Source: Phytoseiulus persimilis (taxonomy: Eukaryota; Arthropoda; Arachnida; Mesostigmata; Phytoseiidae). Taken from it: a stretch of 64,000 nt of DNA. The stretch spans positions 936,775 to 1,000,774 of the forward strand of contig CM075104.1 in NCBI GenBank assembly GCA_037576195.1, written 5' to 3'. Made by a program: the position numbers and the translations under genes. Each line of letters starts with the position of its first letter. The stretch's first letter is position 1. Below are positions 1 through 64,000 of the stretch, in pieces. A model generated the notes under the pieces. It saw only the letters and a program-made list of their open reading frames with translations. It ran no database searches and was not told the origin of the DNA.

Positions 1-237
1 CGATAATCCGGCCACAGTTTGAGTCCTCCTGACAATGGAGAAGACTCTTCGATGCAAGGAGCATATTCAGTGGCGTTAAGTTCGCACAGTGCTTGTGGTG
101 TGGAGAATGATGAGAATCTAACTTGATCAACATGCATGGTGAGTTTCGTGTTGTGCATCTGGCGTCGCAGTCTGTGTAGCTAAAATATTGATTAGAGGGG
201 GTTATAAGTGTTGTTATTGCTACGAGTACCTGCTGCA
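1..237. other. Unassigned flank of copia remnant
   Basis: No coding signal is recognisable. On the minus strand this lies downstream of the copia RNase H end, so it could hold the 3' untranslated part or LTR of that element. No second copy is visible in the window to prove an LTR. Confidence 0.3.
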
Positions 238-812
238 TTACTGACGCCATATCTCAAGTCCTGACTGCTCTCTCTGATTGAGGAATACTGATTTTACACA
301 GGGCTTGGTCAAGTAGTCTGCTCTTTGATTGGCGCTTCCAACGTGCTCGATCCCAATTTCTCGATTCGAGTAGAGCTGTCGAATGTAATGAAATCTGAGT
401 TCCATATGCTTGGCTCTACGATACTGTCTGGCATCCTTAAGTGATTGGATGGCTGCCATCGAATCTATCTGGATGATCGGCTCTTCTGGGATACCCAGTT
501 CTCCCAGAAGGTTGCGAAGCCAGAGCGCTGACTTGATGCATCCTGTAGATGCCACGAACTCTGATTACATGGAGGAAAGCGAAATGTTCATTGTTTTGTG
601 GAGCTACAAATAATTGGGCCCCCCTGTCTGAGTTTCAGACATCCTGAGGTAGACTTGCGATCCTCGATGGATCCAGCGAAGTCTGAGTCGCTGAAGTACA
701 GCGTGCCTGGGGTGTCATCACTTCTGTACGTGATGCCCAGATCTGAGGTTGTCTCCAAATATCTCAGGACTCTCAAGCCAGCCTGGAAATGCTGAGGAGT
801 TGATTTGTCCAT
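238..812 (-). pseudogene. Copia RNase H
   Basis: Two pieces cover the copia RNase H. The first, 588-812, has the LRYLETTSDLGITY lead-in and YFSDSDFAGSIEDRKSTSG, where the family has the metal-binding aspartates. The second, 238-555, contains ALWLRNLLGELG, IQIDSMAAIQSL and RAKHMELRFHYIRQL, then GIEHVGSANQRADYLTKP, the standard C-terminal signature. A frameshift near 560-590 separates them. Confidence 0.85.
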
Positions 813-818
813 ATATCT

Positions 819-1258
819 TTATAGGTAGGATGTGACGAAAGAAATGTCAACTCTCGTACCGCAAGCCAAATATGGGAGAGCTCCTATCAGAGAACGATAT
901 TCGGTATCGGAGCATTGACCGTTGGTCTCGATGGGATACATCGAACTGTAACATGGGGTGACTGCTCCTTTCGAATCTGACATACCGAATCTCTGTATCA
1001 ACTCGTCCACGAATTCATTCTGGTGAATGCGGACCGAGAAGTCGCTGCCTCTTTCGATCTGAAGACCTATATTATCTGAAGACCTATATTATCTGAAGAC
1101 CTGAAGTATCTGAGACCAGAAGTAGTGATCTCGAATTCTTTCCTGAGGGAAGTGATGAACTCCTCTGCCTGTCTTTCGGTCTTCCTTGCAAGTATGGCGT
1201 CATCGACCCATATGCATAAGAGCATGCGATGTTCTCCGTTCTTGAAGAAGATACAGCT
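819..1258 (-). pseudogene. Copia reverse transcriptase, C-terminal half
   Basis: Minus-strand translation near 1200-1213 gives the catalytic motif as CIWVDDAILA, equivalent to the family's YVDD box. A further piece, 819-1010, begins DELIQRFGMSD and continues through the thumb and connection with YRSLIGALPYLA. The two parts are in different frames. Between them a 17 bp motif (tctgaagacctatatta) is repeated almost three times near 1060-1100, which looks like local slippage and adds to the frame damage. Confidence 0.75.
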
Positions 1259-1270
1259 GTTAGTCTTGCT

Positions 1271-1972
1271 CTATTGAAGTCCTCTGAACAGAACGATCTC
1301 CGTTAGCTTATCAAAGAAACTTCGGCTCGATTGCTTGAGACCATACATGCTTCTCAGTAGCTTCAATACCTTGTTGGCCTGTACTCCTCTTACGCCTTCA
1401 GGCACCTCAAGATAGAGGTCTTCCTCGAGTTCTGCTTGAAGAAAAGCTGCGCGTACACCAAACTGATTAGGGAAAAGTTTTTCCTGCGTTGCTAAACTGA
1501 GGATCGTTCTGATTCCTTCAGCTCGGGATACGGGGCTGTATATCCTGTTTGCAAAGAAGTCTATTCCTTTCTTCTGCGAATATCCCTTCGCAACTACTCC
1601 AGCTTTGTATCGTCCTGTGCCATTTGGGTTAGCCTTATACTTGAATACCCATTTCGAGCCGATGGCTTTACGTCCAGGCGGTAGTGTTGCGGGAGTCCAC
1701 ACCTTCATGTCAGTCATTGCTTTGAGTTCTTCAACGGCCTTCGTCCAGTGGACGCGATCGGAGCTTGCCATTGCTTCTTGATAAGTCATTGGCGTTTGGC
1801 TTTTCGGGTAAGCGGTGTCGGTTGCTGCACCTTCTCTTTTCGATATCCCGCTAAGATGATTGGAGTCAGCCACAATCTGCAGTTTTTCCGTACGTTTCTT
1901 GCTCGCCTCGGGATTGATGCGTAGGAAACCTTCTTCGTCGCTTTCGTAATCGCTTGAGGCGCTTTCGTACAT
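1271..1972 (-). pseudogene. Copia reverse transcriptase, N-terminal half
   Basis: This 233-residue frame opens with an acidic serine-rich linker and continues into the RVT_2 domain. Markers are TYQEAMAS, the tryptophan-rich GSKWVFKYK, then KAGVVAKGYSQKKGIDF, YSPVSR, a degenerate FGVRAAFLQAELEEDLYLEVPEG and SMYGLKQSSRSFFDKL. In copia the stretch near VRAAFLQAEL carries the first catalytic aspartate as VDVKTAFLNG; here it reads VRAAFLQA, so that aspartate is lost. The frame stops before the second catalytic motif, which continues in another frame downstream. Confidence 0.85.
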
Positions 1973-2110
1973 GGGTGCTGCCGGCTTTGGTGAATTTATT
2001 CTTGAACCTGTGACCTCGGTATCATGATTGAACTTTTTCGCAATGTGCGCTGCTTCCGCAGTATTTTCCGAAGCACTTGTCTTTCCACTCGCCTTGGTTC
2101 TGTCAGAACC

Positions 2111-2386
2111 TTACCTCTCAGTGGAGGCGATCTTTGCGAATGTTACGTCCTTCGATCGCATGATAATTCGTTCCTCTGGGTTGTAGACACGAAATCCAAG
2201 ATCGTAGTCTAGATACCCGACGGATATACCCGCGATTCCGCGGTCATCCAGCTTCCCGTTTGGGTTCTTCTTGTGTACGTAGCACGATGTGCCAAATGCG
2301 TACATTCTGCTGGTGAATGGCTTTCGCTTGTAGATCATTTCGAGAGGCGACTGTAGAGTCTTTTCGTCTATCAGTACTTGGTTCAA
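2111..2386 (-). pseudogene. Copia integrase C-terminal segment
   Basis: The 91-residue fragment carries the region after the integrase catalytic core that is typical of copia: a YKRKP motif, then RMYAFGTSCYVH, then a glycine-rich stretch ending in GYLDYDLGFRVYNP. This part normally links integrase to reverse transcriptase. The catalytic core that should lie upstream (higher coordinates) is missing. The fragment is in line with the downstream reverse transcriptase on the same strand, separated by about 140 bases without an open frame. Confidence 0.75.
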
Positions 2387-2720
2387 AAAATGAACACAGA
2401 GGAGAATCGCCTGGTCTCGAAGGAACTCCCTATTACTTGGCCTATGCCAAGCTAATAAACGCCAGTCGACGGCTCGTACTTAACCAGTTCCAACTAGTGT
2501 TATCATTCTCCCTATCTTCCAATCCTGTGCCTTACACCAACGGGCATAACAGTGGCGACGAAGATACTCGAACCTACCATCTCGAACAAGTACAGGAAGA
2601 ACGGTGAGCATATCGACAATGGCTTTCAATGCTGGGGACGTCAAACGAATCGTTTAAGCTGCTGTCCAAGGAGCACTCCAAGCTGCTCCGTCAAGGACTG
2701 TCGCAACAGCTCATACCATC
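2387..2720. other. Junction between copia and gypsy remnants
   Basis: No gene is recognisable. The stretch lies between a minus-strand copia integrase fragment and a plus-strand gypsy gag start. It may contain the gypsy leader, but no LTR or primer binding site can be proven here. Confidence 0.3.
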
Positions 2721-3230
2721 ATGGATCACCTAAACTCAAGCATTCCTCGATTCTCGTACAACGAAGAACAGAACAGCACCTTCGAAAAATGGTACAAGCG
2801 CTACGAACCAAAACTTAACTCGGAAGGAGGTGCCATTGCTTAGATCGATGAAGCTCGTTTCATCGTGAGCAAACCCGACACGAACGAGTATAACGCGTTT
2901 GTCAACTACATCAAACCTAGAACGATACCAGATCTGGAACCAAGGAAAGTTATCGAACAACTGAAAAAGTTGTTCTCAACTTCCACAAGCCTGTTCAAAA
3001 GGAGAATGAAATTTCCAAGCGTCAGGTCGTTCTCTAAACGAATTAACAGGACTCATAAACGAGGTCGTTGAAGACGTCGAATGGGGCGGCACGTCCCTCG
3101 ACGAGATGAAACAGTACATTCTGATGCTCTCACTGATGAACTCAGAAGACAACGACATCAGAGCAAGAGCTGCGAGACTCATGGAAGAAGAAGGAGATTC
3201 CTCTTTTCCCAATGATCATGGACGATCTGG
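2721..3230 (+). pseudogene. Gypsy gag
   Basis: An ATG at 2721 opens a frame with RFSYNEEQNSTFEKWYKRYE, the aromatic and charged motif found near the start of gag in this gypsy group. An in-frame TAG at 2841-2843 interrupts it. The same frame continues with IDEARFIVSKP and IPDLEPRKVIEQLKKLF. A shifted frame further on shows the helical YILMLSLMNSEDNDIRAR piece of the capsid. The stop and shift make it a pseudogene. Confidence 0.65.
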
Positions 3231-3339
3231 ATAACTTAGAGCAACCCAAAAACGACTTGAATCAAACACAACGCAACCGGTTCAACGTCAACCAGATTCT
3301 ACACAATCCACAAACTTCAAGCATCCGACAATAACAGAG

Positions 3340-3751
3340 TAACTACAAGTGGCACCGATGCAACGGGAATCATCAACACCCAACTTGCAAGGACGAAACT
3401 GCAGTCTGCACATGCTGCAAAAAGGAAGAACACATTGCTCCTGCATGCAAAACAAAGCAAAGGGACACCAACCCGGCGAACAACATGTCAGTTAGACAAA
3501 TTCAACTGCAAAACAACAACAACAACCGAATTTCAAGAACAGTTATCATCAACGATAAGCCATTCACGCTAACGCTAGACACTGGAGCAGAAGTAACTGT
3601 AATTTCCAAGAGAATCTGGATTCTCCTAGGCCGTCCACTTCTAGAGTCTCCAACGGTGAAGCTATCACTTGCAGACGGAAGCCCACGAGCGATTCCAGGA
3701 GTCTGGAGCTTTTCTACAAGACTCATCAAGGTAAATGGTGTTCCACGGTGA
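3340..3751 (+). pseudogene. Gypsy nucleocapsid and retropepsin
   Basis: Two zinc knuckles precede the protease. The first is damaged (HRCNGNHQHPTC, lacking its leading cysteine). The second is intact as C-X2-C-X4-H-X4-C (CTCCKKEEHIAPAC). The protease follows in frame from MSVRQIQLQ, with FTLTLDTGAEVTVIS holding the catalytic DTG-A motif and a flap region after it. The frame ends before the usual C-terminal ILGRD-like motif; GCELLGLDLI in a shifted frame at about 3770-3800 is the likely remnant of that motif. Confidence 0.8.
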
Positions 3752-4129
3752 CTGTCACGTCACACACGGATGCGAACTTCTGGGACTAGATTTGATCAAA
3801 CAAGACCCCAGTCTGAAAACATTGTTCGAACATAAATCATCCAAGAAGGAACAACAAATCGACCTTAACCACGAAGAGTCAAGACAGGAAATGCTGGACC
3901 CACTCAAACTGAGATCAACGACATTTTCAACGGGGCATTGGGTAAATGCACAACGGCTACTGCCAATTTCACGACTAAGCCGAACCTGGAACCCACTTTC
4001 AAATAGGCACGTCCTATCACATACGCCCTACTACCGAAAGTCGTCGCAGAAATTGAAAAGCTCGTGGAACAAGATGTATTGCAACCGACAGTACATCAAC
4101 GATACGCTGCAGCAGTCGTAATCACACAA

Positions 4130-4560
4130 AACAAAAACGGAACCATACGATTGTGCGCTGACTATTCAACCGGCTTGAACAACGCTCCGGAAGACCAGTA
4201 GAAAAAGATTTCTAGGAACTGCTGACCATCAACACGGTGAAGGGATTGTTCAAGGTCAAACGACTGCCTTCTGGTATAAAAACCGCTCCAGCCATTTTCC
4301 AACGAGTAATGGATATGATTACCAGTGACCTTCCAAGAACGACGACGTATCTCGATGATATCCTGGTATCTAGCACCACCGTGTCCGAACAAAATGCCAG
4401 ACTATCTGAGAGGATCGAGCGTCTCCAACTACATGGTTTCAAGTTACGAGAAGACAAGTGCTCCCTACTACAAGAAGAAGTCAAATATCTTGGATTCATC
4501 CTCAACAGAAACGGCAGAAACAGCAGCCCAGACGAGACGAAAGACATCTGCGAAACGCCG
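4130..4560 (+). pseudogene. Gypsy reverse transcriptase fragment with deletion
   Basis: Translation gives GTIRLCADYSTGLNNAPEDQ, then jumps to ELLTINTVKGLFKVKRLP. About 30 residues that hold the first catalytic aspartate in related elements are gone. The rest is well kept: SGIKTAPAIFQRVMD, TYLDDILVSS with the catalytic pair, and KCSLLQEEVKYLGFIL. Homology ends near 4560, just before a CA-rich stretch at about 4586-4605. Confidence 0.85.
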
Positions 4561-4900
4561 TTCGCAAAAAACACGGGAGAAGTCCACACACACACGCACG
4601 TGTGTGGTTCGTTTTATTTCGTATCACAGCGAATCATAGCCATGAACGGTATCACAATATTCTCATTCGGACTCTGGAATTATTCATGTTGAATCATTCC
4701 AGACTGGCCCCGGAAAAACGGGCAGCCCTGTTTTCTTTTGAAACAATTGAGTGATTACTTGATCGCCTCTGGCGCTTCCCCGTCTCGCTCTGGATCGCGT
4801 GGCGATGGCAAGGGATTTTTGGTCTCGTGGAGTTTCCAACCTGTGAAGCAAGGGGCGGAGCGCCGGGTAGCGTTCCCGTTCGGGAACCGCACTGTGTACG
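4561..4900. other. Spacer with short CA repeat
   Basis: It contains an imperfect CA run of about 20 bases followed by sequence without recognisable coding content. Open frames on both strands through 4738-5190 overlap in several phases and show no family motif, so none is called as a gene. Confidence 0.35.
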
Positions 4901-7225
4901 TGCTTACGGTCCCTTCTCGACCTGTATGGACCTCCTCGATTCCGTCAACGTGGGCCGCACCACGCGGGCCAACCGCAGGGAAGAAACCCTGCGGGAGGCT
5001 ACCATCACTCGGGAGGAGCTCGGCCGAAGGTACAACCTCGCGGCAGCGACCACCAAAACCGAGGTGGCGAAAGAAGGGAAAACCCTTCGAGTAACCCGGC
5101 CAACTCCGCGAAACACACTGCGAAGTGACGAGTCTCGGGACCTCGGACACGGAAGAGCAGGGGGAAACGAAGCAATAACGCCCAAACCCTGAATGAAATT
5201 ACTTCTTGTGCAATCAATATGAATGTTTCTGAATCTAATGCTAGCAAATGGGCTTTCCTGGAACGCGACGTCCTGCTGAAATCGAACACGAGCATCGTGC
5301 TCGTGTCGGAAACTCGAATAATTAACGAGGGAAGCTGTCCCCCTAAACTAGGAAAACAGTACGGACGATGGACACAAAGAGTCCGAAACCATCCTAGAAA
5401 GAGAGGTAGCTAAAAACGAAGCTAACTACGAAACTCTTCGAAGAACCCTAACGGAGAAGATGGACCGATACAGCCTTGAGACACAGATCCTCCATTGTAC
5501 TATGGCCCGCTCTCCCGAAATATCAACACCATAGTCGATTCGTAAAGAAAAGAATCGGGAATGGAGACGACGGCGACGGCAGAATCTACCGACGGCCGAG
5601 ATAGAGCTGGAAGTCGGAGAAGCACAACAAGCCGTAAGAGAGGAGGTCCAGATGGAGCTGGCGAAGCGTGACAGATGGGTTCAGTCAGAGATCTTCTCAG
5701 CCCCACGTAATATGCGCGCCAAAAAATTCTGGCAGTAAGTTCGGCGATCCCAAAACAGACATCGCCGTATAGCAGACGTAAGGAACTCGGGAGGGGAAAA
5801 AGTCCCGACAGGGGACCTAGGAGACTTCCTGACCACCTTAGCAGAACAAAAACTGTACGGTTTTTCTGTACGGTCGGTCTCAGCAGCCGTCGTACAGTCG
5901 CTCAGCAGAGGGATGGCGGGAAAACCAAGAGGTGAAGGAATCGGTCAAAAAAACCAAACCCTACGGCTTGGGGATGAACACTGATGGAATCACCAGGATT
6001 TTGAACCAGATGCACGCTGAGACGAGCACTGGCCTGGATCGAATCCCAGCGAATATCCTAAAGCAGCTCACTGATGTTGGGATGGGATACATCGCAGATC
6101 TTTTCAATCGCATACTGAAGGGAGAAGAGGAAATATTGTATCAGCGGACTGGAGAAACGGTAAGGTCGTGATGTTACAGAAGACAACCTCAAAACCGGGC
6201 GACCTCTCCACATTTCGGGCGATTAACATCTCGGCCGTGCTGTACCGCGACTCCATCAAAATACTTGGGAAAAAGATGCAGACCTGGATAGAAGACGAAG
6301 GGATAGTGGGAGAATTGCAAAACGGATTTCGAACAGGCAGAAAAAGATGACAATATCTTCATCCTCGCCTCAGCGATCGAAATGTCCAGAATCGATAAAA
6401 CAGGACTAATATGTGTTTATCTTGATTTCACTGCCCCCTGTGACCGAGTAGATAGGCAGAGACTGTGGGAGAAACTGCACACCATTGGATCCAGGTATGA
6501 TTGAAATAGTCTAGAAACTATACACGCACAACAGAGCCAGCATGAACTACAACAATGTTAGCTCAAGCTGGATAGACACCAACCAGGAGCTCCGCCAAGG
6601 GTGTCCCCTGTCGTGTCTCCTTCTCATGCTGAACATCTGGGACCTCGAGACCAAATCACAAAACAAGGAGTGGGTTTCAGAGTCGAGAAGGTCAAATAGA
6701 CGTGGGATACAAGTGTATGAACCTATTTCTGTATACCCGGTCTCCTGTTCGCGGATGATATTGTGATCATGGCCAGAAACTACCAAGAAATTGGAAAACT
6801 CCTGGAAGCCACGACTAGATATGGAGAAGAGAATGAGCTGACATTCAACCCCGCAGGAAGCGCGGTCGTGGTATGCTCGGCCCATGACCTGGGGCCCGAG
6901 AGGGAACTGAGGATACAAGGCGAAAAGGACCGATCGCTCGGAACTATTATACAAATTCTTGGGCATCACGCTTTCGGACTCTAGAAACTACCTGAACAAC
7001 CAGGAAGAAGTCTGGGACGGAGCAGCGATCACCGCCCTACACAAGATGCACGTATCATCACAATGGGGTTTCAATAGATTCGAAATCTCAAGAGTGCAAT
7101 GGAAATCGACAGCGAAAAATCGCAACAAAAAAAAACCAGGAACGGTTCATCCACGGGTTGAACCGGGGCGCAGAAGTGCGAACAACTCAGTGTCAAGCCG
7201 CAATACAGACGAAATTCGTCGATAA
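4900..7225 (+). mobile_element. APE-type LINE retrotransposon, heavily broken
   Basis: Pieces of one LINE polyprotein occur in order but in many frames. A possible endonuclease start lies at 5219-5330 (WAFLERDVLLKSNTSIVLVSET). The reverse transcriptase begins near 5960 with AETSTGLDRIPANILKQL. KPGDLSTFRAINI follows, then ICVYLDFTAPCDRVDRQRLW, LRQGCPLSCLL and FADDIVIMARN near 6750-6775. The FADD box keeps the catalytic pair. At least five frame breaks are needed to join these parts. The right end is undefined, near 7225. Confidence 0.8.
5932..6984 (+). pseudogene. LINE reverse transcriptase
   Basis: This is the best-kept part of the first LINE. Reverse transcriptase blocks from the fingers (STGLDRIPA) to the palm (VYLDFTAPCDR, then QGCPLSCLL, then FADDIVIM) are readable, shared between four frames. 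The order and spacing match APE-class LINEs such as the CR1, jockey and R1 groups; the clade cannot be named by eye. A second LINE at 43.7-46.0 kb has a related layout but is much less damaged. Confidence 0.8.
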
Positions 7226-7484
7226 ATGCACTGAATAGTACGGTGAATTCGTTTTGAAATAACTACGATGAACAAGACGACGATTTTTGGGGGGATGTGT
7301 TCCACCCCCTGGAGAAGGGGAAATGCTTCAGCACATTGAGATTTTTCGGCGATGGTGGTAACATGTATCCTAAATTTCTCGAGTGCTTCCGCCTAAAACC
7401 CCCCTCAATTTATTCTCGACAGTCTAATCTTCAGTGTTCCGGAACGTTGACGGGCGTTCATCGAATTGTCATGTAAAGGTTAGA
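7226..7484. other. Non-coding spacer
   Basis: No gene, repeat or RNA is recognised. It lies between the first LINE and the 3' side of the Helentron. Confidence 0.4.
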
Positions 7485-7608
7485 GATCGGTTAGAATTAG
7501 TCCAGAAAAGTGAATACCGGGTTATGATGACTGAAATAGCTTGGAAGATCGGTTAGAATTAGTCCAGGAAAAAGAATACCGGGTTATGATGACTGAAATA
7601 GCTTACGT
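7485..7608. repeat. 62 bp tandem duplication
   Basis: A block starting gatcggttagaattagtcca is repeated after 62 bases with few differences. The second copy overlaps the last codons and stop of the minus-strand Helentron endonuclease frame. It may mark the 3' terminal region of the element or a slippage product. Confidence 0.8.
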
Positions 7609-8850
7609 GTGTATCACAGGAGCAACCTCGGATGCCTCTTGAGAATATAATATCGATGCATGTTTGGCCACGCGTTGTCGATATCTCGGGATCGGTCAAT
7701 AGCTCAAGATCCAACTGATTCCACATGAATTCGATCATGTTTTTCTTTTTTAGGGGGTCTTTCAAGTTCCAATTGAAATCACCGCATAGAATCAGTGGAT
7801 TTTTCTGGTTTTGTACTCCAGGGGACAGAACATGGTCATATTTTAGTAGGAACTCTTTAATGAGTTCGAACGAAGTTCCCGCATTTATATACACCGTCGC
7901 AATGACGGTTAGTTGGTTACGTAGAAGTATTTTACAGGCACAAATGTCACCATGATCTTCATCAATGAGATCTGGTGTAATTGTGGGAGTTGCTCGCGTG
8001 GGTGCTCCTATCCGTTCGTAAATAGCAACGCCACCAGTTCTGTGTTGTCTCTTGTTTTGGGTCACGAGGTTGAAATTATCTAGCATGATGACTTTGATGT
8101 TATCATTCCGATTTTCACTTAGACAGAAAATTGTGGATCGCATGTAGACTTTGTCGCTTGTGACATCCAATGCGTGTGCTGGCAAACTTTGGACGTTGAA
8201 TGACATCACGATCGTGGTCGCAGAATCCATTCGTTCTAATAGCTGATGATCTTGAGTTTTGAATCGATGATTACTCAAACGGTGTAGTTCCGTTCGAAGT
8301 TGTACCATTTGAGGAGCGGTCGCTTGTTTGGAATGATGGAATTTGAATTTTTCGGGACTATCATCGGGCGTTGTCAAGAATAAGCCTTCGACCGTTTTCA
8401 CTCTCGACATAGAGACGTACACCAACTGTTGTTTTAGATTTTTATGGTATTCAAATACGATCTCGTCAAAGGTGCCACCTTGGGACTTGTGGGTTGTTAT
8501 GGCACAGGCCAGACAGGTCGGGAAATTTGCTCGACGACATTTGATTATTTTTGAAACCTCGAAGGAAACGGTTTTCCTGAAAATAGGGGTCCAATTATGT
8601 TGTAACTCTTGTCTTGTTACCAATGAGGGTCTATGTTTCGTTCTCGCGGTTTTTCCGATTTGATCATTGTCTGTGAATTCTATCCATAGACAGTAAGGTT
8701 CGGTTGTAGAACAATTGCGATTTGTTATCTCGTCGGTTTCTACTGTGGTCTTTCCTTTGAAATCAACGTATCGCAACAAGCCGATGGCTCCATTGACGAT
8801 GCCGTCGTCGATGTCTATATTACATGTATGGTTGATTTAGACATAGGGGT
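7559..8850 (-). pseudogene. Helentron helicase C-terminus and endonuclease
   Basis: The frame starts in the helicase (DDGIVNGAIGLLRYVDF, continuing upstream of the first ATG) and carries motifs V-VI as ACAITTHKSQGGTFDEI and QLVYVSMSRVKTVEGLFLT. An exonuclease-endonuclease-phosphatase domain follows. It has MSFNVQSLPAH at its start, IFCLSENR, RTGGVAIYER, the catalytic GDFNWNL, CIDIIFSRG and a terminal YFSHHNPVF with the catalytic histidine. The first acidic motif reads LSEN, where the family usually has a glutamate followed by threonine or tryptophan. This piece of about 400 residues is uninterrupted. Confidence 0.88.
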
Positions 8851-8911
8851 AAAGCATAGGGTAGATTTCCACTTTTTGTCATTTTCATTTTGTGAACTCT
8901 TGTTCGTGCAC

Positions 8912-9808
8912 TCACCAGTTGGTCTTGTTTCGGTAACCAATGTAATTCTCAATGGCAGTCGAGTACCATTCTGGTGATCCGACTTTTCTGTTGTAGTTCT
9001 CGACGTCCTCATCCTTGTGAAAGAGACGGATGGCACTCTTCACGTGGTTGTCACACCATTCCCTTTTTCGGAATCTTGATTCGATCAAGCAGATTTCTTC
9101 TTGAGCGAGGGCGTCTCCATTGCCAATTTTCGTGAGTGGTGTTGAAAAGATCAAGTCTTGTTGTCTCACCACCGTTTGGAGAGGGTAGTATCCCAAAGAC
9201 TGCCATAGAACTGATCGGTGAAGTCCTCGTTTCACTGGTTCATAAATTGGCAGCATACAAACGGGGGCGAGTTGTCGTAAGTCTCCACAGAAGATGATAT
9301 CCAACCCGCCGAAGGGTTTGTCGTCTTCCATGGTTATACTTTCCAACCTTTCGTTCATTGTATGAAATGTTCCTGCACCGATCATACTTATTTCGTCGAT
9401 AAATAGGATGTGCACGTGTTCGAATGCGTTACGGTATGCTTGACGGGCTTCCCAAGACAACCCGCTGTGTCTGGTCATCGTGGGGATACTAAATGCGCTA
9501 TGGACGGTCGTTCCTCGTATCGCAACTGCAGCCTTTCCAGTTGACGCTGCCGCCACGTACGCATTTCGTTGATCGTTATGTGACTGAACGAAACGGTTGT
9601 AGGTCTCCATCAATAGTTTCAGTGTGAACGTTTTGCCGCATCCTGCAGCCCCAGTGAAGAATATTTGTACGGGAGGTAGTTTGGGATCCATGATTCGAGC
9701 GATACAGTGTTTGATCAGAGCTCTCTGTTCGAAGTTCGTTTGCCGCATCAGATTGCAGTATTCTGATGAGGATAATACGTTTGCTCGACATTTGACGATA
9801 GCGGTCAT
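8912..9808 (-). pseudogene. Helentron Pif1-like helicase, N-terminal half
   Basis: This 298-residue frame has the Walker A motif as FFTGAAGCGKTFTLKLL, motif Ia as AAASTGKAAVAIRGTTVHSAF, Walker B as ILFIDEISMIG, motif III as IIFCGDLRQLAPV and motif IV residues near TVVRQQD. The helicase is the SF1B type used by Helitrons to unwind DNA during rolling-circle transposition. A frameshift near 8912-8990 separates it from the C-terminal half; the overlapping frame at 8815-9036 carries the continuation. Confidence 0.9.
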
Positions 9809-9868
9809 GGAGCTGGGAACTTTTATCTGGCGAAAGTCATCATTCTGAGGTAAATTCAGAATATTTTC

Positions 9869-10963
9869 CTAATGAATGTAGCCTTCATCACAAGGTTCCT
9901 GGTATGTTTTATCCTCTTCGTCTTTCCATAGATCACGATACTTTTCAAGAGTTTTCTCGAGATCGTCATAACAGTCGTACTTCTTGCGTTGACTGTGTAT
10001 CCTTTCTTCATGTAAGGTGTGGATGTGTAGGAATTTGTCATCATCCAGGAGGTCGGTGACTTCATTTCTGAATGGATAGAACAACAATACCATTGTTCGT
10101 TTGAAATTCATTTGGTCCTCTGGGGCGTAATATTTCCATCGGATGATCCGATTAAAACTTCTTTGATGATATATTTGATTCCCCTCACTGTCTCTCTTTC
10201 CTGTTTTGATGGTCATCTTCGCTGCGAACTCTGCTAGATTGAGATCCGATAGACTCGACGATCGTGCTTCATATTTCTGTATTATATTCTTGGTCCAAAC
10301 ATCCGTTGAATCAGTTGAAAGATTTTCTTCGTCCATTGTGGTGCGTGATTTGTGACATGTCATACGTTTGTTCGGTACATCGGTCGGAATAAAAACGATT
10401 TCCCGGCTACTTAAACTCATTGGTTGACGGAGTAAATACCAAGCTGTTTCTTGTGCACTCATTTCCACCGCATCCAACATACGGATGCTCATTCGTTTCA
10501 GAAGGTCTGTATAATCTTGATCAGGATATTCTTCTTGTAATTCAGACAGGTGTCGTCGTCGATTTGTCATGCCGCGATTGCTCTTATTGATGTATTCTAC
10601 TACATAGGAGGCGCAGCTGAACTCGTCAAGTATGGACTGTAAATCCATGTTTGCCTTCAGTATGTTCGCTATCCATGGATTCAATGTGTTTGTCCATATG
10701 TCCTTAATATTTCTCTTGAACAGGAGGGTGGGTCTTGATACGCAGGCTCGGATGATGTTCAAATATTCTTCGTAGGTCACCGTGTTGTCTTGGAGGAAGT
10801 CATCGATAGAGGCATACGCACGCGCTTCCAAGTTCTTTCTCATTTGTTGACCTTTTTTCCGTAAGGCCTTTCGTCCAGCGTCATCGGGCGGCATGGGTTT
10901 TCTTGGTTCCATCGGTTTGTTTATAACACGTGAATGTGTGTTTATGCACTTGGAGGGGGGCAT
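9869..10963 (-). pseudogene. Helentron Rep, tyrosine region and linker
   Basis: The frame contains the Helitron Rep catalytic tyrosines as SCASYVVEYINKSNRG, a Y-X3-Y pair followed by the conserved lysine. A long helical linker towards the helicase follows. These tyrosines cut and join the DNA strand during transposition. The upstream part with the HUH motif is in another frame that overlaps this one between about 10881 and 10963, which implies one frameshift. Confidence 0.85.
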
Positions 10964-11894
10964 AATACTGGCTCTCTAGGTCATTAAGAATGTCCACGGA
11001 GCATAGATGGTCGATCGGATCCACAGTTTTCGGCATTCCTTGCTCTGAGAGGGGTTCTTTGGGATCATTCATTAACCAAAGGAGGATATGAACATGTGGG
11101 CTCCCCCTGTGTTGAAACTCCACACGTAGAAAGTGGTCCACCACCGCGTATTTTCCGAATGGGCTCTTAATTTTCGACCGGAGAAGTCCTATGATTGTGT
11201 GTATCATTTTCCAGAAGTAAATGCAACATGTTACGGAGTCATCATTGAAGAGATCCGATCTATGAGTCGCAGAGAAGTCTCGCAGTGGGTCTTCTGTGTG
11301 TTCATTCTCTCTGGTTTTTATCTTGTTCAAAATATTAAGGAGATGAGGCCATCGCACCTCGTTTGCGCTCATCGTCAATAAGAAAGTTGGTTTCCCCAAT
11401 TGCCGTATCATGGCAAAAAGATCTTTCTTTCTGGACATCCAGTATTCAACTGAGTTGGGAATCGATTTCAAGAATGCGAAATTATTTTGCACACAGTATT
11501 CTAAGAACCTATTGTCTTAGATCATTTCACGTTTGATTTTGTTCAGTTCTCCACTACATCGGTAATTGGCATGTAGTGCACTTGAAACTCTTAATCGCAT
11601 GCTTTTGGCGGCCATGTAGAGAATGTGTTCCGGGGTTGTTCCTCGTCTGTCGCTCCGTCGGATTCCACTTGTCCTGATTTGGAATGGGGTTACTTTCACT
11701 CTTTGTCGAAATTGGCGAGCAACCCCATAATAAATGGCAGGGAACGATAGTTCCTCGGCATGTTCATCGTAGATTATACTCAATGGAGTCGAGTTCTGTC
11801 CGGGAGCTATGTTCAAGTATTTTTTTTCACTCCAAAGGAGCGATTGTTGTTTTGAGAGCAGAAGTTCACAATCATTCTCAACATCAACTTCTTA
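10881..11894 (-). pseudogene. Helentron Rep, HUH region
   Basis: The HUH metal-binding motif reads RGSPHVHILLW, preceded by FLRVEFQ as expected for Helitron Rep. LTMSANEVRWPHLL is the family's TxSxxExRWP-like block upstream. A TAA at 11517-11519 interrupts the frame within MI-stop-DNRFLEY, and another TAA at 11892-11894 separates it from the domain upstream. All three parts are in one frame, so only these two stops break it. Confidence 0.88.
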
Positions 11895-12665
11895 GATTTC
11901 TTCCTGGGCATTGTCGTCATGATTGTTTTCGAACTTCGCCCAATCGACTTCAATATTGTAGAACTTATACAATGGAGTGCCTTGTAGATAGGTTAACCAT
12001 GACTTCAAGTCACTTTTTTTGACTTGTCCAGAATATGCGGAACTCTTATGGATTGTGTGTTTCCTCAGCGAAACATTCAATGCATAGTCATCCGCTAAGT
12101 CTTTTGGCAGACTAGAAATCATTTCTTGTACGTCGACTGGTACATTTATGATCTGTCCGATGATCCTGTATGTTCCCGATTCTAGTCGGAGGCGTCGGAT
12201 TTGCATGAACGGGACCCGAGGACTCATGAGCCGCATTGTGATGGCGTTCAATTCCGGCAGATTCATCGGTTTTGGTGTGTACTTGAATCCATTGAAGATA
12301 GCCGATGTAGGAATCTTTCCTTTCCTCAATGAGGCGTCACATGTGGAACACAGTTTCACGGGATGATCCACACACCCTATAGTTTCTAATAATGGGGAAT
12401 ATCTCTGTCCTGCATCGCGAAGGTCATCACGGAACCACAACCGATCGCACACAGAGCACGCGTGACCGTATTCTTGTTCAATGAACAGTTTGTCGAATTT
12501 TGCTGTCGCCGTATTTTTCTCTGATTCCAGATCATTCGACGTATCTATTATTTCCTCACAACAGTCGAACTCATTTGACTCATAGTATGATAAATCCGTG
12601 TACTCGTCGAATGTATGCCCTTCGTGAAAACTAGATTTTCTAAACTTACAGTCGGGTTTGAGCAT
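11892..12665 (-). pseudogene. Helentron N-terminal cysteine-rich domain
   Basis: A 257-residue frame contains CSVCDRLWFRDDL and KLCSTCDASLRKGKIPTSAIFNGF, then LNAITMRLMSPRVPFMQIRRL. I recognise this arrangement as the DUF6570-like region often found ahead of Rep in animal Helitrons. Two Cys-X2-Cys pairs could bind zinc. A frameshift at about 12600-12665 links it to the basic segment upstream. Confidence 0.75.
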
Positions 12666-12836
12666 CCGTTATCCATATGCCTCGTGTTTGACTCGTTTGT
12701 TCCTCGCTTCTGGGGATTCGGCGGCAAACATGTCCTCGGACCGAATCTCAACAGTTCGCCAAAAGTCATGCCTGTCCTCTCACGAGACTCCACATCACGA
12801 CTGCGTACCTGTGGTCTATCCTCGATACTCTCGAGA

Positions 12837-13202
12837 TCATTCGATTCGTCCACGTACCTTGTGCCACCTAGATTTTTTTATATGTCTATTCAGTATCATG
12901 TGGAAAAATTTCCGATATAGGTATTCCTTTTCTTCTGAAAATATCCTTAATGTACTCTGCCCTCTGATCCTACCTTTCTTCTTGTTAAGAAATTGTATTT
13001 TACGCTCTGCGAAGGTCTTCGCTGGTGCTTTCTTCCCGGGCCCTCGCTCCCCTCGTGTTTTTTTCTGATTGGTTCTATTTTGAACTTTCTCTCTGTTCTT
13101 TTCAAGAAACCGGAGTTTGCGTTCAGCACCCGTCATCGCACGTTTCTTTTCCCCACTCCTCGTTTGCCGCGTCTCGATTCCTGGACATTCCCCGAATCGC
13201 AC
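12837..13202 (-). pseudogene. Helentron basic N-terminal repeats
   Basis: A lysine and arginine-rich frame carries two copies of an AERK-[LI]-[RQ]-FL-x-K motif (TGAERKLRFLEKN and TFAERKIQFLNKK) about 48 residues apart. Such repeated short basic motifs precede the Rep part in many Helitron proteins. No other family fits. Its frame relation to the downstream domain is broken. Confidence 0.5.
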
Positions 13203-13339
13203 TCTGAGTCGATAACTTCTATTATCTCAGCTGACTCACACCCCGTATCCCCCACCGTAGGTTTCTCCAATATCCTTCCTCCCTCAGCCCTTTTCGGCAG
13301 CGAAACTCGGAGGGCATTCGACTCCATAGGTTAGTTTCT

Positions 13340-14319
13340 AGAAGTAAACCTCGCGAAACCTATTTCGACAATCCAGGAAAACTGATATAATACAGATCTT
13401 CGTTGTCGAATGAAACTTCGTGTGTCAATTTTCAGATCTTAAGTCCCGGCTCGAATCAGATTTGAGCCGACTTCAGAGTGACATTTCCCGGTTGCGAAGC
13501 ATTTTTGCGGCCGTTTGTCGAAAACAGAAAATTCTGAAGGCGTTCTCGCTTGTCATTCAGCTATCTTATACAGAACACGCGTGACGCTCCTAAGTAACCG
13601 TCTAGGACAAGGGCTCGATTTAATCATACTGCTAGAGGTCCATGGAGCCTGATTCGCTCCGGCTTCCTATGGTTTTCACGGTAAGAACCTCGGAATATCT
13701 ACTCAAACTCCAGTGTCGCTACCGTGAAGTAACTCCATATCGCCCAGCAGGCACCATCTCCCCGTATTCCGTCGAAACTAATATCCTTGCACTGTTATTC
13801 TATAACGACTTTGGGGACAAATTCCAATAGCAGCCTGAGACAGTAAGAACTTGGACCTCGGAAGGTCGTTCGCGTTAGGGACCTAATGCTTCATACGACT
13901 CAGATCTTTTGGCTATCCAACTGAGTGAAATGTAGATTCCGCCTCTACAGGCATGATAGATATCAAAACTATCTCGATCTATCCATCTCGAATTCATTCA
14001 TCCATAAATGAATCGGAAAAGAAAGAGAGTCACATGTAATCAAGTAAAGTTCTAACTTTATTTGGAATGAAAAGTAAATGATTTTCTGAGGGGCCTCTCA
14101 AGCCAACCTCGAGAGGGGAAAACTTGAATGGAAGGTTCACAGTTCTCACCGGACCACTGTGAATCTCCTATTCGCCAAAACCCCCCCTCGTCTTTATTGG
14201 ACCCATCGTGGTCGAGGACTTTCCAACCAGGTACAATATAGCTCAAAGGACCTCAAGCACGTGAAGTTCTTCCTCCGATGTACCCTAGAAACCGACCCGT
14301 CAACAATCGACTTAGGGAT
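13340..14319. other. Non-coding spacer inside the Helentron
   Basis: About one kilobase between the RPA-like gene and the main Helentron frame. No motif-bearing frame is seen on either strand. It probably holds the 3' end of the RPA-like gene and the promoter and leader of the Rep-helicase gene. Confidence 0.4.
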
Positions 14320-15717
14320 TCAATCATGATTCGAGAGCCTAGTCACTGCTGACCGAATTCGGATATGTACCTGACGAACTCGTTTTCGATACGAGGACAT
14401 CATACGGTATTTCTTTTCCTGTACACTGGCGAACAAAGCCTCAAACGCAGCTCGGTCATCCGCTCGCAAACGGGCCACTGTACCAGCATCCGTACCAACG
14501 ATCTTTTCCGCCTCCTGGAAATATGGTTCATAATGACTGGATTGCCATCGGAATGATCCAAAACTCAATCCCTAGGTTGAATGACTCCGATTTCATCTTA
14601 CTGCGAATCAACTAACTCTATCGAAAACAGTACACCACATATCCTGTGTTTCATCATGAATCAAAACCTTCAGAAGAAACCGCGATCTATAGCTGTCGTG
14701 GGTCTTTTTACACTTGACGCAGTTCCATTTCCCATGTTCCGACCTATGGACCTTTTTTGAGCAATTATCTGAAAGGCAAGACTCATACCAAGCAGTACCG
14801 ATGTTGATGTTTGAAATTTGAATATCATTGTGAAACACGTAGTTGTTAGATGCGATATTCTGAGTCAATCATGTCAAAAATTAGGTCGAATTCTCCACAG
14901 CAACCGAGTTCACTCGACGCGCTTCTGACGTGACCGCACATCTGGCTAACCACCATTTCCGTAGTTCTCGTCCTCTTTCTGTTTGAGGATCTGCTTCAGT
15001 CACGGTGACATCAATCAAAATGAGGGTCTTTGTACCCTCATACTCGGACGTCTTACATTTCTCGACGGATAATATCGTCCCCGCGACAGGTTGCGGTTTT
15101 TCTGCGTTCTCATTCCAAATCACCAAGCCGATGGGACATTCGGTCTCATCAACGAGACATATCTCCCTCTTTTGCAGTGCCCTGTTATCTTTCTTACGGA
15201 ACACAGTCTGTGATTCTCCAGTATGACTCAGGACTCCGACGACATTCACAATCTGATTCTCCGTTCCATCTTGAACGCTTTTCAGAGACACAAAAACTGG
15301 TGCTGCATTGACGATCACTATACTGGAATTAGACTGCCTCACGCATGTTGCCCTCGTTAATATGATCTCAAACGTATTCGATGTATTGTTGTATCTAGAT
15401 GCTTTGCTACACTTGAAATAACTTATTTCTAGCACACATCCGGGCTGGATGACGCCAAAAAAATTATCGCATTCAGCCCCGAAAGCTGTAATCTGAACTT
15501 CGGAAAATTCATCAGCGACAATCGCTGAGAGAAGTTTCCCTTCACCGTTATACTTCTTCCAAGTTTCAACGTTCGATTTCGAGACAACCGAAACGCAAAT
15601 TGACTCTGAATGGAATCGAGCTGTCAGATCATTCGTGTTCAACTCCCTGTCGGTCCTTGAGGCTTTCGCCTGACTTGAATCCTGCGAGGGAGTCCTGCCC
15701 CGGCATTTCAAACACAA
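14320..15717 (-). CDS. RPA70-like single-strand DNA binding protein of the Helentron
   Basis: Three consecutive minus-strand segments match the replication protein A large subunit. The first (14881-15717) has tandem OB folds of the DBD-A and DBD-B type. The second (14608-14868) has a zinc ribbon of the DBD-C type, CLSDNCSKKV then WNCVKC, followed by DMWCTVFD. The third (14320-14568) has the closing helix FQEAEKIVGTDAGTVARLR and FASVQEKKYRM. The N-terminal protein-interaction OB fold of cellular RPA70 is absent. Segment junctions could be short introns: TTGACTCAG is a plausible acceptor before the second segment, and GTTAGT...CCTAG fits before the third. Helentrons often carry such genes, probably to coat the displaced strand. 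Confidence 0.75.
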
Positions 15718-16235
15718 AGACTAACAGTAGTTCAGAGCGACCGAGTATCTGTCGGACTCTCAGTCTTTCACAACCACCTACAGATTTCGTTATCAACGAA
15801 ATCAGCGGAGTCTCATGAAAACCTGTCAGGTTCTTATAATCTGTGTTTAACTTTCTTCCAGAAGCGAATATGAAGAATCTAACAGAATGAATTCAGAATC
15901 ATCGCTCATTCCCGCAGCAGAAAACAGTTCACCTTCACTGGAAACATGATTCGATCATCTCAAAATATTCCTCCAGAGAATTTTTGTCACCGAACATTCG
16001 AGACCAAGCGAGCGCCGGGGGATGAGACCATACGGCACGTCACCATCCCCAACAACAGTGGGGTACTCGTTGAAGCCACAATCATCTTCCGGGTACCCCT
16101 CCCCCAAGATAAATAACATATCCGCTCATTCGCCATTCTCCTTATTCTCCATAGGAGTTTTTTTCACAATTCACACCCACGAAACGAAATCTAGCACAAA
16201 CGGAAAGAATGTTACATGATGAGCAAGTATGGGTA
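15718..16235. other. Non-coding stretch upstream of the RPA-like gene
   Basis: No coding motif is seen. It probably contains the promoter of the RPA-like gene and the 5' terminus of the Helentron, but neither can be pinned down. Confidence 0.35.
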
Positions 16236-16715
16236 TGCTAAGACTGCCGGATCGTGGGGGTTTCACTCGCTTTATTCGCTGGCTCATCAAATCTTGACCG
16301 GGTATCGCGGATGCGACCGATCTCGACTGAGTGTGCCGAAAGAGTGACTCTCTGTTCTCTCTCTATGATCGACTTCTAATTCTCCTTTCCAATTCCGCCC
16401 TCGCACCATCTTCTCCGAGATGGCCGGGGCGCTCTCTAGCGGTGGCGGGAACAATGAGCGATACCCAGAGTTGGAGCTACATGGGGCGAGATCATTTACA
16501 ATCCTTCAATATTTAATGATAATTTCCTCTCTATCTTCCCATTCCAAGTATATTGGAGGAGATCCTAGCTAAGAGCCAGTGGTGTGGCTGACCTATGCGA
16601 CATTACTCATGCTCCTCCAGTCCTTCCTTTGTGTCTAGTATCATCTTCGAAGTACTCTCCTCGTTGAATCCAAGCCTCCTCCAGGTCCCCTCCCCTACAT
16701 TGATCGGTACCTACA
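16236..16715 (-). repeat. 3' LTR of collapsed element
   Basis: It is 480 bases long and near-identical to the right-hand copy, with scattered substitutions and small indels that cancel out in length. In plus orientation it opens TGCTAAGACTGCCGGATC and ends ACCTACA. Confidence 0.88.
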
Positions 16716-17342
16716 TGACCCCCCCACTAATGAAGAACCGACCCTGTTCTTGTCGATGCTCAGCTGGCTCGCTTCCGCCAAATACTCGGGCCGTTTGCGG
16801 TTCCTCGTGGGGTATCTCTTGGCTTCTTCTATATTAGTCTCCCGGGCTGGATCGTTGGATGCTGGACCGAAGGTTGTCTTCTTGGATCGCTGGATCAATC
16901 GGTGCCGGATCGGTGTGTGCTGGTTCACTCTGTGCTAGGTCAATCTCTTGGGCCGGTTCTGCAGTGCTGTCGGCTTCTGCAATCTGTTCGTCTTGATGAG
17001 CTGGGTTTGCTTGGCTTTCTGCAGTTACCACTATTTTACGGGGCGTGAAGAGTGGACCACATGCGGTTTCGTTCTTGGTCCCGGTAGTTTCGCCTCGGGC
17101 TCGGGGATGATCAAAAACGTTTTCGGAACTTTTTGCTCGCCTATCCTAAACGGTCCGAAGAAGGGGCTTTGTAGTTTGTCCGACTGGCCGACCTTCCGTA
17201 GTGGTACGTGGAGCCAAACCAAATCTCCGGGCTGGAACGGTCGTCGGAATTGCTGGGGCATGCTTGGTCTCTTGTACGCCGCGGCTTGGTCATAAGGCGA
17301 GATCTGGTATTGGGGTTCCATACCTGTTGCTAGCCCTAACAC
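16695..17342 (-). pseudogene. Gypsy integrase C-terminal remnant
   Basis: The frame starts with LATGMEPQYQI and contains RRPFQPGDLVWLHVP, then KLQSPFFGPFRI, the GPY/F-type chromatin-side domain at the end of gypsy integrases. Overlapping frames downstream end in the proline-rich tail with KRYPTRNRKRPEYL. The catalytic core is missing. Frames break near 17031 and 16900. Confidence 0.8.
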
Positions 17343-17344
17343 GT

Positions 17345-17600
17345 GGTCGTGCTAGTCGTACGGTGCTGCTGGGTCTTGTTGGAAGGCTGGTTCTTGAGCT
17401 GGATCGGTGAACCCATGCTCGGCCACGGCCACTGCCTCAGCCTGAGCGATGTCTTCCTCGTAACTTTGTGTGGGATCCGGGTTGGGCTGGATCCCTGCGC
17501 TGGACGGTGCGCGAACCGCGCGTGCGCGTTTCTTCGGCGAGGTCTTTGGTGGCGACTTGAACGTCGGCATTCCGTACTGTGGCTCGAACTCGCAATCTCC
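17345..17600 (-). pseudogene. Gag start of collapsed element
   Basis: An open frame directly after the primer binding site reads EFEPQYGMPTFKSPPKTSPK and continues as a proline, alanine and acidic sequence to a stop near 17350. Its position fits the beginning of gag, but no capsid motif is present. It is joined almost directly to the integrase tail, so the interior seems to be a deletion product. Confidence 0.5.
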
Positions 17601-17604
17601 ACCA
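17581..17604 (-). promoter_or_regulatory. tRNA primer binding site
   Basis: The plus strand ends in ctcgcaatctccacca, which looks like a tRNA 3' end: a T-arm-like GGCTCGAAC, the acceptor stem and the terminal CCA. On the minus strand the site begins TGGTGGAGATTGCG, two bases inside the LTR. The tRNA species was not determined. Confidence 0.75.
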
Positions 17605-17606
17605 CT

Positions 17607-18086
17607 TGTAAGACTGCCGGATCGTGGGGGTTTCACTCGCTTTATTCGCTGGCTCTTCGAATCTTGACCGGGTATTGCGGGTGCGACCGATCTCGACTGA
17701 GTGTACCGAAAAAGTGACTCTCTGTTCTCTCTCTATGATCAAATTCTAATTCTCCTTTCCAATTCCGCCCTCGCACCATCTTCTCCAAGATGGCCGGGCG
17801 CTCTCTAGCGGTGGCGGGAACAATGAGCGATACCTGGAGTTGGAGCTACATGGGGTGAGATCATTTACAACACCTACAATATTTAATGATCATTTCTTCT
17901 CTATCTTCCCATTCCAAGTATCTTGGAGGAGACCCTAGCTAAATGGCAGTGGTGTGGCTGATCTATGCGACATTACTCATGCTCCTCCAGTCCTTCCTTT
18001 GTGTCTAGTATCATCTTCGAAGTACTGTCCTCGTTGAATCCAAGCCTCTTCCAGGTCTCCTTCCCTACATTGATCGGGTTGGAACA
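17607..18086 (-). repeat. 5' LTR of collapsed element
   Basis: It is the partner of the left LTR and also 480 bases. In plus orientation it opens TGTAAGACTGCCGGATC and ends GTTGGAACA. The sequence next to its inner end is the primer binding site, so this is the 5' LTR of a minus-strand element. Confidence 0.88.
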
Positions 18087-18654
18087 CGACGATGGTATCG
18101 TCGTGTATCATCATTCTCTGAAGGAGTATTTTGAGATGATCGAAACATCTTTCCATACAAACGTTCCATAAGAGGCTGAGTTGAAGTTCCACACCCTGGA
18201 ACTGACGTCGTCCACCATGGTTCCACCAATTGGATTTTGCTTCTCGTGGCTATGCCCGTCGAGGCAATGTCCACTCCTTTGCCTGAATTTAATCTGTATC
18301 CCGACTTGACGCACGGTTCCTCGCGATTTCTGCGCCCCGGTTCAGCCACAAGTTGGATTGGATTTTGCTTCTCGAGGTTTTGTCCATGAAGGCAATGTCG
18401 CCGCGTAATGAGCATTCTTTCAAAAACCACTATTACTTAATTGTCATTGACTAATGACAAGACACCGAGCTTTACCACTCGAAATTCAACTTGAATTCAG
18501 AGGGCCTGCCGGGATGAGCGCCCCACTAGAAAAAATCGATTTTCGAAAACCTAATATGCTCATATCTCGAGAACCAGAGGAGCTACAGCGCCGATAAAAA
18601 AATATGTTGTGAAGCTCTTTTCAGGGGCTATCGAACGCCGTAGGCAGCGGGTCC
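18087..18654. other. Non-coding, with a short internal duplication
   Basis: No gene is seen. A segment with ggattttgcttctcg and gaggcaatgtcc occurs near 18232-18275 and again, modified, near 18355-18395. Its origin is unknown. Confidence 0.4.
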
Positions 18655-19345
18655 CGGAAGCCACTTTCCTAGTCGAGGAAAATGAAAAAGTTTGCTGGTT
18701 TACCCGGAAGGAGAAGGCTGACCACTTTCTCCGATATCGCTTAAAGTACTCCTATCCATCGTCTACTCGCAGGGCAAGTTTCATCCCGATCCGAGTTTGC
18801 GGGGCCGAGATATCAACAGTTGAACATCGGCGATGAAGCGGTTTTCCCCCCAGAACTCGCTTGAAACCCAGCAAAAAATGGATAGAAGTCATCGAATCAA
18901 GTCATCTTTCTGGAAATCATGGTCAAATCGATCGAAATGACCCTCCCAGACTCGTCAAAGTATGCTCAGAGTGGTCCCAGGATCACCCTTCCAGACATGG
19001 AAGAATGTGATCAGATTGGTCCCAGAATCACCTTACCAGACTTGGAAAAGTCTGATCAGATTGGTCCCGAAATCACTCCGATCGACCCTCAGAAGTATGG
19101 TCAGTAAGTCAGTATGGTCAGGGACCAGTCTGAGCATACTTTTCCGAGTCTGGGAGGGGTGATGCCGGGAACGATCTGGGGTAAAACCGCTTCATCGCCG
19201 ATCTCGGATCGGTATGAAACTTGCCCTGCGAGTAGACCATGGATCGTAGTACTTTTAGCGATATCTGAGAAAGTGGTCAGCCTTCTCCTTCCGGGTAGAC
19301 CAACCAACTTTTTCATTTCCCTCGACTAGAAAAGTGTTTTCCGGG
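18655..19345. repeat. Long inverted repeat around diverged 45 bp units
   Basis: The plus sequence from about 18655 (ttcctagtcgaggaaaatga) matches the reverse complement of the block ending near 19345 over about 180-200 bases. Both arms carry acccggaaggagaaggctga and ggcaagtttcat in the same order. The inner ends continue into diverged 45 bp satellite units in opposite orientation (18900-19100 and 19105-19160). The structure could fold into a hairpin with a loop of roughly 100-250 bases. Confidence 0.85.
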
Positions 19346-19347
19346 AC

Positions 19348-19543
19348 NNNNNNNNNNNNNNNNNNNNNNNNNNNNNNNNNNNNNNNNNNNNNNNNNNNNN
19401 NNNNNNNNNNNNNNNNNNNNNNNNNNNNNNNNNNNNNNNNNNNNNNNNNNNNNNNNNNNNNNNNNNNNNNNNNNNNNNNNNNNNNNNNNNNNNNNNNNNN
19501 NNNNNNNNNNNNNNNNNNNNNNNNNNNNNNNNNNNNNNNNNNN
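19348..19543. other. Assembly gap (196 N)
   Basis: A run of unknown bases lies between the inverted repeat and the large 45 bp array. The true distance and content are unknown, and array units may be missing. Confidence 0.99.
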
Positions 19544-22500
19544 GCAAAGTAATGGCCAGATTGGTCTCAGAATCACCCCTCCAGAGTTGGAAAGTAATGG
19601 CCAGATTGGTCTCAGAATCACCCCTCCAGAGTTGGAAAGTAATGGCCAGATTGGTCTCAGAATCAACCCTCCAGAGTTGGAAAGTAATGGCCAGATTGGT
19701 CTTGGAATCAACCCTCCAGAGTTGGAAAGTTATGGCCAGATTGGCCTCGGAATCACCCCTCCAGAGTTGGGAACTAATGGCCAGATTGGTCTCAGAATCA
19801 CCCCTCCAGAGTTGGAAAGTAATGGCCAGATTGGCCTCGGAATCACCCCTCCAGAGTTGGAAAGTAATGGCCAGATTGGTCTCAGAATCACCCCTCCAGA
19901 GTTGGAAAGTAATGGCCAGATTGGTCTCAGAATCACCCATCCAGAGTTGGGAAGTAATGGCCAGATTGGTCTCAGAATCACCCCTCCAGAGTTCGAAAGT
20001 AATGGCCAGATTGGTCTCAGAATCAACCCTCCAGAGTTGGAAAGTTATGGCCAGATTGGCCTCGTAATCACCCCTCCAGAGTTGGAAAGTAATGGCCAGA
20101 TTGGTCTCAGAATCAACCCTCCAGAGTTTGAAAGTAATGGCCAGATTGGTCTCAGAATCACCCCTCCAGAGTTGGGAAGTAATGGCCAGATTGGTCTCGG
20201 AATCACCCCCAGAGTTGAAAAGTTATGGCCAGATTGGTCCCGGAATCACCCCTCCAGAGTTGGAAACTAATGGCCAGATTGGTCCCGGAATCACCCCCCA
20301 GAGTTGAAAAGTAATGGCCAGATTGGTCCCGGAATCGCCCCTCCAGAGTTGGAAGGTAATGGTCGGATTAGTCTCGGAATCACCCCTCCAAAATTGGAAA
20401 GTAATGTCCAGATTGGTCTCGCAATCACCCCTCCAAAATTGGAAAGTAATGTCCAGATTGGTCTCGCAATCACCCCTCCAGAGTTAGAAACTAAAGGCCA
20501 GATTGGTCTCAGGATCACCCCTCCAGAGCTGGAAAGTTGTGGCCAGATTGGTCCCGGAATCACTCCTGCAGAGTTGGAAAATAATGCTCAGATTGGTCCC
20601 GAAATCACCCCTCCAGAATTGGACAGTAATTCTCAGATTGGTCTCAGAATCACCCCTCCAGAGTTGGAAAGTAATGGCCAGATTGGTCTCAGAATCACCC
20701 CTCCAGAGTTGGAAAGTAATGGCCAGATTGGTCTCAGAATCAACCCTCCAGAGTTGGAAAGTAATGGCCAGATTGGTCTTGGAATCAACCCTCCAGAGTT
20801 GGAAAGTTATGGCCAGATTGGCCTCGGAATCACCCCTCCAGAGTTGGGAACTAATGGCCAGATTGGTTTCAGAATCACCCCTCCAGAGTTGGAAAGTAAT
20901 GGCCAGATTGGCCTCGGAATCACCCCTCCAGAGTTGGAAAGTAATGGCCAGATTGGTCTCAGAATCACCCCTCCAGAGTTGGAAAGTAATGGCCAGATTG
21001 GTCTCAGAATCACCCCTCCAGAGTTGGAAAGTAATGGCCAGATTGGTCTCAGAATCACCCCTCCAGAGTTCGAAAGTAATGGCCAGATTGGTCTCAGAAT
21101 CAACCCTCCAGAGTTGGAAAGTTATGGCCAGATTGGCCTCGTAATCACCCCTCCAGAGTTGGAAAGTAATGGCCAGATTGGTCTCAGAATCAACCCTCCA
21201 GAGTTTGAAAGTAATGGCCAGATTGGTCTCAGGATCACCCCTCCAGAGTTGGGAAGTAATGGCCAGATTGGTCTCGGAATCACCCCCCAGAGTTGGAAAG
21301 TTATGGCCAGATTGGTCCCGGATTCACCCCTCCAGAGTTGGAAACTAATGGCCAGATTGGTCCCGGAATCACCCCCCAGAGTTGAAAAGTAATGGCCAGA
21401 TTGGTCCCGGAATCGCCCCTCCAGAGTTGGAAAGTAATGGTCGGATTAGTCTCGGAATCACCCCTCCAAAATTGGAAAGTAATGTCCAGATTGGTCTCGC
21501 AATCACCCCTCCAGAGTTAGAAACTAAAGGCCAGATTGGTCTCAGGATCACCCCTCCAGAGCTGGAAAGTAATGGCCAGATTGGTCCCGGAATCACTCCT
21601 GCAGAGTTGGAAAATAATGCTCAGATTGGTCCCGAAATCACCCCTCCAGAATTGGACAGTAATTCTCAGATTGGTCTCGGAATCACCCCTCCAGAGTTGG
21701 GAAGTAATGCTCAGATTGGTCCCGAAATCACCCCCCCAGAGTTGGACAGTAATTCTCAGATTGGTCTCGGAATCACCCCTCCAGAGTTGGAAAATAATTC
21801 TCAGATCGGTCCCGGAATAACCCCTCCAGAGTTCGAAAGTGATGCTCAGATTGGTCTCGGAATCACCCCTCCAGAGCTGGAAAGTCATGGCCAGATTGGT
21901 CTCAGAATCACCCCTCCAGAGTTGGAAAGTAATGGCCAGATTGGTCTCAGAATCACCCCTCCAGAGTTCGAAAGTAATGGCCAGATTGGTCTCAGAATCA
22001 ACCCTCCAGAGTTGGAAAGTTATGGCCAGATTGGCCTCGTAATCACCCCTCCAGAGTTGGAAAGTAATGGCCAGATTGGTCTCAGAATCAACCCTCCAGA
22101 GTTTGAAAGTAATGGCCAGATTGGTCTCAGGATCACCCCTCCAGAGTTGGGAAGTAATGGCCAGATTGGTCTCGGAATCACCCCCAAGAGTTGAAAAGTT
22201 ATGGCCAGATTGGTCCCGGATTCACCCCTCCAGAGTTGGAAACTAATGGCCAGATTGGTCCCGGAATCACCCCCCAGAGTTGAAAAGTAATGGCCAGATT
22301 GGTCCCGGAATCGCCCCTCCAGAGTTGGAAAGTAATGGTCGGATTAGTCTCGGAATCACCCCTCCAAAATTGGAAAGTAATGTCCAGATTGGTCTCGCAA
22401 TCACCCCTCCAGAGTTAGAAACTAAAGGCCAGATTGGTCTCAGGATCACCCCTCCAGAGCTGGAAAGTAATGGCCAGATTGGTCCCGGAATCACTCCTGC

Positions 22501-25500
22501 AGAGTTGGAAAATAATGCTCAGATTGGTCCCGAAATCACCCCTCCAGAATTGGACAGTAATTCTCAGATTGGTCTCGGAATCACCCCTCCAGAGTTGGGA
22601 AGTAATGCTCAGATTGGTCCCGAAATCACCCCCCCCCCCCCAGAGTTGGACAGTATTTCTCAGATTGGTCTCGGAATCACCCCTCCAGAGTTGGAAAATA
22701 ATTCTCAGATCGGTCCCGGAATAACCCCTCCAGAGTTCGAAAGTGATGCTCAGATTGGTCTCGGAATCACCCCTCCAGAGCTGGAAAGTCATGGCCAGAT
22801 TGGTTCCGGAATCACCCCTCCAGAGTTGGAAAGTAATTGCCAGATACGTTCCGGAATCACCCCTCCAGAGTTGGAAAGTAATGGCCAGATTGGTCTCGGA
22901 ATCACCCCTCCAGAGTTGGAAAGTAATGGCCAGATTGGTCTCGGAATCACCCCTCCAGAGTTGGAAAGTAATGGCCAGATTGGTACCGGAATCACCCCTC
23001 CAGAGTTGGAAACTAATGGCGAGATTGATACCGGAATCACCCTTCCAGAGTTGGAAACTAATGGCCAGATTGGCACTGGAATCACCCCTCCAGAGTTGAA
23101 AACTAATGGCAAGATTGGTCTCGGAATCACCCCTCCAGAGTTTGAAAGTAATGGCCAGATTGGTCTCAGAATCCCCCCTCCAGAGTTGGAAAGTAATGGC
23201 CAGATATGTACCGGAATCACCCCTCCAGAGTTGGAAACTAATGGACAGATTGGCACCGGAATCACCCCTCCAGAGTTGGAAACTAATGGCCAGATTGGTC
23301 TCGGAATCACCCCTCCAGAGTTGGAAAGTGATGGCCAGATTGGTCTCAGAATCACCCCTCCAGAGTTGGAAAGTCATGGCCAGATTGGTTCCGGAATCAC
23401 CCCTCCAGAGTTGGAAAGTAATTGCCAGATACGTTCCGGAATCACCCCTCCAGAGTTGGAAAGTAATGGCCAGATTGGTCTCGGAATCACCCCTCCAGAG
23501 TTGGAAAGTAATGGCCAGATTGGTCTCGGAATCACCCCTCCAGAGTTGGGAAGTAATGGCCAGATTGGTACCGGAGTCAACCCTCCAGAGTTGGAAAGTA
23601 ATGGCCAGATTGGTCTCGGAATCACCCCTCCAGAGTTGGAAAGTAATGGCCAGATTGGTCTCAGAATCACCCCTCCAGACTTGGAAAGTGATAGTCAGAT
23701 TGGTCCCGTAATCACCCCTCCAGAGTTGGAAACTAATGCTCAGATTGGTCCCGAAATCACCCCCCCAGAGTTGGACAGTAATTCTCAGATTGGTCTCGGA
23801 ATCACCCCTCCAGAGTTGGAAAATAATTCTCAGATCGGTCCCGGAATAACCCCTCCAGAGTTCGAAAGTGATGCTCAGATTGGTCTCGGAATCACCCCTC
23901 CAGAGCTGGAAAGTCATGGCCAGATTGGTTCCGGAATCACCCCTCCAGAGTTGGAAAGTAATTGCCAGATACGTTCCGGAATCACCCCTCCAGAGTTGGA
24001 AAGTAATGGCCAGATTGGTCTCGGAATCACCCCTCCAGAGTTGGAAAGTAATGGCCAGATTGGTCTCGGAATCACCCCTCCAGAGTTGGAAAGTAATGGC
24101 CAGATTAGTACCGGAATCACCCCTCCAGAGTTGGAAACTAATGGCGAGATTGATACCGGAATCACCCTTCCAGAGTTGGAAACTAATGGCCAGATTGGCA
24201 CCGGAATCACCCCTCCAGAGTTGAAAACTAATGGCAAGATTGGTCTCGGAATCACCCCTCCAGAGTTCGAAAGTAATGGCCAGATTGGTCTCAGAATCCC
24301 CCCTCCAGAGTTGGAAAGTAATGGCCAGATATGTACCGGAATCACCCCTCCAGAGTTGGAAACTAATGGACAGATTGGCACCGGAATCACCCCTCCAGAG
24401 TTGGAAACCAATGGCCAGATTGGTCTCGGAATCACCCCTCCAGAGTTGGAAAGTGATGGCCAGATTGGTCTCAGAATCACCCCTCCAGAGTTGGAAAGTC
24501 ATGGCCAGATTGGTTCCGGAATCACCCCTCCAGAGTTGGGAAGTAATTGCCAGATACGTTCCGGAATCACCCCTCCAGAGTTGGAAAGTAATGGCCAGAT
24601 TGGTCTCGGAATCACCCCTCCAGAGTTGGAAAGTAATGGCCAGATTGGTCTCGGAATCACCCCTCCAGAGTTGGGAAGTAATGGCCAGATTGGTACCGGA
24701 GTCAACCCTCCAGAGTTGGAAAGTAATGGCCAGATTGGTCTCGGAATCACCCCTCCAGAGTTGGAAAGTAATGGCCAGATTGGTCTCAGAATCACCCCTC
24801 CAGACTTGGAAAGTGATAGTCAGATTGGTCCCGTAATCACCCCTCCAGAGTTGGAAACTAATGGCGAGATTGATACCGGAATCACCCCTCCAGAGTTGGA
24901 AACTAATGGCCAGATTGGCACCAGAATCACCCCTCCAGAGTTGGAAACTAATGGCCAGATTGGCACCGGAATCACCCCTCCAGAGTTGAATACTAATGGC
25001 CAGATTGGTCTCGGAATCACCCCTCCAGAGTTGGAAAGTGATGGCCAGATTGGTCTCAGAATCCCCCCTCCAGAGTTGGAAAGTAATGGCCAGATTGGTA
25101 CCGGAATCACCCCTCCAGAGTTAGAAACTAATGGCGAGATTGATACCGGAATCACCCTTCCAGAGTTGGAAACTAATGGCCAGATTGGCACCGGAATCAC
25201 CCCTCCAGAGTTGAAAACTAATGGCAAGATTGGTCTCGGAATCACCCCTCCAGAGTTGGAAAGTAATGGCCAAATTGGTCTCAGAATCCCCCCTCCAGAG
25301 TTGGAAAGTAATGGCCAGATTGGTACCGGAATCACCCCTCCAGAGTTGGAAACTAATGGCCAGATTGGCACCGGAATCACTCCTCCAGAGTTGGAAACTA
25401 ATGGCCAGATTGGTCTCGGAATCACCCCTCCAGAGTTGGAAAGTGATGGCCAGATTGGTCTCAGAATCACCCCTCCAGAGTTGGAAAGTCATGGCCAGAT

Positions 25501-26672
25501 TGGTTCCGGAATCACCCCTCCAGAGTTGGAAAGTAATTGCCAGATACGTTCCGGAATCACCCCTCCAGAGTTGGAAAGTAATGGCCAGATTGGTCTCGGA
25601 ATCACCCCTCCAGAGTTGGAAAGTAATGGCCAGATTGGTCTCGGAATCACCCCTCCAGAGTTGGAAAGTAATGGCCAGATTGGTCTCGGAATCACCCCTC
25701 CAGAGTTGGAAAGTAATGGCCAGATTGGTCTCGGAATCACCCCTCCAGAGTTGGAAAGTAATGGCCAGATTGATGCCGGAATCACCCCTCCAGAGTTGAA
25801 GTATAATTGCCAGATAGGTTCCGGAATCACCCCTCCAGAAATGGAAAGTAATGGCCAGATAGGTCTCGGAATCACCCCTCGAGAGTTGGGAAGTAATGGC
25901 CAGATTGGTCTCGGAATCACCCCTCCAGAGTTGGAAAGTAATGGCCAAATTGGTCTCGGAATCACCCCTCCAGAGTTGGAAAGTAATGGCCAGATTGGTC
26001 TCGGAATCACCCCTCCAGACTTGGAAAGTGATAGTCAGATTGGTCTCGGAATCAACCCTCCAGAGTTGGAAAGTAATGGCCAGATTGGTTCCAGAATCAC
26101 CCCTCCAGAGTTGGGAAGTAATGGCCAGATTGGTACCGGAATCACCCCTCCAGAGTTGGAAACTAATGGCGAGATTGATACCGGAAGCACCCTCCCAGAG
26201 TTGGAAACTAATGGCCAGATTGGCACCGGAATCACCCCTCCAGAGTTGAAAACTAATGGCAAGATTGGTCTCAGATCCCCCCTCCAGAGTTGGAAAGTAA
26301 TGGCCAGATAGGTACCGGAATCACCCCTCCAGAGTTGGAAACTAATGGCCAGATTGGCACCGGAATCACCCCTCCAGAGTTGGAAACTAATGGCCAGATT
26401 GGTCTCGGAATCACCCCTGCAGAGTTGGAAAGTGATGGCCAGATTGGTCTCAGAATCACCCCTCCAGAGTTGGAAAGTCATGGCCAGATTGGTTACGGAA
26501 TCACCCCTCCAGAGTTGGAAAGTAATTGCCAGATACGTTCCGGAATCACCCCTCCAGAGTTGGAAAGTAATGGCCAGATTGGTCTCGGAATCACCCCTCC
26601 AGAGTTGGAAAGTAATGGCCAGATTGGTCTCGGAATCACCCCTCCAGAGTTGGAAAGTAATGGCCAGATGGC
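19544..26672 (+). repeat. 45 bp satellite array, about 158 units
   Basis: A 45-base unit (core ggaatcacccctccagagtt, then ggaaagtaatggccagattg) is repeated head to tail for 7.1 kb. As 45 is divisible by three and the unit lacks stops in several phases, long open frames appear on both strands. The longest is 1,343 codons (22280-26311) with a 15-residue period. Local variants repeat at a higher order: a 25-unit block recurs at a 1,125 base interval (22743 and 23868), and a block of about 20 units recurs after 898 bases (21382 and 22280). Small indels such as CACCCCC for CACCCCTCC change the frame between blocks, which argues against protein coding. Confidence 0.97.
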
Positions 26673-26830
26673 CAGGGATGGGTGGCCTATGTCCTTCCCG
26701 GAGAGCCGCCCTACATTATGCAGTTTGTTCCAAGTCGATCCGATCAATACCAGAGGAGCCTATTGAGGACATACAAACAAACAAACAAACAGACCCTGGA
26801 TTTTTATATACATAGCTGCAACATCTCCGT
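26673..26830 (+). repeat. Dispersed repeat tail with AAAC run
   Basis: It contains gatccgatcaataccagagg, then four AAAC units, then agaccctgga and a TATATA-rich end. The same order occurs on the minus strand at 59330-59500. It resembles the 3' end of a LINE or SINE and terminates the satellite array abruptly. Confidence 0.6.
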
Positions 26831-27279
26831 GGCCTTCTTGTTTTGAGCTGTATTCCGGCCGAATTTCATCCGATCTGGGAATTTCATTTTATGATCGGAA
26901 GCTCTTGAAGAGGCGCATCCTTTCGCATTTTTGATTTTCGAGGACCAGATCAGTGTCACGTTTCCCAGAGCTTGTCGACGTTTTCCTCAATTCAGTCCAT
27001 GGCCCCTACAAGAACCCACCAGGGAATCGCCGATTCTCAATCAATTTCGGAAAATAAAAAACGGAAAGATTCCTCTCGATCCCAGCTACAAAACGCTCGC
27101 GCGAACGCGCAGATCGATGGCGAACCGGAGAAACGGTATCCAACACGAGATACCCCTGAATTGAGCCCTCCAGACCCCCTGCCGACCTCTCCCGTGGAGA
27201 ACCGCCCGTAACTTCTCAGGGAAGCCGATTTCGAAAATTTCACTGATGGCGAAAGTTTCTTACTTCGAGCCAAACTACT
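26831..27279 (+). other. Possible BEL 5' region, unassigned
   Basis: A short frame at 26972-27211 is rich in serine, proline and charged residues and ends RYPTRDTPELSPPDP before its stop. It may be part of the gag of the BEL element that follows, but no motif proves it. Confidence 0.3.
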
Positions 27280-27584
27280 CGAAAACGAAGCAACCGGGTC
27301 GATCTGGTAACTTTTTTCTTCACCTCTTAAGTCACCGGGCGCTCATCTCATGTCCCTTTATGAAAACGCGCCGACAACTCGGCAGGGGTCAGGACGGCTT
27401 TGACGAGTAACAGCTCGGAAGAGGCGCATGGAATCAAAGTTTTCTTGTTCGAACCAGGAGCCGTTTGCCGCGATGAATTTCTCCAACCTGCTGCGAGGGG
27501 TGCGTTGTCGGACATGAGATGAGCGCCCGGTGACTATTGAGGTGAGAAAAAAGTTATCGGATCGACCCGGTTACTCCGTTTTCG
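27280..27584. mobile_element. 305 bp MITE with ~75 bp inverted ends
   Basis: The left end (cgaaaacgaagcaaccgggt) matches the reverse complement of the right end (cgaaaacggagtaaccgggt) for about 75 bases. Both ends run on through aactttttt and cgggcgctcatctcatgtcc. The middle is non-coding. No target duplication is evident, so the superfamily is undetermined. It lies just upstream of the surviving BEL protease and reverse transcriptase part. Confidence 0.8.
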
Positions 27585-27589
27585 GGTAC

Positions 27590-28247
27590 GGGAACGGCAG
27601 AGCGGAAAGCCAGCGAGGCGTCAGCGTGACGGTGTCTCTCGCGGCGACAGCTCGTTCGAAATAGGATCCAGAGGACATCTCGGTCCTGTGGGATACGGAG
27701 GTCCTCGGGATCGAACCGTATTTCAAGGAAAATGATGAAGTGCCTAATGAGGAATTGACGGAATTCGTTCGTACAACTACTCAAAGAAAACCCGATGGGA
27801 GGTATATTATTCATTTGCCGTTCAAACCGAACAAAGATACGTTGGGAGATAACCGCGAGCTGACGCTGCGGCGTCTGAAAAGTTTTTTGGCTCAGACAAA
27901 AAAGAATCAAGCGCTCTTAGAGGCAGTTGATGCCGAAATGGTGGACCTGTTGGATCAGGGTTTCATTGAGCTTGCGGATCCCCCAAAACCGGGTGAACAA
28001 TGCCATTATCTACCGCTGTTCGCGGTGATAAAAAAACAAGCTTCGGCGGAAGCCAAGATGAAACTCAGAGTGGTGAACGATGCAAGTGCACGTTCGAGGA
28101 ACGAGGCTGGCTTGAACGACGTGTTGTATCAAGGCGAGAATCTCATCGCGGACATTGTTTCAGTCATACTCCAATTCCGGCAGCTTCCTATTGCGATCGC
28201 AGCTGACATAGAGAAAGCATACCTTCAGTTCGAGATACTTCCGGAGC
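27590..28247 (+). pseudogene. BEL reverse transcriptase, N-terminal part
   Basis: After a broken upstream segment (SVLWDTEVLGIEP), the frame has DGRYIIHLPFKPN, LTLRRLKSFLA, then HYLPLFAV, KLRVVNDASA, GLNDVLYQGENL and AIAADIEKAYLQFEIL. The last holds the first catalytic aspartate (ADIEKA). The frame then runs into the subrepeats of the MULE end at LPEP, so the 52 residues after this are not BEL. Confidence 0.88.
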
Positions 28248-28445
28248 CGGTACGGTACAACTCGTCGCTGACGACTCGCCGCCGGAAACTCGTCGCCAGA
28301 CAACTCGTCGCTGGGATAACTCGTCGCCAGACAACTCGTCGCTGGGATAACTCTTCGCCGGGAAACTCGTCGCCGACAACTCGGCGCCACAGCGGCTAGT
28401 CGCGGGACAACTCTCCGCCGAGCAACTCGTCGCCAGGAACTGAGT
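28248..28445. repeat. Left subterminal repeats of the MULE
   Basis: About a dozen copies of an ACAACTCGTCGC-like motif at 10-25 base spacing (for example gacaactcgtcgctgggata, repeated). This is the left inverted end. Such arrays are known as transposase binding regions in some MULEs. Confidence 0.8.
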
Positions 28446-28599
28446 CTCCTCGGAATCCACGGGGAATCGAATGCTGCAACGTGCAGAATAGAAAGAAGTC
28501 AACCCGCCTGGCACTTCATTGTAATTTTAACAGATGAACGAAATGAACTTCCATCAGAATGCCGACTTTCGGATCACTCTTCCGAAATCAGAAACCTGT

Positions 28600-28740
28600 G
28601 TCGAACAACCTGTTGCGGAATCTCTCAAGGTCCCTCCGCAGAGCGGGGAGTTCCGGCAAGCTCCGTCGCTCCTCCTCGAAGCTCGAGAGTTCTTGGCGTT
28701 CCAGAAGCGCTGGGAATGTATTCATCCAGGATCTTGATGA
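28600..28740 (+). repeat. Repeat shared with 42420-42540
   Basis: The order tgttgcggaatct, ccctccg, gagttccggcaagctcc, tggcgttccag and aacgct-like ends is also found near 42420-42540 beyond the BEL end. The family is unknown; it is dispersed repeat DNA without a coding frame. Confidence 0.5.
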
Positions 28741-29028
28741 AGAGGGATCATAATGAAGAGGAGTTCCTGACGAAATGAAAAACAGGGATGCATGGTGATT
28801 AATGAAGCTGCTAGATCGCAGATATTGATCGTTGAGTGTCTCGCGAAGTGTATTGTTATTGGTTCAAATATCATATCTCCCCTTGCTTTCACGATCACTG
28901 ATATTACTTGGAGTGTCAGGATCTTGTCAGGATGTCGATTCAGTCGAATATCTGGTTCTACGGCCGAATATTTGAAGTTACGCTGCCCTTGATGAAACCT
29001 GAGCCCCGATGCAGGAACACCCCTAGGA

Positions 29029-30545
29029 TAGGCTTGGCAACGGTTATTTAACCGCGGTTGATAACCGTCATAACCGCAAGTTTCGACCGAACTCAAAATT
29101 CGAGGGTGTATCTCATCTGCATATGGTTTTTCGGGAAAGCGTATTATCTGATGAGCATACTCAGAATTGAACCGAAATGAACTGAAAGACCTGAAAGTTG
29201 CTCTCAGCATTCAGTTCGGCACAGCGAATGTGCAGAGACAATGTTCCACGGAAATGTGATCTGATGATATTTGAGCTGAACCGTCGAAAATTATGGGACG
29301 ATCGACTCTGCTCGGCATATTTGGTTTGCTCGCCGAACCAGTGACATCTTGTGTGATGGCTCCCGGTAAACAAAATTCCTACACGGTTCCGGAAGGAGAA
29401 CTCGGCCAGCAATCATTCCTGGAGATCTCACTCATCACCTGCAGCCTCTTGACTTTTCCATCAACAGCCGCCCAGGGACTCCATGAGAGAGCACTGTACG
29501 CGGTGGACCCAATTTTCCAGGTCTACGCATCCGGTGAGATCAAGAGACCAAGCACAGTAAAAGTAGCTATTGTGTGCGTCGCACCGTTTGTTTAGGCATC
29601 CATTGAAGAATCGTGATGAAGTCTTTCAAGAAAACGGGGATCTCGAATGCACTCGCAAAGCAACGATAATCTCAGAACCGAAAGCCGCGACTTGGAGTCA
29701 AAGAAAGCTGGGAGCTGCTCGAGGGAGTACATCGAGGATAGCATTCACAGTTTGAGACTGGTCCCCAAAGGAGGGCAAGGGAATCGGGACGTCGAGGAAT
29801 CTGAGAGCATCGCGGGACGTTGGACCCGAAGTTTCTGATTATATTTATCGAACTGAAGGCTCTTCAAAACAAGATGAATCAGGTGGTTCTAGATTATGCA
29901 ATTGTGCTGAATATTTCGTGACTCGCGATTAGGCTTTGCAGCGGTTATTCCACCGCAAGGTCTCGAAAGCGTATCTCGGCGACTCGCAGGAGCAGCTTCT
30001 GCGAATCAGCTGCTCCTCCCGAGATCGCGACTTCAGTTCGGTTCGATTCTTGTTGGGGTAGAACCGTGCGAGGATGGAACCGAGCACCCTCGACGATATT
30101 TTCTTCTTGCGAGAAGCATTCCAGAAAGAACTCTTGTGAAGCGAAAAATTGTGTTCCAGAGAACTAGTCTCTTCACCATGTGCCGCAGTCGTTGTGTACA
30201 AGTAACTCTTACAAGCGGATGCTTCCTTAGCGTGAATCCTGGAATTCCCCGGGGCGAGGTTGCTCAACTAAGAAGCATACTCATTTGTTCGTTCTGTCGG
30301 ATTTGTGCCTATTTTCGGTTCATATATGCCGAAGATATGGGTAGGGGCTTCGAAAAAGTGAGTTGTCGGTTCTATGACTACGGAATCATCTGGTTCCCGA
30401 CGTTATCGCTAAGAAGCTCATTGCAAAGTATCGCAGCCATGCCCGAGAATACTCTCTGAATGGCTTGCGGTTATTTGCGGTTATAACCGCGGTTATGAGG
30501 TTTCGGTTATCGGTCAACCGTAACCGCGGTTAACTCCTAGTTGCC
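29029..30545. mobile_element. Nested element with AACCGCGGTT ends
   Basis: The left edge (ggcaacggttatttaaccgc) and the reverse complement of the right edge (ggcaactaggagttaaccgc) share AACCGCGGTT palindromes and several CGGTTAT motifs. A related motif also lies at 29932-29962. The interior codes for nothing recognisable. It resembles non-autonomous hAT-like elements, but the class is uncertain. Confidence 0.5.
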
Positions 30546-30932
30546 GATACTCAAAGATAACGGCAGTTTTTTGATCTTCTCCGGTGGAGCTAAGCTGACG
30601 TTTCAAAAATGGCGCGCACGGAATGGCGCTCATGTTCCCGCGTCACCTCCGCCGGTGATGTAATGAGCTGGGATCAAAAACAAAACTGCTCTTGAACCTC
30701 GATTGATTCGGAATTCGCACTCAAGTGAGAATGCGTCAAGGACTGTACACCGTATAGGTCGACCCAGGAAATATGGAAAAACTTTATCCACAAGATTCGC
30801 GTAATCAGAGAGAGTGAGCCGACGACCACGAACTTGTTCGGACTTGTACGGTCTTCCCAAACCAAGACGAATCTTCGAAATATCTCGGAGCCGTTAGCGT
30901 TCTCTCAAACGGAATCCTCAGCTCACAACATC

Positions 30933-32477
30933 ATGGCCTCATCCAGAAATAACGCTGACGTAGTGAGCCAGCGAGGCAAAGTGAAGAAGGAACATGAAGG
31001 ACACCTTTACGTCAAGGACAAGCTCAGCAAGGATGGTACACTCCAATTCTGGAAGTGTCACCGCGTCGGCTCTTGTAAAGTACGCTTGCATTCTCTGGTG
31101 TCAACGGGCGAAGTCGTGATCGTGAAGGGCGAACACAGCGATGAGCCCGACCCGGCTGCGATTGAGATGGCCGAATGGCGACAGAACTTGAAACGCCGCG
31201 CGCTGACCACACAAGAGTTACCGGTTCAAATTATACAAAAAGTGTTTGAAACATCTTCGCAAGCAGCGAAACTACTCGCTCCGCGTACCGACGCGCTGTC
31301 GAAGATGGTGAATCGCGCCCGGAACCGCATCACGAAGGCTCCCGTCAATTACCAGGACAGAGCGTCGATTGTCATTCCCCCCGAGTACACAGTATACCAA
31401 AGCGAGCCCGGCCTTTCAGAGCGGTTCTTACTCGGCGAAACCGGTGAGTTTCCACGTATCTGGAACACCTGGAATCATGGGCCATCTTCAGCGTTGCTAG
31501 TAGCACTAACGGCTGTCTTCGTTGCAGGCGAAGGCGATAAAAAACGAATCCTCCTCTTCGGTAGAGGATCCGTCGGTCAATGGATGGGAATGTCTCGGAA
31601 GGTTTATGTCGATGGGACATTCAGCCTCGCACCTCCCGGGTTTTATCAAATCGTCGTCGTACTCGCTGAACGGAGCGCTCCTGGCGGTCTCAGCCTGGTG
31701 TTACCCGTCTGTTATGCACTCCTGCCGAACAAGACCGAAGAAACGTACGATCGGATGATTCAACTGATCCGGTCAGCATGGCCTGCCTTTCGACCAGCAA
31801 TATTCTCCACCAATTTCGAGCTCGGTCTCATCAACGCTTCCAGAAAAGCCTTCCCCACCGCTCAGTGCCACGGATGTTCGTTTCATTTGTTGAGAAACCT
31901 CAAGAAAAAACTCGGTGAGCTGTCTCTGATGGCGCGGTACAGGAAGGAACCCAGCTTCGGGCTGAACGCAAGGATGATCACGTCCCTCGCTTTCGTACAC
32001 CCTGTCAATCTCCACAATGCGATTGCCGAGCTGGCGGCGTATTTACCAGCAGAGTTGATGCCGGTGCTCAGATACTTCGAGATCACCTACGTCGGCGCTC
32101 TCCAGCACACACTGCCGGACGGCAGTGTAATCCGCGAAGAACCGATGTTTCAACCGAGCATTTGGTCCGTTCACGATCGGACTCTCGCTGGAGAAGGACA
32201 TACGAACAATTTCGCGGAGGCAGCTCATCGTCGATTGCAAACAGAGTTCGGCGTACAACATCCAACCCTATGGCGATTCATCAGTACGCTCAGGACCGTC
32301 CAGCATCATCGAGACTTGCTGCTCGCTCGTTTCCAAGGTGGGCATATGTCTGTGCCCAAGCGCGAAAAGTACACAGATTTGGACCGAGAACTCCTGCTTT
32401 TGGTGAACAATTCCGACACCCTGACCGCCATCGAGTATCTCGAAGGATGCGCATCGAAGTTCGTCATGGACTCCTGA
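30933..32477 (+). CDS. MULE transposase with FLYWCH domain
   Basis: An uninterrupted 514-codon frame starts at the first ATG of a slightly longer open frame. Residues of about 12-75 form a FLYWCH zinc finger (GHLYVKDK, FWKCHRVGSCKVRLH, KGEHSDEPDP). The MULE domain has the first catalytic aspartate at residue 227 (VDGTFSLAPPGFYQI) and LPVCYALLPNKTEETYDRM. The cysteine-histidine block CHGCSFHLLRNLKKKLGEL and a late EGHTNNFAEAAHRR follow. The second catalytic aspartate, usually in TDFE, is replaced by asparagine 294 (STNFEL), so strand transfer activity is doubtful. The intact frame beside a missing catalytic residue suggests recent loss, or a binding role. Confidence 0.88.
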   Translation: MASSRNNADVVSQRGKVKKEHEGHLYVKDKLSKDGTLQFWKCHRVGSCKVRLHSLVSTGEVVIVKGEHSDEPDPAAIEMAEWRQNLKRRALTTQELPVQIIQKVFETSSQAAKLLAPRTDALSKMVNRARNRITKAPVNYQDRASIVIPPEYTVYQSEPGLSERFLLGETGEFPRIWNTWNHGPSSALLVALTAVFVAGEGDKKRILLFGRGSVGQWMGMSRKVYVDGTFSLAPPGFYQIVVVLAERSAPGGLSLVLPVCYALLPNKTEETYDRMIQLIRSAWPAFRPAIFSTNFELGLINASRKAFPTAQCHGCSFHLLRNLKKKLGELSLMARYRKEPSFGLNARMITSLAFVHPVNLHNAIAELAAYLPAELMPVLRYFEITYVGALQHTLPDGSVIREEPMFQPSIWSVHDRTLAGEGHTNNFAEAAHRRLQTEFGVQHPTLWRFISTLRTVQHHRDLLLARFQGGHMSVPKREKYTDLDRELLLLVNNSDTLTAIEYLEGCASKFVMDS

Positions 32478-32828
32478 GGTTATCGAGAGAGTTCGCTGCT
32501 GCCACGGTCGCTGGCAACACAGCCGCTGAAACGAGCCAGTGATCAACTAGTCAACTCTGCCACCACTGCATTTCAGGATGGGGTAGAATAAAGATCCATG
32601 GATAATGATCACTGAATCGCTGTGTTCTGTTTTTCGCCGGAATCTATCGCCTGTGAGGAACTTGGGGAGTAAAAATTGCCTGGGTCTCGCCGAATTGGCC
32701 CATTTGACAGGCTGGTGTTTGCCAAGTTGGTTCATCAGCCTAGTTGCTCGTCTCAATTCCAGTGGTAGAGAGGCGACTGACAGATGTTCGCGAACACTCA
32801 TTGAATGATCCAGACCGGATAAGTTGTC

Positions 32829-32964
32829 GGACTAATAGCGACGAGTTGTCCGGCGACGAGTTACCCCAGCGACGAGTTGTCCCGCGATGAGTCGCTCTGG
32901 CGCCGAATCGTCAGCGAAGAGCTGTCCGGCGACGAAATGTCGGCGACGAGCTGTCCTGCTCCGC
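32829..32964. repeat. Right subterminal repeats of the MULE
   Basis: The reverse complement of the left array: gcgacgagttgtc-like motifs repeated about nine times. It ends gctgtcctgctccg next to the right target duplication. Confidence 0.8.
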
Positions 32965-33310
32965 TCCGGAGCATAGGAAGTTTCTGAAATTCTTGAGGCC
33001 GATAGGCATAAGCAAGAATCCGAGAGCCCCACTCAGGGAGATGCAATCGTGTAGGTTATCTTTCGGGCTGGTCAGTGCGCCTTACCAGCATTGTGCAGGC
33101 ATCGGGCTCCATTTGGAGAATGAAATCAGGAATCGGCCGCAGGACAGGGAGTTACTCGAGTTCGTGAAAAAGTATTTCTATGTAGATGATTTGATCGCAG
33201 GCGCAGAGAACGCCGGGAGCGGAGAAAGTTGTTTAAATCTCACACGAGTCGTTCAAGGCAGGCTGCTTTCCGTTGAAAAAATGGTCGACGAACTCTGCAG
33301 AGTCGGGTAG
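32965..33310 (+). pseudogene. BEL reverse transcriptase, C-terminal part
   Basis: The coding sense resumes after the MULE with RKFLKFLRPIG, then SFGLVSAPYQHCAGI and KYFYVDDLIAGAE, the catalytic YVDD motif. One frameshift near 33290 separates it from the next BEL piece. Confidence 0.88.
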
Positions 33311-34310
33311 ATTCATACGACATCGATACCCTGACGCTACAGTCACGTTCGACGACGAAAATTTCAAGTTTCTCGGTGTGAGATGGGATCAGAAAGGAGA
33401 CACGATGCATATAGATGTCTCAAAGACGATCGCGTTTTTCGAAACAAGCGTTCCAACGAAACGATCTCTGCTCAAAGGAGCTAGCCAGGTTTTCGATCCG
33501 TTGGGGATTGTGGCGCCGATCTTGTTGGGCATGAAGTGTTTACTTCAGCATCATTGGCAAAAGAAGCTAGATTGGAATCAGGTTCTAGCTGGGGAAGATC
33601 TCGAGCAGTACAGAGATGTCACGCGCGGGCTCGAAAATATCAAGCACGTTAGCATAGCGAGGGACTTCCTAGCGGCAAAAGGTAGCCGAGGCACTGCGGT
33701 GCGAGAGTTGCACGTGTTTTGCGATGCAAGCCTCACAGGTTATGGGTGCGTGGCATATATGAGGGATGTTTCGGATCGAAATCAGATCACGGTCTCGTTG
33801 ATTATGGCAAAAGGGCGAGTGGCTCCGTTGAAGGGAAATTGGTCGATACACAGGCTGGAGTTGTTGGACGCGGTTTTGGCGGTAAGGATCGCGAAAAAGA
33901 TCATTCAGGGAGTCGGCTCGCCGTTCGTGTCTACCAATTATTGGTGCGACAATGCATGTGTGCTAGCCTGGATTCGCGACAAGCCAGAAAGATGGAAGGC
34001 GTTCGTCGAAAACCGGGTGAAGGAAATCCAAGCGTCTTCCGAGGCGAGTCAGTGGAGCTATGTCCGTTCGGAGGAAAACAGTTGCGACTCGCTTTCCAGG
34101 AACTCAGCGCTGGATTCAAAAGAGCTTCGGAATTTTTGGTTGTACGGTCCAGCATGGTTAAAACCCGGCAGGAAACCGGAAGATCATAGCTTGAATCCGA
34201 GCGAATATGAGTTCGAAGTCGCAAACGAGAAACGATCCCAATGTTTCGTAGGAACGGTCGCGGTGAAACAGTACCCAATCGACATCAAGCCAATGTCGTC
34301 ATGGGCATAG
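33273..34310 (+). pseudogene. BEL RNase H and connection
   Basis: This 345-residue frame has FKFLGVRWDQKGD, SQVFDPLGIVAPI, then the RNase H: ELHVFCDASLTGYGCVAY, IHRLELLDAVLAVRI and WCDNACVLAWIRDKPERWKAF. VENRVKEIQ and SLSRNSALDSKEL follow. Catalytic acidic residues are present (FCDAS, HRLELL, WCDNA). It is among the best preserved BEL parts; a shift occurs near 34310. Confidence 0.88.
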
Positions 34311-35319
34311 ACAGTCAGGTTTGTCGCATATTTGCGGCGCTGGAGGTTATTCAGGCGGGAGCTGAAACCGCAATGGTTGGCGTCAATTGCCACAAAAGAA
34401 TACACCAACGCCGAGACAACTATTCTGAAGAACATCCAGAGCCAGCACTTGCATGCGGAGCTGGAAGCCGGGTTCGAGAATTTGTCGAAGCGTCAACTAT
34501 ATCAGTATAATCCATTCGTGGACAAACAGGGCCTGATTAGGTGCCGTTCGAGAGTGAACGATCTCAAAAATGTTGACTTCGAGACGACGAATCCGATAAT
34601 ACTTCCTGGGGAGGAAGCTCTGGTTATTCTGTACGTTCGTTGGACTCACGAAAAAGTGTGCATGCATGCGGGCAGCATCCCGGGTAGCGGATCAGAAGGC
34701 GTTTTCTGATTCTGCGGGGTCGGCGCGCGGCAAAAAAGGCAATCAGTCCATGCAAAGTGTGCGCGAAGTTCAGAGCTCAGCCAGCTGCGGAGTCTACTCC
34801 GGATTTGCCAAAATTCAGAGGCGAGACAGTTCCAGCTTCACGCACTACGGGGGTGGACGCGGCAGGTCCGATCTAGATAAAAGATCACAATGGCAAGAAA
34901 GCCACGCCGTTCATCATGTTGTTTTGCTGCTCGGTTTCGAGAGCGGTCAGGATGGAGCTAGTCGAGAATCTGTCGACGTACGAATTCCTTTTGGCAATGA
35001 GAAGGTTCTACAATCGAAATCAAACGGTGGTTTGCTTCTTTTCGGATAATGCGTCGTCCTTTCGAAGGGCGGCGAAAGAAACTTTTGTTCGACTTGGCGA
35101 GATCTGATGAGACTCAGAGTTTTCTCTCAGAGCATGGGATAGACTGAAAGATCAATACGGGAAGAGCACCATGGAGGAACGAGTTCGTAGAGAGACTTTT
35201 CGGGACGATAAAAAAACCTTTGCGGAAGGTTCTAGGGAAGAATTTACCATCATTCAGGGAGCTCGAGACAATTCTCACGGACGTCGAAAAAATCGTGAAT
35301 GATCGACCGTTGGGATGCG
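34311..35319 (+). pseudogene. BEL integrase, N-terminal and core
   Basis: Several frames carry the integrase: LYQYNPFVDKQGLIRCRSRV and PIILPGEEAL, the zinc-binding CKVCAKFRA, the core start GVDAAGPI, and VVCFFSDNASSFRRAA with the second catalytic aspartate. NTGRAPWRNEFVERLFGTIK follows with the glutamate, and LPSFRELETILTDVEKIV leads to NDRPLG. The foldback element interrupts directly after that glycine. At least three frameshifts occur. Confidence 0.82.
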
Positions 35320-35430
35320 GAACCGGTTCCAGATTTTCAGAACCGGTTCCGAGCGATCTGGAACCGGTTCCGGGAGTTCGGAATCGGTTCCGGGATCGGT
35401 TCTGAGCCCAGAACCGGTTCTGGGCAGCAT
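35320..35430. repeat. Left terminal GAACCGGTTC array
   Basis: Five or more palindromes such as ggaaccggttcc and gaaccggttc stand about 20-25 bases apart, with near-palindromic variants (gaatcggttcc). They form the extreme left end of the foldback element. Confidence 0.9.
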
Positions 35431-35659
35431 TTTTCGATCTCTTCGAAAGAGTTCGCCGGATCCACTCATCACCTCCTGAGTTTTCTCTGAGGTCTCATAG
35501 CTCGAGCTGATCCGGACTTCTGCTCTCGCAAACTACGCTCGAATACATATGAGAGGGAGTCGCAATCTCAGAGCCGCAGAGTGAAGAAGATTCAATACAG
35601 TTAGACTCTGAGAGGCACTTTGCGAGAAGAATCTCACGACCTTGAACAAAGTTCCATGA

Positions 35660-36380
35660 CAGCGAAAATTTCGAATATCCTTACTATATATAATCGGCTT
35701 AGTCTGTCAGTTTGTCAGTTTGTCCGCACTTTTTTTGGAAGACATGAAGGTGATTCTGGGACCAATCTGAACATACTCTCCCAAGTCTGGAGAGGTGATT
35801 CCGGTACTAGTCTGACAATACTTTTCAGAAGCTGGAGGGGTGATTCTAGAACGAATATGAGCATACTTTCCAAAACGTGGAGGGGTGATTCCGGAACCGA
35901 TCTGACCATTACTTTCCAACTCTGGCGGGGTGATTCCGAGACCAATCTGGCCATTACTTTCCAACTCCGGAGGGGTGATTCCGAGACCAATCTGATTATT
36001 ACTTTCCAACTCTGGAGGGGTGATTCCGGGGCCAATCTGAGCATTACTCTCCAACTCTGGAGGGGTGATTCCGAGACCAATCTGAGTATTACTTTCCAAC
36101 TCTGGAGGGGTGATTCCGAGACCAATCTGACCATTACTTTCCAACTCTGGCGGGGTGATCCCGAGACCAATCTGGCCATTACTTTCCAACTCTGGAGGGG
36201 TGATTCCGAGACCAATCTGAGCATTACCTCCCAACTCTGGAGGGGTGATTCCGAGACCAATCTGAGCATTACTTCCCAACTCTGAAGGGGTGATTCCGAG
36301 ACCAATCTGAGCATTACTACCCAACTCCGGAGCGGTGATTCCGGGGTCAATCTGACCATGTTTTCCAAAATCAGAATGCT
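35660..36380 (-). repeat. 45 bp satellite array in left foldback arm
   Basis: About 13.6 units in minus orientation. The outer units near 35746-35900 are diverged (agtctggagaggtgattccg), while the inner ones match the consensus of the large array. A ctgtcagtttgtcagtttgtc leader stands outside it and recurs inverted in the right arm. Confidence 0.95.
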
Positions 36381-36406
36381 GACCCAATAGAGGGAGAAAA
36401 AAGTGG

Positions 36407-36476
36407 CAGGGAGCGCCGTCCAACCGCGCGCAGCGCGGCCGAGTCCAGTCGGCCAAAGGCCGGCTGGTGGCAGATG
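36407..36476. repeat. GC-rich inner hairpin of left arm
   Basis: Contains gccgtccaaccgcgcgcagc and cggccaaaggccgg, able to form tight stems. The reverse complement lies at 39572-39640. Confidence 0.88.
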
Positions 36477-36640
36477 TTTCATTCCTTCCGAGTAGGAAAT
36501 TCACAGTTCTGGGCGTGAAAAGAATAGTTCATTTATTAATCAGAATAGGGACTCTGACTGCGTCCTCCCTGGATAGAGTGGGAAAGACTTCTCAAGGTTT
36601 TTTCTTCGAATGAGAAAGGCCGAAATGACGAAAGCATCCT

Positions 36641-38659
36641 TCATGCAGCTTCGTCCTCCGAAGCAGACTCTTCCATGGGGCCTTTGAAAGACGCCCGGAG
36701 CAAAACCAGACTGTCCAGGGTCCTTGGGCCGAGTGAATTCCTGGTTCTTGAGCAAACATAGTTCATAATGCTGAAGTCCCTTTCGGGCTTCACCGATGTC
36801 GGTTGGATCGTGAGCAATATGCGCATGCATCGTGTCAAGAGTCGGCCATGGCCTTGGCCTGCTTCGTGGAGTTTCATTTCGCGTGAAATCCTCTCACGCG
36901 ACGACGCTACGTGAATCTCCTGCAGAATGAGGGGGAGCTTGAGAATGTTCGAATAGGTGCACATCAGTGAAGACGATGGTCCCGGCTGAGGCTCCTCTTG
37001 TGGATGCGCGGCGGCGCTCGGTTCTACCGTCGACGTATCTTTCCGCAGTATATCTTCGATGACATCTAGCAGCTCTGTGGGACGCACTAGGCCCTGCTGG
37101 AGACTGAGTTCGACAGCCGAGTTGTACGCTGGTTATAGGAGATACTGGAATAGAGACGAGACCGGTGCTCTTCTCTTCGCGATCTCGGTGATGACTGACT
37201 GCGTAAGAGCGCCTGCAATTGGAGAGCCGTTCTGTTGCAGAGAGAACAGGAGCCACAAGATAGTACGATCCGCATGCATGAGTGTTGCCGACGATGAACA
37301 CAGGGTTTTCATCGCTTGCTTGAAAGGGAGCAAAACTGCGAGAATATTTTCAAGCTCCGTCCGGAACGGCCTGCTGAATGGAGTCATACCGAATTCTTCG
37401 AGAAGCGCGTTCAACGCCGGCATGATGGTTACCGCTCTTTCGAGCATCATGACTGTAGAGTACCAGCGTATCCTGACATCGAGAAGAACCTGTAGAGGCT
37501 TTCCATTGTAATCTTGGGACTCGGTCAATTGTCGAAGTCTGTCACGCTTCGCACCGCTGCGTTTGCTGGTCTTGAGGACTTCCCTTAGTTGATCGATGAT
37601 GCTCTTGACCGACGCGAACCCAGGATCATGAAAGTTGCTTCGGAAAGCGTCGGGGCTGCCGGGTATGGAGAAGTTTCCAGCGTTTGGGTCATCGCTCTCG
37701 CTGAGATCAAGCACATCTTCTCCCGCAGCTTGCTGGTCATCGGGGACCGGGCTCGTGGGAGTCTCCGATCCAGCATCCTCTTCAAAGGAGTTGTCAACAT
37801 CACTGACGTCGATTTCGTCGTCCTCGCCGGTCATTACGTCGTTCATTGCCAGCTGTGATGCAGTCGAATCGCCAGCTCGGAGCAGCACTTTGCTGATGGC
37901 AATGTGGAGTCCGTGCACCATGCACAGCTGCGATCAAAGACCCAGATTTGCAGCGGCACTTTTCATGACTGAGGCACCATCCCTCACGCTGAAGTAAAAC
38001 TGGCGGAGATTAACCTCGTAATCTGCCAGGCGTCCTTTGACCGCTGCGGCAACGTTATTGGCTGTTGCTCTTCCGGAAAGTCGCACGAGGCCCAAGTAGA
38101 TGTCTGGGCCAGCCATGACTCTACTCTGGTCCATGGGCTCCGATCGCAGAGTGATGGAAATGTAGCGGTTCGGCGAGTTAACCGCCGACGCCTCATCGAA
38201 AGCGACTGAGAAGCTTCCACCCGCATTTTGATACAGCACCAGATCACTCCGAACTTTCTTCCTACCTTCGTCCGCCTTGGAAAGGACGAGGGACCTGATC
38301 GTATTCGGTGATCTGGGCAAGGCCTGACCGGCGTAAGCCTCGATAAGCTTCCGTAGAGTTGGTGATTTTGCGATGGTTTTGAAGGGGATGTTGTCGACAG
38401 CCGCCAGTTGCGAAACTATCTTCGCGGTATCACGGTCTTCGACGAAATCGAAGTCTGGCCTCCGTCGTTTCGCAGCGCCCCACGCGCTGCTAGCGGGTCC
38501 TTCACTGGAGATGTTGTGTTGGTCCCTGAGGTGCTTCCCCATCGTACTTGTGGTCCCACCTTTACACCGGATTGTCGCGGTGCAATGTTTGCACCGTGCG
38601 GATTCATCATTGCCCGGGATTCTCCTGAAGTGAGAGCAAACGAAGCTCTGACCTGACAT
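36641..38659 (-). pseudogene. hAT transposase with two nonsense codons
   Basis: One minus-strand frame of 672 codons runs from ATG at 38659 to the stop at 36641, interrupted only by TGA at 37934-37936 and a stop at 37133-37135. Residues near the start form a BED zinc finger (CKHCTATIRC, then HLRDQH). FSVAFDEASAV holds the first catalytic acidic residue, FSVRDGASVMKSAAANLGL the next, and RWYSTVMMLERA is the classic hAT block. The C-terminal dimerisation region reads SVKPERDFSIMNYVCSRTRN and SLGPRTLDSLVLLRASF. An acidic low-complexity insert lies mid-protein. Terminal inverted repeats were not found. Confidence 0.88.
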
Positions 38660-38769
38660 GATGAATACACGAGACAAAGAGAGTCACTGGAGCTTCGGAA
38701 CACCAAAAAACTGGGGACTGAGCGCATTTCTACTCCACGGTTGCCCTTATATACCCAGCACCGACACTT

Positions 38770-39420
38770 GGCGCTGGTGCGACTTCCACCAGAGTGTTCC
38801 GTGTCGCCACCAAAGCGTCCGGGTGCTTCCAGGAATCCTACCAGGGTACTGTCGAAGCACTCGACCAGGTCGTTGGCTATTGCGCGATTAATTGGTGTTC
38901 TCTAGCGCCGAATCTCGTCTCTTTCCAGAGATGCTGTAAAGACATAACTTGTAAACTGCTGGCCGTTGTCACTCGTCGAACATTTCGGAATTTCGTCGCG
39001 ATTGAACAGCCACTCGAGCAGAGCGATCGGTCTGTTCGTCGTCACCCCTCGTATCAACTCCGTTTCCGGCAACTCCGACTAGAGTCCGGACCCCGGACGT
39101 CTTTGCCTGAATTCCCCCTTGGGTTTTCGGGATGGAAGCCGTGCTGGGTCGTGAGACGCGATCGCTGTTCCTACAAATGTTGCAATCTCGGATTTCGCTC
39201 TCGGCCAGCGCGTCCTTAAACGGCCACCAATAAATCTGTCTCAGTCGCTGTTTCGTGCGAACCATTCCTTGGTGCGGGTCGTCATTCGCGATTTGGAGAG
39301 CACTCTTCCTCAGACTTCCAACCAGCATTGATTTCTCTCGACTAAAGATGACTCCATCCTTCTCAGCGAGTAGGTATGTCCATGCTTTTAGATCTATCAT
39401 TGGTGTCCTGGTTCTCAGCC
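38770..39420 (-). pseudogene. Gypsy integrase fragment inside foldback element
   Basis: The minus strand carries the integrase zinc domain (DPHQGMVRTKQRLRQIYWWP, then CNICRN) and, in another frame, CSTSDNGQQFTSYVFTASLE with the second catalytic aspartate. The fragment ends at the hAT gene side without RNase H upstream or a tail. It could be cargo captured between the foldback arms or the insertion site of the hAT. Confidence 0.8.
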
Positions 39421-39571
39421 ATTTGTTTACACTTTGGAGCCCTGTTTCCGCCTTGGTCTGCGCTTCAATTTGACCCCACGAAATTAGCGCTATTTAGATG
39501 TACATCTGCGCAATCACCATCTCTTCTTCCTCCGCTGTTGTTACTTGATCGTTCAGCGGCAACTTATCATA

Positions 39572-39640
39572 GACCAGCCGGCCTTTGGCCGACTGGAGTC
39601 GGCCGCGCTGCGCGCGGTTGGACGGCGCTCCCTGCCATCG
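39572..39640. repeat. GC-rich inner hairpin of right arm
   Basis: It is the reverse complement of 36407-36476 and contains ccggcctttggccg and gccgcgctgcgcgcgg, each a strong stem. Confidence 0.88.
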
Positions 39641-39679
39641 AGGCACTTTTCTCTCTCTTCACTGGTTCAGCATTGTTTG

Positions 39680-40400
39680 GTTTGGGAAGTAATGCTCAGA
39701 TTGGCCCCGGAATCACCCCTCCAGAGTTGGAAAGTAATGCTCAGACTGGCCCCGGAATCACCCCTCCAGAGTTGGAAAGTGATACTCAGATTGGTCTCGG
39801 AATCACCCCTCCAGAGTTGGAAAGTAATACTCAGATTGGTCTCGGAATCACCCCTCCAGAGTTGGAAAGTAATACTCAGATTGGTCTCGGAATCACCCCT
39901 CCAGAGTTGGAAAGTAATGCTCAGATTGGCCCCGTAATCACCCCTCCACAGTTGGAAAGTGATGCTCAGATTGGTCTGTGAATCACCCCTCCAGAGTTGG
40001 AAAGTAATGCTCAGATTGGTCTCGAAATCACCCCTCCAGAGTTGGAAAGAAATGCTCAGATTGGTCTCGAAATCACCCCTCCAGCGTTGGAAAGAAATGC
40101 TCAGATCGGCCCCGGAATCACCCCCCCAGAGTCGGAAAGTAATGCTCAGATTGGTTCTAGAATCACCCCTCCACGTTTTGAAAAGTATGGTCAGATTGGT
40201 TCCCGAATCACCCCTCCAGCTTTTGATAAGTATAGTCAGACTCGTACCGGAATCACCTCTCCAGACTCGGGAGAGTATGTTCAGATTGGTCCCAGAATCA
40301 CCTTCATGTCTTTCAGAAAAAGTGCGGACAAACTGACAGACTGACAAACTGACAGACTAAGCCGATTATATTATATATAGTAAGGATAGCATATCCGGCA
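39680..40400 (+). repeat. 45 bp satellite array in right foldback arm
   Basis: About 13.7 units in plus orientation, mirroring the left arm in unit number. Units after 40140 are diverged (cacgttttgaaaagtatggt) and lead into aaactgacagactgacaaac and a TATATA stretch, as in the left arm. Confidence 0.95.
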
Positions 40401-40404
40401 CAAA

Positions 40405-41369
40405 GTTCTTTCGAGTCCGGTCTGTATTGCACTGAGGAATGATATCCGCGGAGTCGCTCTTCAAGAGAAACTTCTCGAGAATCGGAGATGACTTCTCCAA
40501 AGGAAAAGTACGTAGTAGCAGCAGAAGCCTTGGAGCTTATGCTGGAATCGAGCGCTCTCAGGAATATCGACGAGTGGAGCGATGTTGAGTGTGGCATCCG
40601 AATGTCTTCAATTCCGAGGGTCGCTCCTCGCGGTCTAAACATCTAAGGAGGTGACACAATGTGGGAAAACCAGCAAGTTTTCTGTGCCGAAGCAACCGAA
40701 CTCAATGTCCCGCGAGATGGAAGACATTCCGATCACTTCGTGTTGAGCAGATATTCCCAAGAGGCTTCTGACGCTCTGCCTGTGCTACCCATGAGACGGA
40801 ATAATCCGCGGACCTCAAGTGAAGAAAGAGAAACCGTGGTGGGGGGAGGGGGATGGTGGGGTTCTCTTCTCATATCCTTCGTTTCGCCGGAATCGCAAAA
40901 TGAACATGCTTCCACGAAGGAACTCAAGCATGAGCATTCGTAACGCGTGCAAAAATCCACTCTCGATCACGAACAACTCTAGGGTGTTAAGGGAGATATC
41001 CCGCACATCAAACCTGGAGACACTCATCGTTTTCGACTTTCGCCCATTTTCCTTCGAAACCGCCGCGGACTGTTCATGCTTGAAGTCCTTCACTTGGAAC
41101 ATTCGTCTCCCATAGTATTCGATGGCGCTCTGAGCCTTGGATCTCACCGCTCCATGTTAACATCGAGAATCATGACACCTCGTTGTCGTATTACCATAAC
41201 CGCTCCGACTCACCATTCTAAAGAGATCGAAAACAGATCCCGAGAAACGGTTTTGGGCTCAGAACTGGTCCGGAGACCGATTCCGAAATTCCGGAACCAA
41301 CTCCAACATGCTGCTCGGAAGGGATAAAGCACCTGCCACATTCGGAGTTTCCGTTTCCATGAATATTCC
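40405..41369. other. Segment present only in the right foldback arm
   Basis: About 960 bases without counterpart in the left arm, where the two flanking parts are adjacent. No coding motif is seen. A degenerate piece with gaaacggttttgggctcaga near 41245 resembles the terminal palindrome array. Either it was inserted on the right or deleted on the left. Confidence 0.7.
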
Positions 41370-41589
41370 GTATTCAAGGTCGTAAGTTTCTTCTACCAAA
41401 GTGCCTCTCCGAGTCTAACTGTAGTGAATCGTCCTCACTCTTCGGTTCCGGCGGAACTAGGATTGTGACCCCCTGTTGTCTTCTGAATCATAGAATCGAG
41501 GGCAGAAGTCGAGACCAGCTCGAGCTATGAGACCTCAGAGAGGACTCAGAAGGTGAAAAATAGATCCGGCGAACCTTTTTGAAGTGATA

Positions 41590-41840
41590 GAAAAAAGCTG
41601 CCCAGAACCGGTTCTGGGCTCAGAACCGATCCCGGAACCGGTTCTGGGCTCCCGGAACCGATTCCAGAACGCCGGGAACCGGTTCTGAGAATCCGGAACC
41701 GGTTCCAGGTTGCTCAGAACCGGTTCTAGAAATCCAGAACCGGTTCCAGGTTGCCCAGAACCGGTTCTGGGAATCCAGAATCGGTTCCGATTCCCCAGAA
41801 CCGATTCCGCAAGAACCGGTTCTAGCCGAGAACCGGTTCC
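41590..41840. repeat. Right terminal GAACCGGTTC array
   Basis: More than ten palindromes (agaaccggttct, ggaaccggttcc) at roughly 22-26 base spacing form the right terminus, about twice the length of the left array. Confidence 0.92.
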
Positions 41841-42251
41841 GGATTTGCGACCCCTAATGGCAACACAACGCGTCCAGCGTTGCCGGAGCTGAACCAGATC
41901 TTGGAAACATCGGAATCGGCGACAGCCACAATCTTGTCCGAACGATGGAAATTCCAGCAAAATATCTTGAACGCGTTCTGGAATAGGTTTCGCCGGGAGT
42001 ATCTATTTCAACTCAAGTCCAACCTAGGAGCTGAACCGATTCGCAGCAGATCGATCGAAGTCGGAGACGTACTGCTACTTGACGATCCAGCCCCATCAAG
42101 AATCTATTGGCCGATCGCGAGAGTGCAGTCTCTATGCGCGGGCAGCGGAGGAGACGGCAAGATGCGAACGTGTATAGTCAGATTGCCCAATGGGAGAACT
42201 TTGGAAAGACCCATTCAACTTCTGTACAAAGTCGATCTAGCTCAATATTAA
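41841..42251 (+). pseudogene. BEL integrase C-terminal domain
   Basis: Coding resumes after the foldback element with FATPNGNTTRPALPELNQIL, then RWKFQQNILNAFWNRFRREY, VGDVLLLDDPAPSRIYWPI and a terminal CIVRLPNGRTLERPIQLLY. This is the DUF5641-type tail of BEL integrases. The frame is open to its natural stop. Confidence 0.9.
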
Positions 42252-43689
42252 AAGCATCCCGAAGCAGGAAGAAAATATGCCAACCAATGTGAAATATATG
42301 CAATGTGAATTTGTTGAATGACTGTATGAAGAAGGTTCGAGTGTAATTCAAGTGTTGTATGGACCCGAAGAGAGACGTCCAACCCATATGTTAACAGGGT
42401 CAGAACCGCTGCGGCGGTTGCCGGGTGTGTTGCGGAATCTTCCAGGGTCTCTCCGGAGACCGTGGAGTTTCGGCAAGCTCCAGAGCACCGCTCTGGAGCT
42501 CAGTCTCTAGCGTTCCAGGAACGCTACTAGAGTATCATTACGGCCAGTGGATAGAGGGCCGAGAGTGCATATCTGTCCATCCGAAATAAATGAGCCAACG
42601 TTGCACGTCGGCTTCGTGAAGCGAACATCACTGCGGTGTGGTCGACTCTCTGCGAACAGCCGACAACACACAAGTTGCAACCCGACCGTGAGCGACACGC
42701 ACACGGTGCGAGCGATACGCTTGCAAATCTCTAACCGAGTTCGCTTTGCGGAGTCCGGACAGGCGGCTGCGGCCAGTAGACCAACAACCAGTGTCTTTCC
42801 TCAAGGATCCCGAGCGGCTTTGGCAACAACTGGCCATCCGGGTCAGGGCTAAGGTGAGCGAGTGGAGCGATGCGAGCAGACTAGCAGACCCGCACCCAGC
42901 GCACTCGCAACTGGGCGGGGGGATTCGGTGAGGATAGGTTAGGTGCCCTGTGGCCCGGTTGATGCCGCGGCGCAGTGGACGGGTACCCTGACAGTGCCTC
43001 GCTTAAATTTCTCACCAGATAGGCGAACTCTAACGAACTCTTGTTCGCGCTTCAGAAGCTGTCGTGTAGCTGGAATCGAGGGTGAGCAGTTTCAATTCTG
43101 GGCTGCCAATAGCACAGCACTGTCCGGTTGCGAGGGCCTCCACACGTGAATCCCCCTTGGCGCAGGCAGCTCCGAATCTACTTTATTTTCTGATGTTTAT
43201 CGAGGAGAGAGAGATGCCTGTCGCACGCACCAGGGATCCTAGCGCATTCCTGGCCAGTGAGGGGTTTGCACCCTCTAAAACTCTCTCCTGTGCCTTCGGG
43301 TGGCTGGGGACTCGGAGAGGTTTCTCCGTTCGGTGTTACTTCCAGGACACTCGGGGCCAGTGATGTTCGGGACTACTGTACGCTAGCTACGTTCCTTGCT
43401 CTTCTCAACTTCTCGGTCATCCTTTCATTTTTGTTCTCCAGGCTCTCTTCTAGGCTGTTCCCCTCGCGGTCCTTGCTGCGGGGACAGCTCGCCAACCCTT
43501 ACGTTGCTTTTGTGGGCTATCTTTCTTCCCGAATGTACATACATTCGACCTTGTCGTTCTTTCCCAATCTTCTTCAGATCTCTGCATGTGTTCCACTAAT
43601 CGCTGTTTCGAGTTTGCTCCTACATGGCCCCTCGGTTGACTTATAAGTGCAGGGCACGTGATCACCGTGTGGTGGCCATCATCTTCGAA
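42252..43689. other. Non-coding, possible BEL 3' region
   Basis: Expected position of the BEL 3' LTR, but no matching 5' copy is seen. It contains the repeat shared with 28600-28740 (near 42420-42540). It also has a piece with caaccagtgtctttcctcaa (42775-42830) shared on the opposite strand with 59450-59500. No gene is recognised in 42850-43689. Confidence 0.45.
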
Positions 43690-44330
43690 TCTATTGTACT
43701 TCTGCTCAAATTATCTTCCATTACTCACAGAGGCTCTCCACACATGGGGTCTCTGGATTGTAACCGATCACACAACTCCGACTTCCCAATCGCATCAAGG
43801 GAGCTCGACGATCGACCTGTTCGCGACAAATAGACAAGTGACCTACGATGGGATGCAGGAACACTTGTCGTTCTATGGGCTCACGGCGCATCTCCCTACC
43901 GGAATTGTACTGCAGATTGACGCATCGGACGTCAAGACGAAGAAAAAGAAACTGGGAAAAACGATAAACCAAATTGTACTCCTGGAAAGCGTGAAAGAAC
44001 TGAACGAGATGCAGAGCATGAGCGTACGAGATATGTACATGCATATGTCGGCCCTCATCAAAAAATGGGTATTAAACCCGGTGACAAGACGGTCGAAACA
44101 ATGGTTCGACAGACAGTGCTATGCTACACAGAGAGAACTCCGGGTGGCCACATCCGAGCTGATCCAAGGGAACGAGGAAATGACAAGAGTTCAAGAGCTT
44201 AGAAACTGTTACAGAAAAATGATAAGGATGAAGAAGAGAAACTACGAACTTGAGAAAGAGAGATTACTTATCGAGGAAGCGCTTCAGAACCCATACAAAT
44301 GGCTTAGGAGAGATCAAAGCCGTCAGTTGT
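43690..44330 (+). pseudogene. LINE endonuclease end and linker
   Basis: Has SSTIDLFATNRQV and HLSFYGLTAHLP, the last two motifs of an APE endonuclease with its catalytic histidine region. A basic linker follows with KQWFDRQCYATQRELRVATS and MKKRNYELEKERLL. It ends in ALQNPYKWLRRDQS before the frameshift. Confidence 0.8.
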
Positions 44331-45726
44331 GTCCAATTCCCTCCATGAGCTGGCGAAACATTTCGCCACGCTGTTCAACGCTGAAAACACGATCCCGACA
44401 GAGCTACAGCTGTTCTCCTGGGTCAGAGAAGAAGAAGAACAGGCAGAGGCCGAACTCATGGAAGCGACATGGTCGATCTCCGAGGTGTTCGATGCGATTC
44501 GACTTTTGCCCAGAAGCAAAGCCCCAGGCCCCGACCAGATTCTCAACGAGCACCTTCAACAGAGCGGAGCGATCATCCCGCACATCACATCACTCTTGAA
44601 TGCATGCCTTGAGCGTGGCGAAATCCCTCTAGAATGGAGGAACTGTGACCTGACCATTATCCCAAAAGGCAAAGGAAGCCCTACGGAACCGTCCTCTTGG
44701 AGAGGGATAGCAAAGAGAAACGTCCTTGGAAAATTGTTGTCAGCTCTGGTCACCAAAAGATTGACAAGATACCTCGATTTCAAAGAAGTCATCCCAAATG
44801 AGCAACTTGGATTCAGAGAAGGAAAATCAACAATCCTAGCTTGCGAAACCCTCATGGACAAGATCGAAACAATATAGTGGCAAGCGCCACTATATGCCAT
44901 TTTTGTAGATTATAAGGCCGCTTCGGATCTTTCCGCGCGGGACATCATCCTAAGGAAACTCGCCGGAGCGGGGGTAACAAGTAAGATGCTCAGACTGATC
45001 CACCAAATGCTACAAGAAGGAGGAGTAATGATCGACGACGGAGTTGGAGAACATCCGCAATTCGCACAGACTACAGGAGTTGCCCAGGGAGAAAACTCCA
45101 GCCCATTGTTTTTCTCGGTACTTCTTAGCGATCTACCGAAACAGATCAGCAGCAAACACGACCTCGTATCGACGATTCTGTACGCAGACGATGCCGTCAT
45201 TCACTCACGTAGCCGCAGGCAGCTTCAAAAAGCTATGGAGACCCTGCAAAATTACTCGGCTGACAACAAACTCACAATCAATGTTGCAAAGCCGAAATTC
45301 ATGGAAGTAGGGAGGGGAGGACTCCCGGCCGAGAGTGATATCTTCAAACTGTCAGGAATAACCATCGAAAAGGTGAACAGCTTCTGTTACCTTGGAATAG
45401 AGATCACTAGTCGGGGTATCAATTTCGCGAGACATGTCAAGCAACGTCTCAACAAAGCAAAACTGGCGTTCTACGCGATTCCTAAACCTCAGGAGTTATC
45501 GATATCCACAGCGTTGGCACTATTCGAGCTGAAGATAGCACCGATAGCCTCATACAGAATTCAAATATTTTGGGGTCACATCACAGAAACACAGATGGAA
45601 CTCTTCGATAAACTGAAAGCGAGTTTCCTAAAATCTGCCCTTTGCCTTCATCGCACAACACGGAATAGACTGGTGTACATCATAGCAGATGCACCCCTTC
45701 TGACGCAAGAACTGGTGAGGAAATAG
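44329..45726 (+). pseudogene. LINE reverse transcriptase
   Basis: A single frame of about 465 codons contains ELAKHFATLFNAE, LLPRSKAPGPDQILNEHLQ, EWRNCDLTIIPKGKGSP, NEQLGFREGKSTILACETL, then a TAG and APLYAIFVDYKAASDLSARD. GVAQGENSSPLFFSVLL, ILYADDAVIHSRS with the catalytic pair, and FCYLGIEITSRG follow. Only that one nonsense codon interrupts the catalytic part. Confidence 0.9.
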
Positions 45727-46035
45727 GAACTTCCGCAGACCCCGACGTACAAGCGACACCTTGAACGATGGTACCAGAAGATAGCAGAATTGGACCCTGA
45801 GATTTTCAAATGCCCAGCGTTGACCACCGAAAACTGGAAAGGGCCCAGATATAGAAACAGACATCGGATAACAAGAGGTGCGGCTCATGGTTTTCACCAC
45901 GTGATCTGCTCAAAGGAGAACAGACACGAGCCAGCGGAGGATTGTCTCTGCTCTTTATGTGGAAACTCTTGTTCCCAATATCATTCATATGAATGTACCG
46001 GATATGACGAATTTGATTGGTTGAGATGTATATGA
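45727..46035 (+). pseudogene. LINE C-terminal zinc finger
   Basis: After the stop, a frame continues with DPEIFKCPALTTENW and ends in CLCSLCGNSCSQYHSYEC, a cysteine-histidine finger typical of the end of several LINE clades. Confidence 0.65.
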
Positions 46036-46040
46036 TCCAC

Positions 46041-46657
46041 AGAGGTAGCATCCTCATACATACACATACTACCAGACATTGGTGATAAAAATTTTCATCT
46101 GCATATTATCTTCCATAACCTTGTGTTGGGCATTAGTCAAGCCACAACTTTCCTCGTTGATTCCGCGAAACCGCATGGAGCTTTTCAGCCTGCACTGAAT
46201 CGAATCAGCGCACGACCCAGAATACTGAAAGCTCGAGCTATGTTGGGCTCATGTCGGTTGGCATATAATACCCGCTATACATTAACCTCAGGCTCATATG
46301 TGGAAGATGCGAAAATATACTGGTTCAAAGGAGTTCGGAATCATACGTTGCAGGCTGGTCCAGAGAGGGGAGGGTTTTCCAGAGGCGGAAAGGCTCGGGG
46401 GACTTGAGTGGGTCGGGGGATTGGGAAACCTCGGAGCCATACATATGTGGAGATTGCTAGGGGCAGTTAACGGTCCAAGCAGAAAATTTGCCTAATAATG
46501 ATTCGTGGAACTATTAGGGCACGATTGACTCCAGATCATTCACAGGCTCTGGGGAGCTGAGGGTGACGATCGTTCTCCTCTCGCTGCGCCGGAAGCCACC
46601 CATCCGAGGGATGGCACGGCTCAAGAAGGTCGAGAAACACTTGCCTTGGAGAATCAA
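46041..46657. other. Intergenic stretch
   Basis: No gene, RNA or repeat family is recognised between the LINE and the poly(A) signal of the minus-strand secreted gene. Confidence 0.4.
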
Positions 46658-46663
46658 TTTATT
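46658..46663 (-). terminator. Poly(A) signal of secreted gene A
   Basis: AATAAA on the minus strand, about 30 bases after the stop codon. Confidence 0.7.
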
Positions 46664-46693
46664 CAGGCTGTGGTTGAGAGGATAGACTTCACT

Positions 46694-47474
46694 TCAGAAG
46701 CAGAAGTTGATTGTTTTCTTGTAATCTGGGAGCAGAGACATGATTTTCCCAACTAGAGCATTGATAAGCTCAACTCGCATGGCCCCGAAATCCTCAGCGT
46801 GCTTTCTGAGGACCGCAACGGCGTCCTTGACTGCGTCCACGGCGAGCTTGGAGGAAGTCGATGTCAACTGGAGGTGGGCCTGGATATAGCACTTTGCGTT
46901 CTGCATGGGAGTTCCTTTCTCGCAATCGGTGTCGACTGCTCGGAGCCTGGAATAGGACCGGACGAATTTGACATGAATCCATCTCTGACTAAGACGCAGC
47001 AGGGGGCAAAACGGCATGCCGGGTGTTCATTACAGTGGTTTCAATTTCGCTTCGAGTTCGTCCTGCAGGTTTTCCAGCTCGGTTCTGACTGCTACTGCAG
47101 GCTCTCGTCTCTTCGGGTCCCGTTGGATGGCCCAATCGGACGTCTCTTGATAGGTTCCTGATAAAACATGGGTCATCCAACCAGAAACGCACTCGATAGC
47201 TAGAATGAACTGATTGTTATCAACCAATAAAAACGGTCGTCCTGATATTGATCCCGATAAGTAGGCGCTCTATGGTGGAGTCGAATTCAGAGTTGCGATG
47301 GGCTCGGCGATTCCCGACTGGCAACTTGAGTCGAGCTCTCCGACACCATCCAGAAATGGACGGAAATATAAGTTCTTGGGGTAATTCTGTTCTCTTACAA
47401 TGATCGATGTTTCCGTTCCAGGCGCTGGTCGAAGTAGTCAGGAGGCAGGCGGCGATGATGCCGGAACAACGCAT
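46694..47474 (-). CDS. Secreted helical protein A (paralogue of the gene at 51916)
   Basis: Exons 47474-47399, 47317-47034 and 46988-46694 give about 217 residues if one frameshift is allowed. Exon 1 encodes a signal peptide (MRCSGIIAACLLTTSTSA). The introns are 81 and 45 bases, GT-AG, phases 1 and 2, at the same places as in the paralogue. Exon 2 has RLLIG and, after a run of five T (47229-47233) where the frame must slip by one base, QFILAIECVSG. Exon 3 has KHAEDFG and a C-terminal cysteine. Four cysteines are shared with the paralogue. The T-run could be an assembly error or a disabling mutation. I recognise no named family; export and helical content are inferred. Confidence 0.65.
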
Positions 47475-47520
47475 GTTGTCAGACTTGAGCCACTCTGTAC
47501 CTCTCTGAAACATACTCTCC

Positions 47521-47527
47521 TATTATA
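47521..47527 (-). promoter_or_regulatory. TATA box of secreted gene A
   Basis: TATAATA on the minus strand begins 53 bases before the ATG, exactly the spacing seen in the paralogue. The leader between is also alike (ggtacagagt and tctgacaac before the ATG). Confidence 0.7.
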
Positions 47528-47639
47528 CCACACGGACTTCCAGAACAATGCTCTTTGTCCTTTGACGAAATTCTCATTCTCAACACATTCCCGGAGTCAC
47601 ATGATTTTCTCAGAACGTTGAGCTGACCTTATCGTCGGC

Positions 47640-48282
47640 ATTGTCAAGGATCTGGTCGATGGGCGGTTCACAAAGCCCGGAAAAATAGGTTTCTGTCCTA
47701 CCAACGAACTGGGTCCGCAGCGCTACTTCAAGCGACCGGGGACGGCCCCTCTTTTATCGGACTCTTTGGGTCTGATATCGCCGGGGAGTACAGACTGCGA
47801 TTCCAGGATTGGCCATTCTTGAGCGAGAGACTGGGTTCCCTGGAAAAGGTTCAGCCACGATACAGAAGTGGAAAGTTCTCAGCCTGGAACATTCTTTGCT
47901 TCGTTTTCCCCTGGAGAACTTCCCAACGGGGAAACTTTTTTCATCGAATACCTCGAGGGGCTGTCTCGATTCGCGTTGTCTATTAAGGGACGAAAGTCCG
48001 CTTCTGAAGCCGTGCAACTATAGTTCATGTGAGGATAAATAACTCCCATGTTTGTTGCCTTGCAGTGAAGTTCTGTAGTAGCATTCTAACGACCCTGGGT
48101 CGGTCTACAGCATTCATTCCTCTGCCCCCCTCGGGAATCTGTAAAATCGGCATGAATAGCTCTTATATTTGGTTGTGAATCAATGCGAGAGAACGGATTC
48201 TCCGGGAAGTAGGCGATTGATGTGAGCTGATCCGGAGTCCGGACACAACAGTCGATCTGTTGTTGAATCATTCGGCTCGAGA
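47640..48282. other. Intergenic stretch
   Basis: No motif-bearing frame, RNA or known repeat is seen. Confidence 0.4.
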
Positions 48283-48468
48283 TTACACTGCCCGACAAAA
48301 ATTTTTTTTCGCGTAACAAAGAAGCTGAAACCTAGGTTGGGGTAAGTCGAGGTCGGAGATTCCGAATTCCCAAATCGTTCCCTCGGATTCGCTCTTGTTT
48401 TCCTGTTATTCTAAATTTTCGGATTTCCGTAATTTTTTTTCTGTTGGGTCTTTTATCTCTGCCCAGGA

Positions 48469-48729
48469 GTGAGCCAGACTCATGAAAATTTGGGAGCATG
48501 TAGACATATAACAGAACTATCCCTGGCAGAAAATTTCGTACGATTCGGAGCCACGGTCTCTGAGCTAGGAGATATCAAACGTCAATTTTCGTCGGAGAAC
48601 ACCGAAAAGTTTCCTCTTCTTCAGCCGATGACTGAAAAAGTATCGTTCCCACAACCAACTTCCGTTGAGCTTTTTGATAGCAATTCCATTTACGAACATT
48701 TTGAGACAAAGTTGAGTGTGATCGGATGA
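48469..48729 (+). other. Short open frame, unassigned
   Basis: An 86-codon frame inside the same transposon, upstream of the main coding part. No motif is recognised. It might be an upstream exon or chance. Confidence 0.2.
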
Positions 48730-49039
48730 TCCATTCAGTTTTTATCTGCAAAAAACTGGACTCAAGAAAAGCACCCCTTCACCTAAGACTCAGAGCTGCA
48801 CAGCTCCGACTTTCAAGTGAGCTCTGAGCTGGCACCACGTGTTGGAGGAAACAGCGGGAAGAATCGATTCGCAGTCTACAGAGTTCGTTTTCGCTAGATT
48901 CGGCCCGCCTACCGCGTCCACATTCTGATGCTGTGCCCATACCGATCTACCGAGAGCGAGAACCGCAACCGTGGGCAGAGAGTGGAGAAACGTCGTCAGG
49001 GTTAGACGATTTATATCTACCTGAGGTCGCCCCTCGAAA

Positions 49040-50266
49040 TTCGACCTACAGGAGCTGAATGACCTCATCAGAGACCTTCGCCTGCCGAGGGAATCTGCAG
49101 ATTTCCTAACATCGAGGTCAAAAGAAAAGAATCTGCTGGCGCCAGGTACTTCCAGCAGCTGACTATGTTGAATACAATTCGTTAATCATGTAATGAAAGA
49201 ATTTGAGTCTGAGTTTTACTTCTTCGATGGCAGGCACCAAAATAACGTTCTACCGCACACGGGAGAAAGAACTTCTTCAGTACTTTGAAGCGGAACCCCA
49301 CTCGGTGTACTGCAAACATGTCGAAAACCTCCTTGAGCACATGGGTTTGCCACGATACGACGCCAGCGAGTGGCGCCTCTTTCTCGACAGTTCGAAGAGA
49401 AGCTTTAAGTGCGTCCTCCTGCACAACGGCAACCAGTACGCTTCGATTCCGCTCGGTCATTCCACTAGACTACGTGAGGACTACGACGCCATTGCGTTTG
49501 CGTTGGAGAAGATCAATACGAGGAGCACCAATGGCCAGTTTGTGTCGACTTGAAGATGGTCTCGATTCTTTTGGGCCAACAAGCCGGTTACACCAAATTC
49601 CCGTTCTTCTTGTGTCTTTGGGACAGCCGAGCGGATGACGAACATTGGATTCGAACGATTTGGCCGTCGATGGGATTTCTGAGACCCGGGCAGCCCAACG
49701 TGCTCAGAGACGCTCTGGTTCCGAAGGAAAAAATCATTTTCCAACCGCTGCATATAAAATTGGGTCTGATGAAACAGTTCGTCAAAGCATTGGATAAACA
49801 CGGCTCATGTTCCAACTACATGGTGCACAAGCTACCCGCTGTGAGCATTCAGAAGCTCCAGGTGGGGGTTTTAGATGGACCTCAAATCCGAAAGCTCATC
49901 GACGACCCTGTTTTCATTGAATCAATGAACCATCGAGAAGCCCATGCTTGGCGGTCATTTGTTCTGGTCGCTCAAAATTTCCTTGGGAACACGAGAGCTG
50001 AAAACTGCGTACAACTCGTCAAGAACATGCTCGTGAGCTTTCGAGTCCTAGGGTGTCGGATGAGAACCAATATGCATCATCTACACAGCCATCTCGGACG
50101 CTTCCCCAAAAATTTGGGTGCTGTTAGTGATGAACAAGGAGAAAGGTTCCATCAAGACATAGCGACGATGGAAGAGAGGTACCAGGGAAGATGGGACGTG
50201 CACATGATGGCCGACTCCTGTTGGACCCTTATACGGGATGACCCGCAAAGGCCCCACTCGAGGTAG
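49040..50266 (+). pseudogene. Protein of an unnamed transposon family
   Basis: The frame begins LQELNDLIRDLRLPRESADF and KEKNLLAPG. A GT-AG intron (49146-49233, 88 bases, phase 1) follows, then TKITFYRTREKELLQYF, YDASEWRLFLDSSKRSFKC and VLLHNGNQYASIPLGHS. Near 49515 a one-base frameshift is needed before VCVDLKMVSILLGQQAGYTK. The rest runs to 50266 with FFLCLWDSRADD, LHIKLGLMKQFVKALDKHGS, SDEQGERFHQDI and EERYQGRWDVHM. I recall many-copy, uncharacterised animal proteins with these blocks. It has no domain name I can give, and repeated acidic motifs (LWDSR, DEQGERFHQD) could be catalytic. Confidence 0.7.
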
Positions 50267-50757
50267 TCCCTCACGAGACGTTTTGTTGGTTCCGACGACT
50301 TTCATTGGCTTTCGTTTTTCCTGCATAAAAACTGAATGGCTCGTCGTATCACGCTCAAGTTTGTCTCAAAATGTTCGCGATTGAATTTTCTATCAAAAAG
50401 CTCCTCGGAAGTTGGCTGTGGGGACCATAGTTTTTTCGTTTTCGGCGGGAGAAGGGGCCACTTTTCGGTGCTCACCGACGAAATATGACTTTTGATCTCT
50501 TCTAGCTCACTGACCGTGGCTCCGATTGGAACGAAATTTTCACCAGAGATAGTTCTGTTACTGCTCTACATGCTCCGAGCGGGAGCAGAGATAAATAAAC
50601 TAACATGGAAAAAATCACGAAAATCCGAAAAATCGGAATAACAAAGAAAACTAGAGCGAATTCGAGGAAACGGTTAACAGATTCGGAATCTACGACCTCG
50701 ATTTACCCCATCCTAGGTGTCAGCTTCCTTGTTACGTTTTTACTGTCGGGCTGTGTT

Positions 50758-51862
50758 ATTTGCCTTCTAAAGAACTGAATTTGTGTGATTCGGGCGGAGA
50801 ATTCGGATACGATGAGCGGAATAAGCTGATGGCCGCAAATTTGTTCCCAACTCGAAATCTCGAGGCGATGATGTACTTAAGATGGGATAGAGCAGGTCAA
50901 GCAGGAACAATCAGAGATCGTGGGCCCACGGAGCTAAGCGTCGACGAAGCGAGTAAGGAGTGAGGAACTTAGATGTTCGACTGAAAGATCACGAAATCTC
51001 CAAGAGCACCGCCTGGTTATTCCGTCCCTCTCGGTCGCACTCGTATCGATAGTTCCACCATGTTCTTGTCTCCAGGCGAATGACAGACATAGTTCAGTTC
51101 CTATGTCTGCTCTGGTTGAGTTCTAAGAGGGTTGGCTCGTAGACCTCTAGAGATTCCCGACAGAGTTTATCATGGCAGCGCGTGAAGCGTGTCCGGGAAT
51201 AGAGAATTCGCTTCATCCAGACAGAGCAACTATTGGATGAATTGGTTAAGGGGGTACCTTACTTGTGAGATCGACGGGTCAGCTCGCCGCTTCACTGATC
51301 CTGAGATTCGGGTCTGTGTCGTGGCATTCTCAGGTGCATGAAACAGAAGCTCACCCGGTGTAGCCTCGAAATGTTGAATGCGTCTCGGACGACCCCGCAT
51401 TGGACTGACTACACTCTCTCTTAGCCACTATTCGCGACTCTCGACATTGACGGGATAGAGCGAGACGATTCACCGTTCACGGAATCATGAACCTCGTTGT
51501 TTGAATACCAATAGCAACCAAATGGAACAGTTATCTCACCGATTCTCGAGGGAAAGACAAATGAGTGCTGCAGACTATCTTACGCTCGTCAAACTCTTCG
51601 ACGCAACACCAAAATCTAATGCAGGACCTCACCATGAATTTGCGAGTTTCAGGAAATACGGGAGCCCTCCAACCTCAACAGACAACATCGACGATGGCGC
51701 GAACATGAAAACCTGCGCTTACGAGTCACCATGTGGGTTAATACAGGTTTGGGCTATTTCAAGGCGTGTCTATATCAAGCGATTTGAACCGCTGATCCGG
51801 CCCGGGGATTCTATCAAGAGTTGCTCCAAAGACAAAGAGTATTGTTCAGAATATCAGCATAG
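50758..51862. other. Intergenic stretch upstream of secreted gene B
   Basis: About 1.1 kb with no recognised gene or repeat. It contains the promoter-distal region of the plus-strand secreted gene. Confidence 0.4.
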
Positions 51863-51869
51863 TATAAAG
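51863..51869 (+). promoter_or_regulatory. TATA box of secreted gene B
   Basis: TATAAAG begins 53 bases before the ATG. Both the spacing and leader motifs (ggtacagagt, agacaac) match the divergent paralogue. Confidence 0.75.
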
Positions 51870-51915
51870 AATGCAGCACTCGGGAAGGTACAGAGTCTCT
51901 CCCAAGTCAGACAAC

Positions 51916-52647
51916 ATGCGTTGCTCCGCTCTCATCACCGCCGCCTTTCTCCTGGCCGCTCAGGCCAAAGCCTGGGACGCCACCGAAGGTGAGAAAAACA
52001 GAATAACTCCGGGAAATTCGTTCGCCCCTGATTCGCGATGAGCTTTGAAGGCTCAAGTTCAGTTGCTGATCGGGGCTCAGCACGCCCATGGCGATTCGGT
52101 ACCGTTACTCTCGAGCTGTAACGATGAATTCATTATAGCCGTCGAGTGCATCTCCGTGCACGTGAACACGGCTTTGCGGGGGGCCTACATGGAGCTATCC
52201 CATTGGTTCGACGAATCGGACTTGAAGTCTCAGAAGACTATTTTGGCATTGAGGAGCGAGCTGGGAGGAGTGCGCGATCAGCTTGAGGAGGAACTGAAAG
52301 AAGAGTGAGGAAGTGTGCCATGCCCCGTATTCGACCGCCTAAGTCCAAGTCTCGAAGGGATTCATGTTGAACCTGACTGATCCCATTTCAGACTCTCGAG
52401 GCTCCATGAGGATTGTGAAGGAAAATCTCCGCTCTTGCGAGAGGGATGCCTCATCCGTGTAAAGCTCAATATGATGTCCGCCGCCACCGATCACTCCGTA
52501 GGCCTCATAAAGAAGGTCGTTGGTGTCTTCAGGAGTCACGCTGAGGATCTCGGATCGGAGCAAGAGGAAAGCATCATGAATATCGCTCATGAGCTGCTGG
52601 GTGAGGTAGCTGACTTCGATAACGCCGTCCGCACCTGCTTAGTGTGA
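51916..52647 (+). CDS. Secreted helical protein B
   Basis: Three exons (51916-51988, about 52043-52304, 52392-52647) encode about 196 residues. Donors are GTGAGA and GTGAGG; the second acceptor is ATTTCAG. Intron phases are 1 and 2. The first acceptor may instead be at 52058. Residues 1-19 are a signal peptide (MRCSALITAAFLLAAQAKA). The mature part is mostly amphipathic helix with five cysteines: SSCNDEF, AVECISV, HEDCEGK, REGCLIR and a near-terminal TCLV. HAEDLG is shared with the paralogue. No transmembrane segment follows the signal. The gene is intact. A TATA box, short leader and close poly(A) signal suggest strong tissue-specific expression, but this is inference. No known family is recognised. 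Confidence 0.78.
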
Positions 52648-52672
52648 AGTATCGGCACTCTCCTTCAGCTCC

Positions 52673-52678
52673 AATAAA
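52673..52678 (+). terminator. Poly(A) signal of secreted gene B
   Basis: AATAAA 26 bases after the stop codon, matching the arrangement in the paralogue. Confidence 0.75.
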
Positions 52679-52712
52679 TAGTCTTCTTGGGCAAACGTGA
52701 CCACTCCGAACT

Positions 52713-53240
52713 ATGCCTCATTCAACGCTACGATGGGATGGTGTCGAGTTTATTCCCATAGCGGACGGCTCAGACGATTCCGGCAAGGGCCTCCTCGGTT
52801 GGCAGCAAACTCGTGATTCTGATCGACGCATCAGTATCTCTCTGCGCCTCAACCGAGGTTCTCTACAGTACGGTACTCCCTCACTCTCCTGTCCTCTTGA
52901 ATCACTCCGACTCGTTTGCGCAAGTCGTGGGAGGATGACTCCGTCAGACGGCCCAGTACTCTCAAAGTCTCGATGGAGATGTGTTGGAGGAGGACCCAGG
53001 CTTCGAACTCAGAACGCGTGGGATACGGGGAACTCGAAGCCTTTTGGCGGGAGTTTCGGCCATCACAAAACCATTTGCGATTCTTCGGGCAAAATGCCAC
53101 AGATATTGGACCCCTTGCCTTCCGGAAGCGAGCAAAATATGAAATACTGGCCGACCTCCGGCCGACTAGGCTGTCTGGCCCGCCCCTTTCTTCGGGTGTT
53201 CACTGCTGACAGACAGACCTCGCCTCCCATGTAGTGTCAT
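52713..53240. other. Downstream stretch with unsupported open frames
   Basis: Open frames on both strands (173 codons plus, 83 codons minus) overlap each other and lack any family motif. No gene is called. Confidence 0.35.
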
Positions 53241-53261
53241 AAGTAGAGATGGGGGTTCCAG

Positions 53262-53340
53262 GCAAAATGCCATTTATGCCTAGATGTGCCTATATCCCGG
53301 CTTCTAGCCTTTTCTAACTTTCCGAGTGGCATTTTGCCTA
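53262..53340. repeat. 13 bp perfect inverted repeat
   Basis: AGGCAAAATGCCA at 53262-53274 pairs with TGGCATTTTGCCT at 53328-53340. It stands just after tagagatggg, which resembles a hAT terminus, and ahead of the hAT-like gene downstream. It may belong to that element's 5' end. Confidence 0.55.
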
Positions 53341-53522
53341 TTTCATCGATTCCATGGACCGATGACAGTATGGAACAAGGCTGCTGATATCGAATTGAGA
53401 TCCATGGGATAGATCGAGATTTAGGATTGATTCAGGATTGAGATTGGGATCAGACTCATTCTGTCTCCGTCCAGAATAGCTCATACTCCATCCTCTCGCG
53501 CATTTTCGAGTGCGACGGGGGC

Positions 53523-54518
53523 ATGATTCAAAGAATACGGGATTCCGTCGGTGAGAATCGCATTCGGGTTTCGGTAGGCGGAACAACTGATGCGGAAGGA
53601 CAAATTTTTGTGAACACAATCATTGGAAGTCCGAATCCTGAGCAAGCATCCATTACTCATTTAATCGGTTCGGAAGTCGTGGAGCGCACGAACCATGCGA
53701 GAGTAGCCCAAGCGTTCACGGAAGCCCTAAGTCTCCTCTGGCTCGATGGTGTGAGGCACGAGAAAGTGCTCCTCTTCGAGAGTAATGCAGCTCCGTATGT
53801 GAAGAAGGCATGGGCCGGACTGAGCGTACTTTTCCCAAAAAGGGTACATGTGACTTTCCTTGCCCATGGACTGCAGCGTATTTGCGAGGAGATCCGCGTA
53901 TCTCGTCGCGAACGTGGAGGAAATTTTTGTCAGAGCTCCTTCACGCGTTCGTAAACTCCAAGAATCAGCGCCAGCTCTACTGCTGCCTCCGGAACCCGTC
54001 ATACTCGCTGGGCTACATGGATATCTGCGGCCTCGTAACACGCGGAAAATTTCGATGATTTCAGAAGGGCACTGGCAGAGTTGGATGGCAGGGCAACGGC
54101 CGCGATCAGGAGATCTCAAGCATTGTTCATGGAATCATCCCTGAAATCCCAGCTGGTATTCATCGCCACGAACTTCTCGACGTTATCGGACTCCATAGAA
54201 CGACTAGAATGCACTCAGCAGTCGGCGACAACTACCATCAAAATCTCCGAAAACGCGGAGAGGAAACTTTCCGACGCCGTTGGACCACCAGGAGATTTGA
54301 TCTCGGAAAAGCTAGAGCGAATCGAACGGCGAAATTCAGGCTATGGCGTCATTCGTCAGATCCAGCTGGCGCTTCAAGCGAATGATATGAGCGCCGAGTT
54401 CCCGGATTTCTCGCGAGCCGATCTCGCGTCGTTCAAGTACGCACCTCCAGTCAGTGCGGACGCGGAGCGGTCGTTTACCCGCTACAAGTCTCTGCTCTCA
54501 GACCGCAGATATCGTTGA
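53523..54518 (+). pseudogene. CGGBP1-like hAT transposase remnant
   Basis: Three frames together match the CGGBP1-like hAT group. The parts are ISVGGTTDAEGQIFVNTIIG-like opening (acidic residue replaced), VLLFESNAAPYVKKAWAGL, FPKRVHVTFLAHGLQRICEE, VEEIFVRAPSRVRKLQESAP, SQLVFIATNFSTLSDSIERL, and a C-terminal FKYAPPVSADAERSFTRYKS with LLSDRRYR. Frame changes occur near 53900 and 54080. The N-terminal BED finger is missing. The last block is the hAT dimerisation region. Confidence 0.82.
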
Positions 54519-55949
54519 CTGCGGACAATGCGAAACTCCACATTGAGGATAGACGAAAAAGTCCGTGAGTGAAATTATGAAAACCGCTTCTGTCCACCTC
54601 ACTGTTCTGAACTTGGGGACTTTCACATCTAAACTCGATGCTTCTGAGACTGAGGATCCCCGTACTCTGTGAGACGGGAATCGGTGTCTCATGAGGAGCT
54701 TCAGGATTGCGGAGCTCAAGTTTACACGCACAACATCATGGTATGGTGATTTCCCCGAATCCCCCTCGCCCTTCCTCAGATTTTCACCACCCATTTCCAA
54801 TATTTTCGAAGCCTATTCCAGTGATATTCAGTGTCTTTTCCCGAGACTTTCAACGCCTTTTTGCCTGCATTTTTCCGACTTTTCAAGTGCCTGAAACCCC
54901 TATCTCTAGTCATAAGAGCTTAGAAGTGGCCGTAATATCGGGGCGCTGCGCCCCACGGTTGAGGTTCGTATCACGGTCATACATGTTAGCAAACACAATC
55001 TGGCAGTTCCTGGCAAGGAGGTACGTTTCTCCCTCTTCGAGGTCTTGAATGGGTCAGCACCATCGGCAACAGCAAACAGAGGCTGATGCCGTGGAAATTA
55101 TTTTTCAGGGTTGGCCTCCTGCAGTCTGCGTGTCCTTCCTGTGTTCATCCTCGGCGAATCCTGAATGCTGGAGGCTCAGGCCGTGCTCGGATGCTTCTCC
55201 ATGGCGGCGAGGGCGGAACTGCCGCGGCAGCAGTGACGGGTATACCATCGTTGTGATCCTAGCCCGTGAGCTCCGGAGCCCGCACGCGACAGCGGAATTT
55301 CATTTCTTGTCAGCGGATTGTGTCCGGTGCGGGAGCGGAGGAAAAACGGACATTCGTTGTTTTGCGTTTCGATGCCTTTTCCAGCACACCACGAGCCTCA
55401 CTAGCTGGAAATCCGGGCATAAATATATGCATGGAAGCAAGACGATTCCGTTTGTTCAACCCAAGGAAGCGGGCGACCATGTTCTGTGGTGGAGTTGAGC
55501 ACATGACATCGACTTCCTGGGCGGCACCCTGGCCAATGAAAGACAAAATGCGGGGCAAGCTCGTCACAAGCTGAAGACGATGACGACGCTACATTCGTCT
55601 CTCCTCAAATACGACCACAACTTGGCAGTCCGACCGCGAGACTCCAGGGGGAGGGGGCGTTCAGGGACGGGGAATCCAGAGGGGCGTCTACTTTAGAATG
55701 TGCGTGTTGCTGGCCGTTAGGGCAGGCCATACCGAAGTCAAAATGAACAGGGTTGGCAAACGGACGACTGCTTGGAGAGATTGATGGAAACCACGGGATC
55801 CGACTCGCGGCAGAACGGGGCGGAACTCAGCCGGTGGTGAGACATCGGTTCCTGTTATTGCGCTCGGTGATTCCGTTTTCGCTGTTGGTAATTTCCCGGC
55901 ATCTCCTCATTCGGCTAATCTGCGAATGTTGTCCGTCAGTAGTATGGTC
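54519..55949. other. Non-coding stretch
   Basis: No gene, RNA or known repeat recognised; scattered open frames on both strands lack motifs. Confidence 0.4.
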
Positions 55950-56245
55950 AGACCCACCCCTTATAAACCTACCTAGACTCCGAGGAGTGTGGTGAGATTG
56001 AACTCGAAGCCGCCCCCTGATCCTCCCGAGAATATGAACGGGTCGATCCCGGTACCACCTCCTTAGACTCCAAAAAGTATGGTGAGATCGACCTCGGAAT
56101 CACCTCCCTGGACTCCGAGAAGTCAGGTGAGATCGATCCCGGAATCCCCCCCTCAGGCTCCGGAAAGTATGGTCGAATCGACCCCGAAATTACCTCGCAA
56201 GACGCCGAGAAGTGTGTGCGAGAATAGGTCCCGGCTCCACCGCTT
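55950..56245 (+). repeat. Diverged 45 bp satellite array, left of pogo
   Basis: Five to six units keep a 45 base period (ctccaaaaagtatggtgaga, then tcgacctcggaatcac) but differ strongly from the large array. They match the outer, diverged units of the foldback arms best. Confidence 0.75.
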
Positions 56246-56309
56246 TAGACTCCCAAAAGTACCGTCAGATATATGTATATACCGTAAACTCTCGAACAGT
56301 AGGGCGGGC

Positions 56310-56525
56310 TCTATCAGACGGGCGATCTCTAACAGGCAGGCGGGTTTCAAACATCTGAAAAAATAATCGGGCATCTTCCAATAGACGGGCGATCTCTAAC
56401 AAGCAGGCGGGTTTCAAACATCTGAAAAAATAATCGGGCATCTTCCAATAGACGGGCGATCTCTAACAGGCAAGCGGGCATCGACCATTTGAAGAAATAA
56501 GTGGGCAATCGCTCATGAACGGGCT
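56310..56525. repeat. Left subterminal 68 bp repeats of pogo
   Basis: A unit starting gacgggcgatctctaacagg, with gcgggtttcaaacatctgaa inside, is repeated about three times at 67-68 base steps. Related units lie inverted at the right end. Confidence 0.9.
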
Positions 56526-57090
56526 CCTCACAGTCATGTAGGATGCGGATGGACGCTCCTCGAATATTAGGCAAGTTCTATTGGTCTGATTCGCTGTCGG
56601 ACACCGCGCGGAAGAATGGAGAGTCACTCTCCGTGCGTGTTTCAAGTCTTGAGTGGAGTCAAACCGAAGTCGATAGACGAGAACCAACCGTGTAACTAGA
56701 ATAGACCGTGTAACTAACACGCAATGAATCTGTTATAGACGAGAACAAAACGTGAAACAGCCTCTCTGGAGCGGATGCGCGCTAAAAATTCAAAATGATT
56801 CTGTGTGCTGTTCCCTCTTCGGCGACCGACCGACAGCGTGAACACGTGAAACTTGTGAAACACGCGCCGTTTTGGCGGTCCGTCCCTCTGTTCGTTTGTT
56901 CGTCAGTTGGTGCCAGGTCTCTTCGAGAGAAAGTGCTGCTCGTTCTCGATGTGTGTGCGCTTCCAGTTGACCAGACACTTTATTCGGACCATTAGAAGAA
57001 AGACACTCTCACGCTGAAACCGAGTCAGTTACTGAGCCGCTACCCAGTGGAAAAAACGGCTTGTGTCGAGGGCGATCTTTCGGAACCTAC

Positions 57091-58437
57091 ATGGAGAACC
57101 AGCCACAACCTGATGCTGCCGATAAGTTCAGAAAGTCCTATTCGATGTCTTTCAAGCTCAGCGTTGTCCAGTTCGCCGAGCGAAATTCGAAGAGCAAGGC
57201 GGCCCGAACCTTCCGCGTGAGTCGTATTCGCGTGCAACAGTGGGTCTCGCAAAAACAGGATCTTCTAACTCAAACACCAAGTGGCAAGCGAATAAGAGGT
57301 GGCGGGCGAAAAGTCAAAGATGATGCACTCGATCGACGAATTCTGGCTTACATCACCGAGAACCGATCCAAACAGCTCAGGGTGACTCGCACAATGATTC
57401 GGAGATTTGCGAAAAGCATCGGCGATCACACTTTCCGGGCGAGTAACGGTTGGCTAGAGAAATTTCTCAACCGCCATAGTTTGTCTAACCGACGCCCGAC
57501 AACTGTTTGCCAGAAACCGCCGTCCGAATACGAGCGGCAAATCATCAGCTTTATCCTTCACATAACGAGGCTAAGGCAGAATGAACGTTACCAGCATATC
57601 TTCGCCGCTGATGAAACTGCGGTTTTTCTCGATTCGTCGAACAGTTGCACGGTGAGTGAGCGGGGCGCGAAGGATGTACCAGTTTTGTCCACTGGGCACA
57701 ATAAAGCTCGTATAACAGTCATGCTGACAGCCAGGTCAGACGGCCGAAAATGCAAGCCCTTCGTACTCTTAAACCGGAAGCGTGTTGACAAGCAAATCGT
57801 CAACGAATTCAAGAACGAGCTGGAGCTCTGCTGGGAGGGGACAACGTGGATGAATGATATCACGACATCAATGTATCTCCGAAGAGTTTTTGGAGCCTCA
57901 TTGTTTGGAAAGACACTCCTGATCTGGGACAGCTTCCGTTCACATACTAGCGAGCACACCAAGAAAACCTTGAAAGAACCTCATTTCGACTCGGCCGTAG
58001 TACCCGGTGGATGTACGAAATTTATCCAAGCGCCTGACGTGAGTTGGAACTCGCCTTTCAAGGCCAAAATTCGCCACTCCTATGAGGAATGGATGATGGA
58101 AGAAGGGAGACCGCTGACGAAAGGCGGCAACCCAGCTGCCCCTCCGATGAAGACCTATTTGAAATGGATTGCCGATGCATGGAAAGATCTCCCCGAAGGT
58201 CTAATCGAGAAATCTTTCAAGAATTGTGGCATCACCACAGCGTGTGACGGATCGGAGGACGAGCAAATAGTTTGCTTTCGACCTGATGGCCCGATCCCGA
58301 CTGGAATGCAGCGACTAGCCGGAGCTCGCTCCGCCAACGGGCAAATCATTTCTTGTGACCAGGAAGAACAAGAGTTCGACGAGGATGATCTCAGCGCCGT
58401 TTTCAACTATTGTGATGTTCAAAGCGACGTTGAGTAG
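57091..58437 (+). CDS. pogo-family transposase, intact
   Basis: The frame of 448 codons starts at the first ATG. Residues of about 12-60 form a helix-turn-helix of the CENP-B N type (SMSFKLSVVQFAER, FRVSRIRVQQWVSQK). Residues of about 85-135 form a second DNA-binding domain of the CENP-B type (SNGWLEKFLNRHSLSNRR). The catalytic domain has D174 (FAADETAVFLD), D280 (LLIWDSFRSH) and D316 (FIQAPDVSWNSPFK), a DD35D arrangement. The tail is acidic. No stop or shift occurs, and all three catalytic residues are present. With both ends in place the element could be autonomous or have been so recently. Confidence 0.92.
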   Translation: MENQPQPDAADKFRKSYSMSFKLSVVQFAERNSKSKAARTFRVSRIRVQQWVSQKQDLLTQTPSGKRIRGGGRKVKDDALDRRILAYITENRSKQLRVTRTMIRRFAKSIGDHTFRASNGWLEKFLNRHSLSNRRPTTVCQKPPSEYERQIISFILHITRLRQNERYQHIFAADETAVFLDSSNSCTVSERGAKDVPVLSTGHNKARITVMLTARSDGRKCKPFVLLNRKRVDKQIVNEFKNELELCWEGTTWMNDITTSMYLRRVFGASLFGKTLLIWDSFRSHTSEHTKKTLKEPHFDSAVVPGGCTKFIQAPDVSWNSPFKAKIRHSYEEWMMEEGRPLTKGGNPAAPPMKTYLKWIADAWKDLPEGLIEKSFKNCGITTACDGSEDEQIVCFRPDGPIPTGMQRLAGARSANGQIISCDQEEQEFDEDDLSAVFNYCDVQSDVE

Positions 58438-59097
58438 CTGAGAATTCTGAGCTCTGGTCGCTTATACTTAGACGAATCGAAAAGCCCAGATGCAAAACGT
58501 CGTAACTCCGAATTTCTAAAGGTCGAGTTATCAGTCAGAAATTCATCGAACCGATTTCCGACAACGCTATCTCGCGTTTTTTTTTTACCGGAAACTCGTC
58601 ACTCCTTGTTCCCCTCCCGTTTCTTGCGTTGTCGAGAAAAGCGCGAAATAGTGTTGTCGGAATTCGGTTTGATAAATTTCTGACTGACATCTCGACTTTT
58701 AGAGATTTGGAGTTACCACGTTCTGCATCTGGGCTCTTCAATTGAAGCTTGTAAAGAGTCGTGAGATTTTAGGAATAGTGTAACTTAGTTTGAAGAAAGA
58801 AAACTTGTGATCTCTGAAACTCGTGATAAAGGTAACGCAAGTGAGCGAAATGATGGCTCAGACATTGGAACTGAATCGAAGTAAAGAGAGTGGGCCATGG
58901 AAATCCACACACCACACCGATATTATTCTTTCGAGCTCCTCTAGCGATTGCCCGATTTAGAGAAATTCTCGCTAACTCCGATCATGCCAACTAGGAAGTC
59001 ATATCCTGACGTATTCGGCTCCCAGTATCTAATCATACGAATATTCCGCAGAAGATGAAAAGATCGATTCATACAAGATAGAGTAAAAGATGGACGC

Positions 59098-59300
59098 CCC
59101 CCTTCCAAAGACGGGCGATCTCTAACAAGCAGGCGGGTTTCAAATATCTGAAAAAATAATCAGGCATCTTCCAATAGACGGGCGGTCTCTGACAGACAGG
59201 CGGGTCTGGAACATTTGAAGAAATAAACGGGCATCTTCCAATAGACGGGCAATCTCTAACAGACAGGCAGGTCTGGAACATTTGAAAGAATAAACGGGCC
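59098..59300. repeat. Right subterminal 68 bp repeats of pogo
   Basis: Three units of the same family (agacgggcgatctctaacaa and variants) at about 68 base steps. They read in the same plus-strand sense as the left ones, while the terminal 30 bases are inverted, so the subterminal arrays are direct repeats. Confidence 0.85.
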
Positions 59301-59329
59301 GCCCTAATGTTAGAGAGTTTACGGTATAT

Positions 59330-59500
59330 GAAAATCCAGGGTCCGTTTGTTTGACCTCAATGAACTCCTCTGGTATTGATCGGATCGACGTGGAACCAAC
59401 GGAATGCTGTGGGGCGGTTCTGCCCCGATGTGATGCAAGCTGGACTCCTGTTGCCAAACCCGCTCGGGATCCTTGAGGAAAGACACTGGTTGTTGGTGAT
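59330..59500 (-). repeat. Dispersed repeat tail, minus strand
   Basis: In reverse complement it has accaacaaccagtgtctttc, then tccgatcaataccagaggag and aaacaaacggaccctgga. The first part is shared with 42775-42830 and the second with 26730-26810. It appears to be one repeat family whose parts are seen at three sites. Confidence 0.6.
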
Positions 59501-59739
59501 ATGACCGTCTATTTACGAGGCTGCTTCCGTTATTCACGTGATCTAGTGATCCGACATCTTCATTATATACTAGCGTACCCCGTCGCGCTTCGCTGCGACG
59601 TTCGAGGGTGCTCGTCTGCGACAGAGGTCGGCCAACTTTTCCTGTTCGAAGTTAAAATCAGGTCCCAGATCTTGCCCCGGGATCCGACGCATGGAGATTC
59701 CTCGAGATTTTTTAATCCCTGCCCCTCGCAGAGTTTCTG
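59501..59739. other. Non-coding stretch
   Basis: Nothing recognised. Confidence 0.3.
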
Positions 59740-59930
59740 AAGACTATTCCACCCCTGTCTGATCATACTTTTCGGGCTCCATGGAGATGATTCCGACGTC
59801 GATTTGACTGTGCTTCATGAAGTTTTGTTAGGGTGATTCCGAGCTTGATCTGATCATACTTTTCGAAGTCCATGGAGACGATCTCGACTTGTATATGATC
59901 ATACTTTTTAGGGGTCCATGGAGGTTCTTC
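59740..59930 (-). repeat. Diverged 45 bp satellite array, right of pogo
   Basis: About four units in minus orientation (tgatcatacttttcgaagtc, then catggagacgat). They are the opposite orientation to the array on the left side of the pogo element. Confidence 0.7.
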
Positions 59931-60046
59931 TAGGTACAGGAGAACTGCCGTTTCTCCTCAACAGTGTTCTGCCGGTTACTTTCTGCGGCATCGTGGGAAT
60001 TCTTCTAACCTATCATGTATTGGTTGTCCGAGTTGAACAATTAGAA
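59931..60046. other. Short unassigned stretch
   Basis: Nothing recognised. Confidence 0.3.
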
Positions 60047-60481
60047 TCATGGCGAAGGAACTCTCCGATGTTTTCCGATGAGTGCTTTCGGATGAGCACT
60101 GTAGTCACATTCGGGCGCATAATGGAAGGCAGCGTGAGTCAGATCACGTGGAGGTCGTAGACAGCACCGCGATGAGGAACAAACCTCTGGTATAGGGTTC
60201 GAAATTCCCTGTCGTGCGCTCGCCAGCTGATCGTCGAGAGTGCCAAGTACGTGGGCCAATTGAGCGGAAGGCTCATTCCCTCCACCGGGCGTGGCACCGT
60301 TTGGGTTTCCTTGCAGCGCACCGTCAGGGTGACGGTCACAGGCTGCCCGGCTTCGAGCGACCGCCGACCCCGGGACACTGCCATCCAGAGCCGCTCGCGA
60401 CAGTCTCGCTGCTTTGAGCACTCTAGAATGCGCCGTTCCACGACTCAGATCTGTCCTTTTACGTTTGGGCATGATGATCAA
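60047..60481 (-). pseudogene. Helitron N-terminal fragment
   Basis: The frame starts MPKRKRTDLSRGTAHSRVLK, a basic start common in Helitron proteins. After an arginine and alanine-rich stretch it ends HAAFHYAPECDYSAHPKALI with GKH, which resembles the block that precedes the Helitron zinc motif. The Rep and helicase are absent. A related but distinct lineage from the Helentron at 7.5-15.7 kb. Confidence 0.5.
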
Positions 60482-60950
60482 AACACTTCGATCCGAGCGC
60501 TGTTAATCTGACCCGATACACAAAACGATCGCTCTCGAACCACTCTGAACCGCGAGTTTTTCACCACCGTGAGGACGGCGTTCCAAAATCGGTGCCGGGT
60601 CGCGCCGCCACAGATGGTAAACACCATGGGCCATTGGCGGGCTTCTTTAAACAGAGATATTCTCCTGCACGCGACGACAATGTTATCGAGTTTTCTTGAG
60701 ATTGTCCTGTTCCTAGGACACTTCGGGAAACTCAACACAGCCTATGTCCTTCCTTGCCACGTCCAGAAACATACTGAGTAGGTTTTGTCCAGCCCCTGAG
60801 CGTGACTGTCGCGCCTATTCGTCTCATGCGAACGGCCAGAGACTGTCATTTATATAATAGATAGATTAATGTTATGGTGATGATGATCCGCTCAGGGAAG
60901 CGGCGGATCTCTCATCTCCCCCTTTAGACGAGTTCCCATACGTCGCCCTG
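60482..60950. other. Non-coding stretch
   Basis: No gene or repeat recognised; on the minus strand it lies after the gypsy integrase tail and could hold its 3' LTR. Confidence 0.3.
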
Positions 60951-61490
60951 TCAGTCGCGTATATCGAACCTCCGAGGTGGTGCCAGCAAATGGCGAGGTC
61001 TAAGAACGCGGCGTTCTTGGATTAGAGTCGACGGCGGCGTAGAATCGGGAGTTGAAAACTCCTCTTCCGAAAAACTCGAGGTTGAATCGTGATCGAATGT
61101 TTCAACATCTGGCAGGATTCTTCTCGTCATTGCTCTCAACAGCGTCGATCTTGGCGACCTACGAGTCGTGTCTGTGGCCGTATCGGGACCTCGGTTCTTC
61201 ATCTGGTTCACATGGCGAGTCCAGACCAGGTCATCTACTGCGACGTCGTACAAGACGTTACCCTTCTTCCCGATGACGTTCGCCGGGGTCCATCTCGGGT
61301 TGTGTGGACTCCTGAAATCTTTGACAAATACCGCGTCGCGAGGGTTGAAGCTCCTCACGTTCCGCTGGAAGGGCTTCGCGGAGCTTGGTGCCTCACCTTG
61401 ACGGCTGAAGTTTGTCCGGGTCGGGTCTGAGCAACGAGAGCTCGGTTCGAAGCGGCCGCCCGAGGAAAAACTCTGCCGGGGACTTCCCAT
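60951..61490 (-). pseudogene. Gypsy integrase C-terminal tail
   Basis: A shifted frame has FNPRDAVFVKDFRSPHNPRW and VIGKKGNVLYDVAVDDLVWT, an SH3-like integrase end. A serine, threonine and acidic tail finishes RRVLRPRHLLAPPRRFD. One frameshift separates it from the core. Confidence 0.88.
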
Positions 61491-61908
61491 GGAGACCAGG
61501 GGTGCACCTGTACGTCTGAAGCATTGTCTGCACAGCCATCTCGCTGTTTCCCTCCCTCCGCAGTTTCTTCCAGCTCCTCTTGGAGATATCCACGAACTTT
61601 TCCGCTTGTCCGTTGGATTGTGGGTGACACACTGGCGAATTCAAGTGTATGATTCCCCGCGACTCGCAGAAATTCTTGAAATCTTTCCCTTTGAATTGTG
61701 GACCATTATCGGTTACAATAACCGAAGGATTTCCGGAAATCGCAAACACCCTAGCGAATTTTTCGATCGTCGCATTCGTCGAGGCAGACTTCATCTCGAA
61801 GATTCCCGGCCATTTAGAATAGGCATCCACAATGATGAGAAACATTGACCCCTCCATGGGCCCCACGGGGTCGGCGTGAATTCGCTCCCAAGGCCGTTCG
61901 GCCGACTC
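61393..61908 (-). pseudogene. Gypsy integrase core
   Basis: The same frame continues with RIHADPVGPMEGSMFLIIVD (first aspartate), ASTNATIEKFARVF, SVIVTDNGPQFKGKDF (second aspartate) and HPQSNGQAEKFVDISKR, where the catalytic glutamate is kept as QAEKF. TPGLHGKSPAEFFLGRPLRT follows. Stops at KLQPSR. Confidence 0.92.
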
Positions 61909-62763
61909 TCAAGGGTGCGGGATAGCTTTTTGTGGATCCCCATTCAACTCCGCACACGAAGGACAGTTGCGAACAAGTTTTTCTATCTCTCCATCGATCT
62001 TCGGCCAGTAGACAAAACTCCTTGCCAAGCGTTTCATCCGGGAAACACCGGGATGCCCGACGTGTAGCTGCCGTAGAACTCGGCTCTGCAGCGGTTTTGG
62101 AATAACCACACGATCGTCTGACATGAGACAACCCTGCACAATTGACAACGAGCTCCTTCTGTTATAGAAGTTCCAGAGTAAACTGTCTCGTTCTACCTTG
62201 CCCGGCCACTTGACATTTAGGCAGTGTTTCACCTGACGCAGGAGATCGTCTTCATCGGTTAGTCTGCGAATTCCCTCATTCGTGACTGGTAGAGCCTGGA
62301 TGCATTCTCCGAAAACGGCGTCGGTGTCCTCTTCGATTGCACCAATCACAACGTCTTCCGAGTTCTTATCATTGCCTTGCTGTGCTATCAGTCTCCAGAG
62401 CGCGTCCGCCTGACCAAACTTTGTAGTCTGTCGATACTCGATTGTGAAGTCATATCCTATGAGCATTGTGGCCCACCGCTGGAGTCTGTTAGCAGTGTAA
62501 ACCGGGATACCTGTTTTGCTTCCGAATATCGCCAGGAGAGGTTGATGGTCTGTAAGGAGTAGAAATTTGCGACCGTAGATGAATTCGTGAAACTTCTTGC
62601 AAGCGGAGCTCAACCCTAGAGCTTCCTTCTCTATCTGTGAGTAATTTTTCTCTGGCGATGTGAGTGAGCGACAAGCGTGGAAAATTGCTTGTTCACCCCC
62701 ATCCGGAAATCTGTGAGACAGCACGGCTCCGATACCGTAGTTGCTGGCGTCAGCGGCGACCAC
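61909..62763 (-). pseudogene. Gypsy RNase H and integrase zinc domain
   Basis: It opens directly after the TAG with VAADASNYGIGAVLSH, then KNYSQIEKEALGLSSACKKF, FLLLTDHQPLLAIFG and QADALWRLI, where the usual LSR reads LWR. A linker follows, then HVGHPGVSRMKRLARSFVYW and CPSCAELNGD, the HHCC zinc domain. A TGA then interrupts within the linker to the catalytic core. Confidence 0.92.
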
Positions 62764-63855
62764 CTAAGGGAGCTCCGGATTGTGGTGAGTAAGAAACAGA
62801 TCTGATTGTGAGATCGTCTTCAGCTTATCGAGAACTGTTTGACATTCCGGCGACCACACGAACTTGCAGTTCTTTTCGAGAAGTTTGTCAAGAGGACCGC
62901 AGAGATCCCGAAGACCTGGCATGAACGCAGCGTAGTAGTTTATCATTCCCAGTAGAGCGCTGAGCTCGGACACGTTCTGTGGAACAGGCATTTTCACCAC
63001 TGCCTCAATCTTTGCTTTGTCCGGCCTTCTTCCTTCACTGGAAATCATCTGTCCCAAGAACTTGATCTCTGTCTTCAGGAACGAGCATTTGTCCAACCGG
63101 ACCCGAAGTCCGTATTCCTTGATCCTGTCGAAAAGCCTTAGGACAGCTTCGTTATGTTCCTTCAAGTCTTTTCCAGTGACCACGATGTCGTCCAGATACG
63201 CAGCTGTATTCGGGAGACCGGCGATCATCGTATTCATGATTTGTTGGAAGGTAGCGGGTGCCTTCTTGACTCCGAACGGCAATCTATTGTAGCGAAACAG
63301 ACCATTCGGAGTGTTGATGCACAGCATTTCCCGGCAATCCTCAGCAACTTCGATCTGCAGATAGGCTTCAGCTAGATCGATGTTCGTGAAATAAACCCCG
63401 CCGTTGAGCTTGGTGAAGATATCGTCAGGCGTTGGTAGAGGATGATGGTGATCTTGTAGTACTTCGTTCAAACCAGTGCTGTAGTCTGCACACAGTCTGA
63501 TTTCTCCAGTCTTCTCCTCGACGATAACGACTGGTGCGGCGAATTCCAAATGACAGACGGGTGAAATCACCCCTCTGTCCATGAGACGGTTCAGCTCACC
63601 CTCGAGTTCCTCCAAGCTGGCATACGGCACCGGACGGCATTTCCGAAACACAGGAGTCGTGTTCTCCTTCAGTTTGAATTCAGCCTTCGCTTTTGTACAC
63701 TTGCCAAGACCTGATTCGAAAACTTCAGAATACTCATCTTTGAGATGTCTTGTCAGTTCCGTGGTGGCCCTCTCAAGGTCGATGCGCTCGATACGTGAGA
63801 TCGATGTTGCGCATCCTGCCGAAAAGGGAGTCGGATTTCCTGTCAGCTGTTTTCA
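62764..63855 (-). pseudogene. Gypsy reverse transcriptase
   Basis: The frame extends upstream of the first ATG to about 63855 (RIERIDLERATTEL, DEYSEVFESGLGKC). It has PVVIVEEKTGEIRLCADYST, NIDLAEAYLQIEV with the first catalytic aspartate, NRLPFGVKKAPATFQQIM, and NTAAYLDDIVVTG with the catalytic pair. CSFLKTEIKFLGQMIS and LLGMINYYAAFMP follow. All catalytic residues are present. It ends at a TAG directly before the RNase H. Confidence 0.93.
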
Positions 63856-64000
63856 CAAAGCATTGTGCTTTTCAGCCACTGGCATCCAAGAAGTCTGTAT
63901 GGGTGATTCACCACGTAGCACCGGCAAGCGAGTCGTAGTCCTTCCAGTTCGAACTCGCAGTGGAAGTGGCCCAAACAGTCGAGTTCACCCTCATTCGCAG

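Follow-up and report, generated by a model that had tools for sequence, protein, structure and literature searches.

A strongly diverged inverted pair of genes for small, probably secreted, four-cysteine proteins in transposon-rich DNA of Phytoseiulus persimilis

Two genes of closely matching structure lie head to head, on opposite strands, in the window analysed here (the whole 64 kb stretch of Phytoseiulus persimilis DNA, to which all positions refer), and by their coordinates the facing start codons are 4.44 kb apart. The parts of these genes, called A and B below, and a DNA transposon situated between them are as follows.

46658..46693, minus strand: 3' end of gene A; AATAAA starts 30 bases past the stop codon
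46694..47474, minus strand: gene A; exons 47474-47399, 47199-47034 and 46946-46694
47475..47563, minus strand: core promoter and leader of gene A, TATAA at -53; homologous to the gene B counterpart
48286..50755, no strand: DNA transposon with terminal inverted repeats (TIR), 2470 bases, between the genes and separate from the pair
51827..51915, plus strand: core promoter and leader of gene B, TATAA at -53
51916..52647, plus strand: gene B; exons 51916-51988, 52139-52304 and 52392-52647
51989..52138, plus strand: intron 1 of gene B; the gene A counterpart is 47398-47200 (minus)
52305..52391, plus strand: intron 2 of gene B; the gene A counterpart is 47033-46947 (minus)
52648..52678, plus strand: 3' end of gene B; AATAAA starts 25 bases past the stop codon

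Each gene has three exons, encodes a precursor of 164 amino acids with no internal stop, and is interrupted by GT/AG introns in phases 1 and then 2. Exon 2 (166 bases) and intron 2 (87 bases) have the same length in both genes, and the exon lengths of gene A and gene B differ by 3, 0 and 3 bases. The TATAA at -53 is in each case the sole match to TATA[AT] within 120 bases 5' of the ATG, 62 of the 87 aligned bases of promoter and leader are identical between the two genes, and both copies of intron 1 have in common the acceptor and a TAAC motif, read by eye, that resembles a branch point. The intron phases, the TATA box at -53 and an AATAAA within about 30 bases of the stop had all been pointed out in an earlier note on this DNA and were confirmed by our analysis, and the MRCS start, the HAED[LF]G motif and the four mature cysteines that it had listed are present in both proteins.

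In both proteins the MRCS N-terminus leads into a hydrophobic stretch with plausible cleavage before a Trp residue and, with the signal peptide and its cleavage judged by eye, both genes look intact and their products secreted, as had been proposed. The mature proteins would comprise ~146 residues for gene A (pI 6.1) and ~145 for gene B (pI 4.8), and neither contains an N-glycosylation sequon. Their cysteines, at residues 28/88/99/162 of one protein and 29/89/100/163 of the other, are identically spaced (C-x59-C-x10-C-x62-C); the signal peptides carry further cysteines, one in one case and two in the other.

The claim that the two genes are paralogues is supported by tblastn, in which each protein, searched against the 64 kb window, found the other copy at around 1e-18 in both directions (1.4e-18 and 2.5e-18). 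At the DNA level, alignment scores were tested against 300 dinucleotide-preserving shuffles per segment. The score was reached by 0/300 shuffles for each of the -89 to -1 flank, exon 1, intron 1, exon 2, intron 2 and exon 3, and by 1/300 for the first 60 bases past the stop. Similarity was not above chance from -400 to -161 and from -160 to -90, where 254/300 and 119/300 shuffles reached the score, nor from 61 to ~200 bases past the stop (190/300). Homology ends at about -90 and fades within 60 bases 3' of the stop, and because the shuffle tests pass only across that span, it corresponds to one transcription unit with its core promoter. The intron similarity reported earlier is real, but it is not limited to the first 16 bases of intron 1, as it spans both introns. 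By simple base identity, exons 2 and 3 lie near base-shuffled controls when gap penalties are loose; the case for homology stands on the alignment scores and the proteins. No third copy was found in the 64 kb window by a profile of the pair, which was run on six-frame stretches 25 residues or longer (best other match, E = 1.7).

The earlier note had also called the duplication recent, and this was not borne out. The two proteins are identical at 54 of 162 aligned residues, or about one-third, whole-gene dS is 0.91 by NG86 and 1.02 by YN00 (dN being 0.62 and 0.64, respectively), and the introns stand at ~0.6 substitutions per site, distances at which the duplication appears to be old rather than recent. 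The intron distance was calibrated by simulation, with ranges of 0.4-0.8 and 0.4-1.1 within two standard deviations, and intron identity itself is 0.60-0.62 if gaps are penalised moderately and 0.54-0.57 if the penalty is stiff. Calibrated distances are ~0.7 for exon 2 (0.6-1.2), ~0.9 for exon 3 (0.7-1.3, the upper value being the end of the grid), and 0.4 for both the 5' flank and exon 1.

The mature coding region has diverged more than the promoter, leader and signal-peptide exon: identical bases number 112/157 over the 5' flank (89 bases) and exon 1 versus 224/419 over exons 2 and 3 (Fisher p = 1e-4, at one gap setting). Raw identities hint, at two of three gap settings, that the exons are more diverged than the introns, an idea that lost its support when alignment bias was simulated. 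When equal rates were simulated with the same aligner and indels as observed, and with introns trimmed of splice-site bases, between 26 and 226 of 400 replicates matched or exceeded the observed difference between exons 2/3 and introns, depending on which of 15 settings was used. Because the divergence of these exons is not distinguishable from that of the introns, the proteins can be said to change nearly as fast as introns do.

The mature part has a dN of 0.67 and a dS of 1.05 (NG86; single pair), whole-gene dN/dS has a median of 0.66 (bootstrap 0.42-0.98), and 9/9 sliding windows show a lower dN than dS. A dN/dS above 1, sought with this one gene pair, was not seen in the whole gene or in the mature part, and positive selection is not supported, since dN/dS is below 1 and dN below dS in all nine windows. 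The pattern is one of weak constraint with no sign of positive selection in the pairwise test, and relaxed constraint fits the same numbers. Within the mature part, conservation peaks at codon position 2, where 88/144 positions are identical against 69 and 73 for the other two. In a rough neutral simulation, copies free of stops numbered 427 and 378 of 2000 at 0.1 substitutions per site, 58/2000 (plus) and 29/2000 (minus) at 0.3, and 16 and 13 of 2000 at 0.5. Because the frames are open, exon indels come in threes, and neutral copies are so rarely stop-free, selection appears to have kept both as protein genes.

As to structure, the hydrophobic moment at the helical angle lies above that of shuffled sequences, only 4/1000 and 7/1000 of which reach the value, and at the strand angle it does not (168/1000 and 229/1000). 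AlphaFold2, given exon 2 and an alignment made up of the two genes, predicted a two-helix hairpin with a pLDDT of 87.5, in which the helix lengths would leave C1 not directly beside C2 if helix 2 continues straight. Exon 3 was modelled separately and returned helices only, but the model is poor (pLDDT 56), and for this reason a four-helix picture is unproven. An internal duplication turning one hairpin into two, hinted at by the symmetry of the cysteine spacing, found no support in a comparison of the two halves, in which 1686/2000 and 254/2000 shuffles reached the score.

A profile search and structure prediction, both of which had been suggested for this pair, brought up no credible relative and, for exon 2, the helical hairpin described above. 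The statement that no named family fits these proteins is upheld across Pfam, NCBIfam and PDB sequences, none of which gave a credible match. With E values up to 10 requested, Pfam gave DUF6702 as the only match of either protein (E 0.24; a score of 11.9 bits, the cut-off being 24), the HMMER filters discarding most matches above 0.1 even at this setting, and NCBIfam, under the same request, returned a single match to a cobalt-precorrin methyltransferase model at 0.04 that is not credible. Among PDB sequences, queried with the plus-strand protein and the profile of the pair, nothing lay below 0.1, and the best matches, a copper ATPase chain (0.14) and apolipoprotein A-I (from 0.58 upwards), were rejected. 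We read the weak DUF6702, methyltransferase, ATPase and apolipoprotein matches as chance or as an effect of amphipathic helices. A fold search with the exon 2 hairpin, in which E values up to 10 were accepted, gave 99 matches, the best having an E of 2.8 and not one reaching 0.001 or less; it led to no identification because a two-helix hairpin is too generic, and comparison of the gene B exon 3 peptide with viral contigs and prokaryote genomes confirmed no relative.

The nearest kind of gene is the set of small secreted salivary gland proteins (SSSGP) of gall midges, in the sense of a shared kind and not of homology. According to Chen et al. 2010 (PMC2955719), the SSSGP families of the Hessian fly are clustered paralogues, typically species-specific, in which promoter, signal peptide and intron are conserved and the mature region is diversified; in SSSGP-1 six genes are in tandem and one is inverted. 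High conservation of introns and UTRs is described there, and strong positive selection is reported (PMC2955719). Like that set, our locus has a paralogue pair in inverted order whose 5' and signal-peptide region is conserved above the mature coding region (112/157 vs 224/419). The introns here are not distinguishable in divergence from exons 2 and 3, and, unlike in that set, dN/dS, estimated from one pair only, is below 1. The GC content here, ~0.49, also differs from that of the Hessian fly.

Other small secreted proteins can be compared by their cysteines. Insect chemosensory proteins (CSPs) are described in PMC12940638 as small, soluble and helical proteins of 110-120 residues with four cysteines, in which each disulfide joins two closely spaced cysteines. 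The present proteins resemble CSPs, so described, in their small size, four cysteines and predicted helices; however, they have ~145 residues and x59/x10/x62 spacing, with only C2 and C3 close together, and we rejected CSP membership on this cysteine pattern. The CSP family profile had no Pfam match in either protein with E up to 10 requested, and the Pfam library includes a CSP model. Membership in the insect odorant-binding proteins (OBPs) was also rejected on the basis of six conserved cysteines in those proteins, according to PMC12940638, versus four mature cysteines here; OBP-like proteins with four cysteines do exist, as PMC10053194 indicates. Tick odorant-binding-like and microplusin-like proteins (PMC10053194), compared by description only, are like ours small, secreted and equipped with four cysteines, and the sole sign, an indirect one, that ours differ from the known tick secreted families covered there is that no credible Pfam or PDB match was obtained here.

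A fast-changing duplicate pair is a common kind of gene, and these proteins are without a named-family match. Our preferred reading, to which we give about an even chance, is that the locus holds an old inverted duplicate pair from a lineage-specific, fast-evolving family of small, secreted, disulfide-stabilised, all-helical proteins. Each gene would have a TATA promoter of its own, and its transcript a leader of perhaps only ~20-25 bases, a length that derives from the usual distance between a TATA box and the transcript start. The signal peptide would then be cut before the Trp that follows AKA in one protein and TSA in the other (AKA-W, TSA-W), leaving a mature protein of ~145 residues that may fold as two near-equal helical hairpins (C1-x59-C2 and C3-x62-C4) with a ten-residue loop between them, and with all four cysteines gathered at one end of the helical bundle; we infer this arrangement because the two cysteine spans are near-equal. 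Extracellular action, in which such a cysteine-braced bundle would bind a partner or a small ligand, is most likely the mechanism, with both proteins produced under the same type of promoter. Since the rest of the protein changes almost at the intron rate under a preserved frame and preserved cysteines, the partner would probably be variable itself, whether a factor of a host, a prey, a mate or a microbe; promoter and secretion signal would be kept as the mature surface is remodelled. A bolder proposal, which we consider unlikely, is that of an undescribed lineage-specific secreted four-helix family with a role in an arms race, in which promoter and signal peptide are constant and the mature part changes at the neutral rate or faster, in the manner of the salivary effectors of gall midges but in an unrelated animal. 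If these genes were expressed in a secretory organ and diversifying, they would add a lineage in which secreted proteins outpace their promoters, changing at the speed of introns.

The same numbers can be given a quieter explanation, namely that of an ordinary pair of small secreted carrier or structural proteins under weak constraint, in which only the helix pattern and the cysteines matter and no arms race takes place, and we regard this as a possible, if tentative, alternative. The dN/dS stays below 1 even at its upper bootstrap bound, dN is below dS in every window, conservation of the mature part is highest at codon position 2, and helical bundles tolerate sequence change; on the other hand, two sequences cannot separate slack constraint from diversifying selection, and a housekeeping protein would not usually diverge at close to the rate of introns. 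That conservation of exons 2 and 3 does not exceed that of the introns could also indicate decay, with one copy or both being recent pseudogenes, dying or already silent. This we hold to be quite improbable, however, as frames, splice sites, cysteines, TATA and poly(A) signals are kept and exon indels come in threes at a dS of ~1, and the 5' end is conserved above the rest.

An origin of the exons as transposon cargo, or as coding parts of a transposon, seems very improbable to us, even though the locus is ringed by transposon domains and the 2470-base TIR element sits between the genes. The transposon-rich surroundings described earlier are indeed upheld by our scan of 30 open stretches, selected from the ORF lists of the window, in which 18/30 had a Pfam match at E <= 0.001 and 16/30 one at or above the curated cut-off. 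Around the pair these matches include reverse transcriptases, an integrase, Pao peptidase, Helitron and PIF1 helicase, MULE, pogo-like DDE, a BED finger, DUF6570 and an RPA OB domain, all of them types that we take to occur in mobile elements, and others; the remaining 12/30 had no Pfam match, and spliced genes with short exons escape such a scan, so that the earlier description of the pair as the only host-like genes here is tentative. In the same window ARAGORN found no tRNA, and there was no Rfam match at the gathering score. Both genes, however, lie outside the TIR element, their homology covers one transcription unit only (from about -90 to at most 60 bases past the stop), no transposase, reverse transcriptase or other mobile-element domain was matched in the proteins by Pfam, and no further copy was found in the 64 kb window. 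The earlier note had named exons within a known transposon as one finding that would overturn its view of the pair; the absence of mobile-element domains in Pfam and the position of both genes outside the element speak against such an origin. The TIR element has imperfect terminal inverted repeats of ~0.44 kb that are 77% identical, TTA on both flanks, and an ORF at 49550-50266 with no Pfam match, and if it is subtracted the two start codons come to lie ~2.0 kb apart.

Four further features lie elsewhere in the window or between the two genes of the head-to-head secreted-protein pair:

7562-15720, minus strand, Helitron remains
19348-19543, run of N where a tandem array of 45-base units begins
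19486 to about 26800, that array, together with inverted arms at 35701-36373 and 39678-40350
48286-50755, DNA transposon with terminal inverted repeats (TIR), ends CACTG/CACAG, TTA flanking each side

Between positions 7562 and 15720 of the minus strand, Helitron_like_N, PIF1 helicase, DUF6570, endonuclease and RPA OB domains were each found on separate frames, and in our reading these domains are parts of a single Helitron element. In the case of the TIR transposon, no Pfam match was found for the open reading frame at 49550-50266, and a search of this frame against viral contigs did not confirm a relative.

The tandem array starts at 19486; judged from its open frames, it ends at about 26800, and long open stretches occur in several of its reading frames. 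A 300-base reference has 161 matching places (30 of the 161 are listed), and the CpG ratio in the 16-24 kb bin is low, at 0.59. The run of N represents either an assembly gap or a masked stretch. The inverted arms are 89% complementary to each other, and against segments of the array the arm at 35701-36373 reaches 83-84% complementarity.
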